Of a DNA stretch of 64,000 bases, positions 1-64,000 are shown in pieces; within the stretch, counting starts at the first letter, position 1, and every line of letters starts with the position of its first letter. The notes under the pieces were generated by a model, which was not told where the DNA came from, did no database searches, and saw nothing but the letters and a program-made list of their open reading frames with translations. Origin of the DNA: Sphaerisporangium siamense (lineage in GTDB: Bacteria; Actinomycetota; Actinomycetes; Streptosporangiales; Streptosporangiaceae). The DNA lies in assembly GCF_014205275.1 (NCBI RefSeq), contig NZ_JACHND010000001.1, positions 1,674,001 through 1,738,000 on the forward strand, in the 5' to 3' direction. Made by a program: the position numbers and the translations under genes.

Positions 1-660
1 CTTCATCTCGGGGGCGACGGTGCCCTTGGGGAGCCGGTCGTACGGGGTGGGCACCCACGTTCCCGTCACCTCCACCCAGGTGTCGGCGCGTGGCGCCGCC
101 GCGCCGAGGACGGCCACCTTCAACGGGAAGGCGTCGGCCGCGCAGCACCGTAGCTGCATGCGGGTGAGGTACCACTGGCCCTTCTTCTTGGACGGCACCA
201 CGAAGCCGACCAGCCTCACCTGCCGGCCCCTGAGCGACTGATTCGGGTCACCCCACGCACGGCCGATGAACTCTCCGACGGGCATCGCGGTCGCGGTGCC
301 CGGCGCGATCGCGACGTACGCGCCGACCGGTGCGGGGCGCGGCGGGGGCGTCTGATCACGCTCGGCGGCGTAGGAGCCGAGCGGGGGCGGCGATATCAGG
401 AAGATCGCGATGACCGGCAGACACAGCAGCCATGCCACCCACGGGCCGTGACCGTGGCCGTCCTGGCCGGGGCCTTTACCGGGGTACGGCCTGCGCCACT
501 CCTTGGCGACGCCCAGCACGCCGAGCAGGAGGATCACCAGACCGGCGACCACGAGCGGCAACCGGAAGCCGGGCTTGACGTAGTTCACATAGATGTCGGA
601 GAGGGCGGACACCCGGAGGACCGCCCCGCCGAGCAGCGTCAGGACCAGGCTCTGCGCCAT
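1..660 (-). CDS. TIGR03943-family putative permease subunit (3' end outside window)
   Basis: I translated this frame from an ATG at 660; it stays open to base 1 (220 codons), so the C-terminus is missing. The N-terminus has two hydrophobic segments (about residues 1-20 and 36-52), a His-rich linker (GQDGHGHG), a third hydrophobic stretch (WVAWLLCLPVIAIFLI), then a soluble domain with the typical VRLVGFV..., RCCAADA and WVEVTGTW patterns of TIGR03943 proteins. Members of this family are encoded next to an ArsP/DUF318-type permease, and here the ATG lies 5 bases after the stop of such a permease, so the two are probably one transcript and one membrane complex. The transported substrate is not known. 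Confidence 0.8.
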   Translation of the reverse strand, partial: MAQSLVLTLLGGAVLRVSALSDIYVNYVKPGFRLPLVVAGLVILLLGVLGVAKEWRRPYPGKGPGQDGHGHGPWVAWLLCLPVIAIFLISPPPLGSYAAERDQTPPPRPAPVGAYVAIAPGTATAMPVGEFIGRAWGDPNQSLRGRQVRLVGFVVPSKKKGQWYLTRMQLRCCAADAFPLKVAVLGAAAPRADTWVEVTGTWVPTPYDRLPKGTVAPEMK

Positions 661-665
661 ACGGT

Positions 666-1694
666 TCACAGCAACACCCATCCAACGAGCAGGCTCACCC
701 CGATGGCCAGGGCGAAGGTCAGCGGCACGAACCGGGCGGCGAACGCGCGGCCGAACGTGCCCGCCTGGAGCGCGATCAGCTTGAGGTCCACCATGGGACC
801 GACGACCAGGAACGCCAGCTTGGCCGTGGGGGAGAACGTCGACAGGGACGCCGCCACGAACGCGTCCGCCTCCGAGCAGATCGACAGGAGCACCGCCAGC
901 GTCGCCAGCACGAGGACCGACAGCACCGGGACATCTCCCACCGCGGCCAGCCACGAGCGGGGGACCACCACGTTCAGCGTGGCCGCGGTCAGCGCCCCGA
1001 CGACCATGAAGCCCCCGGCGTGCAGGCTGTCGTGCCGCATCGCCGACAGGAAGGCCGACATCCGCGACTCTCCGGGCACGGGCGCACGGTCCGGGATCCG
1101 CAGCCAGCCGGGCCGGCCGAGCCACTGCCACGCCCATCCGGCGAGGACGGCGACGGCGAGGGAGGCGGCGAACCTGGCCAGCACCATGACCGGCTGGCCC
1201 GGGAAGGCCACGGCCGTGGCGACCAGCACGACGGGGTTGATGGCGGGGGACGCCAGCAGGAAGGCGAGGGCGGCGGACGGGGTGACCCCGCGGGCCATCA
1301 GGCCGGAGGCCACCGGCACCGAGGCGCACTCGCATCCGGGCAGCACGAGACCCGCCGCCCCCGCCACGGGGACCGCGGCGTAGGGACGCCGTGGCAGCGC
1401 GCGGGTCCAGAAGGACGGCGGCACGAACACCGTGATCGCCGCGGACAGCGCGACGCCGAGGACCAGGAACGGGATGGCCTGCACGCAGATGGCCACGAAG
1501 ATCGTGGACCAGGTGCGCAGCGCGGGCGCGGTGAGGTGCGGGGCGAGGAGCAGGTTGCCGATCAACAGGAACCCCACCAGGGCCGCGAACACCCAAGGCA
1601 GGACCTGTGCCTCGGGGGCTCGCCGTCCCCATGACGGCGGGGGGACCGGACTGTCGGGATCGGCGGTCCAGTCAAGTGTGGTTCGGTCGCTCAT
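666..1694 (-). CDS. ArsP_1/DUF318-type membrane permease
   Basis: The 342-residue protein is almost entirely hydrophobic, with roughly eight to nine membrane segments. It carries the family signature LVLPGCECASVPVASGL about residues 113-130, with the conserved GCECASVPVA core and a second half-repeat (LLSICSEADAFVAAS) near residue 265. The two repeated Cys-containing motifs are typical of PF03773 permeases (YraQ/ArsP-like). It is the first gene of a two-gene operon with the TIGR03943 protein. Some relatives move organoarsenicals, others have unknown cargo, and nothing here fixes the substrate. Confidence 0.85.
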   Translation of the reverse strand: MSDRTTLDWTADPDSPVPPPSWGRRAPEAQVLPWVFAALVGFLLIGNLLLAPHLTAPALRTWSTIFVAICVQAIPFLVLGVALSAAITVFVPPSFWTRALPRRPYAAVPVAGAAGLVLPGCECASVPVASGLMARGVTPSAALAFLLASPAINPVVLVATAVAFPGQPVMVLARFAASLAVAVLAGWAWQWLGRPGWLRIPDRAPVPGESRMSAFLSAMRHDSLHAGGFMVVGALTAATLNVVVPRSWLAAVGDVPVLSVLVLATLAVLLSICSEADAFVAASLSTFSPTAKLAFLVVGPMVDLKLIALQAGTFGRAFAARFVPLTFALAIGVSLLVGWVLL

Positions 1695-1781
1695 ATAAGT
1701 TTCGGGAGCTATTTCCTGATATTTGGGGTTACGAGGCCGAGAGATCCACCGTGGGGTTCGACTTTCTGAACGCTACACCCG

Positions 1782-2669
1782 TCACCTTGGTCGTACTTGC
1801 CCAAGTAGCCAACGGGGACCCGTGACCTCCGCGCCCAGGCCCGTGACGCGGCGGCGTAGCTCACGGTCGGCGGTGACCACCAGCACCCGCTCCCACGGCC
1901 GCGTGCCGCGTATCTCGCGCACCGTGTCCACGATCGTGTCGTCGCCACTGCCCGGGGCGGGGACGGTCGTCACCGGCCCGTCGGAGCGGACGCCCCTGGC
2001 CTGCCCCTCGACCACCATGATCATTCTTGGGTGCCACCGCGCCGGCGCGGGGAAGCCGTCCGGAGGGGTCAGTCCCCGTTTCGCGAGCTCCTCGATCCGC
2101 CCGAGCAGCCGCCGCGTCGCCCCCGCCCTGTCACGCCACCACCCGTGCTCGGCTGCGGCGCCCAGGATGTTCGCGGCGTCCAGGACCACCGTGGACGGCG
2201 GCAGCGTGCGCCTGATCACCGGCCACGTCTCGGCGAACCCCGGATGCAGCGTCACGTCCCCGCCGTCCCCGACCTCGTCGGCGGGCAGCCACCGCAGATC
2301 GGTGCTCTCGTCGTTGGCGGGCGAGGCAGGGAACAGCGCGTCCGCCTCCGCGATCACGGTCTGGAACGTCCAGCCGCCGTGGTCGTCGGTGTAGACGCCG
2401 GCGACGCGCAGGACGTCCGCCTGGAGCGCCGCCTCCTCCAGGGCCTCGCGCATCGCGCCCGTGACGGCGTCCTCGTGACTGTCGAGCGCGCCGCCCGGCA
2501 GCCCCCAGGTGCCGCCGTGGTGGCTCCAGAGGGCGCGCTTCTGCATGAGGACGTGCGGGGTGCCCACCGCGTCGAAGTGAACCGCCAGCAGGCCGGACGC
2601 CCCGTGCACGCCCCAGTGCCGGTGCCCGCGCCGGCACAGCGCCCAGCCGTCCCCGTCCTTCGCCGCCAT
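1782..2669 (-). CDS. NUDIX hydrolase fused to a NYN (PIN-like) domain
   Basis: The frame is open up to 2744, but I chose the ATG at 2669 because the annotated homology begins there and an AGGAT/GGAGGG tract precedes it. The N-terminal half holds a NUDIX fold whose box reads GALDSHED...REALEEAA, with the REALEE metal-binding glutamates intact and the usual final Gly replaced by Ala. The C-terminal half (from about PPSTVVLDAANILG) has the NYN/PIN-like pattern: VVLDAANI with an acidic ligand, MIMVVEG, and VLVVTADRELRRRV. NUDIX enzymes cleave nucleoside-diphosphate-linked substrates and NYN domains are metal-dependent RNases. The fusion recurs in actinobacteria, and the substrate is unknown. Confidence 0.85.
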   Translation of the reverse strand: MAAKDGDGWALCRRGHRHWGVHGASGLLAVHFDAVGTPHVLMQKRALWSHHGGTWGLPGGALDSHEDAVTGAMREALEEAALQADVLRVAGVYTDDHGGWTFQTVIAEADALFPASPANDESTDLRWLPADEVGDGGDVTLHPGFAETWPVIRRTLPPSTVVLDAANILGAAAEHGWWRDRAGATRRLLGRIEELAKRGLTPPDGFPAPARWHPRMIMVVEGQARGVRSDGPVTTVPAPGSGDDTIVDTVREIRGTRPWERVLVVTADRELRRRVTGLGAEVTGPRWLLGQVRPR

Positions 2670-2807
2670 CCCTCCATCCTGCCCCAACGGCCCGGACGGA
2701 CCTCCATGCCCTTCCCCGCGGTCACGGTGACCCCAAGAGGACATTCACTCTTAGTAGTCACTCTGTAACAATGAGTCGCAACGGCCCCCCGAGAGAAAGG
2801 CATCCCC

Positions 2808-3194
2808 GTGAAGGCACACCTCGCCGCCCTCGCCCTCGCCGCCACCGCCCTGCTCCCCGCCGGCGCCGCGACCGCGCACGCCGCCGCGACCGGCCCGCGG
2901 ATCATCAGCATCCCCGCGGGCCAGACGCACTGCCCGTCCGGCTACGTCTGCCTGTTCCGCGACTACGAGTTCCAGGGCGGCGGCTACGGCTTCGCGTCCG
3001 GCTCCTCGATCGGCTTCCTCGGCGACATCGGCTTCAACGACGTGATGTCCTCGTGGGCCAACGACTCCGGCATCCGCTACTGCTGGTACGTGGACGCCGA
3101 CTTCGAGGGCGACAGCCACGAGATGAAGCCCGGCTACCGCGTCAACGTCCTGCCCCAGGAGAACGACCTGGCATCCTCCCTGCGCCCCTGCTGA
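2808..3194 (+). CDS. Secreted peptidase inhibitor of family I36 type
   Basis: The GTG start follows a GAGAGAAAGG ribosome site by seven bases. The 128-residue product has a classic signal peptide (MKAHLAALALAATALLPAGAATAHA, cleavage probably after AHA). The mature domain has four Cys and the CPSGYVCLFRDYEFQGGG pattern of beta/gamma-crystallin-like I36 inhibitors such as the Streptomyces metalloproteinase inhibitor. It would act outside the cell on secreted proteases. The gene stands alone and ends before a strong hairpin shared with the convergent M15 gene. The target protease cannot be read from sequence. Confidence 0.85.
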   Translation: MKAHLAALALAATALLPAGAATAHAAATGPRIISIPAGQTHCPSGYVCLFRDYEFQGGGYGFASGSSIGFLGDIGFNDVMSSWANDSGIRYCWYVDADFEGDSHEMKPGYRVNVLPQENDLASSLRPC

Positions 3195-3232
3195 GGCCGC
3201 GCCCCCTCGGCCGGGGGGGTAGACCCGCACCG

Positions 3233-3265
3233 GAACGCCTCCGCGACCACACCGCGGAGGCGTTC
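3233..3265. terminator. Bidirectional hairpin between convergent genes
   Basis: A perfect 13-bp inverted repeat (arm GAACGCCTCCGCG) encloses a 7-base loop. It sits between the stop of the secreted inhibitor gene and the stop of the M15 peptidase gene. There is no long U-tract, which is usual for actinobacterial terminators. Confidence 0.75.
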
Positions 3266-3303
3266 TCCATCGCGCCCCGGCTTCGCCGCCCTCGGCGAGG
3301 CGC

Positions 3304-4059
3304 TCAGCCGCCGCCCTTGGCGAAGTGCTGGTAGTCCTTGGCGCCGTTGAAGTAGCCGCCCCACTGCCAGCCGTATTTCTCGAAGAGGCGGACCACGCGG
3401 TCGTCCGGGTTGATGACGCCGGGCTTGTGCAGGGGTCTGTCCGCGAAGGGCTTGGCGTTCTTGTGGGACACCGAGCCGTCCGGCTCCACCCACGGGTTCT
3501 CGCGCGGGTCGATGTCGATGGCCTTGCCGTAGGAGTGCTTGGACCAGCTACTGGACCCCGCGACCCTGCGGCAGTTGAACGCCGACGTGTTGTCGGCCTC
3601 GATCGAGTCGAAGTCGCTGCCCTTGTACTTGTCGATCGGCTCCATGCGGGCGATCGGGAAGCGCCAGTCGTAAAGCTTCTCGAAGATGGCGGTCACGTCG
3701 CCGGTGACGGCCTTGTTGACGATCAGCTCGCCGGTGTGGGCCTTGTCGTCGAAACCCCAGTAGGTCATCGTGACCTTGCGCAGGTCGTCGGGCCCCACCG
3801 GGCATCCTTCGCGCCATGACCCCTTGAGCATGGCGGCCGTGACCTCGGAGACCTTGGACGAGAACGCGGGCGGGCCGGGGCTCGGCGTCTCCTCCGGCGG
3901 GGCGGGGGAGGACGGCGCGGGCGAGGACGGAGTCGTGGCGCTCGGCGGCGCGGCCGTGGCGCTCGGTGTCGCGCCGGTCCCGGCGGCTCCGCACGCCGCG
4001 ACGGAGGCGCACGCCAATATGAGAACGCCCAGGTGGCGAAGCTTTGGTTTCTCGGGCAT
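3304..4059 (-). CDS. M15-family D-Ala-D-Ala carboxypeptidase-like lipoprotein
   Basis: The ATG at 4059 gives 251 residues with a lipoprotein signal (hydrophobic run then SVAAC, lipid Cys at residue 23), followed by a Pro/Ser/Thr-rich spacer of about 40 residues. The C-terminal domain shows the M15 zinc site: WSKHSYGKAIDIDP (His and Asp ligands, SxHxxGxAxD) and the distal QWGGYFNGAKDYQHF with the second His. Family members cut D-Ala-containing peptidoglycan stems or cross-bridges, so this is probably a cell-wall hydrolase anchored on the outer face of the membrane. Longer upstream starts to 4212 would spoil the signal peptide. Confidence 0.88.
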   Translation of the reverse strand: MPEKPKLRHLGVLILACASVAACGAAGTGATPSATAAPPSATTPSSPAPSSPAPPEETPSPGPPAFSSKVSEVTAAMLKGSWREGCPVGPDDLRKVTMTYWGFDDKAHTGELIVNKAVTGDVTAIFEKLYDWRFPIARMEPIDKYKGSDFDSIEADNTSAFNCRRVAGSSSWSKHSYGKAIDIDPRENPWVEPDGSVSHKNAKPFADRPLHKPGVINPDDRVVRLFEKYGWQWGGYFNGAKDYQHFAKGGG

Positions 4060-4407
4060 ACGCAACAGTAAGGCCTTCGTGACCCCGGCCGTGACGGAAT
4101 CGTGATGTCGCTGGTCGAGTGCCGTGCGGGGCGGCGACGCCGGATCTCTGCCGCAGGTTTTACTCGAACCGGCTCGCGCACATGTTCGACTCCGCGCTAC
4201 AGTCTTGGGCACTGGATCGAACGAGCGTTCGGGCCGAGGCTTTCCTGGTGAGGGGTGGTGCGCCCAATGGCAGTGTTCGCGGTGCCTTCCGCGCCCCCGC
4301 GACCGGCGTCCCTCGCCGCCCGCGCGACACGTCGTGCCGCGACACGCCGTAGCCCTATCTACGGAAATCTAGGACGCCCTCTATATCCGGTCATAAAGTC
4401 CGAGAGC
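4060..4407. other. Divergent intergenic region, 348 bp
   Basis: This region separates the M15 lipoprotein gene (minus) from the AAA ATPase gene (plus). It holds a LexA-type box at 4218-4231 and AT-richer sequence with CTA/ATA-type words around 4350-4405. The ATPase frame is open back to 4255, and an ATG at 4267 is possible, but the codons there (CTA, ATA, TAT, GGA) do not look coding. Confidence 0.6.
4218..4231. promoter_or_regulatory. LexA (SOS) box candidate
   Basis: CGAACGAGCGTTCG matches the Gram-positive/mycobacterial SOS consensus CGAACNNNNGTTCG exactly; with the flanking T it fits TCGAACRNRYGTTCG. It lies between divergent genes: about 190 bp before the likely GTG of the ATPase (about 50 bp before the alternative ATG at 4267) and 160 bp before the M15 start. 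Confidence 0.6.
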
Positions 4408-5589
4408 GTGGACCCCGTGCGCAATCCTTACGCCCCCGGTGCGGGGCAGCGCCCTCCAGAGCTCGCCGGGCGCGATCGTGAGCTGCAGCAGTTCGAGGTC
4501 GTGCTCGAACGGGTGGCCCGTGGCCGGCCCGAGCGCAGCATGGTCCTCACCGGGCTACGCGGTGTCGGTAAGACCGTGCTGCTCAACACCTTCAAGTCCA
4601 TGGCGATGCAGCGTCTGTGGGGCACGGGCAAGATCGAGGCCCGTCCCGAGCAGTCGATCCGCCGTCCCGTCTCCGCCGCGATGCACATGGCGATCCGCGA
4701 GCTGGCCCCGCGCCACCGCGCGCCCGAGCGCATCGAAGAGTTCCTCGGCGTCCTGAAGGCCTTCGCGATGCGTGATCCCGCGGCGGCCAAGGGCACGTCC
4801 CACTGGTCGCCGGCCATCGACGTCCCCGCCACCCGCGGCAGGGCCGACTCCGGCGATCTCGAGATCGACCTCACCGAGCTGTTCGTCGATGCCGCCTCGG
4901 TGGCGACCGACCTCGGCGTCGGCGTCGCCCTCTTCATCGACGAGATGCAGGACGTCCAGCCGCCCGACATCTCGGCCCTGTGCGCCGCGTGTCACGAGCT
5001 GTCCCAGAGCGGTGGCCCGCTGATCGTCGTCGGGGCGGGCCTGCCCCACCTGCCGAGCGTGCTGAGCGCCAGCAAGAGCTATTCCGAGCGCCTCTTCCGG
5101 TACGCCCGCATCGACCGCCTCGACCGCGACGCGGCCGATCTCGCGCTGATCGCCCCGGCCGAGCGCGAAGAGGTCGAGTTCACGCCCGAGGCGCTCGACG
5201 CGCTGTACGAGGCCGCCGACGGCTACCCCTACTTCGTCCAGGCGTACGGCAAGGTCGCCTGGGACGTCGCGCCCAAGTCGCCGATCACGGTGGAAGACGT
5301 CAAGGTCGCCTCGCCCGAGGCCGAGGAAGAGCTCGCGGTCGGCTTCTTCGGCAGCCGGTACGAGCGCGCCACCCCCGCCGAGCGCGAGTACATGCACGCC
5401 ATGGCCTCCGTCGGGGACGAGCCCGTGCCGACCTCCGAGGTCGCCGAGCGGCTCGGCCGCAAGCCGTCCAGCCTGTCTCCCGCCCGCGACAGCCTCATCA
5501 AGAAAGGGTTGATCTTCAGCGCCGAGCGCGGCCTGATCGCCTTCACGGTGCCGCACTTCGGCAGGTTCCTCCGGGCGCAACCCTTGTAG
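4408..5589 (+). CDS. AAA/ORC-like ATPase with C-terminal winged helix
   Basis: From GTG 4408 the product is 393 residues. It starts VDPVRNPYAPGAGQRPPELAGRD, the conserved N-terminus of a common actinobacterial ATP-binding family. Walker A is GLRGVGKT at about residues 49-56 and Walker B is VALFIDEMQD near 175. The C-terminal 80 residues (VPTSEVAERLGRKPSSLSPARDSLIKKGLI) form a winged helix as in Orc1/Cdc6-like and archaeal-ATPase (AAA_16) proteins. It likely binds DNA in an ATP-dependent way, but its role is unknown. The start is uncertain: ATG 4267 is in frame, but the intervening codons are atypical. The SOS box upstream suggests DNA-damage control. A CTAG-rich hairpin follows the gene. Confidence 0.82.
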   Translation: MDPVRNPYAPGAGQRPPELAGRDRELQQFEVVLERVARGRPERSMVLTGLRGVGKTVLLNTFKSMAMQRLWGTGKIEARPEQSIRRPVSAAMHMAIRELAPRHRAPERIEEFLGVLKAFAMRDPAAAKGTSHWSPAIDVPATRGRADSGDLEIDLTELFVDAASVATDLGVGVALFIDEMQDVQPPDISALCAACHELSQSGGPLIVVGAGLPHLPSVLSASKSYSERLFRYARIDRLDRDAADLALIAPAEREEVEFTPEALDALYEAADGYPYFVQAYGKVAWDVAPKSPITVEDVKVASPEAEEELAVGFFGSRYERATPAEREYMHAMASVGDEPVPTSEVAERLGRKPSSLSPARDSLIKKGLIFSAERGLIAFTVPHFGRFLRAQPL

Positions 5590-5634
5590 GGGGCGTCCGG
5601 CGGCCGGCACGGCTCCGTCCGTGCCGCCATCGAC

Positions 5635-5678
5635 CTCTCTACGGCTTTCTAGAGGGGAAGCTAGAGAGCCGTAGAGAG
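5635..5678. repeat. 18-bp CTAG-containing hairpin after the ATPase gene
   Basis: The arms CTCTCTACGGCTTTCTAG and CTAGAGAGCCGTAGAGAG pair over 18 positions with a single wobble (T opposite G) around an 8-base loop. No U-tract follows. CTAG is rare in such DNA, yet more TCTAG words occur at 5743-5756 and at 4368-4372. It could act as a terminator between the convergent ATPase and MauE genes, or as a protein-binding dyad. Confidence 0.65.
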
Positions 5679-5753
5679 TTGAATGCACGGTGCCGGGTGG
5701 CCGCCCCCGCCGCCCGGCACCGTGCCCTGGCCTCTTCTGAAATCTAGGGCTTT

Positions 5754-6584
5754 CTAGTATCCAGCCGATACTCCGATAGATTCGCGAATAGGTCCTGTCC
5801 CTTCCTGCTCGACCACCGCGACGCGTATCGGCGGACGCCGTCCGGTGAGGTACACCGCGAACACCACGTCCGCCCCGCCCCCCGAGGCCGCGCGCGCCGG
5901 GTAGACGAAGAACCGCCAGCACAGCTCGCGCCAGGTGTCCGACGGCTCCTCCGCGACGAGCATGCCCTGGTGGGACCGCCATTCGCCGCTGGACCTCAGG
6001 CGGGCCAGCGCCTTCGGGGCCGCGATGGGCCGCTGCTCGCACGGCGCCCTGTACCGCACGCGCGCGAGGCCCTCCTCCATCTCGGGGGACAGGACCGCGA
6101 GGAGCGCGAGACCGGCCCCGAAGGCCGTCACCACGTCCCACGAGGGCGCCAGCAGGTCGCTCCCCGTCACGGGCACGAGCGCGACGAGCACGGCCGCGCC
6201 GGTGAGCACCGCCGCCCTGCCGATCGATCGCAGGCCCACGGGGCTGCCACTGGCCTCGCCGAAGCAGCCGCACCCGACGTCCGGCCTGCGGCGGCGCAGC
6301 TCCCACAGCACGTAGGTCGCCACCGAGAAGAACGTGACCGTCCCCCAGCGAGGCAGTGGGCTCGGCGTGAGGAGCAGGCCGGCCGCGAGCACCCCTTCGA
6401 CCGCGGCGCAGAAGATCATCATGGGCTTGCGCCACCGTTCGGGGACGAGGACTCCCGGGCCGAGCCGGGCGAGCGCCCCCGGCTCGGCGTCGGAGCCTGC
6501 GGTCGCGGCCTTGGCGACGCCTCCGAGGATCAGGAGCGGCACGACCAGCGCGAGCGCGGCGGTGGCGAGAGATTCAAGCTCCAT
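5754..6584 (-). CDS. MauE/DoxX-like redox membrane protein
   Basis: The 276-residue protein begins with four or five hydrophobic helices. The DVGCGCFGE motif near residue 105 is the CxCFG signature of MauE-type proteins, which act with thioredoxin-like partners in disulfide chemistry at the membrane. After the last helix (about 170) comes a soluble C-terminal domain of some 100 residues, which I do not recognise. It starts 3 bases after the stop of the Cys-rich barrel protein, so both are co-transcribed. The pairing suggests that this protein handles the cysteines of its partner. Confidence 0.78.
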   Translation of the reverse strand: MELESLATAALALVVPLLILGGVAKAATAGSDAEPGALARLGPGVLVPERWRKPMMIFCAAVEGVLAAGLLLTPSPLPRWGTVTFFSVATYVLWELRRRRPDVGCGCFGEASGSPVGLRSIGRAAVLTGAAVLVALVPVTGSDLLAPSWDVVTAFGAGLALLAVLSPEMEEGLARVRYRAPCEQRPIAAPKALARLRSSGEWRSHQGMLVAEEPSDTWRELCWRFFVYPARAASGGGADVVFAVYLTGRRPPIRVAVVEQEGTGPIRESIGVSAGY

Positions 6585-6587
6585 GGG

Positions 6588-7526
6588 TCACCCCAATCCG
6601 ACACGGGCGTTGAAGCATCCGTTGGTGAGATCTCCCCCGAGCTCGACGAAGGACACCGGCGACAGTTCGACGATCCGCCCCCGCGGTGACGTGCCACATT
6701 CCACACAGCGGTCGCAGAACCGGCCCGCGATGCACCCGCAGGCCACGATCGGCAGCACCGTCGCGCGGCTTTCACAGACATTGCCGACATAAAGCATTGA
6801 ACCCAATGACAGGTATGGCAATCCCGTACAGGACACTCCCGCGTCGTCGCATGCGGAATCGGCACGTTCCAACATCGGGTATGCGACCCCGGCCTCCCCC
6901 TCGTCGAAGGCGTCCGACCACGCCGCGGCCCCCGAGATCTTCGACTGCACCCCGCTGTACGCGGGCGGGGGAGCCGGGACGGCCGTCGCCCGGTAAGGGG
7001 GCTGCGAGGTCGCCGGAAGGTAGGCGACGGTGACGCCCTCCACGCGGGTGCCGATGGCGTCGAAGAGGTACCCCGGCTTCAGCTGCGGATGCCGGACGGC
7101 GATGCGGCCGGACGCGCCGTAGGGGATCACGACCTCACGCTTGCCCCGGTGAGGTCCGCAGTCCAGCTCGATCGTCCGATCTCTGCCCGCCTTGCCCACC
7201 GAGACGATCACGCCCGTGACCCGGGTGACGTCCCCCCACAGCCGGTCGGCGACGCGTCCGGACTGCCGGGCGCGGATGACCACGCGGCTGCCCACGGGAA
7301 GATCGGCCGGCGCGACGGTGCTCCCGCGCCAGGCCGTCGCCCAGGGCGCGATCACCAGACGCTCCTGCGCGCCCTCGGGATTCTCGACGACGACGAGATG
7401 CGGGCTGATGTCGAGGATCTCACCGGTGACCGCGGTGAGCGCGGGGACCTCCTGGTCGACCTGCGGCGGCACCAGGCCGCGGCCGAGTGCCGCGGATGCC
7501 AGCGCGTGGCGACGCTCCACTCCCAT
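6588..7526 (-). CDS. Cys-rich protein with C-terminal RlpA-like double-psi beta-barrel
   Basis: The ATG at 7526 follows GGGGAGGG closely. The 312-residue product has an N-terminal beta-rich half (VTGEILDISPHLVVVENPEG..., VTRVTGVIVSV) and a C-terminal half that reads like a DPBB/RlpA domain: TGLPYLSLGSMLYVGN, then GRIVELSPVSFVELGG and FNARVGL. Inserted are clustered Cys (ACGCIAGRFCDRCVECG; nine or so Cys overall in the last 100 residues). There is no clear signal peptide. It is the first gene of the operon with the MauE-like protein. The DPBB assignment is pattern-based. Confidence 0.65.
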   Translation of the reverse strand: MGVERRHALASAALGRGLVPPQVDQEVPALTAVTGEILDISPHLVVVENPEGAQERLVIAPWATAWRGSTVAPADLPVGSRVVIRARQSGRVADRLWGDVTRVTGVIVSVGKAGRDRTIELDCGPHRGKREVVIPYGASGRIAVRHPQLKPGYLFDAIGTRVEGVTVAYLPATSQPPYRATAVPAPPPAYSGVQSKISGAAAWSDAFDEGEAGVAYPMLERADSACDDAGVSCTGLPYLSLGSMLYVGNVCESRATVLPIVACGCIAGRFCDRCVECGTSPRGRIVELSPVSFVELGGDLTNGCFNARVGLG

Positions 7527-7821
7527 GGGGCCCTCCCCAGATGCGGCGGCGAGTCACCTAGATGCCCGCTAGCGTCACATGTTTTGCCGTGGGCAGCGCT
7601 GTCAGCGGGGCGAATATTTCCTCCGCGGTGGGCGCGCGTAGCAAATTACCCACCCTCGGAAGAACGACTCGCCGTCCCGGCCTGCCGTACGACTGTAACG
7701 ATCTTTGCATTCGGTGGGGCGAAACCTGGATGAAGGTTCAGCCGCATTATGGCCTCCGGCTGCGATTCTGACCACGAGAACCGAACGAATCATGCCCCTT
7801 CGTCACGGCACCGGTGATCGC
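7527..7821. other. Divergent intergenic region
   Basis: About 295 bp between the barrel/MauE operon and the sigma-factor gene, and less GC-rich than its surroundings. It must hold both promoters. I see no clear operator, though ATG codons at 7705 and 7792 are in frame with the sigma factor and make its start uncertain. Confidence 0.5.
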
Positions 7822-8352
7822 ATGAGCGGTAAGGACGAGGAGTTCCGCGAGTTCGTGGTCGCACGCGGCCCGGCACTGCTGCGCGCCGCCTACCACCTGA
7901 CCGGCCAGCCCGCCGATGCCGAGGACCTGCTGCAGGCCGCCCTCGCCAAGACCTACCTCGCCTGGGACCGCATCAACGACCGGGCCTCGCTGGACGGGTA
8001 CGTCCGCCGTGTGATGGTCAACATCAACATCTCCTGGTGGCGGCGCAGGAAGCTGGAGGAGTACCCCTCCGAGGACCTGCCCGAGACCCCGGTGCGGGAG
8101 GGCCCGGCCCCTGGGGAGGTCCACGAGCTGCTGGAACAGGCGATCGACCGTCTCCCCGCGCGGCAGCGCGCGGCGATTCTGCTCCGTTACTACGAGGACA
8201 TGAGCGAGACCGAGATCGCCAGCACGCTCGGGATCAGCATCGGCACCGTCAAGAGCACGGTCTCGCGCGCGATGGCCAAGCTGCGCGGCGACCTCGTCGT
8301 GGTCCGTCCCTGCGCACCCGAGAAGCGACCCCAGTTGGGTTCCGCACGCTGA
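7822..8352 (+). CDS. SigE-family ECF RNA polymerase sigma factor
   Basis: From ATG 7822 the product is 176 residues, the normal size of actinobacterial SigE-family ECF factors. Region 2 is at about residues 8-75 (FREFVVARGPALLRAAYHLTGQPADAEDLLQ...NINISWWRRRK) and region 4 at about 105-155 (LPARQRAAILLRYYEDMSETEIASTLGISIGTVKSTVSRAMAKL). No anti-sigma gene is adjacent; the next gene is an acyl-CoA ligase. An ATG at 7792 would add ten residues. Confidence 0.88.
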   Translation: MSGKDEEFREFVVARGPALLRAAYHLTGQPADAEDLLQAALAKTYLAWDRINDRASLDGYVRRVMVNINISWWRRRKLEEYPSEDLPETPVREGPAPGEVHELLEQAIDRLPARQRAAILLRYYEDMSETEIASTLGISIGTVKSTVSRAMAKLRGDLVVVRPCAPEKRPQLGSAR

Positions 8353-8410
8353 GCGAGCGCTTGTCGCCGTCGCGGACCCGGCTCACACTCGAGAGGCGGA
8401 GGTGGCGCCC

Positions 8411-9986
<1,576 letters not shown>

Positions 9987-10006
<20 letters not shown>

Positions 10007-10481
10007 CCTCTCCCGGCACCTCCGCGCCCGCCGTGGCGCAGGGCCGTACGACGTCGCGGATGATCCGCAGGGTGTCCAGCAGCGTTTCGAGCTGCGCGGG
10101 GCTCAGGAGCCCGGTGAACCACGTCTCGATGTCCTCCAGGTGCCGGGGCACGACGACCTCCAGCCGTGCCAGGCCGGCGTCGGTGAGCGTCGCGTAGGAG
10201 GCCCTGCGGTCGCTCGCGCAGGCCACGCGGCGTACCAGGCCCTCGCGTTCGAGCCGGTCCACGACGCGCGTCACCCCGCTGGTCGACAGCGACGTCTGCG
10301 CGGCCAGGTCGCTCATGCGGAGCTGGCGCTCGGGGGACCGGGCGAGACGGATCAAGGTCTCGAAGTCGACCCCGGACAGCCCGGCGGCGGTGAAGGCGGG
10401 GGTCATCTTGCCCACGAGGCCGGCGTGGACCTCCATGAGGAGACCGACCGCGGTGAGTTTGGCGTCGTCTGGTGGGATCAC
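9987..10481 (-). CDS. MarR-family regulator
   Basis: The product starts at GTG 10481 and has 164 residues with the winged helix-turn-helix core: MSDLAAQTSLSTSGVTRVVDRLEREGLVRR, and the wing ACASDRRASYATLTDAG. It is divergent from the YceI gene with about 100 bp between, an arrangement often seen for MarR/YceI pairs, so it probably represses itself and yceI. An AT-rich stretch with a TCTAGA palindrome next to the start (about 10489-10494) is a candidate operator region. Confidence 0.88.
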
Positions 10482-10583
10482 GGGACCAGTCTAGACGACG
10501 ATAGTTGACGTACGGAATATTCCTCATGTAGAAATCTGTTGCCGCAGACATCCGCTCGTCAACTAACCACGGAGATGGACACC

Positions 10584-11147
10584 ATGAGCACTCGCGCCTG
10601 GGAAGGCCTCACGATCCCCGAGTCCGGCACCTTCGACCTCGACGCCGCGCACAGCATCGTCGGCTTCACCGCGAAGCACATGATGGTGACCAAGGTCCGC
10701 GGGCGCTTCCAGGACTTCACCGGCAGCGTCACGATCGCCGAGAACCCGCTCGAATCGTCGGCCGAGCTCACGATCCGCACCGCCAGTATCGAGACCGGCA
10801 GCGCCGACCGCGACAACCACCTCCGCAGCGAGGACTTCCTGGCGGTGGAGAAGTTCCCCGAGCTGACCTTCCGCAGCACCCGCGTCGTCGAGCACTCCGG
10901 CGACGACTTCACCGTCGTGGGCGACCTCACCATCCGTGACGTCACCAGGCCGGTCACGCTCAAGGTCGAGTACGGCGGCGCCGGCACCAACCCGTGGGGC
11001 GCCGAGGTCTTCGGCTTCTCCATCGAGACCGAGCTCGACCGCGAGGACTTCGGCCTGACCTGGAACGTCGCCCTGGAGACCGGCGGCGTCCTCGTCAGCA
11101 AGAAGATCAAGATCGAGGTAGAAGGCCAGGCCACCCGCCGCGCCTGA
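10584..11147 (+). CDS. YceI-family polyisoprenoid-binding protein
   Basis: I chose ATG 10584, nine bases after GGAG (10571); ATG 10575 and 10539 are in frame but less well placed. The product (187 residues) is a typical YceI lipocalin-like barrel: GTFDLDAAHSIVGFTAKHMMVTKVRGRF at the N-terminus, the DNHLRSEDFLAVEKFPELTFRS strand pair, and VVGDLTIRDVTRPVTL. No signal peptide is seen, so it acts in the cytoplasm. Family members bind isoprenoid or amphiphilic molecules; the physiological role is open. It is divergent from a MarR regulator. Confidence 0.9.
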   Translation: MSTRAWEGLTIPESGTFDLDAAHSIVGFTAKHMMVTKVRGRFQDFTGSVTIAENPLESSAELTIRTASIETGSADRDNHLRSEDFLAVEKFPELTFRSTRVVEHSGDDFTVVGDLTIRDVTRPVTLKVEYGGAGTNPWGAEVFGFSIETELDREDFGLTWNVALETGGVLVSKKIKIEVEGQATRRA

Positions 11148-11449
11148 CCCGCCGACGCGCGCCGCCGGCCGCCAGGCGCCCCGCCCCTGGCGGCCCGCCG
11201 CCGTCCACAACGCTCCCCGGCTCAGCCGGATCACCCCCCCGATCTCCACTCGTTCCCGGACGTACACAGCGTGTCCACAGCCTGTGGACACAGGGTGTGG
11301 AAACCCGGACGACCCCGTCCCACGGCACGCACACGCGCCCGCTGACGGACATGATTGACGACAACGGCGAATCCACTTTGCCGCCCGGCATCAAGGCCGG
11401 TACTCTGTGCTGAGCCAGTCGGCGGCACTGACGCCCGCCCGACTGACCA
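11148..11449. other. Intergenic region with DnaA-box-like words
   Basis: About 300 bp between yceI and tRNA-Ser. It contains GTCCACA-type words at about 11205, a near-perfect opposed pair at 11271-11291 (arms GTGTCCACAG and CTGTGGACAC around one base) and a further TGTGGAAA at about 11296. No convincing gene. Confidence 0.5.
11271..11291. repeat. Palindromic pair of DnaA-box-like 9-mers
   Basis: The ten-base arms GTGTCCACAG and CTGTGGACAC are perfect inverted repeats around one C. Each arm holds GTGTCCACA, one base from the actinobacterial DnaA box TTGTCCACA. Confidence 0.55.
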
Positions 11450-11539
11450 GGAGGCTTCGCCTAGTCAGGTCTATGGCGCCGCACTGCTAATGCGGTTTGG
11501 GTCTACAGCCCATCCGGGGTTCAAATCCCCGAGCCTCCG
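11450..11539 (+). tRNA. tRNA-Ser(GCT)
   Basis: The acceptor stem GGAGGCT pairs with AGCCTCC. The D-arm, an anticodon stem CCGCA/TGCGG with loop CTGCTAA (anticodon GCT at 11486-11488), a long class-II variable arm (GGGTCTACAGCCC region) and the T-arm CGGGGTTCAAATCCCCG are all intact. The discriminator is G and CCA is not encoded. It reads AGC/AGT codons. Its 3' half is the site of the duplicated att-like repeat. Confidence 0.95.
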
Positions 11540-11547
11540 CACCTCAG

Positions 11548-11582
11548 AGGCCCTTTCGCCGAAATCGCGAAGGGGCCTTTCT
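11548..11582 (+). terminator. tRNA-Ser terminator
   Basis: The 12-bp stem AGGCCCTTTCGC/GCGAAGGGGCCT (one G-U pair) is followed by TTTCT, just after the tRNA. A related hairpin follows the duplicated tRNA fragment at 13666. Confidence 0.8.
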
Positions 11583-11647
11583 GCTGCGCTGAAAGATCCA
11601 AGACGCGAATGCCGGACCATTGCCGGACTCCACCCAGGTGCGGTTCC

Positions 11648-12853
11648 TCAGCGTGCGAGTGCGTGCTCGTAGTCGGGCAGGGTCAGGGCGGTGTTGGCGG
11701 CGCGGCCCTCGGTGCCGGAGGGGAGCGTCGTCTGGGTGCGCAGCATCGCGTTGCGTGCGTCGAGGTGTTGCCGGGTGCGTGGGGCGACCACGCCACCGCC
11801 TGCGGTGGCGAGGGCCTGGTTCTGCTCCGCGAAGTTCCGGACGGTGTTCTCATAGGCTGCGAGGGCGGGGACGTGGTCGTCGTGGGTGGCCAGTTCGCCG
11901 GCCAGGACGTAGGCGGCCGCCAGCGACACGCTTGACCCCTGGCCGGACAGGAACGACGTGGCGTGGGCGGCGTCGCCGACGAGCGCGACACGGCCGGTGG
12001 ACCAGACGGGCATGTGGATCTGGCTGACGACGTCGAAGAACAGGTCGTCGGCCGCGCGCATCGCGTCGACCATCCGGGGGATCTCCCACAGCGTGTCGGG
12101 GAACGTCGCGGCCACCAGGTCGCGCTGCGCCTGCGGGGTGCGGAAGGCCGTATAGGGCGGCTCGTCCCGCGCGAAGATCAGGAAGCCGTGCATCGGCTCG
12201 CCGGGGTCGTACGCGTAGAGGGTGGCGGCCCTGCCGGGAGCGTTCCACAGCAGTCCCTCGTGCTGGAGCCCGAGGTCGTTGGCCAAGGTGAAGCCGGCGA
12301 AGCAGAAGCCGAGATAGCGGTGGTAGCGCTCTTCGGGGCCGAAGGCCAGGCCGCGGGTGTTGGAGTGCAGTCCGTCGGCGCCGATCACCAGGTCGAATGT
12401 TCGCCTGGTGCCGCTGTCGAAGGTGACTTCCACCTGATCGCCGCGGTCGTCGAGGGTCGCGATGGAGTCGTCGAACAGGAACTCGACCTTGTTCTCGACC
12501 AGGCCGTAGAGGCAGTTGGCCAGGTCGCCCCGGCGTACTTCGAGGTCCAGGCCCTCGGCGCCGCCGGTGATGGCCTCCGGGCGCAGGCTGGTCAAAATGG
12601 TGCCGTCGGGGTTGAGGAAGGTGATCTGGCGGGCGTCCACGTGGAGTTGCCGGAGCCGCGGCAGTAGGCCCATGCGTTCGACGACGTCGCGGGCGGTGCC
12701 GCGGATGTCGATGGCGTACCCTCCCCCGCGCAGGTGGGCGGCCTGCTCCACGATGGTGACCTCGAAGCCGTACCGGTCCAGCCAGTAGGCGAGGGACGGG
12801 CCGGCGATGCTGGCGCCGGAGATGAGGATCTTGCGGTGGGCGGGTCGGTTCAT
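11648..12853 (-). CDS. FAD-dependent aromatic-ring-type monooxygenase
   Basis: The ATG at 12853 gives 401 residues. The Rossmann start is KILISGASIAGPSLAYWLDRYGFEV (GxSxxG, residues about 8-32), with a DLVIGADGLHS motif mid-protein and the flavin motif VALVGDAAHATSFLSGQG near 290. This is the layout of class A flavoprotein monooxygenases (PHBH/TetX-like). It would hydroxylate a small organic compound or antibiotic with NAD(P)H and O2; the substrate is not predictable. It is divergent from a MarR gene within the tRNA-flanked insert, so it is likely de-repressed by a ligand of that regulator. Confidence 0.88.
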   Translation of the reverse strand: MNRPAHRKILISGASIAGPSLAYWLDRYGFEVTIVEQAAHLRGGGYAIDIRGTARDVVERMGLLPRLRQLHVDARQITFLNPDGTILTSLRPEAITGGAEGLDLEVRRGDLANCLYGLVENKVEFLFDDSIATLDDRGDQVEVTFDSGTRRTFDLVIGADGLHSNTRGLAFGPEERYHRYLGFCFAGFTLANDLGLQHEGLLWNAPGRAATLYAYDPGEPMHGFLIFARDEPPYTAFRTPQAQRDLVAATFPDTLWEIPRMVDAMRAADDLFFDVVSQIHMPVWSTGRVALVGDAAHATSFLSGQGSSVSLAAAYVLAGELATHDDHVPALAAYENTVRNFAEQNQALATAGGGVVAPRTRQHLDARNAMLRTQTTLPSGTEGRAANTALTLPDYEHALAR

Positions 12854-12890
12854 CAGGAGTCCTTCCTGGTCAACGCGCAGCAGCAAATAG

Positions 12891-12907
12891 ATGCATGCTT
12901 TAGGTAT
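12891..12907. promoter_or_regulatory. Candidate MarR operator 1
   Basis: ATGCATgctttAGGTAT, an imperfect dyad 38 bp before the monooxygenase start, resembles operator 2 at 12960. Confidence 0.5.
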
Positions 12908-12959
12908 CCTTATGGAGGGTGCAATGCGGCGCCGAGTGCCCGCATGGACCACCATATAG

Positions 12960-12976
12960 ATACATGTTTTATGTAT
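12960..12976. promoter_or_regulatory. Candidate MarR operator 2
   Basis: ATACATgttttATGTAT is a perfect 6-bp-arm dyad 15 bp before the MarR start codon. With the copy at 12891 it suggests one binding site at each promoter of the divergent pair. Confidence 0.6.
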
Positions 12977-12991
12977 GCAAGTGGAGATTCG

Positions 12992-13489
12992 ATGAACACC
13001 GGACCCCAGGATCCCGCTGGCGGAACCGACGATCAGGTGCTGACCGTCATGCCCCGCCTCGCACAGCTGAGCAACGCCATCAGCCGCGGCCGCCTGATCG
13101 AGCACGCCATGAAAACCGCCCGGGTCGAGGTGGATCGGCCGGCGTTCTCCGTCCTGGTCTCCGTACACATGGCCGGCAAGCCGCTGAGGATCAGCGAGAT
13201 CGCCGAGCAGACGCAGCTCGTGCAACCGCACGTCACGCGACAGGTCCAGCAACTGGAGCGCCACGGCCTGGTACGCCGCATCGGCGATCCGAACGACCGC
13301 CGGGTCAGCTTCATCGAGCCGACCGATGAAGGCAAGGCGGCCGCCGACCGCTACGCGCGCACGCTCATCAACTGGTTCACCGGCGCCATCGCCCACTGGT
13401 CCGACCCAGACCGCGCAGACCTCGGCCGCCTGCTGGCCCGCTTCGCCGAGGACATCACGGCCCACCTGGCCACCCTTGAGGAAAGGTGA
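12992..13489 (+). CDS. MarR-family regulator of the adjacent monooxygenase
   Basis: The ATG 12992 follows GGAG by five bases; the product has 165 residues. The central winged helix is LRISEIAEQTQLVQPHVTRQVQQLERHGLVRR with wing DPNDRRVSFIEPTDEG. The dimerisation helices at both ends are those of MarR proteins. It is transcribed away from the FAD monooxygenase gene, with two like-shaped palindromes in the 138-bp gap. The effector is unknown. Confidence 0.9.
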   Translation: MNTGPQDPAGGTDDQVLTVMPRLAQLSNAISRGRLIEHAMKTARVEVDRPAFSVLVSVHMAGKPLRISEIAEQTQLVQPHVTRQVQQLERHGLVRRIGDPNDRRVSFIEPTDEGKAAADRYARTLINWFTGAIAHWSDPDRADLGRLLARFAEDITAHLATLEER

Positions 13490-13598
13490 GCCGACCCACA
13501 CCGCTTAGGCGAGTTGTCGATCTATTGCGAAACGCCGTTGCGGGTCATCCTGGCCGTCGGCGAACCGACTTTATGCCTGGCCGATCGCCGATCTTGAG

Positions 13599-13698
13599 GC
13601 ACTGCTGACGCGGTTAGGGTCTACAGCCCATCCGGGGTTCAAATCCCCGAGCCTCCGCACCTCAGAGGCCCTCTCCGAGAATTCGGGCGAGGGCCTTT
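13599..13698 (+). pseudogene. tRNA-Ser 3' fragment plus terminator (att-like copy)
   Basis: The segment starts with the anticodon-loop sequence GCACTGCT, carries three changes up to 13616, then matches the intact tRNA-Ser exactly for 56 bases. It lacks the acceptor 5' strand and D-arm, so it cannot make a tRNA. A terminator-like hairpin (AGGCCCTC...GAGGGCCT then TTTCT) follows. Confidence 0.8.
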
Positions 13699-13854
13699 CT
13701 GCTGTCCGGGCACCGCCGGGGTTGCGGTTCCCAGCCATCGCCCCAGAGAGCGGCCCCGATGCGCTGACTCGCGTCCTGCGGTGGCCGGCATCGTGGAGCC
13801 GGCGTGTCTACCTGTACTGGGGCGGTTCGGGAACATGTCCTATACGCTCTTCCG

Positions 13855-14382
13855 GTGCTCACGTGGAGAAACGTGCCGACCGGCCGGCGTGCATGGGCGT
13901 GGTTCGGGGTGGCGGTGGGTGCTTCGCTGGTGCCGTGGGGGTTGCTCGCTACGACGACAGAGAGCGGATGGTCTTCCCCTCCCTTGCCTTTGGCGATGAT
14001 CGTCAGCGAGATCGCCGGGGCTTCGAAGCGAGATCTTTTGGTCCTCGACCTCTTCGGCATCGGCGTCCTGCCATTTCTCGTGGGCGTTGTCGTCATGGCG
14101 AGGAATCGCACGCTGGTCGGCGTCATCAGCGGAATCTGCGGTGCCCTGGCCTTGCTCCATCTCCTGCTCGTGCTGAGAGAGCTCCCGATCACCCTCCCGC
14201 CGGAGGGCGTTCCCGAGGACGGGCTCGCGGACATGTTCGCCGGTAGTCAGCCGGACTTCCACTTCGGTACGCGCCCCGAGGGCGGATACTGGGCGCTGGC
14301 GCCCGTCGCCTACACGATCAGCGCCATCGCGCTCCTCGTCGCCACCCGGCGGGGACGTCGCGGTGCGACGCACGACGACTGA
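13855..14382 (+). CDS. Integral membrane protein, function unknown
   Basis: Four hydrophobic segments are visible (AWAWFGVAVGASLVPWGLL; LFGIGVLPFLVGVVVMA; VGVISGICGALALLHLLLVL; ALAPVAYTISAIALLVA), with a loop between helices three and four (LPITLPPEGVPEDG...). From GTG 13855 it is 175 residues; GTG 13804 is also in frame. I recognise no family. The gene lies just outside the right repeat of the tRNA-Ser insert. Confidence 0.6.
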   Translation: MLTWRNVPTGRRAWAWFGVAVGASLVPWGLLATTTESGWSSPPLPLAMIVSEIAGASKRDLLVLDLFGIGVLPFLVGVVVMARNRTLVGVISGICGALALLHLLLVLRELPITLPPEGVPEDGLADMFAGSQPDFHFGTRPEGGYWALAPVAYTISAIALLVATRRGRRGATHDD

Positions 14383-14497
14383 CGCCGCGCCTGTCGTACT
14401 TCTTACTCCGGTTACTCCGGGTCGAAGGTCATGACCCTCTCCAGCCAGATGGGTGCAGGCCCGTGCGACTGCTCCCCCTGAACAGCTCGTAGTACGG

Positions 14498-14965
14498 TCA
14501 GATCTCGTCACTTCCCTTGCGCAGGCGGTCGGCATGACGGGCCTGATTGTGCAGCGCGCGGCGTAGGAACGTCTCGATGAGTTCGAGCTCGGCGACGCTG
14601 AACCGTAGGAGCTCGGTCTGAGCCTCGGCGGCGATCGGCCCCCAGATCTCCTCGACAGCGGTTCGGCCCTGTTCGGTCAAGTGCACCAGGACCCGGCGCC
14701 GGTCCGCTGTGTCGCGGACCCGCACGGCCAGGCCCGCTCGCTCCAGCCGGTCGATGGCGGTGGTGGTGGCGCCTCCGGTCAGACCCGCGGCGGCCGCCAG
14801 TTCGCTCGCCGTGAGCGGACCACGGGCGGTCAGGCGGCTCAGGCACCTCAGGTCGGTGCGGTTGACGCCGAGGCGCCGGGCCGCCAGCTCGTCGATGAGA
14901 TCGGTGGCGTCCTGCAGCTCCTGAACCGCGCTGGTCACGGCCTCGATCCTGAGATGCTTTGACAA
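14498..14965 (-). CDS. MarR-family regulator
   Basis: A TTG start at 14965 follows AAGGA well. The 155-residue product carries the winged helix LTASELAAAAGLTGGATTTAIDRLERAGLAVR with wing DTADRRRVLVHLTEQG. The divergent neighbour is a GNAT acetyltransferase. A short dyad TCTAAtccTTAGA (14966-14978) overlaps the ribosome site and could be its own operator. Confidence 0.85.
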   Translation of the reverse strand: MSKHLRIEAVTSAVQELQDATDLIDELAARRLGVNRTDLRCLSRLTARGPLTASELAAAAGLTGGATTTAIDRLERAGLAVRVRDTADRRRVLVHLTEQGRTAVEEIWGPIAAEAQTELLRFSVAELELIETFLRRALHNQARHADRLRKGSDEI

Positions 14966-14978
14966 TCTAATCCTTAGA
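14966..14978. promoter_or_regulatory. Dyad next to the MarR start
   Basis: TCTAAtccTTAGA has 5-bp arms, is directly upstream of the TTG start and is AT-rich in a GC-rich region. It is a candidate autoregulatory operator for the divergent MarR/GNAT pair. Confidence 0.4.
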
Positions 14979-15027
14979 AAGTTGAATTAATCGGGTTGTG
15001 CGAAGTCTAGCCCTCCCGGAGGCCGCG

Positions 15028-15585
15028 ATGCCGACCCCATCCATTCAACTGCGACCGGCGACACCCGACGACGTTCCGGCCCTGCTGTCCTTGATGGACT
15101 CCGTCCACGCGTGGCTCATCACCCAAGGCCGCTCAGAGCAGTGGGGAACGGTGCCGTTCTCCCGCATTCCCGGCTTCCCCGGCCGAGTCACCGACTGGAC
15201 ACGCCAAGGCGTCATCACCCTGGCCGAACGCGCCGATCGATGCGTCGGGATGCTGGCGGCGGCACCGGGGACTCCACCGCGGATCCCCGCCGGCGCCGTG
15301 CCCGGCGGATCGCTGTTCATCCACACCGTGATGGCCGACCGCGGCCCCGGCGGCCACGGTGTCGGCTCGGCCCTGCTGGAAGAAGCCGAGAGGCTCGCCA
15401 GAGCACATGATGCTCCCGCACTGGCGCTGGACCACTGGGCGGACAGCCCCGAATTAGGGCGTATATATGAGAAGTACGGCTACGGTAAGACCGTCGAATA
15501 CACCGACGAACACGACGGCAAGCCCGTCCGCAACACCGTACGCGTCCGCTACCTGAACACCAATGGTGCCCGCAGGCTGGATTGA
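15028..15585 (+). CDS. GNAT-family N-acetyltransferase
   Basis: The ATG 15028 follows GGAGG by five bases; the product has 185 residues. The acetyl-CoA site is GPGGHGVGSALLEEAERLA (motif A, R/Q-x-x-G-x-G/A type with G-x-G-V-G-S), preceded by the LFIHTVMADR strand. The C-terminal ALALDHWADSPELGRIYEKYGY is the usual motif B. The acceptor substrate is unknown. Divergent from MarR. Confidence 0.85.
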   Translation: MPTPSIQLRPATPDDVPALLSLMDSVHAWLITQGRSEQWGTVPFSRIPGFPGRVTDWTRQGVITLAERADRCVGMLAAAPGTPPRIPAGAVPGGSLFIHTVMADRGPGGHGVGSALLEEAERLARAHDAPALALDHWADSPELGRIYEKYGYGKTVEYTDEHDGKPVRNTVRVRYLNTNGARRLD

Positions 15586-15756
15586 GAGGAAGGGTGCTGG
15601 GGCGGCTTGGCGAAACGCTTCTCATCCGCAAGCCGGCGACCGTGCATATCTCTATGCCGTCGACGGGTTCCGCGATCGGCTCGCGCTTTCCGGTCCGGCC
15701 TTTAGAAGGCCTGATTCGCCGTTATCCATCCGGCCACGTGACATCGGGAGGACGTT

Positions 15757-16116
15757 GTGAGTGATCGTCTTGTGCGCACGGTGGAGGTGCCGGTAGGCGA
15801 TGGCAGGGACGAGATCGTCCGTGTGCAGATCCGCGAAGTGGACGAAACGCTCGTTCGGGTGGGCAGAGGCGCGCGCTCCATAGTGCGAGCCGAACGATCG
15901 CTCGGGCAGATGCTGGACACCGTTCGCCCTGTGGCCGAGAGCTTCGTCACCCGGTTTCAGGACCTCGCCAACGCGCCGGACGAGATCGTGCTGGAGTTCG
16001 GGGTCTCGCTGTCGGCCGAAGCGGACATCGTCATCGCGAGCACGGCGACCGCGGCCAACTTCTCGGTGAGCCTGACGTGGAAACGCGGCGAGAAGCCGGA
16101 CGGGACCGGGGACTGA
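15757..16116 (+). CDS. Trypsin-co-occurring domain 1 (Trypco1, CU044_2847-like) protein
   Basis: The GTG 15757 lies five bases after GGGAGG. The 119-residue product reads VRTVEVPVGDGRDEIVRVQIREVDE, then a helix (IVRAERSLGQMLDTVRPVAESFVTRFQDL) and DEIVLEFGVSLSAEADIVIASTATAANFSVSLTWKR. The ending ...FGVSLSAEA...ANF.V.LTW is the hallmark of the CU044_2847/Trypco1 family. These small proteins are encoded beside trypsin-like proteases in predicted NTP-dependent conflict systems. Here the trypsin-nSTAND gene begins 46 bp downstream. It probably modulates or presents the trigger for the protease; this is inference from gene context. Confidence 0.85.
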   Translation: MSDRLVRTVEVPVGDGRDEIVRVQIREVDETLVRVGRGARSIVRAERSLGQMLDTVRPVAESFVTRFQDLANAPDEIVLEFGVSLSAEADIVIASTATAANFSVSLTWKRGEKPDGTGD

Positions 16117-16162
16117 TCGGCAAGGGGGGATTCGGTCCGGCCTGAGGTGCGGAGGAGACCTG

Positions 16163-19100
16163 ATGGCGGAGACGGCACGGACATGGTCGGGCAGTCCGGA
16201 CGAGGCCATCGCCGCAGCGGTCGTCCAGGTCAAGGGACAGCACGGTGCGCTGGGGGGCGCGGGCTTCCTCATCGCCCCGGATCTGGTGCTGACCTGCGCC
16301 CACGTGGTGTCGGACGCGCTGGAGAAGTCCCACTGGGAGCCGGTGGCCACAGGGACGCCGGTCATGGTGGAGTTCCCGCTGCGGGAGTCGCCGACCGGCG
16401 GTGAGGGACGGCGGATGTGGCCGGCCATGGTCCAGGACTGGGTGCCGATCAGGGCCGAGCGGACCGGCGACATCGCCGTCCTCCGGCTCCCTGAGCCCGT
16501 CCCTGGTACCCGCCCGCTCCCCATGGCCGACCCCGACAGGGTGCAGGGCGGTGAGGTGCGCGCGGTGGGATTCCCCCATGACGCGCCGGGCGGGACCTGG
16601 TTCGACGGCAGGATCAGCGGCGCGACGGGCGAGGGCTGGATGGAGCTGTCGCGGGCCAACGGGCAGACCGTCCACGTCAAGCCCGGTTTCAGCGGCAGCC
16701 CCGTCTGGCACAACACGCTGGGCGCGGTGGTCGGCCTCTTGGTGGCCGCGCAGTCGGCGGGCGACGCCCAGCAGGCTTACGCGCTGCGCACGAGGACCCT
16801 CGTGCGGGAGATTCCCGGACTCGGCCCCGTCATCCGCCCGCCCTCTCCTTTCCGCGGCCTGAAGCCCTACGAGGAAGGCGACGCCGACCTCTTCTTCGGG
16901 CGGGAGGAGGACATCGCCAACGTCGTCACGGCCCTGCGCGGGGCGCGCACCGTGACGGTGTACGGGCCCTCGGGCTGCGGCAAGTCCTCCCTGGCTCTGG
17001 CCGGTGTGGTGCCCCGGATGCGGGCGGACGGATACGAGGTGCTGGCGTTCAACGCCGGGTTGATCTCCTCCATGCGGGCCGCGCTGGCCACCGAGCTGTA
17101 TGAGGCCGTCCGGTCCGGGCGGTACGGGCCCGCGCGTGCCGACAGCGCCGACCAGGTCGAGGCCTGGCTCGCGGGTAAGGGGTTCGCCGACACGCTCCAC
17201 CGCGTCCGGGGCACGGTGTCCGGCGATCTCCTCGTCGTCCTCGACCAGGCGGAAGGGCTCCTGAACCGCACCGAATCCGAGATCGACGAACTCACCGACC
17301 TGCTGTTCCCGCAGCACCACCCGATCGGCGCGGTACGGATCCTCGTCACGTTGCGCTCCGACCTGATGGACCCGGTTCTGAGACATCCACGCCTGGGGCC
17401 CGCGTTGCTCGGCGGAACGACGTTGCCGCTCGCGCCCATGTCCTCCGAGCAGTTGAAGGAGGTGATCATCGAACCCGTCGAGCGGCTCGCGGCCGTGGCC
17501 TACGAACCGGGGCTGGCCCGGCGCATCCTGGACGACGCGGGCGGCGAGCCGGGCATCCTCCCCCTGCTGGGGTTCGTCCTGCAGCAGTTATGGGAACAGC
17601 AGGACGGCGGCTACCTGCGGAACGCGGCCTACGAAGCGATGCGGGGCGTGTCCGGCGCGCTGAGACACCACGCCGAGCGGGCATGGAACGACCGGGTCGA
17701 CGGCGAGCCGGACAAGGAGGAGGCGGCGCGGCGGCTGCTCACCAAACTGGTGCGGATGCTGCCCGGCAGCCAGATCGTGCTGCGCCGCAGGCTCACCCGG
17801 GACGAGGTGGACGAGACCCAGTGGGATCTCGCGAAGGCGTTCGCCGAGCGGCGGCTGCTGGTGCTGCACGGAGGGGAGGGCGAACCGGAGAGCGCGGAAC
17901 TGGCCCACGAGGCGCTGATCACGGCATGGCCCGCACTGCGGGACCAGGTGGAGGCGGACAGGAAGTTCCTGGCCGGGCGGGCGGAGCTGGCACATGACCT
18001 GCAGCGCTGGCAGCACGGCGCACAGTCGGCGGGCCTGCTGCCGAACAGAGGAGAACTACAGGCGATCGACCAGTGGCTGGGCGGGCGTGCGGGCGAACTG
18101 GCCGAAGAGGAACGCGAGTTCCTGACCGCGGCCCGCCGGCGGAGCCGGAAGCTACGACGGCGCACCCGGGCTACGCAGACCGCGGTGGCCATGGTGCTCG
18201 CGCTGATCGTGGCCCTGGTCGGCTTTCTCGTCAACCAGATGCGGGTCAGCGCGGAGCGGGCGGACGAGAGCAGGTCACGTGCGCTGGCGAGTTCCACAGG
18301 GGAGATGGCCGAGGAAGACCCGGGGCTCGCGGCCCTGGCGGCCATCGCCGCGTACGACGTCGCGCCGACGCAGGAGGCCCGTAACGCGCTGCTGCAGCGA
18401 TACGACCAGCTCAAGGACGCCGCCTGGATGCTGACGGGCTCCGAGGGGTCGATCCTGGACACCGCGATGAGCGCCGACGGCACGGTGACGCTGGCCTCCT
18501 CCGCGCACGGCCGCGCGACACTGTTCGTCCGCCAAGCCGGCGGCAGGGTCCTGCGCGAGCGTCTCGGCCTCGCGGGCAGAACACAGTTCCCGCTGGTCAG
18601 CAGGGACGGCCGCCGCATCGCCTACATGATGCAGGAGGACGACTCCATAACCTGGCACGACGTGCGCTACACGGCGGCCGACATCGTCGTAGGACCAGCA
18701 CATCGGCTGCGCGGCGCCGCGCTCCAGGAGCCCGACCCGAGAGGACGGTACGGCGACCTCGACATCGCCGCCTTCTCACCGAGTGCCGATCGGATCGCCA
18801 CGGTGGCGTTCGACGGACGGTTGCGGGTGTGGGACCTGACGACACAGCGGCTCCAAGAGCTGCCGGGGCATCTCCCTGACCTGCAACAGGTGTGGTTCGG
18901 CTCGGATGAGAACACGCTCGTGGCCGCGCGGCGGCAAAGCGGACACTCCATGGTGTCCCTCGACCTCCGCACCGGCGCCGTACGGGAACTGGAAGATCAT
19001 CGCAGCGCGCCGGCGCCGGGTTCGATGATGGAAGTCGAGGTAGCGGCTGACGGAAGCGTCCTGGCCGTCTGCCGCGACGCGCTCGGTCGCGGAGAAAAGG

Positions 19101-20455
19101 CGGCCTACCGGCTCATCCGCGTATCCGACGGGCGGGAGCTGGCCCGCTACACTCCCCAGACCGACTACATCTCGTGCGCACGCCCCGCCATCGACCCGGC
19201 AGGCGAACACGTCGCGATCAATGAGGGAAGCGCTCAGTGGGTGCTCCTCGGCACCCGGCCGGGCACGCCCCCGGAACGGTTCAGTGGTCCCAACCTCATC
19301 TCCGGCGAGGCCGGCCCCCTGCTCGGCACGCCGAGCGACCCCATCGTGATCCACCGTGACAAAGCCGGCGTGACCGGCTGGAAGATGTTCGCCGACGACG
19401 GATTGCGGGCGTCCAGCCTGCCGGAACTACTCGACCGAGGTCGTACCATGCTCGTCCGCGCCGGAACGGACGGCAAGGTCGACGACCGGCTGGCGATCAT
19501 TGAGACCGAAGGGCAAGGAAGAACGCTCGCCGAGGTCCGCTTCGCCCCCACACCCTCCGACCAGCATCTGCTGCTGACCGTCAACCGCGCCGAGACGCTT
19601 GTGGCCGACAGGGCCGACCACAACAAGATCGTGGTCTACGACCTTCCGCGACTGCGCAAAGTGGCCGAGATCACCACCCGCATGCCTCCGGCCGACAAGG
19701 GCGGGGTACGAGAACAGGTGTACTCCTTCTTCTTCACCGATGAGGAACTGGTGACGGTCTCAGGAAGGGTGATCGAACACTGGAATGCCCGCGATGGTCG
19801 GCGCCTGTCCAATCCGCTGGATATTCACGATTATTACCCCGACCTCGTGAACTTCCATGTGCAGCGGCATTACAAGCCGGGATATCTGCAGATCACGAAC
19901 GTACGCGACCACACTTTGCTCGCCTTCCGGTTGGCGACCCGCACGGACGATCCGGATCTGCGGATCCGCCTTGGGATCGGTACGTCCATCGCGGTGGTCG
20001 AGCCCAGCGGTCGCTACGCCCTCGTGCTGATGTCAGGGAACATGTTCGAGTTGTGGTCGGTACAAGACCGTCTGCGAACGCGGAAGATACCGCCTGCCTT
20101 CGGACCCGTCTCCGGGAATGAAACCCAATTGGGGGTCGTCAGAGACGGCGGTTCCGAGAACGCCGCGTTCTTCCTGGCCTATGGACGCTCTGTGCGCTTC
20201 ATGAATCTGTCCGACTCCGGTGATGTCGACGTGACCACCTATAATTTCCCCGGTCAACAGATCTTCATAGCATCGACTCAGGACGGGAAGGCCCTGCTCA
20301 GGAGACGCACACCCGGAGACGCCGTAGATCTGTTCCGGCTCGATCCCGAAGTGTGGAAATCCCACCTGTGCGACGTCCTGGGACGCGACCTCACCGAAGA
20401 CGAACGCCGCATCCTGCCACCGGGGCTTCCGGACGTCATATGCCCACCCCGATGA
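16163..20455 (+). CDS. Trypsin-like protease - nSTAND1 NTPase - TM - beta-propeller protein
   Basis: The ATG follows GGAGGAGA; 1430 residues. Residues 15-215 form a trypsin-like protease with a complete triad: His47 (LTCAHVVS), Asp103 (GDIAVLRL), Ser177 (GFSGSP). PSPFRGLKPYEEGDADLFFGRE (228-247) opens an nSTAND1 NTPase with Walker A GPSGCGKSS at 268 and Walker B LLVVLDQAE at 357, followed by winged-helix/helical regions. A membrane helix lies near 672-692 (AMVLALIVALVGFLV). The last 700 residues are degenerate WD40-like blades (IAAFSPSADRIATVAFDGRLRVWDL). It ends in the W..HLCDVLGRDLTEDE signature of STAND-propeller proteins. Known logic: the propeller senses, the NTPase switches, the protease executes. 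The trigger is unknown. Confidence 0.88.
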   Translation: MAETARTWSGSPDEAIAAAVVQVKGQHGALGGAGFLIAPDLVLTCAHVVSDALEKSHWEPVATGTPVMVEFPLRESPTGGEGRRMWPAMVQDWVPIRAERTGDIAVLRLPEPVPGTRPLPMADPDRVQGGEVRAVGFPHDAPGGTWFDGRISGATGEGWMELSRANGQTVHVKPGFSGSPVWHNTLGAVVGLLVAAQSAGDAQQAYALRTRTLVREIPGLGPVIRPPSPFRGLKPYEEGDADLFFGREEDIANVVTALRGARTVTVYGPSGCGKSSLALAGVVPRMRADGYEVLAFNAGLISSMRAALATELYEAVRSGRYGPARADSADQVEAWLAGKGFADTLHRVRGTVSGDLLVVLDQAEGLLNRTESEIDELTDLLFPQHHPIGAVRILVTLRSDLMDPVLRHPRLGPALLGGTTLPLAPMSSEQLKEVIIEPVERLAAVAYEPGLARRILDDAGGEPGILPLLGFVLQQLWEQQDGGYLRNAAYEAMRGVSGALRHHAERAWNDRVDGEPDKEEAARRLLTKLVRMLPGSQIVLRRRLTRDEVDETQWDLAKAFAERRLLVLHGGEGEPESAELAHEALITAWPALRDQVEADRKFLAGRAELAHDLQRWQHGAQSAGLLPNRGELQAIDQWLGGRAGELAEEEREFLTAARRRSRKLRRRTRATQTAVAMVLALIVALVGFLVNQMRVSAERADESRSRALASSTGEMAEEDPGLAALAAIAAYDVAPTQEARNALLQRYDQLKDAAWMLTGSEGSILDTAMSADGTVTLASSAHGRATLFVRQAGGRVLRERLGLAGRTQFPLVSRDGRRIAYMMQEDDSITWHDVRYTAADIVVGPAHRLRGAALQEPDPRGRYGDLDIAAFSPSADRIATVAFDGRLRVWDLTTQRLQELPGHLPDLQQVWFGSDENTLVAARRQSGHSMVSLDLRTGAVRELEDHRSAPAPGSMMEVEVAADGSVLAVCRDALGRGEKAAYRLIRVSDGRELARYTPQTDYISCARPAIDPAGEHVAINEGSAQWVLLGTRPGTPPERFSGPNLISGEAGPLLGTPSDPIVIHRDKAGVTGWKMFADDGLRASSLPELLDRGRTMLVRAGTDGKVDDRLAIIETEGQGRTLAEVRFAPTPSDQHLLLTVNRAETLVADRADHNKIVVYDLPRLRKVAEITTRMPPADKGGVREQVYSFFFTDEELVTVSGRVIEHWNARDGRRLSNPLDIHDYYPDLVNFHVQRHYKPGYLQITNVRDHTLLAFRLATRTDDPDLRIRLGIGTSIAVVEPSGRYALVLMSGNMFELWSVQDRLRTRKIPPAFGPVSGNETQLGVVRDGGSENAAFFLAYGRSVRFMNLSDSGDVDVTTYNFPGQQIFIASTQDGKALLRRRTPGDAVDLFRLDPEVWKSHLCDVLGRDLTEDERRILPPGLPDVICPPR

Positions 20456-20569
20456 ACAACCTCAGGGTCGCCCTGAGGAACGCGGCGGTGTGCCCGGAAA
20501 CGCCCGTCGGCAGGTGCGGTGGACCGGCCGCCGACACGATCTTCGCCCGGACAGCCGGTGGCCTGCGAG

Positions 20570-21553
20570 CTACAGCTGACGCAGCACCTGCATGGCGTCC
20601 TTCTCGATGCGTGAGAGAGCGTGGAGGGTGGCGCCGGCCTGTTCGAGGTATCCCGTGTCGCTGCTTTCTCCTGCTTTCGCGATCAAGGTGGATACGTGCG
20701 TCCACAGGGTGGCGGCTTCGGCGTACAGCTTGTGGGCGGTGCGGAGGTTGTCGTTGTCGATCAGTTGGGTGCATTCGTCGAGGAAGTCGCGATAGAGGGC
20801 GCGGAACAGGGCGCCGCCGGTGCCGGCCTTCTCCATGAGGAGGGCGGCCTGCGGCAGGTCCTGCTGTGGATCGCCGGCGCGTAGCAGCCATTTGGGCACC
20901 TGCTTGCCGGCCTTCTCGATGCCGCGGTGGCCGAGGTTCGCGATGGGAGCGGCGAGGAAGGCGTCGGCGCAGTGTCTGATGGCCGGGATGATCTGGTCCT
21001 GCCAGGGAAGCGGGTGGGCCGGCAGGGTGATGGTGAAGGATCGGTTCCTGGCGGTCATCGGGCCACGTTCGGCCCGCGCCATGGCGAGGCCGGCCCGGCT
21101 GCTGCGCACGGCTCCTCCCTGCTGGTCGGTGTCCACGAGGTAGACGTCGTGCTCGTCGTAGCCGTACATGGCGACGACATGCCCGCCGAAGTGCACCTTG
21201 GACCGGAAATAGTCCAGGTGGTAGCAGTCGAGTTGGAGGCCGACCGGCCGACCGGCGTCGATGGGGCCGGCCGCGTTCTCCCACGCCTTGCGGGCTGAGG
21301 TGGTCTCCTCGACCTTCAACGTCAGCCCCAGCCTGGCGGCCAGGTTCCTGGTGAGCTCGAAAGGCTTGACGCGCCCTCCGAGAAAGGGGAACGCCATGTC
21401 CTTGCCGTCCCAATAGATGAAGGACAGCCCCGAGCCCAGCCCGAACAGCATGGGCTCGGACAGATCGAGCGCCTCGTGCCGCAGCAGCACCCCCAGCGCG
21501 GTCGTCTCACAGTGCTGCATGCCGCGGGGCTCGATGCCCTTCACGATGGTCAT
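20570..21553 (-). CDS. BtrH N-terminal / DUF4872 family protein
   Basis: The 327-residue product has a C39/BtrH-like papain fold: GMQHCETTALGVLLRHE (Cys15, the likely nucleophile), FGGHVVAMYGYDE (His) and VYLVDTDQQG (Asp). The second half is the helical DUF4872 region (LPWQDQIIPAIRHCADAFLAAPIANLGHRGI). BtrH transfers an acyl side chain from a carrier protein in butirosin synthesis; homologues occur in natural-product clusters. No carrier or cluster is present here, so the substrate is open. It is convergent with the trypsin-nSTAND gene. Confidence 0.85.
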   Translation of the reverse strand: MTIVKGIEPRGMQHCETTALGVLLRHEALDLSEPMLFGLGSGLSFIYWDGKDMAFPFLGGRVKPFELTRNLAARLGLTLKVEETTSARKAWENAAGPIDAGRPVGLQLDCYHLDYFRSKVHFGGHVVAMYGYDEHDVYLVDTDQQGGAVRSSRAGLAMARAERGPMTARNRSFTITLPAHPLPWQDQIIPAIRHCADAFLAAPIANLGHRGIEKAGKQVPKWLLRAGDPQQDLPQAALLMEKAGTGGALFRALYRDFLDECTQLIDNDNLRTAHKLYAEAATLWTHVSTLIAKAGESSDTGYLEQAGATLHALSRIEKDAMQVLRQL

Positions 21554-21612
21554 GCGTCGCCCTCCTCATGCCGCTGCGGCCAACGGTCCCACACCGTCAC
21601 CATCCCTGGCAG

Positions 21613-22792
21613 CTACAAGATCAACGCTGGTGGCCGCCAGGAGCAGCATGAGGCCTCCCACCGTGGGAGAGTCCAGTCACACGGAAGATCGACGGCGACA
21701 CCGGGCAGCCCGGCCGGCGGACTTCCCGGCGGACCACGGCCGTCAGGGACAGGGCCGTCGCCAGGGGGGTCAGTATTCACGCGTCGTCGACATGTAGTGG
21801 CGTGGGTAGAGGTTTGTGTGGTGGTTTGGATGGAGCCGGCGGGGGTGGTGGGGCGCCATTCGATGAGGAGGACGGTGGCGTCGTCGGCCAGGGACGCGCC
21901 CGCTTCTTCGCTGAACAGGTCGTGGACGAGGCGGCGCAGCGCCTCGGGGGCGGACATGCCGGCCGCGGTGGTCCCTATGATGGTGTCGGCCAGCCGGTCC
22001 AGTCCGAACAGTTCGCCTTCGATCGTGCCCGGCGGCGTCGAACAGCGAGACGTGGACCACGCGGTTCATGATGGAGAAGTCGTAGGCGTCCCCGCCGAGC
22101 TGGTAGACGGGTTCGGCGGCGGCGCAGATCACCACATCCTGGGTGGCGAAGGTCTGACCGGGTATGAACGCCCAGACCATCTCGGCCGACAGCCGCATCC
22201 GCTCGCGGCGGCGCAACTGGTTGAACACGTCGCTGTAGCCGCCGTGGCTGACCACCAGCAACGCCACGACGCCGGCGAGCAACTGGCACCGCTGCAGCAC
22301 CTGTTCGTCCAGATGGTCGACGGTCAGCTCCAGCACCCCCACCCGGACGTTGCCGTCCACCAGCGGCAGCCAGATCCGGTGCCGGCGCGCCGGCTCACCC
22401 ACCCGGGTCAGCTCGCCGGGGACCTGGCTGTCTTCGGCCGTCACCACGGTCAGCTTCCTGTAGGCCAACCCGGCCACCGTGCCCTCGATCCGCACCACGC
22501 CGCGCTCCCGCCCGGCGACGTCCGGATCGTCTGGCTCAGCGTCGAACTGCGCGGCGTCATCGCCGCCCGCCCCCGAAGGCACCTCCGGGGGCAGCGGCAC
22601 GAGCACTTTCTCCTGCAGGTCCGCCAGATACACCACCACGCGGCGGACCCCCAGCGGCCCGGCATTGTCGGTGATCACGTCGGCGAGCCGGGCCGGCGGC
22701 TGCGCCCGTGCCACCCGCAGCACCTCGGCCAGTACTTGTTCGCCTACCGACAGTTCGGCAGATGCATCGCCGTCCATGGCCTTGACTCGCAA
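21613..22792 (-). pseudogene. Broken GAF - SpoIIE (PP2C-like) phosphatase
   Basis: The N-terminal part (22792 down to about 22040) is intact: a GAF-like region and the phosphatase start (AFIPGQTFATQDVVICAAAEPVYQLGGDAYDF, then VSLFDAAGHD). Immediately after GHD the frame changes. The next recognisable piece, in another frame, is GELFGLDRLADTI...SAPEALRRLVHDLFS...LADDATVLLIEWRP, which is the C-terminal end of such enzymes. The roughly 100 residues normally between GHD and GEFFG are missing. An internal deletion that also shifted the frame explains this. The downstream reading also runs past the usual end. Confidence 0.75.
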
Positions 22793-23028
22793 CCCGTTCG
22801 ATACGGCCGCCGTCCTGCGTCGTGCCTCACCGAAGGCCGGGGGCCGTCTGCCTCACTACCGTTGATACCCGCGGCGTCCCGTACCAACAATGAAGAACCC
22901 AACGGATACGCCTCTGACCTGGGATCGGTCGAGCCGTCCGCCGTAGCCGTGGATCATGATCTGAAGCGCCGTTCGCGGTGGGCGCCAGGGGAGGAAGGCC
23001 ACCAGCGGCGACGGGGCGTGGTCGGAGG

Positions 23029-23562
23029 TCAGGACAGAGTGTCCTTGATCGCGATCTGGCCGTCCACGATGACGAACTTCTGGTTGGTGTTGTTGTAGTC
23101 GCACCGCCACAAGTACACCTGCGTGCCGTTGCCGCGGCCGTTGGTGGCGTCCAGGCACAGCGGGTTGGCCGAGTTGAGCGTGGACTTGAGGAAGATCAGG
23201 TTTCTCCGGACGACCCAGAGCTGGTTGGCGTTGCTCACGCACTGCCACTGGTAGACCCGGGTGCCGTTGGCGCGGCCGTTGGAGGAGTCCAGACACATCA
23301 CCTGGCTCTTGCCGATGGTGTCTTCCACCTTCACGAGGCCGTCCTCGATGACGAACTTCTGGTTGGTGTTGTTGCTGTCGCACTGCCACTGGTACATCAG
23401 GACGCCGTTGCCACGGTTGTTGCTGACGTCGACGCACATCGCGGTCCCGACGTGGGTGGCGGGGCCGGGGGGCTCGTGGGCGGAGGCGACCGCGGGCAGG
23501 GGGACGACCGCCCCCATGGCGGTGGAGATGACGGCGGTGGCCAGCAGATGGCGAGCGAGCAT
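23029..23562 (-). CDS. Secreted ricin-type beta-trefoil lectin protein
   Basis: The 177-residue product has a signal peptide (MLARHLLATAVISTAMGAVVPLPAVASA). Three homologous subdomains follow, each with a Cys pair and the QxW-type ending: CVDVSNNRGNGVLMYQWQC, CLDSSNGRANGTRVYQWQC and CLDATNGRGNGTQVYLWRC. This is a stand-alone carbohydrate-binding trefoil without an attached hydrolase. It would bind glycans outside the cell. Monocistronic. Confidence 0.9.
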   Translation of the reverse strand: MLARHLLATAVISTAMGAVVPLPAVASAHEPPGPATHVGTAMCVDVSNNRGNGVLMYQWQCDSNNTNQKFVIEDGLVKVEDTIGKSQVMCLDSSNGRANGTRVYQWQCVSNANQLWVVRRNLIFLKSTLNSANPLCLDATNGRGNGTQVYLWRCDYNNTNQKFVIVDGQIAIKDTLS

Positions 23563-23640
23563 GGTTGCCTCTCAGAAAAGTCGATCAAGACATGAGCACC
23601 CTGCCACAACTGGTTGTCAGCGATCAATTACTGAACGTGT

Positions 23641-24510
23641 TCATGTCCGCGTGCTGCCCGCCGCTGCGACCGGGGGCTCGTCCGAGGTCGCGTGGGCGGG
23701 CGGCGTGAGGAGGCGTCGTAGGGCGAGCGGGGTGTGGCCGAGGTGGTCGCGGACGGTGCGGGTCAGGTGGGCCTGGTCGGCGAAGCCGAGTTCGGCGGCG
23801 AGGCCGGCGAGGCCGGTGTCGCCTTCTTCGAGCCGGTCCATGGCCCGGGCGACGCGGACCCGGTTGCGGTAGCGGGTGAGCGACACGCCGACCTGCTGGG
23901 AGAACACCCGGCTCAGCCGGTACGGCGAGACCCGCAACGCCGCGGCCAGCGAGCACAGCCGCGCCCCCTCCGGCGCTCCGTCCATGATCGCCGCACGGGC
24001 CGCCGTGGCCAGCGCCCGGTGGGCGGGTCTCGTCCGCTCGGCAGGCCGCGGGGCGGTCAGCGCGACGAGACCGAGCAGTTCCTCCGTCAGCGCGTAGTCG
24101 ATGTCGCCGCCCTCCGCGGCGGCGAGGACCCGGCGGTGGGCCAGGTCGACGCGGGCGTCGATGTACACGCTCCTCTTACCGGTACGCCCTTCCCAGAGCC
24201 ACGGGGAGAAGCGCACCGAGGTGCAGACGTCGCCGCCGGCCGGGTGGGCGAACCGCTCCTCCTCACCCGGCGCGCTCAGATAGCCGACCGTCGGATCCAG
24301 ATCGGCGTCGTCGCCGTCGGCCCACCGCCGGAACCGGCCGCGCCGGATGAGCACCAGGCGGTGGCCGTCACGTGCCTCCGGCTTCGACCATCGGGTGTGG
24401 TCGGCGCGGCAGGCCACCGTGCTCACGGTGAACTCGGACCGGGCGGCGAGGGTGACGGCTGACAGCACGCCGCCGAGCGTACGCGGCGGGTACGACGAAA
24501 CGGCCCGCAA
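23641..24510 (-). CDS. AraC-family transcriptional regulator
   Basis: The 289-residue protein has a cupin-like N-terminal sensor (TRWSKPEARDGHRLVLIRRGRFRRWADGDD...VGYLSAPGEEERFAHP) and a C-terminal double helix-turn-helix (SLAAALRVSPYRLSRVFSQQVGVSLTRYRNRVRVARAMDRL ... GLAGLAAELGFADQAHLTRTVRDHLGHTP). It is divergent from a VOC protein 74 bp away, its likely target. Confidence 0.88.
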   Translation of the reverse strand: MRAVSSYPPRTLGGVLSAVTLAARSEFTVSTVACRADHTRWSKPEARDGHRLVLIRRGRFRRWADGDDADLDPTVGYLSAPGEEERFAHPAGGDVCTSVRFSPWLWEGRTGKRSVYIDARVDLAHRRVLAAAEGGDIDYALTEELLGLVALTAPRPAERTRPAHRALATAARAAIMDGAPEGARLCSLAAALRVSPYRLSRVFSQQVGVSLTRYRNRVRVARAMDRLEEGDTGLAGLAAELGFADQAHLTRTVRDHLGHTPLALRRLLTPPAHATSDEPPVAAAGSTRT

Positions 24511-24584
24511 GAATCTTCAAGACCCCGCGGTGCCTAGGCGCGGATGCTGGGGCGGACCAACGACGACAGCAAGGAGTCATCGAC

Positions 24585-24944
24585 ATGGCCGTCCAGGCAG
24601 AGCTCACCGCGATCATCATCGACTGTGCCGCCCCGAAGGCGCTGGCGCGGTTCTATCAGGACGTCACCGGCTGGCAGATCACCCACAGTGACGATGATTT
24701 CGCCTACCTGGGAGAGGGGCCGTTCCAGCTGGCCTTCCAGCGGATCGACGGCTATCGGGGGCCGGGCTGGCCGGACGCCGCCAAGCACGCCCACCTCGAT
24801 TTCAAGGTCGCCGACATCCCGCAGGCCGTCGAGGGGCTGCTCGCCGCCGGCGCGACCAAGCCCGAGTTCCAGCCCGGCGGCGAGGACTGGGTCGTCCTCG
24901 CGGACCCTGAGGGGCACCTGTTCTGCCTGACCGCGAGCGACTGA
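24585..24944 (+). CDS. VOC-family (glyoxalase/dioxygenase-like) protein
   Basis: The 119-residue product shows two beta-alpha-beta-beta-beta modules: LTAIIIDCAAPKALARFYQDVTGW...FAYLGEGPFQLAFQRI and KHAHLDFKVADIPQAVEGLLAAGA...WVVLADPEGHLFCLT. The family binds a metal or a small molecule. This subgroup is often annotated as glyoxalase-like, and no reaction can be assigned. An AraC regulator is divergent. Confidence 0.88.
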   Translation: MAVQAELTAIIIDCAAPKALARFYQDVTGWQITHSDDDFAYLGEGPFQLAFQRIDGYRGPGWPDAAKHAHLDFKVADIPQAVEGLLAAGATKPEFQPGGEDWVVLADPEGHLFCLTASD

Positions 24945-24987
24945 CCGTCGCCGCGGCCGTCAGGGCGACCCCGGGTCCGAGTGTCGC

Positions 24988-25899
24988 TCACCGCGCGCCG
25001 CCCGGGCCGGGTACGGGCTCGGTCACCGTCCAGGGGTGGTCCGGGACAGGGGACGACACGCCGGTGACGCGCGTGAGGGCGAGCTTGGCCTCGTCCTCAC
25101 TGCCGGGCACTGCCGTGTAGATGATGATCTTGAGGTCGGTGCCCGAGTCGCAGAGCACGTCGCAGTCGATGGTGATGTCGCCGACCTGCGGATGCCGGAT
25201 CGTCTTCCGGTCCTCCGCGTGGTGGCCGACGGCGCCGGAATGCCACAGCCGGGCGAAACGCGGGTTGCCGTCCAGCGTGCGGCGGATCAGCCCGCTCAGG
25301 CGCGCGTCTCCGGGGTAGCGGCCCGACGCGCGGCGCAGGTCGGCGACGATGGCCCTGTCGGACGCCTCCAGGTTCTTGGAGACGACGGGCCATCCCGCGA
25401 GGCCTCCGCGGTCGGACGCGACCGGAAAGCGCGCCCGCACCAGGTTCCGGTCCTCCGGCGCGACTCCGGAAGGGTCGCCGATCAGCGCCGCCCAGCCGCG
25501 GCTCCACCACAGCAGCCGCCAGTCGGCGGCGAACACGGCGACCGGCGCGTCCCCGAGCCGGGTGAGCACCCGCTGGATCCCAGGCGGGATGTGGTCGCCG
25601 ATCAGGCCGTCCCGGGGCGGCTGCAGGCCCGCGAGCCGGTAGAGATGGTCGCGCTCCGCCCCCGTGAGCTGCAACGCCCGGGCCAGCGCGGCGCTGACCT
25701 GGGCCGACGGCGTGGTCGCCCGGCCCTGTTCGAGCCGTACGACGTAGTCGACCGAGACACCCGCGAGGTCGGCGAGTTCCTCGCGGCGCAGCCCGGACGT
25801 GCGGCGCGCGCGCCCGGCGGGCAGACCGACCGCCGCCGGGGAGAGCCGGTCGCGCCAGGCGCGGATCGTCGCGCCCAGGCTCATGTCGTGCGTGGTCAT
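24988..25899 (-). CDS. XRE-type regulator with MmyB-like ligand-binding domain
   Basis: The 303-residue product has an N-terminal helix-turn-helix (RTSGLRREELADLAGVSVDYVVRLEQGRATTPS) and the MmyB-like PAS-type domain (VAVFAADWRLLWWSRGWAALIGDPSG, FPVASDRGG, then VGDITIDCDVLCDSGTDLKIIIYTAVPGS). It is divergent from an SDR gene, a recurrent actinobacterial pair in which the regulator controls the dehydrogenase. Confidence 0.9.
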   Translation of the reverse strand: MTTHDMSLGATIRAWRDRLSPAAVGLPAGRARRTSGLRREELADLAGVSVDYVVRLEQGRATTPSAQVSAALARALQLTGAERDHLYRLAGLQPPRDGLIGDHIPPGIQRVLTRLGDAPVAVFAADWRLLWWSRGWAALIGDPSGVAPEDRNLVRARFPVASDRGGLAGWPVVSKNLEASDRAIVADLRRASGRYPGDARLSGLIRRTLDGNPRFARLWHSGAVGHHAEDRKTIRHPQVGDITIDCDVLCDSGTDLKIIIYTAVPGSEDEAKLALTRVTGVSSPVPDHPWTVTEPVPGPGGAR

Positions 25900-26000
25900 G
25901 CCCTCATTCTGCGTCGGCGGCGCGACGCCAGGGTGGTACCAGCGGTCCTACCGGCGAGGTCTCCCTGGTTGCCCGCGCCCGGCGCCACGATGCTCGAACC

Positions 26001-26696
26001 ATGACCATCACCTTCATCACCGGCGCCAACAAGGGCCTCGGGTTCGAGACCGCCCGCCGCCTCCGCGACCTCGGCCACACCGTCATCCTCGGCGCCCGCG
26101 ACCCTGAACGCGGACGGGCGGCGGCGGACGAGCTCGGCGTGCGCTTCGTGCGGATCGACGTCACCGACGACGCGTCCGTCGCCGCCGCGGCGGCCGACGT
26201 CGACGCGTGCGAGGGCCGCGTCGACGTCCTCGTCAACAACGCCGGGATCACCGGCCGGCGCCTGCCCGCCGAAGAACTGACCGGGGACGCCGCCGCCGAG
26301 GTCTTCCAGACCAACGTCGTGGGCATCATCCGGGTGACCAGCGCCTTCCTGCCCCTTCTGCGCCGGTCGGAGCACCCGGCGATCGTCAACGTGAGCAGCG
26401 GCATGGGGTCGTTCGCGCTGACCCACGACCCGGACCGCGTGGAGTCGAAGGTCTCCTCGCCGCTGTACGCGCCCTCGAAGGCCGCGGTGACGATGCTCAC
26501 GACGCAGTACGCCAAGGCGCTGCCCGGAATCCGGGTCAACGCCGCCGACCCCGGCTACACCGCGACCGACCTCAACGGGCACAGCGGCACCCAGACCGTG
26601 AGCGAGGGCACCGACGCGATCGTCACGCTGGCGACCGAGGGCGCCGACGCGGGAACGGGCCGGTTCATCGACCGTTTCGGGCCCATGCGCTGGTGA
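26001..26696 (+). CDS. Short-chain dehydrogenase/reductase
   Basis: The 231-residue protein is a classical SDR: TGANKGLGFETARRL (TGxxxGxG cofactor site, residues 6-20), VNNAGI (NNAG), the catalytic Ser in NVSSGMG and YAPSKAA (YxxxK). Cofactor preference and substrate are not fixed. The C-terminus keeps the NAADPGYTATDLNG loop. Divergent from the MmyB-type regulator. Confidence 0.9.
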   Translation: MTITFITGANKGLGFETARRLRDLGHTVILGARDPERGRAAADELGVRFVRIDVTDDASVAAAAADVDACEGRVDVLVNNAGITGRRLPAEELTGDAAAEVFQTNVVGIIRVTSAFLPLLRRSEHPAIVNVSSGMGSFALTHDPDRVESKVSSPLYAPSKAAVTMLTTQYAKALPGIRVNAADPGYTATDLNGHSGTQTVSEGTDAIVTLATEGADAGTGRFIDRFGPMRW

Positions 26697-26722
26697 CGAC
26701 GCGCGGCATGTCGTCGCCGTGC

Positions 26723-27115
26723 CTACGCGACGGCGGGCAGCTCGCCGATCAGAGCGATCTGTTCGCCGGTGCGCGGGCAGAACCAGGCGGCCCGGCCGTT
26801 CTTCGCCTCGGCGGTCAGGGGGTGGGAGTCGGGATGTGCCGGACAGTGCGGCCACACCGCCGGCAGGCCCGCCGCCCACAGCGCTTCCACCGCCCATTCC
26901 TGCACCTGATCGGCGAGCCAGGCCGTCTGCTCGACCGGATCCGCGCCGGGCGTCACGGAGACGCCCTGCCCGCTGCCGTCCGGCCCGTAGAACATGGCGC
27001 CCGCCAGTCCGTCCCAATAGAGTCCGGAAGGCTCGCGGATTTCGAAGGGCACCACGCAGGTCGTCCGCAGATCGCGGAGCACTGGTTCCAATGCCGCCGC
27101 GAGTTCCTCATGCAC
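26723..27115 (-). CDS. Conserved hypothetical protein with Cys/His pattern
   Basis: The 130-residue product has no signal peptide or membrane segment. The C-terminal half contains WPHCPAHPDSHPL followed by WFCPRTGE, a possible zinc-binding set. The N-terminal half (LAAALEPVLRDLRTTCVVPFEI) looks helical. I know no function for this family. It is convergent with the SDR gene. Confidence 0.65.
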   Translation of the reverse strand: MHEELAAALEPVLRDLRTTCVVPFEIREPSGLYWDGLAGAMFYGPDGSGQGVSVTPGADPVEQTAWLADQVQEWAVEALWAAGLPAVWPHCPAHPDSHPLTAEAKNGRAAWFCPRTGEQIALIGELPAVA

Positions 27116-28265
27116 GTCAGCATCGTAGGCCGGACGGTGGCAGGAAAACTGCGATATATGGCAGTCCCGGCGCTTGAGCGACGTCAGGGCGCGGGTCAGA
27201 ATCCTTGAAGAACGCGGACATCGCGTCGATCCCCAGGGGTGGAAGGGAGAGCATGACGCTGATTCGGCGACGATGAACCAATGCGACCGGACAGGGGTTC
27301 CGGCGCATGGTTCTGAATACGGGGGCCGACGACGGGCACGTGGTCGCGGGGGCGATCACGACGACGCGTTGTCGCCGGTCGATGTCCAGGTGAAACGGGG
27401 TGTACTGACGAGTTCCGGCGCCGACGGAGGGCTGTGCGGGCGCCAGGCTCCGATCACGAGCCGATTCTGACGCGGGCGAGCACGCTGGCGTCTTTCGCAT
27501 GCCGGAGAACGGCGACCGGCGAATGAGAAACGCGTCGTCGCCGACCCGGCATGTCCGGGCGGAGTGAATCATCCGCGCTCCGCCGATCGGTTCGCCGATC
27601 GCTTTCACGACGAATGCCGTCGCGCCATGGAAACGGTGCGGCGCCTGGTCGTCATCGGGGACGGAACCGGCAGCCGCGACTCCCGGTACCACGGCTTCTA
27701 CTCCGCGAAGCGCATCCTCGGCGTCGTCATCCGGCCGGGACGCCTCGCGCGGCGATGAGCCCGTATCAGTGTGAGCGCAGGCTCAGGACGGGCGCCGCGC
27801 CGCCCCGTCCAGGCTCGCCGGCAACGCCGGGGACGTCGTGAAAGGTCTGGATGGCGAGGATCTCCGGCGGCCGCACGTCCGGGAAGAGCCGCCATGCCGC
27901 CTCGTAGGAGGGCCGGAGCAGGGTGTCGGGGAATGCCGGAAGGTATGCGGACATTCCCGGCTGGCCGGGGCGTGTTCTTCTGGAAGCGATATCGGGGAGC
28001 CCCGTGCAATCATGAGTCTCGGTCCAGGGGCCCACCCTGGAGAACAGGCAGCTTCCCATGGCAACCCCCCCTTCGGAACCGCCTCCGCTTCCCCGGCGAG
28101 ACGAGGCCGTGCGCTGCGCGGAAGCCGACGGCGACCGTCGCTGCGTCCTGCCCCTGGATCACCCCGGTGATCACGTCTTTCCCCGCCGGCCCGACACCTG
28201 ACCCAGGCCCGCGACACCCGCGGCAGGACGCGCCCGCACCGCCCGTCACGTGCTTGGATACCTGT
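27116..28265. other. 1.15-kb region without a well-supported gene
   Basis: Frames on both strands lack the strong coding pattern of the neighbours. Two short frames have GC-rich third positions and might be real or be fragments: 27564-27758 (+; ends GFYSAKRILGVVIRPGRLARR) and 27766-27954 (-; listed separately). I see no repeats, tRNA or insertion-sequence ends. Confidence 0.5.
27766..27954 (-). CDS. Possible small protein or gene fragment
   Basis: From ATG 27954 the frame gives 62 residues (MSAYLPAFPDTLLRPSYEAAW..., with VRPPEILAIQTFHDVPG). Codon use is like neighbouring genes, but no family is recognised and the start lacks a strong ribosome site. It could be a remnant of a longer gene. Confidence 0.3.
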   Translation of the reverse strand: MSAYLPAFPDTLLRPSYEAAWRLFPDVRPPEILAIQTFHDVPGVAGEPGRGGAAPVLSLRSH

Positions 28266-28718
28266 GTGGCCGAAGAAGGCGGACCGGCGCCGGACGATTG
28301 GGCGCGCGCGAGGCTGGCCGACGCGCGCGTGGCCAGGCTGGGCACGACCGGTGACGACCGGGCCCCGCACCTCGTCCCGATCACGTTCGCCGTCCAGGGC
28401 GGCCGCATCCTGACGGCCGTCGACCACAAGCCGAAGACCACCACCGACCTGCGGCGGATCCGCAACATCCGCGCGAACCCCCAGGTCTGCGTCCTCGTCG
28501 ACCACTACGACGAGGACTGGACGCGCCTGTGGTGGGTGCGGGCGGACGGCCTCGCGACGGTCCTGCGAGACGAGGACGAGCGCCTCCCCGCCCTCGGCGC
28601 CCTGATCGCCAAGTACCCGCAGTACGCCGAGCGGCCGCCCGCCGGGCCGGTGATCGCCATCGACGTCGTCCGGTACGCCGCCTGGTCCTCCGGCCAAGGG
28701 ACCGCGCCGCCGGGCTGA
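28266..28718 (+). CDS. PPOX-class F420-dependent oxidoreductase (TIGR03668 type)
   Basis: From GTG 28266 the product is 150 residues with a split-barrel flavin-fold pattern: ARVARLGTTGDDRAPHLVPITFAVQGGRILTAVDHKPK, then RRIRNIRANPQVCVLVDHYDEDWTRLWWVRADG. The TAVDHKPK...LRNI..NP...LVD.YD.DW..LWWVRADG string is characteristic of TIGR03668, an actinobacterial F420-binding subgroup. The upstream frame stays open but does not match the family. A MaoC gene follows 26 bp after the stop. Confidence 0.85.
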   Translation: MAEEGGPAPDDWARARLADARVARLGTTGDDRAPHLVPITFAVQGGRILTAVDHKPKTTTDLRRIRNIRANPQVCVLVDHYDEDWTRLWWVRADGLATVLRDEDERLPALGALIAKYPQYAERPPAGPVIAIDVVRYAAWSSGQGTAPPG

Positions 28719-28744
28719 GAGAACGGTCGCCGTACGATGACGCC

Positions 28745-29200
28745 ATGCGGATCTTCCCGAGCGTCGAGGCGCTGAAGGCGGCCCAAGGCGAGCACCTCGG
28801 GCACACCCCTTGGCGCGAGGTCACCCAGCGGCAGGTGGACCTGTTCGCCGACGCCACCGATGACCACCAGTGGATCCACGTGGACGCCGAGCGCGCCGCC
28901 GCGGGGCCGTTCGGCGGCACCATCGCGCACGGCTACCTCAGCCTCGCCCTGCTGCCCTCGCTCGTCCGCTCGCTCTACCGGGTCGAGGGGCCGAAGATGG
29001 TCGTCAACTACGGCCTCAACAAGGTGCGCTTCCCCACGCCCGTCCCCGTCGGCGCCCGGATCCGCGCCGGCGCCGAGATCGTCGAGGTCAAGGACACGCC
29101 GTCCGGGGCGCTCGTCGGCCTCCGCGTCACCGTCGAGGTCGAGGGCGCGGCCAGGCCCGCCTGTGTCGCCGAGACCCTGTCGCTGCTCGTCGCCGGCTGA
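28745..29200 (+). CDS. MaoC-family hydratase/dehydratase
   Basis: The ATG 28745 gives 151 residues with a single hot-dog fold. The hydratase motif is FADATDDHQWIHVDAERAAAGPFGGTIAHGYLSLAL, with the catalytic Asp and His of R-hydratases in D-x-x-x-x-H. Such enzymes hydrate trans-2-enoyl-CoA. It directly follows the PPOX gene and probably shares its transcript. Confidence 0.88.
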   Translation: MRIFPSVEALKAAQGEHLGHTPWREVTQRQVDLFADATDDHQWIHVDAERAAAGPFGGTIAHGYLSLALLPSLVRSLYRVEGPKMVVNYGLNKVRFPTPVPVGARIRAGAEIVEVKDTPSGALVGLRVTVEVEGAARPACVAETLSLLVAG

Positions 29201-29213
29201 CCGGCCGGCGCCT

Positions 29214-29831
29214 TCACATACCGGAGTACAGGATCGCGGCCTGCACCCGGCTGCGCAGGCCCAGCTTCCCCAGCATGCGGCTGACGTGCGTCTTCGCCGT
29301 CGCCTCGCTCATGTCCAGCGCACGGGCGATCTCGGCGTTCGACATGCCCCGCGTCACGCAGGCGAGCACCTCGCGCTCACGCGGCGTCAGCACGCCGAGG
29401 TCCCGCGGCTCCAGCTCGTTCGTCCGGGCGAACGCCGTGATCAGCCGGCGGGTCACGGACGGGGAGATCAGCCCCTCGCCACGCGCCACCAGCCGCACCG
29501 CCTGGACGAGCGCGTCGGCGTCGGTGTTCTTCAGCAGGAACCCGGCGGCCCCGGCGCGCAGGGCGCCGAACACGTACTCGTCCAGGTCGAACGTGGTCAG
29601 GACGAGCACGTCCGCGATGCCGGCGAGCCGGCGCGTGGCGGAGATGCCGTCCAGCCTGGGCATGCGGATGTCCATGAGCACGACGTCCGGCCGCAGCTCC
29701 TCGGCCGCGCGCACCGCCGCCTCCCCGTCGGAGACCTCGCCGACCACCTCGATGTCGGACTCGCCTTCCAGGATCAGCACCACCCCCGCGCGTACCGCGG
29801 CGTGGTCGTCCGCGACCAGTACCTTGATCAT
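29214..29831 (-). CDS. NarL/LuxR-type response regulator
   Basis: The 205-residue product has a receiver (VLVADDHAAVRAG; phospho-Asp in DVVLMDIRMPRLDG) and a LuxR helix-turn-helix (LTPREREVLACVTRGMSNAEIARALDMSEATAKTHVSRML). It overlaps the upstream kinase by four bases (ATGA), so the pair is translationally coupled. Confidence 0.92.
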   Translation of the reverse strand: MIKVLVADDHAAVRAGVVLILEGESDIEVVGEVSDGEAAVRAAEELRPDVVLMDIRMPRLDGISATRRLAGIADVLVLTTFDLDEYVFGALRAGAAGFLLKNTDADALVQAVRLVARGEGLISPSVTRRLITAFARTNELEPRDLGVLTPREREVLACVTRGMSNAEIARALDMSEATAKTHVSRMLGKLGLRSRVQAAILYSGM

Positions 29832-31018
29832 GCGCGGTCCTCGGCCGTGATCAGCTTGGCCTCGAACGGCTGCGACTCCACGGTCAGCGTGGCCACGACG
29901 CGCCAGAACCGCCCGGCGTCACCGTCCGCGTCGTGCGGGCCCGCCGTGAACGTGCCCCCCACCAGCGCCGCGCGCTCGGCCATGCCCACCAGCCCCGCCC
30001 CGGACCCCGGCAGCCCCGCCGGACCGGTCGCGCACGGGTTCTCGACGGTCAGCACGACCTCGTCCTGCCCGTACCGCACACGCACGCCCGCACGGCCCGT
30101 GCCGTGCTTCATCGCGTTCGTCAGGGACTCCTGGAGGATGCGGTAGCCCGCCAGCTCGATGGACGGCGGCAGATCGCGCGGCGTGCCCGACACCGCCAGA
30201 TCGACGGCCAGCCCGGCGCGGCACGAGCGCGCCACCAGGTCGGACGCGTCCCTCAGGCGGTGGCCCGTCGTCTCGGGCTCCTCGTCCTCGGCGCGCAGCA
30301 GGCCGATCATCGTCCGCATCTCGGCCATCCCCCGCACGCTGTTCTCCCGGATCGACTCCAGCACCTTCCGCACCGCCGCCCGGTCGAGATCCGTGCGGGC
30401 GATCACCGCGGCGGACTGGATCGCCACGGCGCTGAAGTGGTTCGCGACGAGGTCGTGCAGTTCACGGGCCATGCGGGTGCGCTCGGCCGTCACGGCCGCC
30501 TGCCGGTCCATGGCGGCCAGCCGCGCGACCTGCTCGCCCCGGACGCGCTCGGCGATCACCTGGTCGCGGTGCTGACGGATGATCATGGCCGTGATGGTCG
30601 GCGTCGTCAGCACCAGGCCGGCCTGCACGCCCGCGACCGCCAGCGCGCCCCAGTCCCTGGCGATGAACCCCGCGACCGCGCCGGTCACCACGGCGAGCAC
30701 GACCGTGGCGCCGAGCAGCCACGTGGCCAGGCGGCGCGGGCCGTACAACGTGGGCGAGTACAGGTTGTCGGTGAAGACCAGGACCGTGCCGAGCGAGGGC
30801 CCGACGCACAGGTCGGCCACCATGCCGGCCACGCCGACCACCAGCGCCGCCACGGGCCTGCGCCGCCGCAGGACCACGCCCGCGCAGGTCATCGCCAGCG
30901 GCACCGCCAGCAGCGCCACCGGCTGACCTCGGTGGACGTACGCGCCGCTGGCCAGCAGGACGATGCCGAGGGCGAACACCGCGACCCCCACCAAGGCGTC
31001 CTGCCGGAACGGATTCAT
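29828..31018 (-). CDS. Sensor histidine kinase (HisKA_3 type)
   Basis: Starting at ATG 31018 (31027 is an alternative) the product is 396 residues. Five or so hydrophobic helices (residues about 5-150) precede a coiled region and the DHp motif ARELHDLVANHFSAVAIQ (phospho-His in RELHD). The ATPase end has the N-box LQESLTNAMKHG and GSGAGLVGMAERA. It phosphorylates the adjacent response regulator; the stimulus is unknown and the sensor is entirely membrane-embedded. Confidence 0.92.
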   Translation of the reverse strand: MNPFRQDALVGVAVFALGIVLLASGAYVHRGQPVALLAVPLAMTCAGVVLRRRRPVAALVVGVAGMVADLCVGPSLGTVLVFTDNLYSPTLYGPRRLATWLLGATVVLAVVTGAVAGFIARDWGALAVAGVQAGLVLTTPTITAMIIRQHRDQVIAERVRGEQVARLAAMDRQAAVTAERTRMARELHDLVANHFSAVAIQSAAVIARTDLDRAAVRKVLESIRENSVRGMAEMRTMIGLLRAEDEEPETTGHRLRDASDLVARSCRAGLAVDLAVSGTPRDLPPSIELAGYRILQESLTNAMKHGTGRAGVRVRYGQDEVVLTVENPCATGPAGLPGSGAGLVGMAERAALVGGTFTAGPHDADGDAGRFWRVVATLTVESQPFEAKLITAEDRA

Positions 31019-31132
31019 GCCTCTCATCGCACCATGTCCGCACTCCCCGCGACACCGTCCGTGTTACGGCACACCCGTACATACAAGGATGTAGACGGGT
31101 TCATCATCGCCGACGACGACGGCCGCTCCGCC

Positions 31133-31717
31133 ATGGCCAAGGCTGGACGTGTGATCGTAGCCGTCATCATCGGATGTGAGATCGGGTTCTGGATCTTGCT
31201 GGGCCTCGGCCTGCTGACACGCTACAAGCTGCGCCGGCGCGCGCTGAGCAACGTCTTCCTGATCGCCGTCCCGCTCATCGACGTCGTACTGCTCGCCGCC
31301 ACCGTGATAGACCTGCGCAGCGGCGGCACCGCCGAGTGGACCCACGGCCTGGCCGCCGCCTACCTCGCCTACTCGATCGTCTTCGGCCACCGCACGATCC
31401 GCTGGGCCGACCAGGTGGCCGCCCACCGCCTCTCCGGCGGCCCACCCCCATGGAAGCCCCCCGCCGGCGGAATGGCGAGAGCCAAGTACGAATGGGGCAT
31501 GTGGCTACGGATAGTTCTGGCCTACGGCATCGCGTGCGCCCTGCTCGGCTCGGCCATCTGGTTCATCGACGACCCCTCCCGCACCGCCGCCCTCACCGAC
31601 TTCATGCTCGGCCTGGCCCGCGTCCCGGTGATCGCCCTCCTATGGCCCCTGTCCTACACCCTGTTCCCCAAGAAGACCCGCGACAAGACCCCACCCACCC
31701 CAACCCCTCACGCCTGA
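31133..31717 (+). CDS. Integral membrane protein, function unknown
   Basis: From ATG 31133 the product is 194 residues with five hydrophobic segments (RVIVAVIIGCEIGFWILLGLGLL; NVFLIAVPLIDVVLLAATVI; HGLAAAYLAYSIVFG; WLRIVLAYGIACALLGSAIWFI; RVPVIALLWPLSYTLFP). An in-frame ATG at 31034 is only 16 bp from the divergent kinase start, which leaves no promoter room, so I prefer 31133. This is a recurrent actinobacterial membrane protein with no known role. Confidence 0.7.
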   Translation: MAKAGRVIVAVIIGCEIGFWILLGLGLLTRYKLRRRALSNVFLIAVPLIDVVLLAATVIDLRSGGTAEWTHGLAAAYLAYSIVFGHRTIRWADQVAAHRLSGGPPPWKPPAGGMARAKYEWGMWLRIVLAYGIACALLGSAIWFIDDPSRTAALTDFMLGLARVPVIALLWPLSYTLFPKKTRDKTPPTPTPHA

Positions 31718-31889
31718 CCACCCCCGCCTCACCCGGTCCGAGGCGCCGGCACCGCGAGGCCGACTCGACCAACCGCGGAGCCGAGAACGTCATCAGATTC
31801 ATTCGACCGCCCAGTGGCCGCTTCCACGCATAACGGAACCGAGGCTGCTCAGAGCGCTTGGCGAAGGCCATGCTCGATTCTCGTCCTCA

Positions 31890-32528
31890 TCAGGCCGCCC
31901 GGTACGGAAGCTCGGCATGCACCCGCCATCCGCCCTGATACAACCCGGCCCACGCCGACCCGCCCAGCTTCGCCGCGCGCCGCCGCATGGTCTCCACCCC
32001 TTGGCGTGCGCCGTGCGAAGCCGGCAGCCTCCCCTTCAACCGGTTGTCCACCGTGAGGACGATCCGATCCGCCCGGTACGCCAGCACGACCGTCGCACTC
32101 GGCGTCCCGTGCCGCAGCGTATTGGTCAGCGCCTCCTCCAGAATCCGCATCCCGGCCAGATCCACCGGATCCGGCAGGTGCCTGGGCGCCCCCGCCACGT
32201 GCAGGCGTATCGTCAGCCCCTCTCGCCGCGACGACTGGACCAGGCCGGCCAGAGTCGGGCGCGGATAGTCGTACTGGGTCCGTTGCAGCAGTCGCCTGAG
32301 GCGCACGACGTGCTGCTCGTGCTCGTCCACGGTGACGGACGACCGATGCGGCCGCCTGAAGCGCACGACATGCTGCTCATGCTCGTCCACGGTGACAGAC
32401 GACCGATGCCGCCGCCTGACCAGCACGGCCGCCATCACGATGACCGCGACGCCGAGACAGGCCAACCCGACGGCGACGACGATCGGCGTCGAGAAACCGG
32501 CGATGCCGTGAAGGGCTGGCTGGTCCAT
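31890..32528 (-). CDS. Orphan truncated histidine-kinase-like protein
   Basis: The 212-residue product has one N-terminal membrane helix (FSTPIVVAVGLACLGVAVIVMAAVLV), then two adjacent copies of a 20-residue segment (HRSSVTVDEHEQHVVRF/LRR), then a kinase-type ATPase domain (ILEEALTNTLRHG N-box, RIVLTVDN, ASHGARQGVETMRRRAAKLGG). No phospho-acceptor RELHD helix is present, and no response regulator is adjacent. It might be a decayed kinase or an ATP-binding partner of another system. Confidence 0.7.
   Translation of the reverse strand: MDQPALHGIAGFSTPIVVAVGLACLGVAVIVMAAVLVRRRHRSSVTVDEHEQHVVRFRRPHRSSVTVDEHEQHVVRLRRLLQRTQYDYPRPTLAGLVQSSRREGLTIRLHVAGAPRHLPDPVDLAGMRILEEALTNTLRHGTPSATVVLAYRADRIVLTVDNRLKGRLPASHGARQGVETMRRRAAKLGGSAWAGLYQGGWRVHAELPYRAA
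32288..32409. repeat. Two tandem 60-bp repeats inside the orphan kinase gene
   Basis: Two consecutive 60-bp units, differing at about five positions, encode HRSSVTVDEHEQHVVRxRR twice. In-frame duplication by slippage is likely. Confidence 0.8.
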
Positions 32529-32838
32529 GTCTCGATCCCGAAGTGCTCGCCACGTACAGGGATGTCGCGGTTGTCATTGCCGCCCACCCCCACCGCCACG
32601 CCCACCCCCGAGAAAGCTTGACCTCCTTTTGCCCAGTTCCCCCAGACCCGCCCAATAGATCCACCTAACCCCCCTTCTGTGCACCCACCACCACACCCCC
32701 TCACCCACGCAACCGGGAACCTCGCTCAACGTCACATCGGGTCTGGCCGAACGTCACATAGGCATCGACCCATCGCCCCCCGGCCCGGCTCACCCTGGGT
32801 CACGACCTGGGCGGGGCTCCCTCTCGTTGGAGGGCCGC
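32529..32838. other. Intergenic region, C-rich
   Basis: About 310 bp between the orphan kinase and the S4-domain gene, strongly C-rich and G-poor on the plus strand. No gene or tRNA is recognised. Confidence 0.5.
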
Positions 32839-33126
32839 ATGACCGTCATGGCACCGTCCGGCCATCCAACTGTCCATATGCTGGGGCTCGTGGACGACGA
32901 GACCTTCCTGGAGCAGACCTTCCAGCTCCGCACGGACTACATCCCTCTGTGCGACCTGCTGAAGTACTGCTCCATCACCGAAAGCGGCGGCGAGGCCAAA
33001 CACTTGATCGCCGAAGGCAACGTCCTGGTAGACGGCGACGTCGAACTCCGCAAAACCCGCAAGATCAGGCCCGGCCAAATCGTCAGCGGCCTCGACTTCC
33101 AAATCCACGTAGTAGCCGCCCCATAG
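32839..33126 (+). CDS. S4-domain RNA-binding protein
   Basis: The ATG 32839 follows GGAGGG; ATG 32848 is the alternative. The 95-residue product is a single S4 fold: IPLCDLLKYCSITESGGEAKHLIAEGNVLVDGDVELRKTRKIRPGQIVSG. Such stand-alone S4 proteins (YbcJ/YaaA-like) bind structured RNA, often ribosomal. It is the last chromosomal gene before the prophage. Confidence 0.88.
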   Translation: MTVMAPSGHPTVHMLGLVDDETFLEQTFQLRTDYIPLCDLLKYCSITESGGEAKHLIAEGNVLVDGDVELRKTRKIRPGQIVSGLDFQIHVVAAP

Positions 33127-33290
33127 CCCCACCCCGTCCCCCTCACCCGACCGCCCCCCCTGCCCGCCAGCCCCCCTCACCCAAGCCCCGCCCCCACCAG
33201 AACACCAGCCCCCCAGAGGCACCGACCCCCCTCTTCCCGAACCGGTTCGGCACACTGCCCAAGACCCGCTATGCTTATCGAGGCAGTCAG

Positions 33291-33328
33291 GCGGCCGTAG
33301 CTCAATGGATAGAGCATCTGACTACGGA
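33291..33328 (+). pseudogene. tRNA-Arg(ACG) 5' half, cut by the prophage
   Basis: Acceptor 5' strand GCGGCCG, TA, D-stem GCTC/GAGC, anticodon stem TCTGA and loop CTACGGA (anticodon ACG at 33324-33326) are all present. The sequence then leaves the tRNA at 33329: the partner strand TCAGA, the variable arm and the T-arm are absent. The break is inside the anticodon loop, a usual crossover position for tyrosine integrases. This end keeps only the 5' half. Confidence 0.85.
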
Positions 33329-33341
33329 ATATACCGAATTT

Positions 33342-33389
33342 AGCGACGTACGGTATCCCATTTGACCTGGAAGCCACACAGCGACGTAC
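33342..33389. repeat. Direct repeat AGCGACGTAC near the left att end
   Basis: The ten-mer AGCGACGTAC occurs at 33342-33351 and 33380-33389, 38 bp apart, just inside the prophage. ATACCG (33330-33335) and CGGTAT flank the first copy as inverted repeats. They may be arm-type integrase or excisionase sites. Confidence 0.4.
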
Positions 33390-33410
33390 ATGTGAAATCA
33401 GATTGCTAAT

Positions 33411-33434
33411 CAGGGCCCTTGAATGGGCCCTTTT
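33411..33434 (+). terminator. Hairpin with U-tract at the prophage left end
   Basis: AGGGCCC and GGGCCCT pair around TTGAAT and are followed by TTTTTC. It would end transcription entering from the tRNA-Arg promoter. Confidence 0.75.
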
Positions 33435-33534
33435 TCATTGCACGAAAAGAGCCCCCGGTCCCTGCGCTATCGCGCGCGCAGGGACCGGGGGCTCGCCCCG
33501 TCCGGTGTGGGGACCCGGGCGGGAGCCTGGAGGG

Positions 33535-33813
33535 CTAGGAGGACGGGCTCGGCCGCGAGGGCGGCGGGATCGCCCCAGGGTCGGGCAGAGGCCGGCTACG
33601 CCGCAGCGCCTCGGCCTGCGCCTGCTCTTCGAGCTGGCGGGCGAGCTCGTCGAGGTCGTCGGCCCCGAGCACGTTGGTGATCCCATACCGGGCGGCTTTG
33701 TCCGACCAGAAGTGACGCCGCACGGCGACCCACCCGCCGTGGAAGTCGGTGATCTCCCACGTACGCCCGTAGCGCTGCTGGACTTGGGCGAGGGACAGGG
33801 CGCTCACGGCCAT
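33535..33813 (-). CDS. Small phage protein, function unknown
   Basis: From ATG 33813 the product is 92 residues. It has a compact N-terminal domain (LSLAQVQQRYGRTWEITDFHGGWVAVRRHFWSDKAARYGITNVLGADDLDELARQLEEQ) and a Pro/Ser tail. Similar small proteins (AR.YGP.WE...GGW.AVRR) are common in actinobacterial mobile elements and regulatory loci. It is the last of three overlapping leftward genes. Confidence 0.6.
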   Translation of the reverse strand: MAVSALSLAQVQQRYGRTWEITDFHGGWVAVRRHFWSDKAARYGITNVLGADDLDELARQLEEQAQAEALRRSRPLPDPGAIPPPSRPSPSS

Positions 33814-33986
33814 AACCGTTTCAGGGCCTCGCTGAAGCGGATGACAAGGGCGTCGAGGCGAATCTCCTCCCACGTCTCCCCGCACGCCTCGCGCCCGCTG
33901 CAGGTGTGGGTCGCTCGCAGCATGCCGTCCTCGTCGCAGCGGAGGTTCTCGAACTCGGTGAGTCCGTGCTCGGCCGCGGCGTTCAC
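33804..33986 (-). CDS. Small Cys-containing phage protein
   Basis: A GTG start at 33986 overlaps the preceding stop (GTGA). The 60-residue product holds three Cys (LRCDED, TCSGREACGE) and an acidic/aromatic C-terminus, perhaps a small zinc fold. Function unknown; part of the three-gene cluster. Confidence 0.6.
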   Translation of the reverse strand: MNAAAEHGLTEFENLRCDEDGMLRATHTCSGREACGETWEEIRLDALVIRFSEALKRLWP

Positions 33987-34204
33987 TGCTCGTCGCCTAG
34001 GGTTGCTAGAGCCGCCAGGGATTCCTGTTCGGCGATCTCCAGGGCGAGGGTGCGCTCATCGTCGGCGTCGACCGTCCGCCATGCGCCGGCCGTGCCCTCG
34101 GCGTCGCTGAACGGCTTCACCCGCGTGGCCCAGTAGCGGCCGGCGTCGGAGACGAACAGAGCCCAGCCCTCGACGGTCATGCCTGATGGCACTACGTTTC
34201 TCAC
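33983..34204 (-). CDS. Small phage protein, function unknown
   Basis: I chose GTG 34204 because a perfect GGAGGT lies six bases upstream. The 73-residue product contains MTVEGWALFVSDAGRYWATRVKPFSDAE and an acidic helical end. It is the first gene of the leftward three-gene cluster, divergent from the GntR gene. Confidence 0.6.
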   Translation of the reverse strand: MRNVVPSGMTVEGWALFVSDAGRYWATRVKPFSDAEGTAGAWRTVDADDERTLALEIAEQESLAALATLGDEQ

Positions 34205-34303
34205 AGTCGGACCTCCGATGTCCGGCGAGGGGCCCGTACGGCGTGTCAGCGCCTGCGGGCCCCGTCTCGTTGTCGTAGCGTTACCCACCGTAAGCCCGGT
34301 GTA

Positions 34304-34329
34304 CTACCCCCGTCTAGCCTCTGGGGTAG
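34304..34329. promoter_or_regulatory. CTACCCC/GGGGTAG dyad before the GntR gene
   Basis: Seven-bp arms separated by 12 bases containing CTAG sit just before the GntR start codon, a plausible autoregulatory site or mRNA hairpin. Confidence 0.4.
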
Positions 34330-34331
34330 CT

Positions 34332-34610
34332 ATGGCTCGTCCATGCTGGTCACCTAGCGTGACGCGAGGGATCGACCGCGACTCGCCCATCCCGCCGTAC
34401 CGGCAAGTGGCCAACGCGCTGCGCGAGCGCATCACCTCCGGCAAGATTCCGGTCGGCCGGCGCATCCCGTCTCTGGTCGAGCTGGAGGGCGAGTTCGACG
34501 TCGCCCGCGACACCCTCCGCAAGGCGGTCCAGGTGCTGAAGGACGAGGGCCTCGTCGAGACGGTGAAAGGCATGGGCGTGTACGTGAAGGCGCAACCGCC
34601 CGCGGAGTGA
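34332..34610 (+). CDS. Minimal GntR-type winged-helix regulator
   Basis: From ATG 34332 the product is 92 residues; GTG 34359 is an alternative. Almost the whole protein is the GntR DNA-binding domain: PIPPYRQVANALRERITSGKIPVGRRIPSLVELEGEFDVARDTLRKAVQVLKDEGLVETVKGMGVYV. There is no effector domain. It lies at the prophage left end and runs opposite to the neighbouring small genes. Confidence 0.85.
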   Translation: MARPCWSPSVTRGIDRDSPIPPYRQVANALRERITSGKIPVGRRIPSLVELEGEFDVARDTLRKAVQVLKDEGLVETVKGMGVYVKAQPPAE

Positions 34611-34614
34611 CCGC

Positions 34615-34881
34615 TCAGGCGCGCGCCGCGGCGACCTGGGCGAGGATCGCGCGGGCCAGGGCCTCGGCGTCGTCGAGGGCGAGGTCGGCGTCGCCGTGCT
34701 CGGAGGTGCCCGGGCGGAGGGTGGCGGCCAGCATCCGCACCGGCGCGCCGGGCTGCTGGAGGAGCTGGAGGGCGACGTCCCCGCGCGGGGTTTCCAGGAC
34801 GTGCTGGATGCTCTCGTGCTCGACGTCGACGGAGCTGTGGGCGGTGTTGCACCAGGGCGGGCAGGTCGTACGCTGACTCAT
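34615..34881 (-). CDS. DUF6907-like small protein
   Basis: The 88-residue product begins TTCPPWCNTAH, the CPPWC...H start typical of actinobacterial DUF6907 proteins, followed by a beta-rich stretch (GDVALQLLQQPGAPVRMLAATL) and DLALDDAEALARAILAQV. The function is unknown. The family is frequent on integrative elements and near small regulators. Convergent with the GntR gene. Confidence 0.65.
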   Translation of the reverse strand: MSQRTTCPPWCNTAHSSVDVEHESIQHVLETPRGDVALQLLQQPGAPVRMLAATLRPGTSEHGDADLALDDAEALARAILAQVAAARA

Positions 34882-34989
34882 GGATCGGGACTCACTTCCT
34901 GATCAAGGCCCTCGTCTGGCGGTGGTGTCGCCTGGCGGGGGCCGCTCTGTCTATTCGATGACTTGCCTGGTCATAGCCAATTAATGCAA

Positions 34990-34997
34990 TGGCAGAA
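34990..34997. promoter_or_regulatory. TGGCAGAA half-site
   Basis: This is the same 8-mer that forms each arm of the palindrome at 35050-35065, placed 60 bp upstream. It is a possible second site for the RHH protein. Confidence 0.4.
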
Positions 34998-35049
34998 TAT
35001 GCATGTCGGATTGGACACGTCAACCACGAAAGCCGAGGTAGACCTAAGG

Positions 35050-35065
35050 TTCTGCCATGGCAGAA
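35050..35065. promoter_or_regulatory. Perfect palindrome over the RHH start codon
   Basis: TTCTGCCATGGCAGAA is perfectly self-complementary, and its central ATG is the start codon of the ribbon-helix-helix gene. A match to the arm lies upstream at 34990. Confidence 0.65.
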
Positions 35066-35230
35066 AAGAAGCGTGGCCGTCCAGCGACCGGCCAGACGCC
35101 CAACCGCACGGTCCGCGTGCCCGACGAAGTGTGGGACGAAGCCAAACGCAAGGCGGACGAAGAGGGCACCAACGTGACAGACGTGGTCAATGACTGCCTT
35201 CGGCGGTACATCGCCAAGAAGAAGCGCTAG
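35057..35230 (+). CDS. Ribbon-helix-helix DNA-binding protein (57 aa)
   Basis: I translated this short frame by hand: MAEKKRGRPATGQTPN, then RTVRVPDEVWDEAKRKADE and GTNVTDVVNDCLRRYIAKKKR. A basic GRP arm, a beta-strand RTVRVP and two helices with the GTNVTDV turn are the Arc/MetJ-type RHH layout. AAGG precedes the ATG by seven bases. The start codon lies in a perfect 16-bp palindrome, suggesting autorepression. It is convergent with the late operon. Confidence 0.8.
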   Translation: MAEKKRGRPATGQTPNRTVRVPDEVWDEAKRKADEEGTNVTDVVNDCLRRYIAKKKR

Positions 35231-35249
35231 TACTCCGTCAACGCGAAAA

Positions 35250-35284
35250 CACCCCGCCCGCCTCCGAAGAGGTCGAGCGGGGTG
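35250..35284 (-). terminator. Late-operon terminator
   Basis: CACCCCGC and GCGGGGTG pair; read leftward the stem is followed by TTTTC. It ends the long leftward operon and also lies 20 bp past the RHH stop. Confidence 0.75.
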
Positions 35285-35311
35285 ATCGTGCGCGGGCCCC
35301 GAGAGACCTTC

Positions 35312-35331
35312 GCCGCCCCCCGGGGGGCGGC
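35312..35331. repeat. 20-bp GC-only perfect palindrome
   Basis: Arms GCCGCCCCCC and GGGGGGCGGC abut with no loop. It lies just after the last lysis gene, before the terminator, and may add to termination. Confidence 0.6.
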
Positions 35332-35366
35332 TGACGGCGTACGCGTCTTGCCGTGAGGTGATGAGT

Positions 35367-35627
35367 CTACGCCCGGAGCGAGGTCACGTTCTGGGCGTTG
35401 GTGTACACCGGCTTCTTGGACGTCAGGCCGAGCGACAGCAGGAACGAGCCGAGTGCGGGCTGCCACTTCTCGACCAGGCGGGCGAGGGTGTAGTAGGCCG
35501 TCGTGACGACCACCGTGACGACCTCGGTGACCGCCCCTTCGGGAAGGGTGAGCCCGATCTTCAGCGCCTGGCCGAGCAGGACGCCGACGATGACGGGGAC
35601 GACGGTCCGCAGGATGGATGCGAGCAT
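35367..35627 (-). CDS. Small membrane protein, candidate holin
   Basis: The ATG 35627 follows AGGAG. The 86-residue product has a membrane helix at the N-terminus (ILRTVVPVIVGVLLGQALKIGL) and a second hydrophobic stretch (VTEVVTVVVTTAYYTLARLV). Size, two helices and the place right after the endolysin fit a holin or a phage membrane protein of the lysis cassette. Confidence 0.6.
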   Translation of the reverse strand: MLASILRTVVPVIVGVLLGQALKIGLTLPEGAVTEVVTVVVTTAYYTLARLVEKWQPALGSFLLSLGLTSKKPVYTNAQNVTSLRA

Positions 35628-35653
35628 GGGGCACTCCTGGGAGAGGGATCGGG

Positions 35654-36397
35654 TCAGGGGAGGATGAGCTTGGGCCAAGTCTTCGGGCCGACCTCGCCGT
35701 CGGCGTGGAGCCCCTCGGCGACCTGGAACGCCTCCACCAGCTCGACGAGCTGGGTGTCGTAGCGGGTCGACTCCAGCCACGCCTTCAACTTCTCGGGCGC
35801 GCCGTACGCCGAGATGGGCACGCGCCCGCGGGCGAACAGGCAGGCGCGCACGGTCTTCACGATGAAGCCGACGGTGCCGAGCTTCAGCACGGGCAGGGAG
35901 TCCATGAGCTTCTCCGTCCAGGTCTGCGTCTTCACCGCGCCGTAGTCCGGGTATCCGAAGCCGGCCACGCCCGCCAGGCTCCGGCGGCGCTCTAGGAGCT
36001 GGTTGGCGGTGTTGCCTTCGAGGGTGAGGATCCGGCCGTCGGGCAGGATGCCCCGGACAAGGCCGACGTGATCGATCTTGCCGATGTCGTGGGAGCCGCC
36101 CCAGTCGAAGAACACCAGCCCGCCCACCCTCGGCGTTCGCCCCCACCGGCCGCGGTCGGCGAACCACTGCGCGGCGTAGGGGGTGTAGGCCATGCGCGGA
36201 ATCACGCTCTCGGGGATCCCAGCCTGCTCGGCCGCCCAAGAGATGCTCATCTGGCACCACGGCGCTTCCGCGAACCCCGGCGCGTCCTTCAGGTCCTCGT
36301 ACCACTGGCCGAACTTCGTCCAGCCGCTGATGCGCTCCTGGTAGCCCTTCTGTGAGGCCATGATGGCCAGCAGGGCCCGGTCAGGCGAGGTCGTCAT
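35654..36397 (-). CDS. Endolysin: CHAP amidase/endopeptidase with peptidoglycan-binding domain
   Basis: The 247-residue protein has a CHAP domain: Cys in APWCQMSISWAAEQAG (about residue 48), His in KIDHVGLVRG, and LEGNT. The C-terminal repeat-type PG_binding_1 domain reads LVELVEAFQVAEGLHADGEVGPKTWPKL. It cuts peptidoglycan at the end of infection. GGAGGAG lies before the ATG, inside the overlapping small acidic gene, so translation is coupled. Confidence 0.9.
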   Translation of the reverse strand: MTTSPDRALLAIMASQKGYQERISGWTKFGQWYEDLKDAPGFAEAPWCQMSISWAAEQAGIPESVIPRMAYTPYAAQWFADRGRWGRTPRVGGLVFFDWGGSHDIGKIDHVGLVRGILPDGRILTLEGNTANQLLERRRSLAGVAGFGYPDYGAVKTQTWTEKLMDSLPVLKLGTVGFIVKTVRACLFARGRVPISAYGAPEKLKAWLESTRYDTQLVELVEAFQVAEGLHADGEVGPKTWPKLILP

Positions 36398-36494
36398 CGG
36401 GCTCCTCCGGGGTCTGGTCGACGCCGTCCTGGTCGCCGTCCTCGGGGCGCAGGCCGGCCGCGTTACTCGGCTTCGGGGGGATGGGCTCGATCAC
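36381..36494 (-). CDS. Small acidic phage protein (37 aa)
   Basis: Too short for routine gene calls, but GTG 36494 has AAGGAG five bases upstream and overlaps the preceding stop by four bases (GTGA). The product ends in EDGDQDGVDQTPEEPDDDLA. It may serve mainly to couple translation to the endolysin. Confidence 0.6.
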   Translation of the reverse strand: MIEPIPPKPSNAAGLRPEDGDQDGVDQTPEEPDDDLA

Positions 36495-36865
36495 GGATGC
36501 TCCTTCGGGTGGGCCAGAGGTTCGATCCCGCTCTTGCTGAGCTGGAGCCGCAGGTCGGAAACGGTGCGCTCGAACGTGGACACCTGTGCCTGTAGCTCGC
36601 GGATCTGGAGGCGCATCGCCATCGAGGAGTCCTGCTCTCGGGTGAGCTGGTCGGTCACCTCGTCCAGGCGCCTGCGCATCCGTTCGAGCTGCTCCTCCAA
36701 GGTCTTCAGTGCGCTCTCATAGATCGCCTTCGCGCGCTCGTAGGCCGCCGCGTCGACCTTGTCCTCCTCGACCGCGTTGGCCCGAGTGGACGCGCGGTAG
36801 GAGAAGCCGGCGCCGATGACGGCCGACACTCCGGCGATGACGGCGACGACGACCTCGGTGCTCAA
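36491..36865 (-). CDS. Membrane-anchored coiled-coil protein of the lysis region
   Basis: The 124-residue product has an N-terminal helix (VVVAVIAGVSAVIGAGFSY) then about 75 residues of heptad-like coiled coil (ALKTLEEQLERMRRRLDEVTDQLTREQDSS...QIRELQAQVSTFERTVSDLRLQL). It overlaps the genes on both sides by four bases. It could be a holin-associated or spanin-like lysis factor; the assignment is by context only. Confidence 0.65.
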   Translation of the reverse strand: MSTEVVVAVIAGVSAVIGAGFSYRASTRANAVEEDKVDAAAYERAKAIYESALKTLEEQLERMRRRLDEVTDQLTREQDSSMAMRLQIRELQAQVSTFERTVSDLRLQLSKSGIEPLAHPKEHP

Positions 36866-37251
36866 CGCTCACCGCCCTCGGGCCACCCCGCGATCACCGC
36901 CACCAGGGCGGCGAAGACGAGGAAGAAGATCGCCAGGACCCAGCCGCGCGGCAGGACTCCGAGGGCCCAGCCGGCCAGGTGCACCATCCCCCACACGACC
37001 TTGATCAGAGATGCGGCGGTGAAGGCGATGCGATCGGCGTGCATCCACGCCTGGACCGCACAGAGCACGCCGATCGCGGCCCAGATGCCCGCCCAGAACG
37101 GGAGTGGTAGCAGCGCGGCGAGGAACAGGTAGCTGCCGGTCGCGGGCGCGGTGAGCAGGACGCCGGCATAGCCGAGGTCGAGCACGGCGAACACGCAGAG
37201 GGTGGCGCCACGGCGGCCGACACGGTGTTTGAGCGTGGGCCACAGTGGCAT
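36862..37251 (-). CDS. Four-helix membrane protein, lysis region
   Basis: The 129-residue product has four hydrophobic helices (LCVFAVLDLGYAGVLLTA; LFLAALLPLPFWAGIWAAIGVL; SLIKVVWGMVHLAGWALGVL; WVLAIFFLVFAALVAVIAGW). The number and order of helices fit an actinophage membrane protein encoded beside endolysin genes, often taken as a second holin. Confidence 0.65.
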   Translation of the reverse strand: MPLWPTLKHRVGRRGATLCVFAVLDLGYAGVLLTAPATGSYLFLAALLPLPFWAGIWAAIGVLCAVQAWMHADRIAFTAASLIKVVWGMVHLAGWALGVLPRGWVLAIFFLVFAALVAVIAGWPEGGER

Positions 37252-37270
37252 GGCGTGTCCTCCCTGGAGG

Positions 37271-37687
37271 TCAGCCGAGCATCAGGTCGGCGTTCTTCAG
37301 TGCGACGAGCGTCGCGTTGATCGTGTTCTTGCTGGACACGAGGCCGTCGTAGATCTGCTGGGCCCAGGACTGGGAGTAGGACGAGGGCGCGTTGCCGGAG
37401 GTGATGTTGGCCGCCGGGGCGACCTCGGCGGCCTGCGGCACCTCGGGCGGCAGCGTGCTGTAGTGCCTGCTCGTCGACCGGACGTACACCTCGCCGCCCG
37501 ACACGTACAGGTACGCGCCGGACGACGGCGCGGCCGGGGCTGATGCGGAGGGGACGAGGAACGGGGCCGACGCCTTGGTGACCGGCACGCCGGTGACCCT
37601 CTTCACCTCGGCGGCCAGCGCGTTGATCTGCCGCTGGAGGTCGCGCAGGATCTCGTTCTGGTCCGCTGGGTAGGGGTTGAGGCTCAC
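37271..37687 (-). CDS. Minor tail protein, function unknown
   Basis: A GTG start at 37687 overlaps the tail-tip stop (GTGA). The 138-residue product has an N-terminal coiled coil (NEILRDLQRQINALAAEVKRVTG), a Pro/Ser/Ala linker and a beta segment (GAYLYVSGGEVYVRS). It probably sits at the tail tip or fibre. Confidence 0.6.
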   Translation of the reverse strand: MSLNPYPADQNEILRDLQRQINALAAEVKRVTGVPVTKASAPFLVPSASAPAAPSSGAYLYVSGGEVYVRSTSRHYSTLPPEVPQAAEVAPAANITSGNAPSSYSQSWAQQIYDGLVSSKNTINATLVALKNADLMLG

Positions 37688-39546
37688 AGTTCGACCTCCT
37701 GGTCTGTGATGAGGGTGAGCCGGTCCTTGCCGCCGGACCCGCGCTCGGCCGGCGTGAGCTCCCAGCCGATGATGCGCTGCCTCAAGTTGAAGGAGGCGCC
37801 GCCGTCGTCGGTGGGCGGGAACCACGGGTTGTCGAGGATGAACCGGGCCCAGTCGCCGCAGGAGTTCGGGCCGAAGGTGGACTCCTTGCCGAGCAGGATG
37901 TCGAAGGCGAACGTGGACGGTGCTCCTCCGGCGCGCGCGGCGGCGTAGGCGGCGTAGTCCTGCACCACCTGCGGGTCGATGCTGGCGCCGGGGTGGTTGA
38001 TGCGCATGTCGTAGATCGGCCACCCGGCCGCGACGTGCTCGGTGGTGATGAGCGTCGAGCGGACGGGCTGGCTGCTGGAGGTGGCGTCGTCGGCCGGTGG
38101 GGTGCCGCCGGTGACGCCGACGCGGGTGCCGCCGCGCAGCGCGGAGGTTTCGATCCGCCAGGCGGTGATGTCGCCGCCGTCCGCGCCCTCGGAGAACACG
38201 TGCTCGGTGTCGGTGTTGCTGATCTTCGGGGCGCCCAGCTTCACCAGGCGCTGAATCGACCCTCCGATGACGGTCGGGTTGAGCACGTGCTCCAGGCCGC
38301 CGCCTGCCCGGGCGTAGGTCTGGAGGAGCTGGCCATAGGAGGTGCCCGTGTCGTCGGCCGTCAGCGGCCGGGACACCCCCGCCGTTCCCGCTGAGCAGGA
38401 CAGGCCGAGGTTGGAGCCGGTGGCCTGCATGTCGGCGATGACGGCGCGGAACACCTCCAGCAGGTCGCCGTCGAAGTCGGGCGGGTCAGTGGGGAACAGG
38501 CGTTGCCAGTGCCCGTCCAGGGTGGTGCCGCGCAGTTGCATGCCGACGCCGCCGCGCGCGGAGCGGGCGGGCAGGGCGTCGGTGAGCCAGTGCATGCCCC
38601 ACAGCACGCCGCCGCGCCAGGAGTGCACGACGAGCCGCCCGACCCCGGTTGTCAGATCGGTCCGGTCGCGGGGGATGATCTCGGCGAGCTGGTCGCCCTC
38701 CGTGCGGGACGGCAGTGGGATGAAGCCCTCCCATGGGGACTCCTGGCCGATGCGCCGGCCGTAGCGGACCTGCCGCACGGTGGGCAGATCGCCCACGTAG
38801 GAGCCGGTCAGGTAGTCATGCACGGTGTAGCGGACCTCGGCGTCACCGGCGGTCGGGGTGAAGGCCGGAAAGGTCGGCGGAGTGGGGGGCGGGCCGCCCG
38901 AGGTGACCTTGCTGCCGACGATGAGCGTGAAGCTGACGTAGTTGCGCAGCTCGCCATCGGTGGTCGGGAACGCGATCGCGCCGACCGGCGCCGAGGACAC
39001 CAGGCCGCGGGTCGCCAAGGTGGAGCGGACGAAGAAGCTCGCGGCCTGGACGGCGCGCGGGGTGTACCCCGCGGGAACGCCGATGCTGGCCGCCGGGTTG
39101 GGCCCGTGCGGCACGCCGGACACGAACCGGATCTCCAAGCTGCTCGCCACGGCCGGCGTGATGCCTGGGGTGGATGGCGCGCTGGTGGGGGTGACGCCGG
39201 GCTGCGCGATGGCGGCCACCTGGATGGCACTGGCGTCGGCGTTCTTCACCGCCAGGATCGCAAAGGTGCAGTCGGCGAACGATTCCGGCACCGGGATGGA
39301 GTAGGTGTTCGGCTCGCTGCTGGTCATGGTCCGCCGCCAGACCTTCACGCCGCCGTTGTCCACCCCGGTCCGCTCGGCGATCGGAGCGCCCCAGTTGCCG
39401 GACGGCGGGCCGAACGCGGTGATGGGGTCCACCCACGTGCTCGCGAACAAGAGAAGCACGTCGCCCACCTGGGCGCCGCCTGGGCGGGCGATGGTGCCGG
39501 GCCCGTCGGAGATGGCGACGGAGACGTCACGCACGTCAGCGGGCAC
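37684..39546 (-). CDS. Tail-tip/baseplate protein (Gp37-like region)
   Basis: GTG 39546 follows GAGGAGGAG; 620 residues. Residues 1-200 are a beta-rich carbohydrate-recognition-like domain (VSVAISDGPGTIARPGGAQVGDVLLLFAS). After a Pro-rich linker comes VRQVRYGRRIGQESPWEGFIPLP with GVGRLVVHSWRGGVLWGMHW, the type of region found in siphovirus ReqiPepy6 Gp37-like tail proteins placed directly after Dit. It should form the host-facing tail tip. The family label is moderate confidence. Confidence 0.7.
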   Translation of the reverse strand: MPADVRDVSVAISDGPGTIARPGGAQVGDVLLLFASTWVDPITAFGPPSGNWGAPIAERTGVDNGGVKVWRRTMTSSEPNTYSIPVPESFADCTFAILAVKNADASAIQVAAIAQPGVTPTSAPSTPGITPAVASSLEIRFVSGVPHGPNPAASIGVPAGYTPRAVQAASFFVRSTLATRGLVSSAPVGAIAFPTTDGELRNYVSFTLIVGSKVTSGGPPPTPPTFPAFTPTAGDAEVRYTVHDYLTGSYVGDLPTVRQVRYGRRIGQESPWEGFIPLPSRTEGDQLAEIIPRDRTDLTTGVGRLVVHSWRGGVLWGMHWLTDALPARSARGGVGMQLRGTTLDGHWQRLFPTDPPDFDGDLLEVFRAVIADMQATGSNLGLSCSAGTAGVSRPLTADDTGTSYGQLLQTYARAGGGLEHVLNPTVIGGSIQRLVKLGAPKISNTDTEHVFSEGADGGDITAWRIETSALRGGTRVGVTGGTPPADDATSSSQPVRSTLITTEHVAAGWPIYDMRINHPGASIDPQVVQDYAAYAAARAGGAPSTFAFDILLGKESTFGPNSCGDWARFILDNPWFPPTDDGGASFNLRQRIIGWELTPAERGSGGKDRLTLITDQEVEL

Positions 39547-39568
39547 GGATCTCCTCCTCGCGGGTCGA

Positions 39569-41344
39569 TCAGATCCAGGCGTCGCGCCACAGCACCGTGA
39601 TCGGCGGGGCGCCGCCCTCCTGGGTGACGTACTCGATGGTGGTGGCGCCGCGGCCCAGCACCCAGGAGCCGACCGCCAGGGACGCGCCGGTGAGGTACCG
39701 GACCTTGGAGACGCCACCGATGGTCGCGGTGTTGTGCTCGGGGTCGATGATCAGCGTCTCGCCGGCGGCCACCTCAAGGTCGAACTCGACGACCCGCAGG
39801 ACGGACCGCCCGTCGCCGAGGATCTGCTCGGAGGTGAGCGACGGCCCGTGCGCGGGTCCGGGCACGCGCACCAGCGGCCGGGTCTTGCGGTTGCCGGCGT
39901 TGAACACGTCGACGGCCGAGCCGTCGGGGATGGTCGCCGAATGCAAGGCCCGCGAGTACAGCCGCGGGTCCGACAGCTCCCACTGGACGACCGCCTCGAC
40001 CCGGCCGACGCGGAACCGCTTGTCGATGGGGGCGGCCCGGCGGATCACCGCGCCGCGGCCGACGTAGATGGTGTCCATGACGCGGATCGCAAGCGGCAGC
40101 TCTTCGTCGGCCTCGGCTGCGGGCAGGCCGTTGAGGAAGTCGAGCGCGGCCTGCTCGATCTGGTCGCGCGGTGCCCGGATGCGCGTGGTCAGGGTGATGA
40201 TCCGAGACTGGGGGAGCTTCTGGCCCGATATGGATCCGTCCGCCGTGGGATGGGGCACGTTGCCGTTGTCGAGAGCGGGCAGGTCGACGGACGCCCCGTC
40301 GAGCTGGATGAACGGGTAGCGCGTGCCGCCGCCCAACTTGAAGCCGTTGAAGCTGAGCTGTCCGGGACCGTCGAGGTCGTCGCCCGCGTTGACGGGCACC
40401 GACATCGCAGGCGCGGGCATCGACCAGGGGGCGGCGATCAGCGGGGCGGCCACCGTGGCGTTCTTGAACGCCTGAACTGTGGGCGCGGGCATCGACCAGG
40501 GCGCGGGCAGCAGCCCCGCCTCGACCGGGGTGACCGGGTCGCCGGTGAACACCTCGGGGGCGAGCATGGTCCACGGCGCCGCGATGACGCTCGGGTGCTG
40601 GGTGACGCCGGTGGCCACACCCGGGGCCGGCATCGACCAGTGGGCCGCGATGGTGCCCGGTGTCGCCTCCGCCGGGACCGACAGGGGGGTGAGGCGGCGA
40701 GGGCGTCCCTGCCGCCAGGGGATCGGCGGTCCGTCCTCGGTGGCCGTGCCGGACCCGCCGGACAGCGTGCGCCCGGCGCCGGAGTAGTCGGTTGTCTCTG
40801 CGCGGGTGAGCGGATACCAGGCGGCGAGGTTCGCCGCGCGCCGCGGCATGTACGACCATGCCTCGGCCTCCAGTTCGGCCTGGCTCAAGGCGGCACCGGA
40901 CCAGACCTTCACCGCGGCGAGGCATCCGTTGAGCCACTCACCGCCGAGCGCGGTCTCACCGAGCCGCAGCGTGGCGAGGGAAAGGCTGGCGACGCCCCCG
41001 CTCCACGGGGTGGCGGTGAAGCCCGTGTCGCCGGCGGCGCGCGAGATGACGACGCCGCTGCCGTTGTTGGAACTGACGCCCCAGTAGTACCAGGTGCCCA
41101 CCGACAGGGCCCTGGAGCCGTAGGCGTCCGCACCGCCGAAGTCCCACACGTACATGGTGGTGCCGTCGGTGTCGCTGCCCAGGTAGAACGACGTGCCGCT
41201 GCCGTCGTCCAGGCTCCACGCGGTGGCGGCCGCGTTGCGGTCGGCCGACAGCTTCATCCAGCAGGAGACGGCCCACTGGGTCTGGGAGCCGAGGCCGAGC
41301 GATCGGGTGTAGTCCTGTGCGTCGGCCGAGAACCTGACCGCCAC
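39569..41344 (-). CDS. LamG domain - WSMPAP repeats - distal tail (Dit) fusion
   Basis: The 591-residue protein starts with a concanavalin/LamG-like fold (WAVSCWMKLSADRNAAATAWS ... GTWYYWGV ... LSLATLRLGE ... CLAAVKVWSGAALSQAE). Four repeats of the form IAAPWSMPAPxVxTG follow at about residues 245-330. From about 340 a Dit-like tail domain follows (LSFNGFKLGGGTRYPFIQLDG ... RIITLTTRIRAPRDQIEQAALDFL ... RVEAVVQWELSDPRLYSR). Dit forms the tail hub; the added LamG domain likely binds host glycans. Confidence 0.75.
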   Translation of the reverse strand: MAVRFSADAQDYTRSLGLGSQTQWAVSCWMKLSADRNAAATAWSLDDGSGTSFYLGSDTDGTTMYVWDFGGADAYGSRALSVGTWYYWGVSSNNGSGVVISRAAGDTGFTATPWSGGVASLSLATLRLGETALGGEWLNGCLAAVKVWSGAALSQAELEAEAWSYMPRRAANLAAWYPLTRAETTDYSGAGRTLSGGSGTATEDGPPIPWRQGRPRRLTPLSVPAEATPGTIAAHWSMPAPGVATGVTQHPSVIAAPWTMLAPEVFTGDPVTPVEAGLLPAPWSMPAPTVQAFKNATVAAPLIAAPWSMPAPAMSVPVNAGDDLDGPGQLSFNGFKLGGGTRYPFIQLDGASVDLPALDNGNVPHPTADGSISGQKLPQSRIITLTTRIRAPRDQIEQAALDFLNGLPAAEADEELPLAIRVMDTIYVGRGAVIRRAAPIDKRFRVGRVEAVVQWELSDPRLYSRALHSATIPDGSAVDVFNAGNRKTRPLVRVPGPAHGPSLTSEQILGDGRSVLRVVEFDLEVAAGETLIIDPEHNTATIGGVSKVRYLTGASLAVGSWVLGRGATTIEYVTQEGGAPPITVLWRDAWI

Positions 41345-41353
41345 GCCGCCCCC

Positions 41354-41857
41354 TTACGTGTCGGAGTAGGACAGCCGGACAGAGGTGAGCGCGGCGTCGT
41401 TGGCGAGGGTGTCGTTGGCGTGGTTGGCCTCACGGGAGACCTGCACCCACACCTCGTCGCCGGCCGCGACGCTGTCGAGGTTGCTGATGCTCAGCACGGC
41501 CTTGTGCAGTCGTTTCGAGGTGGTGCCGAGGTGGGCGTCGTCGACCGCCTGGGCTGTGGCGAGCGCCTTGGTCTCGACGTCTTGGCTGTCGCTGTCGGGG
41601 GTGATGGCAGCGACGGCCACCCGCCACCTGCATGTGCCGGTGGTGGCATTGACCGCGTACCAGATGAGCTCGCACGCCCACGATCCGGATGCGTAGTTGA
41701 CAGCTTCGATCTTCCAGTACGCCGATTCGATGTTCGTAGCGTCGTACAGGAGCCTGCTGACCGGGAAGTTCGTGCCGTTGATCTTGTCGAAGGCCGGGAA
41801 GGCGCTGCCGAGGAAATGCGCCTCCTCGGGGACGAGGTACTGCTGGACGATCGCCAC
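41354..41857 (-). CDS. Tail fibre/appendage protein
   Basis: The 167-residue beta-rich protein (FPVSRLLYDATNIESAYWKIEAVNYASGSWACELIWYAVNATTG) has the look of a jelly-roll appendage, with DEVWVQVSREANHANDTLANDAALTSVRLSYSD as the last strands. Its position before the LamG-Dit gene supports a structural role. Confidence 0.6.
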   Translation of the reverse strand: MAIVQQYLVPEEAHFLGSAFPAFDKINGTNFPVSRLLYDATNIESAYWKIEAVNYASGSWACELIWYAVNATTGTCRWRVAVAAITPDSDSQDVETKALATAQAVDDAHLGTTSKRLHKAVLSISNLDSVAAGDEVWVQVSREANHANDTLANDAALTSVRLSYSDT

Positions 41858-41867
41858 CCGGATCTCC

Positions 41868-42311
41868 CTACGGGGTCAGGTCGAGGGCCGCGATGCCGTT
41901 CGCGTGCCAGGTGATGAGGAACGTGCCGTCCTGGGTCTCCTTGACCGCGCCGAACCACGTCGCCGAGATCAGCCGGCTGGAGTTCGCCGGCGCGTAGATG
42001 ATCAGGCCCTCGGCGGTGATGGTGGAGTTGTCGAGCTGGATGTTGTCGGCGTCCCACCGCATCGAGCCGGACACGGCGGCCAGCGTGGTGCCGGTGAGCA
42101 GCGGACCGCCCGCGGTGTAGCCCGCACCGGAGGACTGCCCGCTGTTCCATGGCGCGGTGTTGTAGGCGGTGTCGGTGTCGAAGTTCGGCGTGACGCTGGA
42201 GCCCCAGAAGGCGGCCTTGTGCGTCTCGGCGGTGAGGTCGATGCCGAGGTTGCTCGCGTCCCACTGGTCGATGTGGGTGGCGACGAACAGGCCGGACGCG
42301 GACCAAGCCAT
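41868..42311 (-). CDS. Structural protein, function unknown
   Basis: The 147-residue product begins MAWSASGLFVATHIDQWDASNLGIDLTAETHKAAFWGSSVTPNFDTDTAY. The KAAFWGSSVTPNFDTDTAYN pattern occurs in actinophage virion proteins of this size. No catalytic motif. The ATG overlaps the upstream stop. Confidence 0.6.
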   Translation of the reverse strand: MAWSASGLFVATHIDQWDASNLGIDLTAETHKAAFWGSSVTPNFDTDTAYNTAPWNSGQSSGAGYTAGGPLLTGTTLAAVSGSMRWDADNIQLDNSTITAEGLIIYAPANSSRLISATWFGAVKETQDGTFLITWHANGIAALDLTP

Positions 42312-42733
42312 CAGGCACCTCCGGAAGCGTGGGCGCGACCCCGGCCGCGGATCGTCTTGGCCTGTACCTGGGCGTCTCCTGCGCGAGCGGGCGCGGGCGC
42401 GCCCTGGCCGTCGGCGAACGCCCCGAACTGCGGCTCCAGGCGCTCCAGCTCCGCCTCGACGTACTGGCGCTCCTCGGCGGTGAGCTGCCGCTGGTCGATC
42501 ATGCCGGTGGCGAGGTAGCCGCGGAGCTGGCGCACCCGCGCGACGGAGCGGATGAACCCGCGGAAGGCGTGCACATGCTCCATGGCGGCGCGCCGCGCGG
42601 CGAGGGTCTCCTCGGAGGGGTTGTCCTCGTACGCCTGCTTGGCGGCGGCGAGCGCCTCCTGGAGGTCGGCGCACGCGTCGAGCATGTCGGCCTCGCGGCG
42701 GGCCGCGATGGAGCGGGTCCGGGCGGTGGTCAC
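42311..42733 (-). CDS. Phage helical protein, function unknown
   Basis: The 140-residue product is largely helical (AADMLDACADLQEALAAAKQAYEDNPSEETLAARRAAMEHVHAFRGFIRSVARVRQLRGYLATG) and charged at the C-terminus. It lies between the tape-measure and fibre genes. No family is recognised. Confidence 0.6.
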   Translation of the reverse strand: MTTARTRSIAARREADMLDACADLQEALAAAKQAYEDNPSEETLAARRAAMEHVHAFRGFIRSVARVRQLRGYLATGMIDQRQLTAEERQYVEAELERLEPQFGAFADGQGAPAPARAGDAQVQAKTIRGRGRAHASGGA

Positions 42734-42981
42734 GCGTTCACCGCCTTGCCGACCCCGGTGATGAGCGGGGCGTGGATCGTCACGTCCTGGTGGTCGCCCC
42801 GCGCGTCGCTGCGGTTGGTGACCTGGGCGATGGCACCGGAGTCGGTCCGCTCGGTGACCACGCGCCGCCGCCGGCCGTCCTCGTCACGGGTCTCGCGGCG
42901 CCGCGGGCGGGTCTGGCCGGTGGCGAACTGGAGGGTGCGAATCTTCTCGGCGAACGACAGTTCACCGTCGTTTCCGGGCAC
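42730..42981 (-). CDS. Small Arg-rich phage protein
   Basis: The 83-residue product contains ELSFAEKIRTLQFATGQTRPRRRETRDEDGRRRRVVTERTDS. It overlaps the next gene by four bases and follows the tape measure by 30 bp. Function unknown. Confidence 0.55.
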   Translation of the reverse strand: MPGNDGELSFAEKIRTLQFATGQTRPRRRETRDEDGRRRRVVTERTDSGAIAQVTNRSDARGDHQDVTIHAPLITGVGKAVNA

Positions 42982-43010
42982 GCGGAACCGCCTTTCGTCG
43001 CTGGGTGGGG

Positions 43011-46000
43011 TCAGGGGGTGGCGAGGTACTTGAAGCCGAACTCGTTGCCGAGCCGCTGGGCGTCGGCCTCCTCGCGCATCACAGCGTTCGGCATATTGAC
43101 GACGACGGACGGCTTGCCGCCGACGGCGTCCTGCGGCGAGGAGTACGGGTCGCCTCCGCCGGTGGGCGCGGCCGGGGGGACCGATCCGGAACCGCCACCG
43201 CCGCGCTCGGGCTGGAGACCCTCGACGGCAAGGCCGAACTTCGCCCCGCCGAGGAGCCGCTTGAGCTGGGCCTCTTCCGGCCTGGCCTGGTAGGCGCTCC
43301 CGGAGATCGCGGCCTGGGCGGTGGCTGCGACCTGGTCACCGATGTCCTTGCCGATCAGCTTCAGCCGGTCGAGCATCCGGGGGGCGGCCTTGTCGAAGCC
43401 GACGGGCAGGCCGTCGATGGTCTGCTCGCCGATCTCGGCCATGACCTGCGACGGGCTCTTGATCTTCAGTTCTTTCTTGATGGCCTTGACCAGGGCGTCC
43501 ACGATCTTCTTCATCGTGGCGTCGAGCTTCTTCAGGCTGTCTTCCAAGCCCTTCAGGTAGCCCGTCCCGGCCTTCTTGCCCGTGTCGTACAGGGCGTCAG
43601 CGCCGATCTTCCCGAGCTTCTTGCTCATGCTGTCGATCTGCTTCTGGGCCTTGTTAAGGGCCTTGATCTCCGAGTCATCGGCCCCGACCAGCATCTCGGC
43701 CAGGGATCCGCCGCCTTCGACGCCGGCGTCGATGATCTGCTTGAGGATCGTCTTGTTCAGGCCGCGCTTCGCCAGTTCCTGGATGTTCTTCGCGAAGTCC
43801 TTCATCTGCTGGAGCCGATCCTTCAGCCCGCTCGTCAGGTCGGACGCGCTGGTCGGATCCTCGATGCCGGTGAGCTTCGCGAAGTCCTTCGCTGACTGCT
43901 CGATCTGCTTGGCGTACTCCTTGGCGTCGGCGATGCGCTTCAAGATCGCCTCGCGCTCGTCCGCGAGCTTCGACAGCTTCGTGGTGTTGGCCGTGATGAA
44001 GTCCACCAGGGGGTCTGACTTCGGGGTCTTGCCGAAGCCGTCCTTGATGATCCCCGTCAGCGTCTCCAGCGCGCCCTTGAGCTTGTCCTCCGAGCCGCGC
44101 ATACCGGCGATGAGGCCGTCGATGATGGCCCGGCCGGCGGGCTCCAGAAGAACGCGGTCCTTGTCGATGGGGCCCTTGTTGTCCTTGATGAACTGGGTGA
44201 TCTGCGCGAGGTTGTCGCCCAGCTCCTTGACCTTGGACTTGATGCCGCCGATGAGACCGTCGATCACGGCCTTTCCGGCGTTAAGGAGCCAATTCTTCGC
44301 GTCCTTGAAGATCTTTTTCAGGTTGTCGGGGAGATCCTCGACGAACTTGACGACGTCATCGATTTTCTTGCGGACGGTCTTCTTGATCTCGTCCCAGTCG
44401 AGGCCCCAGCTCTTGAGAATCGCTCTCATCACGTCGTTGATGATGTTGCGGATTCCCTTGGTCGCGCCGTCGACGATGTCCCCGAGGCCCTCCCAGACCT
44501 TCGACCAGTCACCTTTGATCATGCCGGTGATGGTCTTGAAAATCCCCTTGATCGTCTGTAGGGCACCCTCGATCAGCGCTCCAACATGATCGAGGACGAA
44601 AGTGACGACTTCCATGATCTCGTCGCCCCACTCATCCCACACCTCTTGGATGAGTTCGAGCGCGGAATCGACGGTCTCACCGATCTCCTCGAAGATGTCG
44701 GAGAATCTGTCCCGGATGCCATCGAGGGTTTCCTCGTTATCGGAGGCCCATTGCTTGATGTCATCGACGATTCCGCCGAATACTTCTCCGGCTTTATCGC
44801 GGACTCCACTGAGAGTTTCGGAAAGTCCGGACCCCTCGAATCCCTTCCACAATTCCTCAAGTGCGGGGAGAACCTTCTCGCCGATGAAGTTGGTGACGTT
44901 CTGCTCAAGGCCGCGCTTGAAGGCTTCGACCTTGTTGGATGCTGTGTCCTGAAGGGTGTCGCCGGCGTTCTTCGCTGCGCCGTCGACTTGGCCAAGGCTC
45001 TCCACCGCCTTAGAGGGATCCAGCGCGTACAGGGCGCCTGCCATGTCCTCGGCCTTGGTCCCGAACAGCTCGACAGCGACGGCGTTCCGCTTGGCCGGGT
45101 CCTCGATGCCGCGCAGCTTGTCCAGCACGGTGTCGAACGCCTTCGCGGCGGTCGGCCCGCCAGCGGCGAACTTGGCGACCATGGCGTCGGCGTTCAGACC
45201 GAGATCCGTGAAGCCCTTCTTGACGTTGTCGCCACCCTTAACGGCTTCGAGTGCGAACTCCTTGATCGTGTCGGTGACGACATCGGCGTCTCGGGCGCCC
45301 GCCTTCAAGCCCTGAGAGATGAGGCCGAGTGCGGTCTGCCCGTCAAGGCCGATCGATCGGAACTGGGTGGCGTACTCGTTGTAGCTGTCGAGGAGGTCTT
45401 CGCTCTTGTTCAGGCCGAGTTGGGTGCCCTTGACGATCAGATCGAAGGCCGCTTCGGCGTTCGGCGCCAGGTCGGTACGTAGGATCTGAGACACGGCGCG
45501 GGTGACCGAGGACACGTCCTCGTCCATGATCGTGGCCACGTCCATGGCGCGCTTGGTGACGCCGGTGAGGGATTCCTCGCCCGCCTTGTTCATCCCGTCC
45601 ATGTTCTGGACGACCGACTTGATCGCGTCGGTGACGTCGCCCATCGACTCGCCGTAGGCGTCGGCGTACACCGCCCCCGCGACCTTGCCCAGCTTGCCCG
45701 CGTCGTCGCCGAACGCGCCCACCTGGGCGAACAGCTTCTTCTTAGCCTTCTCGGCCTCCATGGCCGATTCCAGGCCGCTCATGAGCGCGCCGCCGATGGC
45801 AGCGCCGGCCGCCGCGGCGGCAGCGAGCCACGGCGCCGCCTTCAGCCCCGACATCAGCCCCGACATCGCGCCCGACATGCGGGAGCGGCCCGAGGACTCA
45901 GTGCCCTCGCCGAGCGCCTCGCCGGCGTCCTGACCGTGGCGGCGCGCGGCCGAGGAGGTGTCGCCGAGGCCATCCTCCAGGCCGTCGGCCAGGCCCGCGC

Positions 46001-46358
46001 CCGCGTCCCGGCCCGCCCGGCGCGCCTCGTCCTCGACCTGGTCGAGGGCGTTGCGCAGCTCGGAGACGACGCGCTGCCCGCCGGTGCCCGCGTCGGCGAC
46101 CATCTCGGTCATGCCGGAGTCGAAGCCGGCGACGAGCCGGTCGAGGTCGCGCAGTGCCTCATCGGGGTCGACGCCGCGGGCGATGGCGTCGGCGACCCGG
46201 GCGAAGCTCTGCACCACGTCGCGCTCGATGGCGCCGGTCGTACGAGTGGCTCCCGACTGGAGGCGGTTCATGGTCTGGTCGACCTGCGCGGCCCCCGAGG
46301 TGAAGCCCTTGTTGTCGAGCTCCATGAACGCGACGAGGTCGCCGACCTTGAGCGCCAC
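43011..46358 (-). CDS. Tail tape measure protein
   Basis: With 1115 residues it is the longest phage gene here, as expected since its length sets the tail length. It starts LKVGDLVAFMELDNKGFTSGAAQVDQTMN, has an Ala-rich hydrophobic segment (APWLAAAAAAGAAIGGALMSGLE, about residue 177), long helical repeats (DAIKSVVQNMDGMNKAGEES... and FTDLGLNADAMVAKFAAGGPTAAKAFDTVLDKLRG), and a middle and C-terminal region rich in Lys/Ile/Asp. It follows the frameshifted chaperones, the usual siphovirus order. The frame starts one base before the chaperone-fusion stop. Confidence 0.93.
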   Translation of the reverse strand: MALKVGDLVAFMELDNKGFTSGAAQVDQTMNRLQSGATRTTGAIERDVVQSFARVADAIARGVDPDEALRDLDRLVAGFDSGMTEMVADAGTGGQRVVSELRNALDQVEDEARRAGRDAGAGLADGLEDGLGDTSSAARRHGQDAGEALGEGTESSGRSRMSGAMSGLMSGLKAAPWLAAAAAAGAAIGGALMSGLESAMEAEKAKKKLFAQVGAFGDDAGKLGKVAGAVYADAYGESMGDVTDAIKSVVQNMDGMNKAGEESLTGVTKRAMDVATIMDEDVSSVTRAVSQILRTDLAPNAEAAFDLIVKGTQLGLNKSEDLLDSYNEYATQFRSIGLDGQTALGLISQGLKAGARDADVVTDTIKEFALEAVKGGDNVKKGFTDLGLNADAMVAKFAAGGPTAAKAFDTVLDKLRGIEDPAKRNAVAVELFGTKAEDMAGALYALDPSKAVESLGQVDGAAKNAGDTLQDTASNKVEAFKRGLEQNVTNFIGEKVLPALEELWKGFEGSGLSETLSGVRDKAGEVFGGIVDDIKQWASDNEETLDGIRDRFSDIFEEIGETVDSALELIQEVWDEWGDEIMEVVTFVLDHVGALIEGALQTIKGIFKTITGMIKGDWSKVWEGLGDIVDGATKGIRNIINDVMRAILKSWGLDWDEIKKTVRKKIDDVVKFVEDLPDNLKKIFKDAKNWLLNAGKAVIDGLIGGIKSKVKELGDNLAQITQFIKDNKGPIDKDRVLLEPAGRAIIDGLIAGMRGSEDKLKGALETLTGIIKDGFGKTPKSDPLVDFITANTTKLSKLADEREAILKRIADAKEYAKQIEQSAKDFAKLTGIEDPTSASDLTSGLKDRLQQMKDFAKNIQELAKRGLNKTILKQIIDAGVEGGGSLAEMLVGADDSEIKALNKAQKQIDSMSKKLGKIGADALYDTGKKAGTGYLKGLEDSLKKLDATMKKIVDALVKAIKKELKIKSPSQVMAEIGEQTIDGLPVGFDKAAPRMLDRLKLIGKDIGDQVAATAQAAISGSAYQARPEEAQLKRLLGGAKFGLAVEGLQPERGGGGSGSVPPAAPTGGGDPYSSPQDAVGGKPSVVVNMPNAVMREEADAQRLGNEFGFKYLATP

Positions 46359-47053
46359 CTACTCCACCCCCTCGCCTTCCTCGCGCGTAGGTTCCGAGCG
46401 GAGCGCGGCGGCCAGCCACGAGTCCAGGGAGAGCAGGGAGACGATGCGCAGGCGCAGCCACCGCCAGGAGCGGGCGGCGAGCAGGCCGGGCTGTTCCAGG
46501 TCGATCTGGTAGACCTTGTGCAGGTCGAGCTCTACGAGCTTCCAGCGCTCGAAGATGTCCCCCCAGTCCGGGCCCTGGTCCGGCTCCGGGTTGTACCACT
46601 CGCGGAGGCCGGTTTCCGGGTCGATCGGGCCGCCGCCGGGGTCTCCGGGTTCTCGCTCGTCGAGGTCGAGTCCGAGGTCGTCAATCGTTTTGGGTCGCCG
46701 CCGGCCCCCCAGTAGAGCGCGGCGGCCTTCTCTCCGTAGACGTGCCAGATGACGGCGGTGTGGCCGACGATCTTCAGCGTCGGGTACGGCACGCCGTCGG
46801 CGACCAGCTCGTCGTAGACGCCGCCGAGGGCGGCCCGGTACAGGTCGGCCTCGGTCTCGTCGTCGACGACCTCCTCGTCGGCGTCGTCGCTGTCGGCGGC
46901 CTTCTTCTTGGCGTCGGAGAAGCGCGCGGTGAGGCGCAGGCCGACCTCGGCGGAGCACGGGGCGACGCTGTAGGTCTTCTCCTTGCCGTGCACGAGGACC
47001 GGCAGATCGAGGGTCTCGCCGAGGAATTCGGCGATGGGAGCGAAACGGGGCAT
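46359..47053 (-). CDS. Tail assembly chaperone, -1 frameshift fusion product
   Basis: Ribosomes that slip back one base on CCCAAAA (46694 to 46688, read leftward) leave the first chaperone frame after GGDPK and continue as TIDDLGLDLDEREPGD...WYNPEPDQGPDWGDIFERWKLVELDLHKVYQIDLEQPGLLAARSWRWLRLRIVSLLSLDSW, ending at 46359. The second part has no ribosome site of its own and directly precedes the tape measure, as with lambda G/GT. The shift is predicted from sequence. Confidence 0.8.
46532..47053 (-). CDS. Tail assembly chaperone, short form
   Basis: The unshifted product is 173 residues: MPRFAPIAEFLGETLDLPVLVHGKEKTYSVAPCSAEVGLRLTARFSD, then an acidic loop (DSDDADEEVVDDETEADLYRAAL) and VAWHVYGEKAAALYWGAGGDPK-type helices. 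The last 45 residues after the slip site are Ser/Thr/Arg-rich and look non-structural. This gene and the fusion guard the tape measure protein. Confidence 0.85.
   Translation of the reverse strand: MPRFAPIAEFLGETLDLPVLVHGKEKTYSVAPCSAEVGLRLTARFSDAKKKAADSDDADEEVVDDETEADLYRAALGGVYDELVADGVPYPTLKIVGHTAVIWHVYGEKAAALYWGAGGDPKRLTTSDSTSTSENPETPAAARSTRKPASASGTTRSRTRARTGGTSSSAGSS
46688..46694 (-). promoter_or_regulatory. -1 ribosomal slippery site
   Basis: CCCAAAA, in the 0 frame as C CCA AAA, allows re-pairing to CCC AAA one base upstream. It is placed exactly where the chaperone homology moves to the other frame. Confidence 0.75.
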
Positions 47054-47068
47054 GAGGGGAGTGGCTTC

Positions 47069-47551
47069 CTAGGCTGTGGTGAGGGTCGGGTAGGGGTCGA
47101 GCTTCGTACGCTTGCCCTGGCCGTTGAGCTTGAAGTTGCAGGGCTCCAGCGCGGTGACGGCGCCACCGCCTCCGCTGTAGTCCACGCTGGCGAAGCCCTG
47201 CCAGGCGTCCGGCGCGCCGTCCTTGCGGTAGTAGCGGATCTGGATGTTGGACCCGATGCCGACGAGGTTTCCGGCGTCGATGATGAACTGCTGGCCCGAG
47301 TCGGGAACGAACGTGGTGGGGTTGTCGGCGTCCCTCTTCCTCTTCCCTTCGCACTCCAGCGACCACTTGCGCTGCGTGGTCTGGTCCGACCCCCAGCCGT
47401 CGGAGTCGAAATCGCTGTCGTCCTCCATCGTGCTGGCGATGGTTTCCTTGAAGGAGGTCATGCCCTTGACCGGGGTCCACACCGGGACGGAGGACGTGCC
47501 GGTGTTGACATCGAGCTGCCAGTCCTTGGCGAGCAACGAACGGGTTGTCAT
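47069..47551 (-). CDS. Major tail tube protein
   Basis: The 160-residue product has the siphovirus tail-tube pattern: LAKDWQLDVNTGTSSVPVWTPVKGMTSFKETIASTMEDDSDFDSDGWGSD, then QRKWSLECEGKRKRDADN and LNGQGKRTKLDPYP. It lies between the tail-terminator gene and the chaperones, the canonical place. Confidence 0.88.
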   Translation of the reverse strand: MTTRSLLAKDWQLDVNTGTSSVPVWTPVKGMTSFKETIASTMEDDSDFDSDGWGSDQTTQRKWSLECEGKRKRDADNPTTFVPDSGQQFIIDAGNLVGIGSNIQIRYYRKDGAPDAWQGFASVDYSGGGGAVTALEPCNFKLNGQGKRTKLDPYPTLTTA

Positions 47552-47564
47552 GTACTGATCTCCC

Positions 47565-48002
47565 TCATCCGGGACGATGGGTGGTGACGTGGTGGGTGAG
47601 CAGGCGGTAGGAGTCGGCGCGCTCCCACCTGCCGGATTGGTCCTGGCCGAGGGGGGCCACGATGTTGCGGGTGCACAGCAGCACGCCGGCCGCGGGGAGC
47701 TCCAGGCCGTGGAGGGCGTTGAAGACGGCGTCGGCGAGGTCGTCAGCCGAGTGCGGGTCGTCGGTGCCGCGCATGCGGACCTGGAGGCCGAGGGTGCCGT
47801 CGGGGCTGACCGGGTCGTCGGTGGACTGGTCGGCGCCGTAGGCGGCCAGGGCGATGGCCTTGTCGGGTGCCGGGGGCAGCGCGCCGAGCATGATGGGGAC
47901 GTCGCCGGGCTGGTAGGTGGCGGGCGGCGCGCGCCAGGTGCCCGCGCCCGCGTCGTCGAGCTGGGCGGCGAAGGCGACGAGGAGGTCGGTGGTCCAGCTC
48001 AC
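47565..48002 (-). CDS. Tail terminator / minor capsid-type protein
   Basis: The 145-residue product reads TTDLLVAFAAQLDDAGAGTWR ... DVPIMLGALPPAPDKAIALAAYG ... LGLQVRMRGTDDPHSADDLADAVFNALHG. The LQVR.RG......A..LAD.VF..LHG string occurs in phage minor capsid and tail terminator (gpU-like) proteins. Order (after HK97 gp10-like, before tail tube) supports tail terminator. Confidence 0.75.
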   Translation of the reverse strand: MSWTTDLLVAFAAQLDDAGAGTWRAPPATYQPGDVPIMLGALPPAPDKAIALAAYGADQSTDDPVSPDGTLGLQVRMRGTDDPHSADDLADAVFNALHGLELPAAGVLLCTRNIVAPLGQDQSGRWERADSYRLLTHHVTTHRPG

Positions 48003-48349
48003 GACAGGCTCCGCCGGACCTCGGCTGCCACGATCTCCAGCATGGCGCCCTGTTCCCGATTCCAGGGGTCTTCCAGGTACTTGGCCTTACGCCCGGCGTC
48101 GTGCCGGTAGGTGAGGTCTTCGTGTTGGCGCAGGGCGTACGGGCCGTCAAAGGAGACGGCGCCGACCAGGTCCGTCTCGTCGACGCTGACTGTGCCCGAG
48201 CGCTCCAGCGTGCCCTCTTCGTGGGGGACCTCGGCGCGAGACACCTGGAGGCCGTGCTCCATGGCGAGCCGGAGCCCGCGCACGGCGCCCTCGCGCGCCT
48301 TACCCTCCAGGGGGCCGAGGTTCAGGGTGAGCTTGGCGGCCTGGGTCAC
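47999..48349 (-). CDS. HK97 gp10-like head-tail protein
   Basis: The 116-residue product includes GLRLAMEHGLQVSRAEVPHEEGTLERSGTVSVDETDLVGAVSFDGPYALRQHEDLTYRHDAGRKAKYLEDP, close in pattern to HK97-gp10/minor capsid proteins of head-tail joining (V.EVPHEEGTLERSG... Y...QHE....H..GG.AKYLE.P). It overlaps both neighbours by four bases. Confidence 0.8.
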   Translation of the reverse strand: MTQAAKLTLNLGPLEGKAREGAVRGLRLAMEHGLQVSRAEVPHEEGTLERSGTVSVDETDLVGAVSFDGPYALRQHEDLTYRHDAGRKAKYLEDPWNREQGAMLEIVAAEVRRSLS

Positions 48350-48660
48350 TGGAGGCTCACCTCCAGGTGGTCGGGGGTGGGCAGTCTGCCGCCGTCGCGG
48401 CGTGCCACGGCGAGGACGGTCGAGGTGCGGCCGTTGACGGTCACCCGCGAGCCGACGGGGCAGTCGGTGTCGAGCGGCAGGTACAGCGTGGTCTGTGATG
48501 TGACTTCACGAGCGTCGGGGCCTCGGACCATCTTCCGCTGGTCGTCGGCGAAGCACGCCGCGGTGAAGGCGGCGCCGTACGTCGGGCCGGTCGCAGAGTC
48601 GCCGTGGTACGGTTCGATGCTCGCCTCGTGCGCCAGTAGCAGCGCGGGCAGGCGGCCCAT
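48346..48660 (-). CDS. Head-tail joining protein
   Basis: The 104-residue product (MGRLPALLLAHEASIEPYHGDSATGPTYGAAFTAACFADDQRKMVRG...) resembles the head closure proteins of actinophages (Y.G....GP.YG......C.....R..V....G.EV.S...LYLPL). It starts one base inside the stop of the connector gene. Confidence 0.75.
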   Translation of the reverse strand: MGRLPALLLAHEASIEPYHGDSATGPTYGAAFTAACFADDQRKMVRGPDAREVTSQTTLYLPLDTDCPVGSRVTVNGRTSTVLAVARRDGGRLPTPDHLEVSLQ

Positions 48661-49316
48661 CAGCAGCTCCTGATGGGGTGGCCGAGGAGCCCGGCTCCGG
48701 CGAGGATCTCGGCGGCCTCGCGCGACATTCGCGGGTCGGACGGCGCGCCGCCGGCGCCCGGCGTGCGGGTGAAGGAGGCCGAGCCGATCGACACGGTGGT
48801 GTAGACGCTGTTCGCGTCCTCGCCCTCGATGCCCTGGGCGTGCCACCAGGTGGCCAGCGCGCATGTGGCGTCACGCAGCGCCTTGATAACCGTCGTGCTC
48901 GTCGGCATGCCGTCGAGGTTGATGTCGTACACCGCGGCGAGCAGCACGCGATTGTCGAGGAAGCGCGTCGCGCCCTCCAGGAGGGCCTGGGCGTTGAGTG
49001 GCGGCGCGGCCTTCAACCAGTTCGCCAGGTCCGTCGTGGAGGCGTACGAGCGGCCGCGTGCGGGCGCGGGGGCCACGGTGGCCTTCTGGTACTGCACGCC
49101 CCGCCCGGTGCCGGTGACGGTCCACATGAACTGCCAGATGCCGGGCATCGTGTACGTGACTTCGTACGACCACACGGCGTTGCCGTTGGAAGGTGTCGGC
49201 TCAAGACCCGTGGTCACATCTCCCTCGGGCGGGATGACGGCGAGCGTGGCCGAGGTAGTCCCGTCGGCCGGGCTCACGGTCAGCTCGACGATCTGGGAGT
49301 CTCCGACATCCGGCAC
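48660..49316 (-). CDS. Head-tail connector with N-terminal Ig-like domain
   Basis: The 218-residue product has a beta-sandwich front (VELTVSPADGTTSATLAVIPPEGDV...WSYEVTYTMPGIWQFMWTVTGTGRGVQ) and a helical gp6-like connector end (STTDLANWLKAAPPLNAQALLEGATRFLDNRVLLAAVYD ... ALRDATCALATWWHAQG). The connector half is usual for this position. The Ig-like half would project from the neck or capsid. Confidence 0.75.
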   Translation of the reverse strand: MPDVGDSQIVELTVSPADGTTSATLAVIPPEGDVTTGLEPTPSNGNAVWSYEVTYTMPGIWQFMWTVTGTGRGVQYQKATVAPAPARGRSYASTTDLANWLKAAPPLNAQALLEGATRFLDNRVLLAAVYDINLDGMPTSTTVIKALRDATCALATWWHAQGIEGEDANSVYTTVSIGSASFTRTPGAGGAPSDPRMSREAAEILAGAGLLGHPIRSC

Positions 49317-49325
49317 GGCCGCCTC

Positions 49326-50390
49326 CTATGGGGTGAGGGTGACGGTGAGCGTCGAGGTGTCGCGCAAGCTGGTCGTGAGCCGTCCGGGGCCCGTCGGGCC
49401 GCCTGCGCGGATGAACGCCTCCGCGGTGATCGCGCCAGTGCCCGCCGCGCCCTTGTGGCCCGTCGAGACGAACGTCGCTGCGGCGGCGAGCGGGCCGGCG
49501 CCGGAGCGTCCGGCCGTGCCCGAGCCGGTCAGCGCGGCCGAGGCGGCGATCGTGCCGGAGCCGCGCCGCGCGACCGTACCCGAGGAGGTGAGGGCGGCCG
49601 TCGCCGAGATGGCCCCGGTTCCCGCGCGGCCGGCGCGACCCGACGACGTCAGAGATGCGCCGGCCGAGGTGCTGCCGGTGCCGGAGCGCCCTGCGACGCC
49701 GGAGGAGGTGAGCGTCGCGGTGGCCGAGAGAGATCCGGTGCCGCTGTGCTCTTCGGCCACGGGGGCGGCCGTGAAGGCCATCGCGATGGCGTACCGGTCG
49801 AAGGCGCCGTCGGTCCACGTGCAGCTCGGCGTCTCGGCGGCCGGGCCGGCGTTGGTCTTGTACGCGGTGAACTGGGTGCACCCGCTGCTGCCCGTCCCGA
49901 TGGTGACCGAGGTGGCGGGGGTGTACCCCGACGACCAGAGGGGGGAGCTCGGCGCGGGCGAGGCCAACCGGTGCAGCAGCGCGGCGGCGACGACCAGCTC
50001 GCCGGTCTCGGCGAGCGCGCCGGTGGTGATGGCCGGGGTGGTCGCGCCGACCGAGGAGTTGATCTGCGCTCCCACGGCGACGTCGAACGCCTGGCCGCCG
50101 CGCCAGCGCATCCAGCCGATGACGCAGTTGAAGTTTCCCGAGGTCGTGATGGTGACGGTCGAGCCTTCGCCGCCGAGGGCCTTCCTGTAGAAGCCGTAGG
50201 CGCCCTGGTTGCTGACCTGGGAGGCGTTCGGCGGGCAGGTGAAGCCGCTCGGGGTGGCGACTACGGTGTCGGAGTTGGCGAACAGGATGTCGATCTCGCC
50301 GGGGTTCGGCGCCGTGCCGAGGTCGATGACGTGGCCGCTGCCGCCGTCGGCGAAGGCGAAGGTCTTGGAGTCGACGAGGGTCCACCCCAT
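49326..50390 (-). CDS. Repeat-containing virion fibre/decoration protein
   Basis: The 354-residue protein has a beta-rich domain of about 210 residues (TLVDSKTFAFADGGSGHVIDLGTAPNPGEIDILFANSD ... GCTQFTAYKTNAGPAAETPSCTWTDGAFDRYAIAMAFTAAP), then five or six repeats of the form GTGxxSAxAxLTSSGxAGRxG, then a C-terminal strand (RLTTSLRDTSTLTVTLTP). It probably decorates the head or neck. Family unknown. Confidence 0.7.
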   Translation of the reverse strand: MGWTLVDSKTFAFADGGSGHVIDLGTAPNPGEIDILFANSDTVVATPSGFTCPPNASQVSNQGAYGFYRKALGGEGSTVTITTSGNFNCVIGWMRWRGGQAFDVAVGAQINSSVGATTPAITTGALAETGELVVAAALLHRLASPAPSSPLWSSGYTPATSVTIGTGSSGCTQFTAYKTNAGPAAETPSCTWTDGAFDRYAIAMAFTAAPVAEEHSGTGSLSATATLTSSGVAGRSGTGSTSAGASLTSSGRAGRAGTGAISATAALTSSGTVARRGSGTIAASAALTGSGTAGRSGAGPLAAAATFVSTGHKGAAGTGAITAEAFIRAGGPTGPGRLTTSLRDTSTLTVTLTP

Positions 50391-50403
50391 GCCGGGCCCC
50401 CGA

Positions 50404-50754
50404 TCAGGTCAGCGAGATGTCGACGTCGGTGAGCTGGTAGGTGCCGCCGGCCGCGCCGTAGGACTCGCTCGCCGACAGCGCGCCGCCGCCGAGGAACGTG
50501 CCGCCGGTCGCCTCGGTCCACAGGCCGAAGTGGCTGATCGTCGTGCTGGCGGGGATGTTGAAGGACGGCGCGTTGGAGTCGTCGAGGTTGCCGCCGGAGG
50601 CCGCGTTCCAGGTCTTGGTCTGGCGGGCGTAGGAGCCGCCGGTGACCTCGTTGGCGCCGGTGGTGCCGGGGTCGGCGGTGTGCAGGGAGACGAAGTCGGC
50701 GGCGGCGCCGAGGGCGTCCAGCGCGATGTTCTTGCCTGCGGGGCTGAGCGCCAC
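50404..50754 (-). CDS. Phage tail-fibre/virion protein, small
   Basis: The 116-residue product starts MALSPAGKNIALDALGAAADFVSLHTADPGTTGANEVTGGSYARQTKTWNAASGG. The FVSLHTADPGTTGANEVTGGSYARQ pattern is shared by many small phage proteins listed as tail fibre proteins. It lies right after capsid genes, so a decoration role is also possible. Confidence 0.75.
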   Translation of the reverse strand: MALSPAGKNIALDALGAAADFVSLHTADPGTTGANEVTGGSYARQTKTWNAASGGNLDDSNAPSFNIPASTTISHFGLWTEATGGTFLGGGALSASESYGAAGGTYQLTDVDISLT

Positions 50755-50864
50755 GAGGCGCCCCCTTTCTTTCTGATCATGTTTGACGCACGCGGGTGCG
50801 GGCCCCGACGAGTCCCCTCAGCCCTGACGCAACCCGTCACCCGCGCGCGCGTCTGCGGGGCCGC

Positions 50865-51221
50865 TCAGGCGTCGAGGATGGCCGCGGTGATGTTGGACGG
50901 CGTGGTGCCCGACCAGTTGACGTGGACACTGCCGTCGGGCTGCCGGAACTCGGGCCCGAACGGGCCGTAGATCCGGTAGGCACCCGCGGGGCACGCGCCG
51001 GCCTGGTAGTCCTGGATGGGCAGCGACTGGCGGCCGATCGTGCCGGGGGTGAGGAACGTCGGGGTGACGGCGGCGTCGTCGCCGTTGAGGACGAACAGGA
51101 GCCGGTGCTCGCGCCACGCGAAGGAGTTACCGTCGGTGGCCTCGATGGCCGCGTCCACGGCGGTCGGGTCGATGCCCGCCTCGGTGAGCGTGGTGGAGGC
51201 GGTGATGGGCGTGCGCGCCAT
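50865..51221 (-). CDS. Capsid-adjacent virion protein, function unknown
   Basis: The 118-residue product reads TPITASTTLTEAGIDPTAVDAAIEATDGNSFAWREHRLLFVLNGDDAAVTPTFLTPGTIGRQSLPIQDYQ and FGPEFRQPDGSVHVNWSG. Repeated short beta strands and its position suggest a head decoration protein, as in related actinophages. About 110 bp without a gene follow. Confidence 0.65.
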   Translation of the reverse strand: MARTPITASTTLTEAGIDPTAVDAAIEATDGNSFAWREHRLLFVLNGDDAAVTPTFLTPGTIGRQSLPIQDYQAGACPAGAYRIYGPFGPEFRQPDGSVHVNWSGTTPSNITAAILDA

Positions 51222-51224
51222 GGG

Positions 51225-51809
51225 TTACTTCTCCTCGTCGGCCTGGTCGCGGCCGTAGCGGTCGATCAGATCGGCCTTGCTGGTGGCCTCGGCCTGCTCG
51301 CGGTCGGCGCCCTGCGAAACCGCGTAGTCGACCCATGCCGCCTTGGGCGCGGACTGCGGGGGCCGGGACCGCTCGGCCACGACCGTGGCGGGTTGCCCCT
51401 CGACGAGGACGCGCTGGGCGACCTCGGTCTCGGCGGCCTGCTGCTCATCGGGATCGGGGGACACCGGGCCCGGGACGATCGGCGCCGGGGGGACGGCGTG
51501 CGCGCCCGGGGAGACGACGCGCGGGCCGTGCGGGTCGGCCTCGCCCGCGCTGCTCGGCGGCAGGAAGTCCTCCGGGCGCGGGTCGACGGCGGCGTCGCGC
51601 AGCGGCGTGCCGAGGCGGACGTATTCGACGTCGCGCGAGTCGACCGGCTCGGCCTGCTCGCGCTGCTCGGTGTGGCCGTCGATCTCGTACCCGGCGCCGC
51701 GGCAGTAGGCGATGACGGCGGGGTTGTCGGTCTCGGCGACGCCGTTCTCGAACTGCACGTCGCCGATGGTGCCGTTGTACTCCCGGTTGGGAGCCACGAT
51801 CCGTGCCAT
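51225..51809 (-). CDS. Capsid-region protein with disordered C-terminal half
   Basis: From ATG 51809 the product is 194 residues. The N-terminal 45 residues (RIVAPNREYNGTIGDVQFENGVAETDNPAVIAYCRGAGYEI) match the short ...G.VGGV.F..G.A.T.D...L.YFR..GY.I proteins found after capsid genes. The rest is Pro/Glu/Ala-rich and ends in a SAP/HeH-like segment (WVDYAVSQGADREQAEATSKADLIDRYG). Confidence 0.7.
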   Translation of the reverse strand: MARIVAPNREYNGTIGDVQFENGVAETDNPAVIAYCRGAGYEIDGHTEQREQAEPVDSRDVEYVRLGTPLRDAAVDPRPEDFLPPSSAGEADPHGPRVVSPGAHAVPPAPIVPGPVSPDPDEQQAAETEVAQRVLVEGQPATVVAERSRPPQSAPKAAWVDYAVSQGADREQAEATSKADLIDRYGRDQADEEK

Positions 51810-51823
51810 GTCCCGGCCTCCGC

Positions 51824-52828
51824 TCAGGCGCTCTTGAGGTTGCGCAGCACCGCCGCGGCCTTGGTCGCCTTGAGGACGACGGCGGCCGGGCCGAGCTCGA
51901 CCTCGCCGGTCTTGACGGCGCCCGCGTCGTTGAAGTTCGGCAGCCACGTCTGGACGAGCGGGGCGCCGGCCATGCTGACCCCGTGGAAGGCGTCCAGGCC
52001 GAAGCGGACCGCGTACAGGTCGCCGAGGCCGGTGATGTTGCCGCCCGCGCCGCCTGCGTCGGCGTCCCGGGTGACCAGGCCGACGACGTCGTTGTTCGAT
52101 CCGGCCTTGGCGCCGAGGTCGATGAACTGGATGCCGTTGTAGGCGGTGACCGGCCGGCCGAACGAGTCGGTGGTCTTGTCGATCATCTCGGCCCACGCGG
52201 CGACGTACTTGAGCAGCGCGATCGTTTTGCGGTTGCCGATGATGGCGTCCGGGGTGCCGTCCATGAGGGCGAGCCAGGAGTCGATGTGCGCCATGACGGC
52301 GAGCGCCTCGGCCTTGGTGTCGACGCTGGTCAGGTCGATGTACCCGGTGCTGACTCCGTTGGACAGCGGCAGGTACTCGGTGCTCGTGCCCGTCAGGATC
52401 TTGTTCAGGCCGTCGAAGCCGTTGGCGTCGACGGCGGTGTCGCCGTTGATGACCTGGTCGTTGAAGAACGCGGACGCGGCCTTGATCTTCTGCGCCATCT
52501 GGAGCGCCGTCTCCGCGCCGGCCGCCATCTGGTTCAGCACGCGGTCGATCTGGAAGCTGCCACCGAGGGGCTTCAGGTCGACGCTGTACCGCTGCTTGGT
52601 GACTTCCTGGGGCGTGTACTCGGAGTTGATCGCGCGGAACGCGGCGGTCGCCTGAGTGATGAGCCGCTGGTACCCGTAGGTGAGCGTGGCGCCGTTGCCG
52701 GCCCCGGAGACCACGTCGTCGAAGGTGAGCCGGTCGAGCAGGAAGTTGTTCTTCCGGAACTCGTCGATCACCTGGATGTCGACGTCGTCGGTCGTCAGAA
52801 GCTTCGCCTGGGCGAGAGAGACGGGCAT
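51824..52828 (-). CDS. Major capsid protein (HK97 fold)
   Basis: The 334-residue protein lies between scaffold and connector genes and begins PVSLAQAKLLTTDDVDIQVIDEFRKNNFLLDRLTFDDVVSGAGNGATLTYGYQRL. It has VDLKPLGGSFQIDRVL, SWLALMDGTPDAIIGNRKTIALLKYVA and DLYAVRFGLDAFHGVSMAGAPLV, the strand order of HK97-type capsid proteins. Confidence 0.9.
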   Translation of the reverse strand: MPVSLAQAKLLTTDDVDIQVIDEFRKNNFLLDRLTFDDVVSGAGNGATLTYGYQRLITQATAAFRAINSEYTPQEVTKQRYSVDLKPLGGSFQIDRVLNQMAAGAETALQMAQKIKAASAFFNDQVINGDTAVDANGFDGLNKILTGTSTEYLPLSNGVSTGYIDLTSVDTKAEALAVMAHIDSWLALMDGTPDAIIGNRKTIALLKYVAAWAEMIDKTTDSFGRPVTAYNGIQFIDLGAKAGSNNDVVGLVTRDADAGGAGGNITGLGDLYAVRFGLDAFHGVSMAGAPLVQTWLPNFNDAGAVKTGEVELGPAAVVLKATKAAAVLRNLKSA

Positions 52829-52848
52829 GTCGGGCTACTCCATTCGGG

Positions 52849-53604
52849 TCAGCCGCCGCCCGTCTTGGCGAGCTTGGCGGTTATCGCGTCGGTGAGGTTG
52901 TCGGCCTTGCCGGTCTTGCCCGGCCGGCCGGGGGGTTCGGCGCCGCCGCGGGGCGCGGGCGCGGCGTCGGCGCGGTAGATCGGGTTGTCTTCGACGGTCT
53001 TCTTCATCAGCTCGCGGAGCTTGGCGTCGAAGCCGTCGGCTGAGGGGTCGAGCTTGTCGAGCTGGGCGAGGAAGCTGCGCGAGTCGGTGAGCTTGGCGGC
53101 GTCGGCGCCGACCTTGGCGGCGGCCTTGAAGACGGCCAGCTCGGTGCGAAGGCTCCGGTTCTCGCCGGACAGGTCGCCGATCTGCTGGGCGAGCTTCGCG
53201 GGGTCGGCCGGCGCGTCGTCACCCTTCACCAGGCCCACGATCTTGCCGATCTGCTGGGCGAGGTCCTGCCTCGCCTCGTTGGCGGCCTGCTGCTTGGCGT
53301 TGGTGCGGCTCGAAGCCGCTTCGGCGCGGGCGTCGCGGATGAGCTTCTGCGCCCAGTCGGGCAGCGAGGCGACGTCGCCCCCGCTGTCGTTCTGGCCGGT
53401 CTGCTGTCCGCTCGACTGTCCCTGCTGGCCGGACGGTTCGCCCTGGTCGGAGCCCTGCGAGCCGGTGTTCTCGGTGCCGGGCTGTCCGGTGTTCTGTCCG
53501 CCCGCGTCGCCCTCACCGGACCCGCCGGCGAGGAGGTAGATGGGGCGGCCGTTCTTGCGGTAGCCGAGGAGCGCGCCGGGCGTCGTCGGCAGGGGGTGCT
53601 GCAT
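52849..53604 (-). CDS. Capsid scaffolding protein
   Basis: The ATG 53604 follows AGGAGGG. The 251-residue product has a Gly/Gln/Ser/Asn-rich disordered front, then long helices (LPDWAQKLIRDARAEAASSRTNAKQQAANEARQDLAQQIGKIV...LAQQIGDLSGENRSLRTELAVFKAAAKVGADAAKLTDSRSFLAQLDKLDPSADGFDAKLRELMKKTVEDNP) typical of actinophage scaffolds. It precedes the major capsid gene. Confidence 0.88.
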   Translation of the reverse strand: MQHPLPTTPGALLGYRKNGRPIYLLAGGSGEGDAGGQNTGQPGTENTGSQGSDQGEPSGQQGQSSGQQTGQNDSGGDVASLPDWAQKLIRDARAEAASSRTNAKQQAANEARQDLAQQIGKIVGLVKGDDAPADPAKLAQQIGDLSGENRSLRTELAVFKAAAKVGADAAKLTDSRSFLAQLDKLDPSADGFDAKLRELMKKTVEDNPIYRADAAPAPRGGAEPPGRPGKTGKADNLTDAITAKLAKTGGG

Positions 53605-53744
53605 GCTGTTGCCCTCCTGGGGCGTTGGTGTGGCGGGCTCCTGGCCCGTCCGTCTTGATTCAGGTTGTGCAATATCGCCCTTTTCGGGCATCCATTCAGG
53701 ATCAACCTGATGGAACGATCTAGGGCAGCCCGTACCGTTCGGGC

Positions 53745-54263
53745 ATGCAGCCTCAGCAGCCCCCCGCGCCCGGCCCGTGGCCTCCCGCTCCTCCGCAGCA
53801 GCAGTGGGGGCCGCCCCCGCCGTACCAGCCGCCGATGCCGCCGCCCGCTCCGAAGCGGAAGAGCCGCGCGCCGCTGGTGCTGGCAGTGATCGGCGCGCTG
53901 GTCGCGGTAGGCATCGTCGCCGCGGTGCTGGACGGCGGGGAGGAGCCGGCCGCGGCTCCGAGGGCATCGGCGAAGGCCGCGCCGGACTACGAAGTGGTCA
54001 AGACCCGGAAGGACGGCGTCGACCTGCTCGTGCAAGACGCCACGGTCGCGACCGCGCGCGCGGCGATCACGGACTGGATCGAGAAGAACGCGGGCGACCG
54101 CGACTATCTGACGGTGATGGTCGTACGGTCAGCGGCGGCGAGGACGTACGTCTGCCAAGGCGAGTACGTGGCGGATGAGCGCACCTCGCAGTTGAAGACC
54201 GGCGGCCGGGTCACCGCCGACTCCTATCCGACGACGGCGATGAACTGCCCCGACCCGCACTGA
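53745..54263 (+). CDS. Moron-like Pro-rich single-pass membrane protein
   Basis: This 172-residue gene is transcribed rightward inside the leftward head operon. It has a Pro/Gln-rich cytoplasmic tail (QPQQPPAPGPWPPAPPQQQW), basic KRKSR, one membrane helix (APLVLAVIGALVAVGIVAAVL) and an outer domain with two Cys (YVCQGEYV and MNCPDP). About 140 bp of own upstream sequence are available for a promoter. It would be expressed in the lysogen and might affect superinfection or the host surface; that role is inference. Confidence 0.8.
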   Translation: MQPQQPPAPGPWPPAPPQQQWGPPPPYQPPMPPPAPKRKSRAPLVLAVIGALVAVGIVAAVLDGGEEPAAAPRASAKAAPDYEVVKTRKDGVDLLVQDATVATARAAITDWIEKNAGDRDYLTVMVVRSAAARTYVCQGEYVADERTSQLKTGGRVTADSYPTTAMNCPDPH

Positions 54264-54265
54264 GG

Positions 54266-54505
54266 TCAGGGCGTGGTGTTGGTGGCCACCATGAGGTAGC
54301 CGTTCGACCAGCCCTCACGCGCGAGCGCGCGCACCGCGTCGGCCTCGCCCTTGCCCGGGTGCTGGATGCGCCATCGGCGCACGGCGGACGCCGCGGACTC
54401 CCCGCCCTCGTAGGTGACCGTGCCGTCGTCGGCGAGCGTCGCGCGGGAGACGAGCCGGCCGCCGTCCACGGTCACGATGTCCATCACGATCGACATGGTG
54501 GTCAC
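54266..54505 (-). CDS. Small phage protein, function unknown
   Basis: The 79-residue product (MDIVTVDGGRLVSRATLADDGTVTYEGGESAASAVRRWRIQHPGKGEADAVRALAREGWSNGYLMVATN) overlaps the minor capsid gene by four bases and converges with the moron gene three bases away. Similar short proteins accompany minor capsid genes in actinophages. Confidence 0.65.
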   Translation of the reverse strand: MTTMSIVMDIVTVDGGRLVSRATLADDGTVTYEGGESAASAVRRWRIQHPGKGEADAVRALAREGWSNGYLMVATNTTP

Positions 54506-56610
54506 CGTACTCCGGCGAACAGGTTCCGGGTGCCCGTTGCCCGTTTCGCCAGTTCGTCGAGCACGCGAAGCGAGTAGTCGAGCCAGTCGCCGTGCCCGAT
54601 GTGCTCGAAGTCGGGCCTCAGCTCCTCCAGGCGGCGGCGCACGTCGTCCACGTCCTCGCGCGTCAGGGGATTATCGCCCTGGGTGTAGTGCTCGGCGAAC
54701 GGGCTGTAGATGTACTCCAGGTCGACCCGGTTGCCGTCGAGCATCTCCGTGTAGGCCACACCGTGGTCGATCGGGATGAGCTGGTCGTCCTCGTCGAGCA
54801 TCCAGTTGCCCGCGTTGCGGTCGTAGTTGTGGATGAGCAGGTCGAGAAGGCCGAGCCGCTTGCCGTTGTCGGTGTTCGGCACGTCCTTGACGCGCTTCGG
54901 CGGGTCTTGGCCCCACCCGGTGATGTCGTCGGCCGTCTTGGCGTTGTCGACATAGTCCATGAAGATCTCGTCCTCGTCGCGCCGGTACACCTTCGGCGCG
55001 CGTAGGCCGAGCTTCTGGGCGACCTTGGAGGCGATCTGCTCGCCCGCGGCCTCTTGGATGCCGCCGCTCGTCGGCCGGGCCTTCTTCCGGACGACCTTCC
55101 GGCCGCCCTTCAGGGTGAGCAGCTCGACGTCGGCGACCGCGCCGCCGCCGAGCGGGCGCCGGTCGTCCGGGGGGAAGCCGTTCTCGACCGCATCGGCGAG
55201 GTCCTCGATGCCGTCGAGGTCGCGGTGGTACTTCCGGGCCTTGCCCTTCGGCTTCCGCGGGCCGCGCGGCCCGGTCTTGGGCTTCGGCGCGGCCTTCGCT
55301 CGCGGTTTCCGCGCGGGCTTGAGGTCGAGGAGGTCCTGCTGTCCGGGTACCTGCTCGTCGCCCGCGCGCGGTTGCTCGGCCTCGGGGGTGGGGCGCCGCG
55401 CGCCGGGGCCGCCGTCGAGGGTGGGCTGCACGGGTGGCTGGAGGTCGCCGACGGGCCCGCCGGCCGGACCGCTCTTGGGCGGGGTGTTGCCGGCCCCGGG
55501 CTGCTCGCGGTAGCGCAGGCGCTTCAAGTCGGGGTGGGCGGCGAGGTGGTTGCGCAACTCGCCCTGCCACTGGCGCACCTTGGCGTTCGCGGCCTTCTTG
55601 CCCTCGGGGGTGAGGGCGGTGCCGGCACGCTCCTTGAACTTCCTGATCTGCCGTTCGATCTCGCGCTGGCGCTGGCGGGCCTGGTCGCCCTGGGGGTCGG
55701 CGGTGTCCCGGAGCTGCTTGGTGAGGCCAGGCAGGTAGGCGCTGACGGAGTGCCGGCAGTTGGGGTGCTGGAACCCCTTGGCTCGCGCGCCGTCGAGGGT
55801 GTCGATGACGTCGACGGTGACCATCTCGCCGTCGCGGGTGGCGTGCTGGACCTGGACCTGCCCCGTGGGCCCGGAGATGGCGAGGATCTTGCCCTCGTAG
55901 GGGCGGCAGAGCTTGCACTCCTGGCCGTGGTCGGAGGCGATGACGAGCCGCACGCCGATGGTGGTGAGCCGGTCGGTCTGGCCTTGCACGGCGGCGCGGG
56001 CCGCGTTGGTGCGCGTGATCATCTCGGCGTAGCTGGAGAGCTTCCAGCGGCGGCCGGCCGAGTCGGCGAACGAGGTGACCCCGCGGTCGACGAGGCGCTG
56101 CCACGCGGCCTGTGCGGCCTGCCGCCGGGTGAACGCGCCGGAGACGATGCGCGCCGCGGCGGCGGCCTGCACCGAGCGGTAAGCGTCCAGGACGTTCCGG
56201 AGGATGTTGCCTTCGACGCGTCCGAGGTCGCGGTGCAGGGCCTGGGCGATGTTCTCGATGACGGGCGCGTTCGGGATCTCCTGCTGGGCTGCGCGCGCGG
56301 CCTGGCCGATGCCGGACCGCGGGAACCATCCCTCGGGGAGGTCGGTGAGCGCCGAGCCGTAGCCGTCGCGGTACGCCTGGCCGATGGCGTCGCGGACGAC
56401 GCGCGCGCGGGTGGCCTGGAGGGTGCTGATGAGGAGCTGGGCGGAGCGGCGGAGCGCGCCGACGGCGTCGAGCTTGGTGATCTGGAAGGGCGAGTCGAGT
56501 TCGTCGGCAAGGCGCTGGGCGATGGTGCGGTTGAGCGCGCTCTCCAGCTCGCGGTAGAGGTCGGTGACGCTGGCGGCGATGTCGTCGAGGTGGTCCTGGT
56601 CGACGGCCAC
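54502..56610 (-). CDS. Minor capsid protein fused to a kinase-like domain
   Basis: GTG 56610 follows GGAGG; 702 residues. Residues 1-290 are a phage minor capsid (PF06152/MuF-like) protein: ITRTNAARAAVQGQ, ASDHGQECKLCRPYEGKIL, ARAKGFQHPNCRHSVSAYLPGL (CxxC...H-x-N-C-R-H). Residues 330-460 are Pro/Lys-rich linker. From about 480 a kinase-like fold follows: GGGAVADVELLTL (loop), RKVVRKKA (Lys), AAGEQIASKVAQKLGL (Glu helix), IFMDYVD (hinge), catalytic loop HNYDRNAGNW (Asp597, Asn602) and IPIDHGVAY (Asp615-His-Gly) as in HipA/PI4-kinase/FAM20-like enzymes. It may be injected with DNA and phosphorylate a host target. Confidence 0.82.
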   Translation of the reverse strand: MAVDQDHLDDIAASVTDLYRELESALNRTIAQRLADELDSPFQITKLDAVGALRRSAQLLISTLQATRARVVRDAIGQAYRDGYGSALTDLPEGWFPRSGIGQAARAAQQEIPNAPVIENIAQALHRDLGRVEGNILRNVLDAYRSVQAAAAARIVSGAFTRRQAAQAAWQRLVDRGVTSFADSAGRRWKLSSYAEMITRTNAARAAVQGQTDRLTTIGVRLVIASDHGQECKLCRPYEGKILAISGPTGQVQVQHATRDGEMVTVDVIDTLDGARAKGFQHPNCRHSVSAYLPGLTKQLRDTADPQGDQARQRQREIERQIRKFKERAGTALTPEGKKAANAKVRQWQGELRNHLAAHPDLKRLRYREQPGAGNTPPKSGPAGGPVGDLQPPVQPTLDGGPGARRPTPEAEQPRAGDEQVPGQQDLLDLKPARKPRAKAAPKPKTGPRGPRKPKGKARKYHRDLDGIEDLADAVENGFPPDDRRPLGGGAVADVELLTLKGGRKVVRKKARPTSGGIQEAAGEQIASKVAQKLGLRAPKVYRRDEDEIFMDYVDNAKTADDITGWGQDPPKRVKDVPNTDNGKRLGLLDLLIHNYDRNAGNWMLDEDDQLIPIDHGVAYTEMLDGNRVDLEYIYSPFAEHYTQGDNPLTREDVDDVRRRLEELRPDFEHIGHGDWLDYSLRVLDELAKRATGTRNLFAGVR

Positions 56611-56624
56611 GAGGACCTCCTCGA

Positions 56625-56669
56625 CGATGTGTGATCATGGTTAATAAAATCCGCCATGATCACACATCG
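56625..56669. repeat. 16-bp perfect inverted repeat before the capsid-kinase gene
   Basis: CGATGTGTGATCATGG and its exact complement are separated by a 13-base AT-rich loop (TTAATAAAATCCG). The distal arm ends four bases before the GGAGG of the minor capsid gene; the portal stop lies 19 bp away on the other side. It is more likely a translation or RNA-stability element, or an operator, than a terminator. Confidence 0.8.
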
Positions 56670-56687
56670 GTCATCTGAGCAGGCGTT

Positions 56688-58235
56688 TCACGTCTCGTCG
56701 TCCGCAGGGGCCTCGCCGGGCGGCGGTTCCTCGCCCTCGGCGGGTTGCTGGTCACCGGGACGCAGGGCGAGCGGGTCGGCGACGGGCGTGCCCTCGTCGT
56801 CCTTGATGCGCTGCACCTCGTCCCGCACCTGCTCGTCGTCCCAGTCGGGATGCAGCATGCGGACCTTGGTGTCGCTGGAGACGGCGCGCGCGGCTTCGAG
56901 CATCTGGAGTGTGCGGGCTACGGACTCGGCGTCCTGGGAGACGGCGCTCCCGAACTCGACGGTCGGCATCACCGGTTCGACGGTGGACCAGCCGAGGGCG
57001 CGGTCGAGGGCGAGGGTGGCCTCGACGATGCGCCGCAGCGCCGGAACCCAGTACTGGATCTTCCGGTCGCGGGTGACCATCGAGCGGCGTTCGCGCGCGG
57101 CGACCTCGGTCGCGGTGACGGCGACGTCCCCGGCCAGGCCGAAGCTCTGCGCGCTGTAGCCGGCGCTCCGGACGGCCTGGCCGATGATGGACTCGGCGGA
57201 CTGCATGTGGTCGGCGACGCGAAGCTCGAACTGGGTGAGCGTGATCCCGCCCGACTGGGACGGGTCCATGGTGAGCTCTTGGAACACCTCGCGCTCGGCG
57301 TCGAACGCGGCGCCCTGCCCGGCCCCGAGGTTGGTCAGGTACCCCTGCGGGACGATGAGCCTGGCCCGGGCGAGACGGATGTCCCGCATCAGGCTCGTCC
57401 ACACCTGGTCGAGGGCGTCGAACAGGTCGTAGCAGGGGGCGGCGTAGTCGGAGCGGCCGAAGGGCAGGCCGCGATGCCGCCGGTTGGGGCGCATGTTGGG
57501 GATGTGCGTCGCGGTGAGTAGCGGGCCGATGCCGGTGGCCCGGCGGCCGTCGGCGTCGGCTCCGGCCGCCAGCTCCTTGGTGTCCTCGCGGGAGTCGAGG
57601 GGGATGGTCTGGCCGAGGTTCTGGCTGGTGCCCTGGAACGCGGCGTAGGTGAGGAGGCCGGGCTCGTGGTGCTCCAGGAAGCGGACGACCTGGTCGCCAG
57701 ACCGTTCGAGTTCCCGCCAGAACGTCACCTCGACCAGACGGCCCCAGCGGAAGGTGGGGATGGCGGCGTCGCCGTGCTCGATGGCCCAGATGGGGCGCTG
57801 GGCGACGTCGGCGTCCCAGCAGAGCTTGATGTAGACGTCGCCAAGCCCTGAGTCGACCTCGGCGGCCTCCAGCAGCCGCATGTGGACGCCGCCCTCTTCG
57901 AGGATCTCCTCCAGGCGCTCCTGCGTCGTGGCGTCCTCGACGGTGAACGTGGGGGGTTCGCTGAAGAGGAGGTCGGCGCTCGTGGCGGCGATGTCGCCGG
58001 CGAGGGGGACGTGCAGGCGGGAGTCGGGCCGGGTGAGGTCGTGGGATTGGGCCCACATGCGGTGGACGTACTGGTGCCAGTGTTCGCGGTCGCGGCCGGG
58101 TTGGGCGGCGCGGGTGTAGTGGGTGGCGAGGCGGGTCTTGTCGCCGGAGTACCAGGCGTCGGCTTCGTCGTAGTCGCGGTAGATATCGGCGAGGGCGGGG
58201 GGTGGCCATGCCGTGTTGGGCGCGGGGAGCGGCAT
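56688..58235 (-). CDS. Portal protein (SPP1 gp6-like)
   Basis: The 515-residue protein lies between terminase and minor capsid genes. Its sequence shows portal features: ADAWYSGDKTRLATHY, LHVPLAGDIAATSADLLFSEPP, DALDQVWTSLMRDIRLARARLIVPQGYL, and the helical stem IGQAVRSAGYSAQSFGLAGDVAVTATEVAARERRSMVTRDRKIQYW. The acidic, Pro-rich C-terminus is common. It forms the dodecameric ring for DNA entry. Confidence 0.9.
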   Translation of the reverse strand: MPLPAPNTAWPPPALADIYRDYDEADAWYSGDKTRLATHYTRAAQPGRDREHWHQYVHRMWAQSHDLTRPDSRLHVPLAGDIAATSADLLFSEPPTFTVEDATTQERLEEILEEGGVHMRLLEAAEVDSGLGDVYIKLCWDADVAQRPIWAIEHGDAAIPTFRWGRLVEVTFWRELERSGDQVVRFLEHHEPGLLTYAAFQGTSQNLGQTIPLDSREDTKELAAGADADGRRATGIGPLLTATHIPNMRPNRRHRGLPFGRSDYAAPCYDLFDALDQVWTSLMRDIRLARARLIVPQGYLTNLGAGQGAAFDAEREVFQELTMDPSQSGGITLTQFELRVADHMQSAESIIGQAVRSAGYSAQSFGLAGDVAVTATEVAARERRSMVTRDRKIQYWVPALRRIVEATLALDRALGWSTVEPVMPTVEFGSAVSQDAESVARTLQMLEAARAVSSDTKVRMLHPDWDDEQVRDEVQRIKDDEGTPVADPLALRPGDQQPAEGEEPPPGEAPADDET

Positions 58236-58247
58236 GGCGTCGTCCTC

Positions 58248-58640
58248 TCAGTCCAGTGGGTAGCGTGCGCGAATCTCGGCCTGCTCGGACATGCGGACGG
58301 GCCTGCCGTCCGCATGACGGCACGGCTCGTTGACTCCATGCGAGCCGTACGGGCAGCAGGGGCGCGTACGTGGGTCGGTGGGGAGTGCTGCGATCTCAGA
58401 GGGCTCGCCGGGCGGCGTCCAACCGAGTGCGATGAGTGTGTCCCGCGTCTTCTCGGGGACGTCCACGTACGCCTTGCCGTCGATCTCGGCCTCGAACAGG
58501 ATGACGTCTAGGGTGGCCGTCGGCCAGTCGTTGACAGTGCCCTGGACTGTGAATCCGCGTATGCCCTTGGCGTTTTTGCCGTCGACCTCGATGAATCCTC
58601 TGCCCCGTTGCGTGTGGATGTGGATCTTGCGTGCGGCCAT
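58248..58640 (-). CDS. Phage protein between terminase and portal, function unknown
   Basis: The ATG 58640 follows GGAGGT. The 130-residue product has a short N-terminal domain (RKIHIHTQRGRGFIEVDGKNAKGIRGFTVQGTVNDWPTATLDVILFEAEIDGKAYVDVPEKTRDTLIALGWTPP) and a possible metal site (RPCCPYGSHGVNEPCRH). The N-terminal part resembles small proteins encoded beside actinophage portal genes. About 190 bp with several dyads precede it. Confidence 0.65.
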   Translation of the reverse strand: MAARKIHIHTQRGRGFIEVDGKNAKGIRGFTVQGTVNDWPTATLDVILFEAEIDGKAYVDVPEKTRDTLIALGWTPPGEPSEIAALPTDPRTRPCCPYGSHGVNEPCRHADGRPVRMSEQAEIRARYPLD

Positions 58641-58680
58641 GAGGGACCTCCGAGGGATGAGAGGGTGCAGGATCCGGCGA

Positions 58681-58753
58681 GTTACGTAACCGGGGATTCG
58701 GCCCGGGGTTCTCCACACATTGAGCCCTCTGGCCCTGCCGCCGTGGCCAGAGG
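58681..58753. promoter_or_regulatory. Dyad-rich gap before the portal-side genes
   Basis: GTTACGTAAC (58681-58690) is a perfect palindrome, and CCTCTGGCC/GGCCAGAGG (58726-58753) form a 9-bp stem. The gap between large terminase and the next gene is the longest in this part of the operon, so it may hold a promoter or processing site for head genes. Confidence 0.4.
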
Positions 58754-58828
58754 CGGGCAGTCGGGCACCGGATCCTACGTTCATGGGTTGGTCACGAGAA
58801 GTGTGGTTCCCGCAAGTTACCGGCGGGT

Positions 58829-60121
58829 TCAGGCGGCCAGAGAGAGCGCCGGCCGCACCAGCGGACGCCACAGCCACGCCGAGGAGTGCAGCGCGTACCG
58901 CAGGGCGTCACACCCGTGATCATCGACCTTCAGGGGCTTGTCCTCACCCTTCTCGGCCGCCTTGTCGTCCCACGAATACCCGGGCAGCTCGGCGAGCAGG
59001 CCCTCGCATGAGTGGTGGATGCGGAGCTGGTCGGCGCCGAGGAGGGTGGAGACGGTGCGGATGCCGTCGATGACGCTGTTGTTGGCGGCCGAGACGCTGG
59101 GCACCTTGTCCGACCAGAGCTGCGTCATGAACGACGCCGCGCTCGGGTCGACGTAGATGCGCTCCGGGGTGATGCCGCGCGTCTTTCCCTGCTCGCGTGG
59201 GCGCTCGACCTGGGCGAGCCACACGCGCAGGCGCTCGCTGTACTCGCCGTCGGTGAGCTGCCGGCGGGCGGTGCGCGAGTCGTGGCGGTATTCGGCGACG
59301 ACGTGCAGGCGGCGGTCTTCGCCGAGGCCGATGGCGAGCGCGGCGAAGGGGTTGACGGTGCCGTAGTCGATGCCGAGGGAGAACCATCGGTCGATGCCGG
59401 GCAGGTCGTCGACGACGTGGCGCTGGTCGTCGAACATCTCGTAGATGGCACCTTCGGCGAGGCACCACTGACCTTCGATGAAGCGGCGGTACCACAGGCC
59501 GACGTACTGGGCCTTGAGCCGGGCGATGTAGGAGGGCTCCAGCGAGGGGTTGTCGTCGAGGGTGAAGTGCCAGTGCCGCATGCCGATCTCGGCCGGGCGC
59601 GCAATGAAGTCCTTGCGCAGCCAGTGCCCGGGGCCGTCGGGGTTAGTGGTGGCCAACAACTTGGCCCCGGGAACGCGCAAGCGAGACAGCAGCATCATCC
59701 AGAACCCTTGCGGGATCAGGGTCGCCTCATCGACATAGGCCAGGCCGACGGTGGCGCCTCGGATGCGTCCCTCGGCCAGGACGTTGGTCGCGCCGATGAG
59801 GTGAACGGTGCGGCCGAGGATGACGGCGGTCGTCGAGCCGGTGGTGTGGTGCACCTGGCCGGCCAGCATGCCGAACAGGTGAGAGGACTGGAGCGGGTCG
59901 ATGATGTTGCGCTCGATGGTCTGCAACGTCCTGCCGACGATGACGACGAGGCCGTGATCGGGCGCGGCGAGCAGTGCGATCAGGAAGGCCAGCAGCGAGG
60001 CGATGGTCTTGCCCGAGGAGACCGCGCCGGACCACAGGGCGATCTGCGGGGTCTGCTGGGCGCCGACGATGGAGCGGATCTGCTTGGGCGAGAGGACCCT
60101 GGTGACGGCGTCAAGGAGCAT
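58829..60121 (-). CDS. Terminase large subunit
   Basis: The 430-residue protein has Walker A GAVSSGKT (32-39), Walker B VGLAYVDEAT (125-134) and motif III LLATTNPDGPGHWL. The RNase-H-like nuclease has acidic residues in SLGIDYGTVNPFAALAI, RIYVDPSAASF and KVDDHGCDALRYAL. This fits PBSX/phage-type TerL. It overlaps the small-subunit gene by eleven bases. Confidence 0.93.
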   Translation of the reverse strand: MLLDAVTRVLSPKQIRSIVGAQQTPQIALWSGAVSSGKTIASLLAFLIALLAAPDHGLVVIVGRTLQTIERNIIDPLQSSHLFGMLAGQVHHTTGSTTAVILGRTVHLIGATNVLAEGRIRGATVGLAYVDEATLIPQGFWMMLLSRLRVPGAKLLATTNPDGPGHWLRKDFIARPAEIGMRHWHFTLDDNPSLEPSYIARLKAQYVGLWYRRFIEGQWCLAEGAIYEMFDDQRHVVDDLPGIDRWFSLGIDYGTVNPFAALAIGLGEDRRLHVVAEYRHDSRTARRQLTDGEYSERLRVWLAQVERPREQGKTRGITPERIYVDPSAASFMTQLWSDKVPSVSAANNSVIDGIRTVSTLLGADQLRIHHSCEGLLAELPGYSWDDKAAEKGEDKPLKVDDHGCDALRYALHSSAWLWRPLVRPALSLAA

Positions 60122-60572
60122 CGGCGGGCGGCGGGTCGTCGAGTTGCTGGGCGGCGGCCTGGAGGCCGGCGGCGAGGGCGCCGAGCATGCTGCGGGCCTG
60201 CTCGGTTCCGCCGTCGGAGTCGAGGCGTTCGAGGACGGCGTGCTTGTCGATGAAGATGCCGTAGGCGGTGGCGAAGTCGCGGGCGTCGCGCCCGGCCTCG
60301 GCGGCGAGCGCGCGGCGGCGCATGGCGTCGGCGTCGTCGAGGGCGGCTGTGGCGAGGGCGGCGCGGCGCGCCTTGTTGTCGGCCTGCCGTGCGCGCGTGG
60401 CCGTTTCGACGCTGGACCGGTCGAAGCTGCGTCCGTGCGCTGCGGCGATACGGCTTACGGTGCTGGCGCTGACTTCCTGTCTGCGTGCGATCTCGTTGCG
60501 GTTCTTGCCGGCGTCGATGTCGGCGAGGATGGCGGCGCGCTTGGCGGGGTCGAGGGGTTTGCCCTGGGGCAC
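60111..60572 (-). CDS. Terminase small subunit
   Basis: The 153-residue product starts with a helix-turn-helix (KRAAILADIDAGKNRNEIARRQEVSASTVSRIAAAHG), followed by helices with many Ala (DNKARRAALATAALDDADAMRRRALAAEAGRDARDFATAYGIFIDKHAVLERL). It binds phage DNA for packaging. Confidence 0.85.
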   Translation of the reverse strand: MPQGKPLDPAKRAAILADIDAGKNRNEIARRQEVSASTVSRIAAAHGRSFDRSSVETATRARQADNKARRAALATAALDDADAMRRRALAAEAGRDARDFATAYGIFIDKHAVLERLDSDGGTEQARSMLGALAAGLQAAAQQLDDPPPADAP

Positions 60573-60576
60573 ACGG

Positions 60577-60708
60577 TCACCTCCTGCGCTTCCTCGGCGA
60601 CTGCCCGGACTTGATGCTGATCCTGGTCTTCGGGCATCTCTGGCACTTGTATCGCTGGACGTTGCCGACGGCCTCGACGAGGCGCCAGTCGTGGACGAGG
60701 AGGCACAT
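60577..60708 (-). CDS. Small zinc-ribbon phage protein (43 aa)
   Basis: From ATG 60708 the product is MCLLVHDWRLVEAVGNVQRYKCQRCPKTRISIKSGQSPRKRRR in outline: a CLLxHxW start with C-x-x-C (KCQRC) completing a possible zinc site, and a basic tail. Such proteins precede terminase genes in many actinophages. The 5' gene of the late operon. Confidence 0.7.
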   Translation of the reverse strand: MCLLVHDWRLVEAVGNVQRYKCQRCPKTRISIKSGQSPRKRRR

Positions 60709-60727
60709 GGGCACCCCCTGGAACGCC

Positions 60728-60760
60728 GAACGCCCCGCGGTGGCGGCCGGCGGGGCGTTC
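60728..60760. terminator. Hairpin between early and late leftward genes
   Basis: GAACGCCCCGC and GCGGGGCGTTC pair perfectly over 11 bp around an 11-base loop, between the DUF6221 gene and the Zn-ribbon gene. It could stop early transcription before the late operon. Confidence 0.6.
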
Positions 60761-60826
60761 TGGATCAAGGTATGAAGTATCAGGGGTGATTATCCACAGG
60801 GCTTCGACCTGCGTCAACCTGAACGA

Positions 60827-61165
60827 TCACGGACGCCATTCCGCGCGGTAATCCGGGTGGTCGTCGTACGGCACGGCTAGTACCTGGACGATGTAGCAGC
60901 GCGCGTCGCACTCCTTGTGAAGGGCGAGGATTCGGCGTTTGGCCTCGACTTCGCGGAGTACCCGGGCCGGGTCGAAACGGCTGGCGTGGGCGTACTCGGC
61001 GACCTGCGCGTCGGTCACGCGTGTACGGAACGGGCGGACATGCTGCCTTTTGGGATCGGCCGTGTACTGCTCGGTGAGGGCCTGCTTGTGGCGCTGCCAG
61101 TCCAGTGCCGTCTGCTCGTCCTCGTCGAGGCGGGCCTTCAAAAAGTCGACCAGTTCGGCGCTCAT
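60827..61165 (-). CDS. DUF6221-family protein
   Basis: The 112-residue product begins MSAELVDFLKARLDEDEQTALDWQ and ends VLALPYDDHPDYRAEWRP-like, with ARVLREVEAKRRILALHKECD in the middle: the DUF6221 layout. Function unknown; the family is frequent in actinophages and integrative elements. It overlaps the upstream gene by four bases. Confidence 0.85.
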   Translation of the reverse strand: MSAELVDFLKARLDEDEQTALDWQRHKQALTEQYTADPKRQHVRPFRTRVTDAQVAEYAHASRFDPARVLREVEAKRRILALHKECDARCYIVQVLAVPYDDHPDYRAEWRP

Positions 61166-61902
61166 GAGGCGATCATCTCCCGGGCGTGGGCGGCCTGCTC
61201 GGCTTCCGGCATGACCCGTCGCGCGAGGCCCTCCCAGTCGCTCAGGGGCCAGCAGGGGTGTCCGCGCCACCAGGTACCGACCTCGCGGTGCGGCGGCTCG
61301 CAGATGCCCTCGCAGACGATGGCGATCATGTCCCCCGGGAGCGCGTAGACGCGCCAGGTGCGCGCGCCGCCGGCCGGGGCCTGCTCGGTGACACCGTGGC
61401 ACCAGGGGCACTCGACATCGAGGAACTGCCCGTCGAGGACGAGAGCGAGGGTGCGCGCAGTCTGGTCGACCATCTTGCAGGCGATGGGGGCGGCCCAGTC
61501 GGCGATGTCGGTGAAGTGCAGGTTGCGCGCGGCGTAGTTCAGGTAGGGCCGGGCGTCGGCGTAGGCCGTGGAAGGTGCCTCGGGGGCCGCGATCAGTGTG
61601 CGGTGGTGGATCTCGTCGGCGATGACGACGGCGTCGGCGAGGATGCTCGCCATGGTGTCGAGGACTCCGACGTCGACCGGCGCCGGGTGCTCGCCGGGCA
61701 TCACGCCGACTCGTTCGAGGCGTTCGATGCGCGCCTGCTGGTCGCGCTCCTCGGCCTGCTCGGGGGTCAGGTGCGGCTGCCGCCAGGGCCGCGCCGTTCC
61801 CGGCATCCGGGACTCTGCCAGATCGGGCCAGTAGTGCGCAACCCAGACCAGATCCGCGGCTACAGCCGTGGCGAGTTCAGAACGGGCAGCGGTCGTCATC
61901 AA
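61162..61902 (-). CDS. Phage protein with Cys/His zinc-like motif
   Basis: The 246-residue product is helical at the N-terminus and contains VECPWCHGVTEQ and CEGICEPPHREVGTWWRGHPCW, likely a zinc-binding module, before EGLARRVMPEAEQAAHAREM. A similar CPWC...C...C layout occurs in actinophage early proteins of unknown function. Confidence 0.65.
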   Translation of the reverse strand: MMTTAARSELATAVAADLVWVAHYWPDLAESRMPGTARPWRQPHLTPEQAEERDQQARIERLERVGVMPGEHPAPVDVGVLDTMASILADAVVIADEIHHRTLIAAPEAPSTAYADARPYLNYAARNLHFTDIADWAAPIACKMVDQTARTLALVLDGQFLDVECPWCHGVTEQAPAGGARTWRVYALPGDMIAIVCEGICEPPHREVGTWWRGHPCWPLSDWEGLARRVMPEAEQAAHAREMIAS

Positions 61903-62251
61903 ATCCCCCTGGCGATTTATCGGGTACCTCGGTGGGTGGTGCAGCCGGAATGGGAGCCCCGCATTTGTGGGCCACTAATACGGGATATCTGCGTTTGGCT
62001 CGAATATTCCATTCGTAGCGGTATTCGAGTTCTTTTCTTCTGCTGTCGCCGACGAGGTCGTATGTCGCGCGGCCTTGGGCGATGGCGAGCACCTCGCCCA
62101 TTTCGTCGACGGGCGCCAGATCGACGACGGCGTTCATGGCGGCGCGATCGGCATCCAGGCCGGCGAGCACCGAGGCTCCGCAGGGGCACTGCCGGGCGCC
62201 GGCGGTGCGGAGGTTGCCGCCGCCCTTGGCGAGGAGCCAGGCGGGGATCAC
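61877..62251 (-). CDS. Small Cys-containing early phage protein
   Basis: GTG 62251 overlaps the stop of the RepA-like gene by four bases. The 124-residue product has ARQCPCGASVLAGLDADRAAMNAVVDLAPVD and VLVAHKCGAPIP, a likely zinc ribbon split around a hydrophilic middle. Function unknown. Confidence 0.65.
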   Translation of the reverse strand: MIPAWLLAKGGGNLRTAGARQCPCGASVLAGLDADRAAMNAVVDLAPVDEMGEVLAIAQGRATYDLVGDSRRKELEYRYEWNIRAKRRYPVLVAHKCGAPIPAAPPTEVPDKSPGGFDDDRCPF

Positions 62252-64000
62252 GTCGCGCCCTCGGTGTCGAGGAGCTCCCCGGTGCGCGGGTCGACGCGTT
62301 CGCCGCCGACCAAGATCCAAGGCGTGGGGGCGATGAGGTCTGAGGGGTCGCGCTCGTCCTCCCCATCGACCGTGTCCGCCCCCCTAAAGGGAGGGGGCGG
62401 GACACGGTTCGATTGGGGGTCGGAACCGTGTCCCAACCGTGTCCCGAATCGGGCGGACACGGTTGTATCGGACTTCTGGGCAGGTTTCTCGGCACCGTGT
62501 CCACCGTGTCCCGATGGGACGGACACGGGCAATCCGGACATGCCCGCAAGGGCAGCCAAGGGGCTGTACAGCCGGACCACCGTGTGCAGGTACGCCTGGC
62601 CGGCCTTCCGGCGGACGACGTACTCGCCGCGGACGAGCTCCTCCAAGGCTTCCTTCACGTCGCTCTGGCGGCCCTCGACGTTGCGGTAGATCTCGTTCTG
62701 CGGGGCCTGCGGGTTGCCCTGCAAGTAGCCGCAGATCGCTTCCATGAGCGGCGCCCGACGGTCCTGTTCCCGCTCGGTTCGCGTTCCCATGTCCGGCGGC
62801 CGAATCGAAACGGTGACCTTTCCCGTATTCGCATCCGATTCCAGAATGGCCGTACCCGCGAATTTCGCCTCGGCGCTCACCGCGCGCACGTGCCCGGCAC
62901 GGTCCTTGTCGACGTGCAGGCGCAGGCGGCCCGTCATTCCCCGCCCGAATGGCTCGGCCACTTCTACGGTTATCGCGCACCCGGTGAGCATCGCCCTTTT
63001 CGCCTGCGCGCCGATTCCGCCCTTTCCGCGGTTCTCCTTGTTCTTCGGCACGTGGTCGATGGCCACCACTGCGGCGCCCGTCGCCGCCAAGGGCTTCAGC
63101 AGCATCTGGGCGAACCTGGTCGCGTCGGTGTTGGACTCCAGGTTCAGCCCGAGGAGCGTCATGGCCGCGTTCCAGCCGTCCAGCACGATGAGCGCCGGCC
63201 GCACCGCGGCCAGGTGCTCGCGCAGGTCTTCGGATGCCGCGGCGTGCAGCACCTCGTCGGGCCCGATGTAGGACAGCCGGGAGACGATGACGTCGTCGGG
63301 GATGCCCAGGGCCCGGGCCCGGCCGACGATGCCCGAGGCGGTGTCCTCGAAGTCGAGGTACACCACCGTGCCGCCCTCGGCGAGCGTCTGCACGACGGCG
63401 AGCAGCGCCACCCAGGTCTTCCCGGACTCGGACTCGCCGAGGAGCGCGTTGACCTTCCTGGCGTAGAACAGGCGCGCGCCGTCGAGGCGTGCGAGGACGG
63501 CCGGGGGCGGCTCCTCCTCGACGCCGGTGACGATGGAGCCCAGGCCGCGCGGCCACCACGAGGTGCGCTCCCGCGCGGCCTCGGCGGCGCCGAGCGGGTC
63601 GTCGACCTGGCTTTTTGCCACCTCCGGCAAGAAGGTGTCACCGCCGAAAGGGGGCGGCTCCGCGGTACGGTCCTGCGGCGCGATGAGCCCCGCCAGGGCG
63701 TCGCCGGGCGCGAGCCGGGTGTCGACGTCGGCGCGCACCGCGGCGAGATCGGCGGCGTGCACCTGGGCGACCGCCCAGGCGAGGATGCCCATGAACTCCC
63801 CGCGCGCCTGCGCCCAGGTGAGCGTCCGCTCGGAGCCGTCGCGGCTGGTGGCCATGGCACGGGTGAACGCCTCCAGGAGTGCCGTGGCGGCCTCCAGCGC
63901 CGGGTACAGGCCTGCGGCGGCCTCGCGCATCGCCCCCGCGGTGGCGCGCAGCGCGATGCCGTGCCGGGACTCGCCGGTGGCCAGCGCGGTGGCGACCTGC
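62248..64000 (-). CDS. RepA-like AAA ATPase/helicase (5' end outside window)
   Basis: The frame runs open from the right edge; codons before ATG 63930 (VATALATGESRHGIALRATAGA) look coding, so at least 584 residues are visible and the start is missing. The RecA-like core has Walker A NALLGESESGKTW, Walker B RPALIVLDGWNAA and AIDHVPK, and DFEDTASGIVGRARALG. This matches AAA_25/RepA-type replicative helicases. A winged helix (QNEIYRNVEGRQSDVKEALEELVRGEYVVRR) follows, then a disordered tail. It should drive prophage replication. Confidence 0.85.
   Translation of the reverse strand, partial: QVATALATGESRHGIALRATAGAMREAAAGLYPALEAATALLEAFTRAMATSRDGSERTLTWAQARGEFMGILAWAVAQVHAADLAAVRADVDTRLAPGDALAGLIAPQDRTAEPPPFGGDTFLPEVAKSQVDDPLGAAEAARERTSWWPRGLGSIVTGVEEEPPPAVLARLDGARLFYARKVNALLGESESGKTWVALLAVVQTLAEGGTVVYLDFEDTASGIVGRARALGIPDDVIVSRLSYIGPDEVLHAAASEDLREHLAAVRPALIVLDGWNAAMTLLGLNLESNTDATRFAQMLLKPLAATGAAVVAIDHVPKNKENRGKGGIGAQAKRAMLTGCAITVEVAEPFGRGMTGRLRLHVDKDRAGHVRAVSAEAKFAGTAILESDANTGKVTVSIRPPDMGTRTEREQDRRAPLMEAICGYLQGNPQAPQNEIYRNVEGRQSDVKEALEELVRGEYVVRRKAGQAYLHTVVRLYSPLAALAGMSGLPVSVPSGHGGHGAEKPAQKSDTTVSARFGTRLGHGSDPQSNRVPPPPFRGADTVDGEDERDPSDLIAPTPWILVGGERVDPRTGELLDTEGAT

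Follow-up and report, generated by a model that had tools for sequence, protein, structure and literature searches.

A two-gene unit of Sphaerisporangium siamense encodes a small Trypco1 protein and a 1430-residue protein in which a trypsin-like protease, an nSTAND1 NTPase, a single transmembrane (TM) helix and a WD40-like ectodomain follow one another. The unit lies in a stretch of 64,000 nucleotides, which we call the window. Judging from sequence, we hold with slightly better than even confidence that the large protein is a membrane-spanning, ATP-gated receptor protease and that Trypco1 is its cytosolic partner or substrate.

We infer the following course of events. The external WD40-like ectodomain, with its two predicted disulfides, would bind a ligand or sense a change at the cell surface, and the signal would cross the membrane through the single TM helix to the cytosolic nSTAND1 domain. 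STAND proteins exchange ADP for ATP and then oligomerise; nSTAND1 would likewise swap ADP for ATP and oligomerise, and this assembly would bring the N-terminal trypsin domains together and switch the protease on. Trypco1, also cytosolic, would act on the protease-NTPase half, either as a regulatory or docking subunit or as the first substrate. The resulting proteolysis would harm the cell or set off a response, most likely under phage attack or in conflict with neighbours.

The two-gene unit

The features of the unit, in window coordinates, are as follows.

15757..16116 (+): Trypco1 protein (PF19493 / CU044_2847 family), 119 aa, GTG start; 86.5 and 78.9 bits
16163..20455 (+): trypsin-nSTAND1-TM-propeller protein, 1430 aa (ORF, Pfam, homologue search)
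16256..16738 (+): Trypsin_2 protease domain, residues 32-192 (Pfam, alignment)
16301-16303, 16469-16471 and 16691-16693 (+): catalytic triad codons of His47, Asp103 and Ser177 (alignment)
16847..18028 (+): nSTAND1 NTPase, residues 229-622 (Pfam; Walker motifs)
18176..18232 (+): predicted single TM helix, residues ~672-690, with a K/R-rich stretch before it (hydrophobicity, charge)
18263..20452 (+): predicted external propeller domain, residues 701-1430, with conserved Cys 970, 1005, 1403 and 1427
18713..19402 (+): fast-changing zone of the ectodomain, residues ~851-1080, a candidate ligand-facing surface (dN/dS)
20369..20443 (+): C-terminal tail with the Cys1403-Cys1427 pair, a pair typical of TM-bearing relatives and absent from TM-less ones
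20460..20478 (no strand): 8-bp inverted repeat directly 3' of the large-gene stop codon (consensus scan)

Both open reading frames of the adjacent pair described in the initial annotation are present, with 46 bases between them. Purine-rich sites precede both starts (GTG15757 and ATG16163), and the GC contents by codon position are 0.70/0.47/0.83 in the Trypco1 gene and 0.72/0.49/0.85 in the large gene. A GNAT gene, identified with Pfam, sits upstream of the Trypco1 gene. The inverted repeat is possibly the terminator of a convergent gene; the consensus scan found four such sites in the region, where 1.9 were expected. A convergent BtrH_N/DUF4872 gene lies at 20570-21553 (-) of the window; eight of the 11 genus genomes have it, in mostly different neighbourhoods.

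Protease, NTPase and Trypco1

The small protein matched Trypco1 at 86.5 bits with Pfam PF19493 (cut-off 24.6) and at 78.9 bits with the NF041216 / CU044_2847 family (cut-off 23); in Pfam it matched its own family only. A structure model of poor quality (mean pLDDT 49.2) hints at a fold of two strands, a helix and then further strands. The profile search of the PDB returned mainly helical bundles, many of them designed proteins, aligned along the helix.

The large protein had been credited with an intact His47/Asp103/Ser177 protease and an nSTAND NTPase with good Walker motifs, and both descriptions stand. Trypsin_2 scored 75.7 bits at residues 32-192 in Pfam. The nSTAND1 family (PF20703) scored 288 bits over residues 229-622 and was matched nearly in full (profile positions 1-377 of 379). 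The Walker A motif GPSGCGKS occupies residues 268-275, and Walker B ends in DQAE at 361-364. In an alignment of the best 120 of 985 homologues, which came from a candidate list limited to 8000, His47 is kept in 118, Asp103 and Ser177 are each kept in 119, the remainder being gaps, and the Walker A lysine and Walker B DQxE are present in all 120. Profile searches of the PDB with trypsin alone and with nSTAND1 alone gave weak matches only.

A wider set comprised 81 distinct genes from the surveys of the order and of Streptomyces. Sixty-seven were fetched through the large protein, and the loci of the other 14 mostly through Trypco1; ORFs shorter than 1000 aa and duplicates (e.g. L159, L167 and L198) are left out, and the pairing counts given below use the 67. 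The His-Asp-Ser triad is found in 78 of the 81, the exceptions being two ORFs with the N-terminal part missing and L119, from which the trypsin domain is absent. P0015 was considered as a protease-free class and rejected; the protein is missing the start of the protease and looks truncated.

Membrane topology

TM segments were called at a threshold of our own choosing, a Kyte-Doolittle mean of more than 1.6 in a 19-residue window. Every one of the best 120 of 985 homologues has its most hydrophobic window centred at query residues 670-689, and 42 of them have one or two extra segments over the threshold. In the same alignment, an excess of K/R lies on the NTPase side of the helix in 120/120 (mean 7.4 vs 1.8), and 118 proteins have exactly four cysteines after the helix, positions 970, 1005, 1403 and 1427 each being kept in 118-120. 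Among the 81 distinct relatives, 76 have the helix, including all 67 Streptomyces genes found through the large protein, and five do not. The K/R bias recurs in 76/76 TM forms. Of those 76, 75 carry two paired cysteines within the final 80 residues, as against none of the five TM-less forms; the sole TM form without the pair, L155, is on a stretch cut off by the end of its contig.

We take the charge bias and the tail pair as strong sequence evidence for a protease and NTPase inside and a disulfide-bonded propeller outside; Cys970, Cys1005, Cys1403 and Cys1427 are predicted to form two disulfides. Further, nothing at the N terminus of the large protein exceeds the hydrophobicity threshold, as would suit a cytosolic protease. 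Two points count against this interpretation: an even number of cysteines does not discriminate (69/76 TM forms vs 3/5 TM-less forms), and the five TM-less controls, all of them distant, came to light through Trypco1, three in a single genus. The TM-less trypsin-nSTAND1 proteins linked to Trypco1 (L064, L069, L071, L072 and L093) are probably a cytosolic sister form. The initial annotation had placed sensor and protease on opposite faces of the membrane, with which charge bias and conserved ectodomain cysteines agree; it had also called the layout unusual, which we reject, as the helix in 76 of 81 distinct relatives makes it the rule of the family.

These data also bear on a different proposal, in which the protein is a cytosolic STAND immune sensor tethered to the membrane, with its propeller folded inside near the membrane, where it recognises phage proteins. 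That five relatives have trypsin and nSTAND1 yet no TM helix, with canonical WD40 repeats in both of those scanned, is in its favour, as is the finding, in the sections of PMC10907252 consulted, that antiviral STAND sensors, where characterised, bind phage proteins. It is nonetheless very unlikely, given the charge bias in 76/76 TM forms, the tail cysteine pair (75/76 against 0/5) and the strict conservation of the four ectodomain cysteines.

The ectodomain and its divergence

The ectodomain extends for 730 residues after the helix. In the window protein, WD40-type matches at residues ~870-970 fall below the Pfam cut-offs; of 39 homologous ectodomains, 28 gave a Beta-prop_THOC3 match (E<=0.001). 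A profile of these 39 ectodomains matched solved WD40 propellers in the PDB (best 2ymu, E=7.8e-51) through one blade-sized stretch, residues ~862-925, repeated along the target. Of the long degenerate propeller proposed at the outset, only one or two blade-sized stretches at ~860-970 are recognised; the remaining blades, too divergent for these profiles, we infer. Both TM-less proteins that were scanned have canonical WD40 repeats in the same place (11 stretches in L064 and six in L093).

Four relatives (L146, L147, L149 and L151) share 61-74% identity with the window in Trypco1, 46-55% in trypsin and 44-52% in nSTAND1; identity in their ectodomains is 17-20%, the level of the most distant ectodomains in the alignment. 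In L043, the corresponding values are 69%, 51%, 60% and 41%. At L039:7848-11896, a close Trypco1 is followed by a protein with trypsin, a TM segment, a glycine/asparagine-rich linker and a ricin lectin, and without an NTPase. The L146-type ectodomains and this lectin suggest, at the level of sequence, that the outside sensors are exchangeable. However, weak WD40-type matches remain in L146 and L147, the two ectodomains of this type that were scanned, so these may be very divergent propellers, not replacements. Read by eye, the second gene at L039 has a similar TM-linker-lectin part and a different N-terminal part.

Within the subfamily of the window protein, omega is higher in the ectodomain than in trypsin in 13/13 pairs. 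Two results count against reading this as sensor-like behaviour: ectodomain omega exceeds that of nSTAND1 in only 9/13 pairs, and over the whole domain it is 0.33-0.54, always <1. Sliding windows over five pairs place a peak of dN near residues 850-1080, clear in three of them, and in one stretch of this zone the window/L120 pair has dN equal to dS. Ectodomain dS in that pair is 0.28 vs 0.13-0.15 elsewhere, which may reflect recombination. At least 4 of the 121 genomes surveyed in the order have the ectodomain type of the window (best 8 candidates per genome), and only in this kind of protein; it is thus not a freely traded module.

The divergence of Trypco1 follows that of the cytosolic domains. 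Over 62 gene pairs, Trypco1 distance correlates with that of nSTAND1 (rho 0.88), trypsin (0.84) and the ectodomain (0.71), each with p=0.001 by permutation, although relatedness inflates all three rank correlations. Because it tracks nSTAND1 and trypsin over the ectodomain, Trypco1 probably acts on the cytosolic half.

Distribution and pairing

The large protein is present in 2 of 11 Sphaerisporangium genomes. Across the order, Trypco1 was found in 66 of 121 genomes and a trypsin-nSTAND1 match at E<=1e-40 in 10; in nine of these the match includes trypsin, and eight of the nine, the window among them, have Trypco1 <=1 kb upstream. In Streptomyces, a relative at E<=1e-80 occurs in at least 60 of 392 genomes and Trypco1 at E<=1e-10 in at least 97 of 392, scored on the best 3 candidates per genome for the large protein and the best 11 for Trypco1. 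Twenty-seven plasmid records (20 typed as non-mobilizable, six as mobilizable and one as conjugative) contain a match at E<=1e-60, which in 10 of them covers >=80% of the large protein. Six of these ten near-full-length records were examined, and all five that are annotated list a CU044_2847 protein directly upstream. Phage records gave two matches, mainly in the NTPase region, at 31-32% identity.

Where Streptomyces loci were retrieved by way of the large protein, Trypco1 lies upstream of 20/27 close relatives and of 38/67 overall. It is absent upstream of the other seven close relatives, and three of those seven genomes have no Trypco1 at E<=1e-10 among the matches listed. Looking from the other side, 23 of 26 Trypco1 loci listed have trypsin, nSTAND1 and an ectodomain downstream (over two ORFs in L017); L039 has the other partner described above, and L020 and L025 have no trypsin partner. 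The patchy genomes, the plasmid copies and the 20/27 pairing mark the unit as accessory, sometimes plasmid-borne and mostly two-gene. It is not a core housekeeping locus, with 2/11 genus genomes, at least 60/392 Streptomyces genomes and carriage on plasmids. The two genes co-occur frequently (20/27 close relatives, 8/9 in the order); obligate pairing is rejected, given the seven of 27 close relatives that lack it.

These counts are relevant to a toxin-antitoxin-like arrangement, in which Trypco1 would hold the protease off until its loss or breakdown frees it. Such a pair would account for a small conserved gene directly upstream, for plasmid carriage and for the slower evolution of Trypco1 relative to its partner (in 23 Streptomyces relatives, 75-84% identity vs 46-59% in trypsin). 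We regard it as distinctly unlikely, since the intact protease occurs without upstream Trypco1 in those 7/27 close relatives, and the Trypco1 genes of L020, L025 and L202 have no trypsin-nSTAND1 gene within the stretch retrieved.

At L025, an nSTAND1 gene that lacks trypsin lies ~2.3 kb upstream of Trypco1. L202 and L162 belong to one Streptomyces genome, in which a close Trypco1 (77% identity) lies ~5 Mb from the trypsin-nSTAND1 gene; Trypco1 and the large protein may thus work in trans. Two trypsin-nSTAND1-TM genes occur within one locus in L160 and again in L190, suggesting tandem paralogues. No clean empty site was found in the genus among seven other BtrH-like loci, because six of them share little with the window beyond the BtrH-like gene; only L120 shares the module and the right flank (window 15616-24957).

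Genomic neighbours and biological role

A PADLOC scan, made without a control set, covered 123 of the 274 ORFs around 45 loci, namely those closest by and of <=900 aa (E<=1e-10). It matched 21 families, the commonest being mad2 (6/123) and mad3 (4/123), and neighbour families other than the unit itself each occur in at most 6 of the 45 loci. These nearest neighbours show no consistent defence island. The large gene beside the pair at L043:6820-9159 and at L045:323-2581 presumably encodes a DUF262/GmrSD-type protein.

An immune or conflict role, as the initial annotation had it, is plausible but stays a guess: defence neighbours are not consistent, and 7/27 close relatives have no Trypco1 upstream. 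Alternatively, the unit could be a developmental or envelope-stress device of filamentous actinobacteria, one that serves regulated cleavage of a cytosolic regulator upon an outside signal and not immunity. An external sensor, purifying selection (omega <1) and the want of consistent defence neighbours would all suit it. The patchy presence (2/11 in the genus, at least 60/392 in Streptomyces) and the plasmids misfit a core function, and Trypco1 is otherwise tied to predicted conflict systems in the sections of PMC7159879 consulted; we thus consider this device unlikely.

Relation to known systems

Statements on published systems refer to the sections of each source consulted. The link between Trypco1 and trypsin was described by Kaur et al. 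2020 (PMC7159879). The VMAP (MoxR-vWA) ternary systems of that work likewise contain Trypco1-trypsin pairs, and our L051 is a VMAP example with the same order; in the present unit, however, one polypeptide joins the peptidase to nSTAND1, a TM helix and a propeller. Pfam found no VMAP domain in the large protein, whereas L051 has VMAP-C and VMAP-M8, and no MoxR or vWA was found among 13 neighbouring ORFs scanned. Membership of the VMAP systems is rejected on the absence of VMAP domains from the large protein. The EACC1 two-gene systems (PMC7159879) are also membrane-linked, actinobacterial and made of a peptidase with variable domains. They have a caspase or cyclase with EACC1 where the window has trypsin with Trypco1, for which reason membership is rejected; further, their small protein always carries the TM segment, which here is confined to the large protein.

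Both nSTAND1 and trypsin are named among the components of STAND-effector systems (PMC8195603), which similarly unite effector, STAND NTPase and C-terminal sensing region in one protein. The sensors described in the sections consulted are of FGS type, and a TM helix with an outside propeller and Trypco1 does not figure in them. Putative sensors with nSTAND1 or NACHT are likewise known from the DGR-diversified STAND antigen sensors of multicellular bacteria (PMC10907252). Some of these are predicted to have a periplasmic sensing part, so the idea of sensing outside is not new. There, a CLec is varied by a retroelement, and Trypco1 appears with MoxR systems, not with trypsin-nSTAND1-TM-propeller proteins. 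The CARD-NLR-like systems (PMC13236601), which control cell lysis, also combine a trypsin-like peptidase with a STAND-type ATPase, but as several separate proteins, with no outside sensor noted in the sections consulted.

In the nuclease-protease pairs of Avs1 and Hachiman type (PMC12799240), a small gene lies upstream of a trypsin-fused defence protein, as here, and the upstream-encoded pro-nuclease is activated proteolytically by the STAND- or Hachiman-linked trypsin, the closest mechanism for which there is proof. The upstream gene of Avs1 encodes an MBL-fold nuclease, in contrast to Trypco1 in the window. Avs1b scored 22.5 bits (cut-off 1500) over residues 13-140, and PADLOC Avs1b gave E=8.4e-5 over residues 13-139; AVAST type 1 membership is rejected on 22.5 of 1500 bits and the lack of an upstream MBL-fold nuclease. 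Activation of Trypco1 by proteolysis, like that of the pro-nuclease, would be by analogy only, since Trypco1 matched only its own Pfam family.

The component families are known, and the TM-propeller layout with Trypco1 seems little described: the sections consulted of the papers listed by full-text searches contain no account of this form, nor an experiment on it. The broader proposal, a membrane-spanning STAND (NLR-like) receptor in which exchangeable ectodomains (different kinds of propeller or, in a form that has no NTPase, a lectin) read outside signals and gate a cytosolic trypsin, we hold tentatively, at a little under an even chance. If true, it would constitute a branch of the bacterial NLR-like proteins that reads the surface and responds through a protease. 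Should the predicted topology prove right, a widespread actinobacterial family would carry an outside sensor and an ATP-gated protease in one polypeptide, and NLR-like signalling in bacteria would extend towards surface sensing. Relatives with exchanged ectodomains on the same protease half, TM-less relatives and Trypco1-less relatives provide natural tests.

S. siamense itself has a second Trypco1 gene (L040, G000:C1:7414500-7429500) next to the gene of a 2269-residue protein that matches trypsin and NACHT. In two genomes of the same genus (L041 and L042), Trypco1 adjoins a similarly large trypsin protein.
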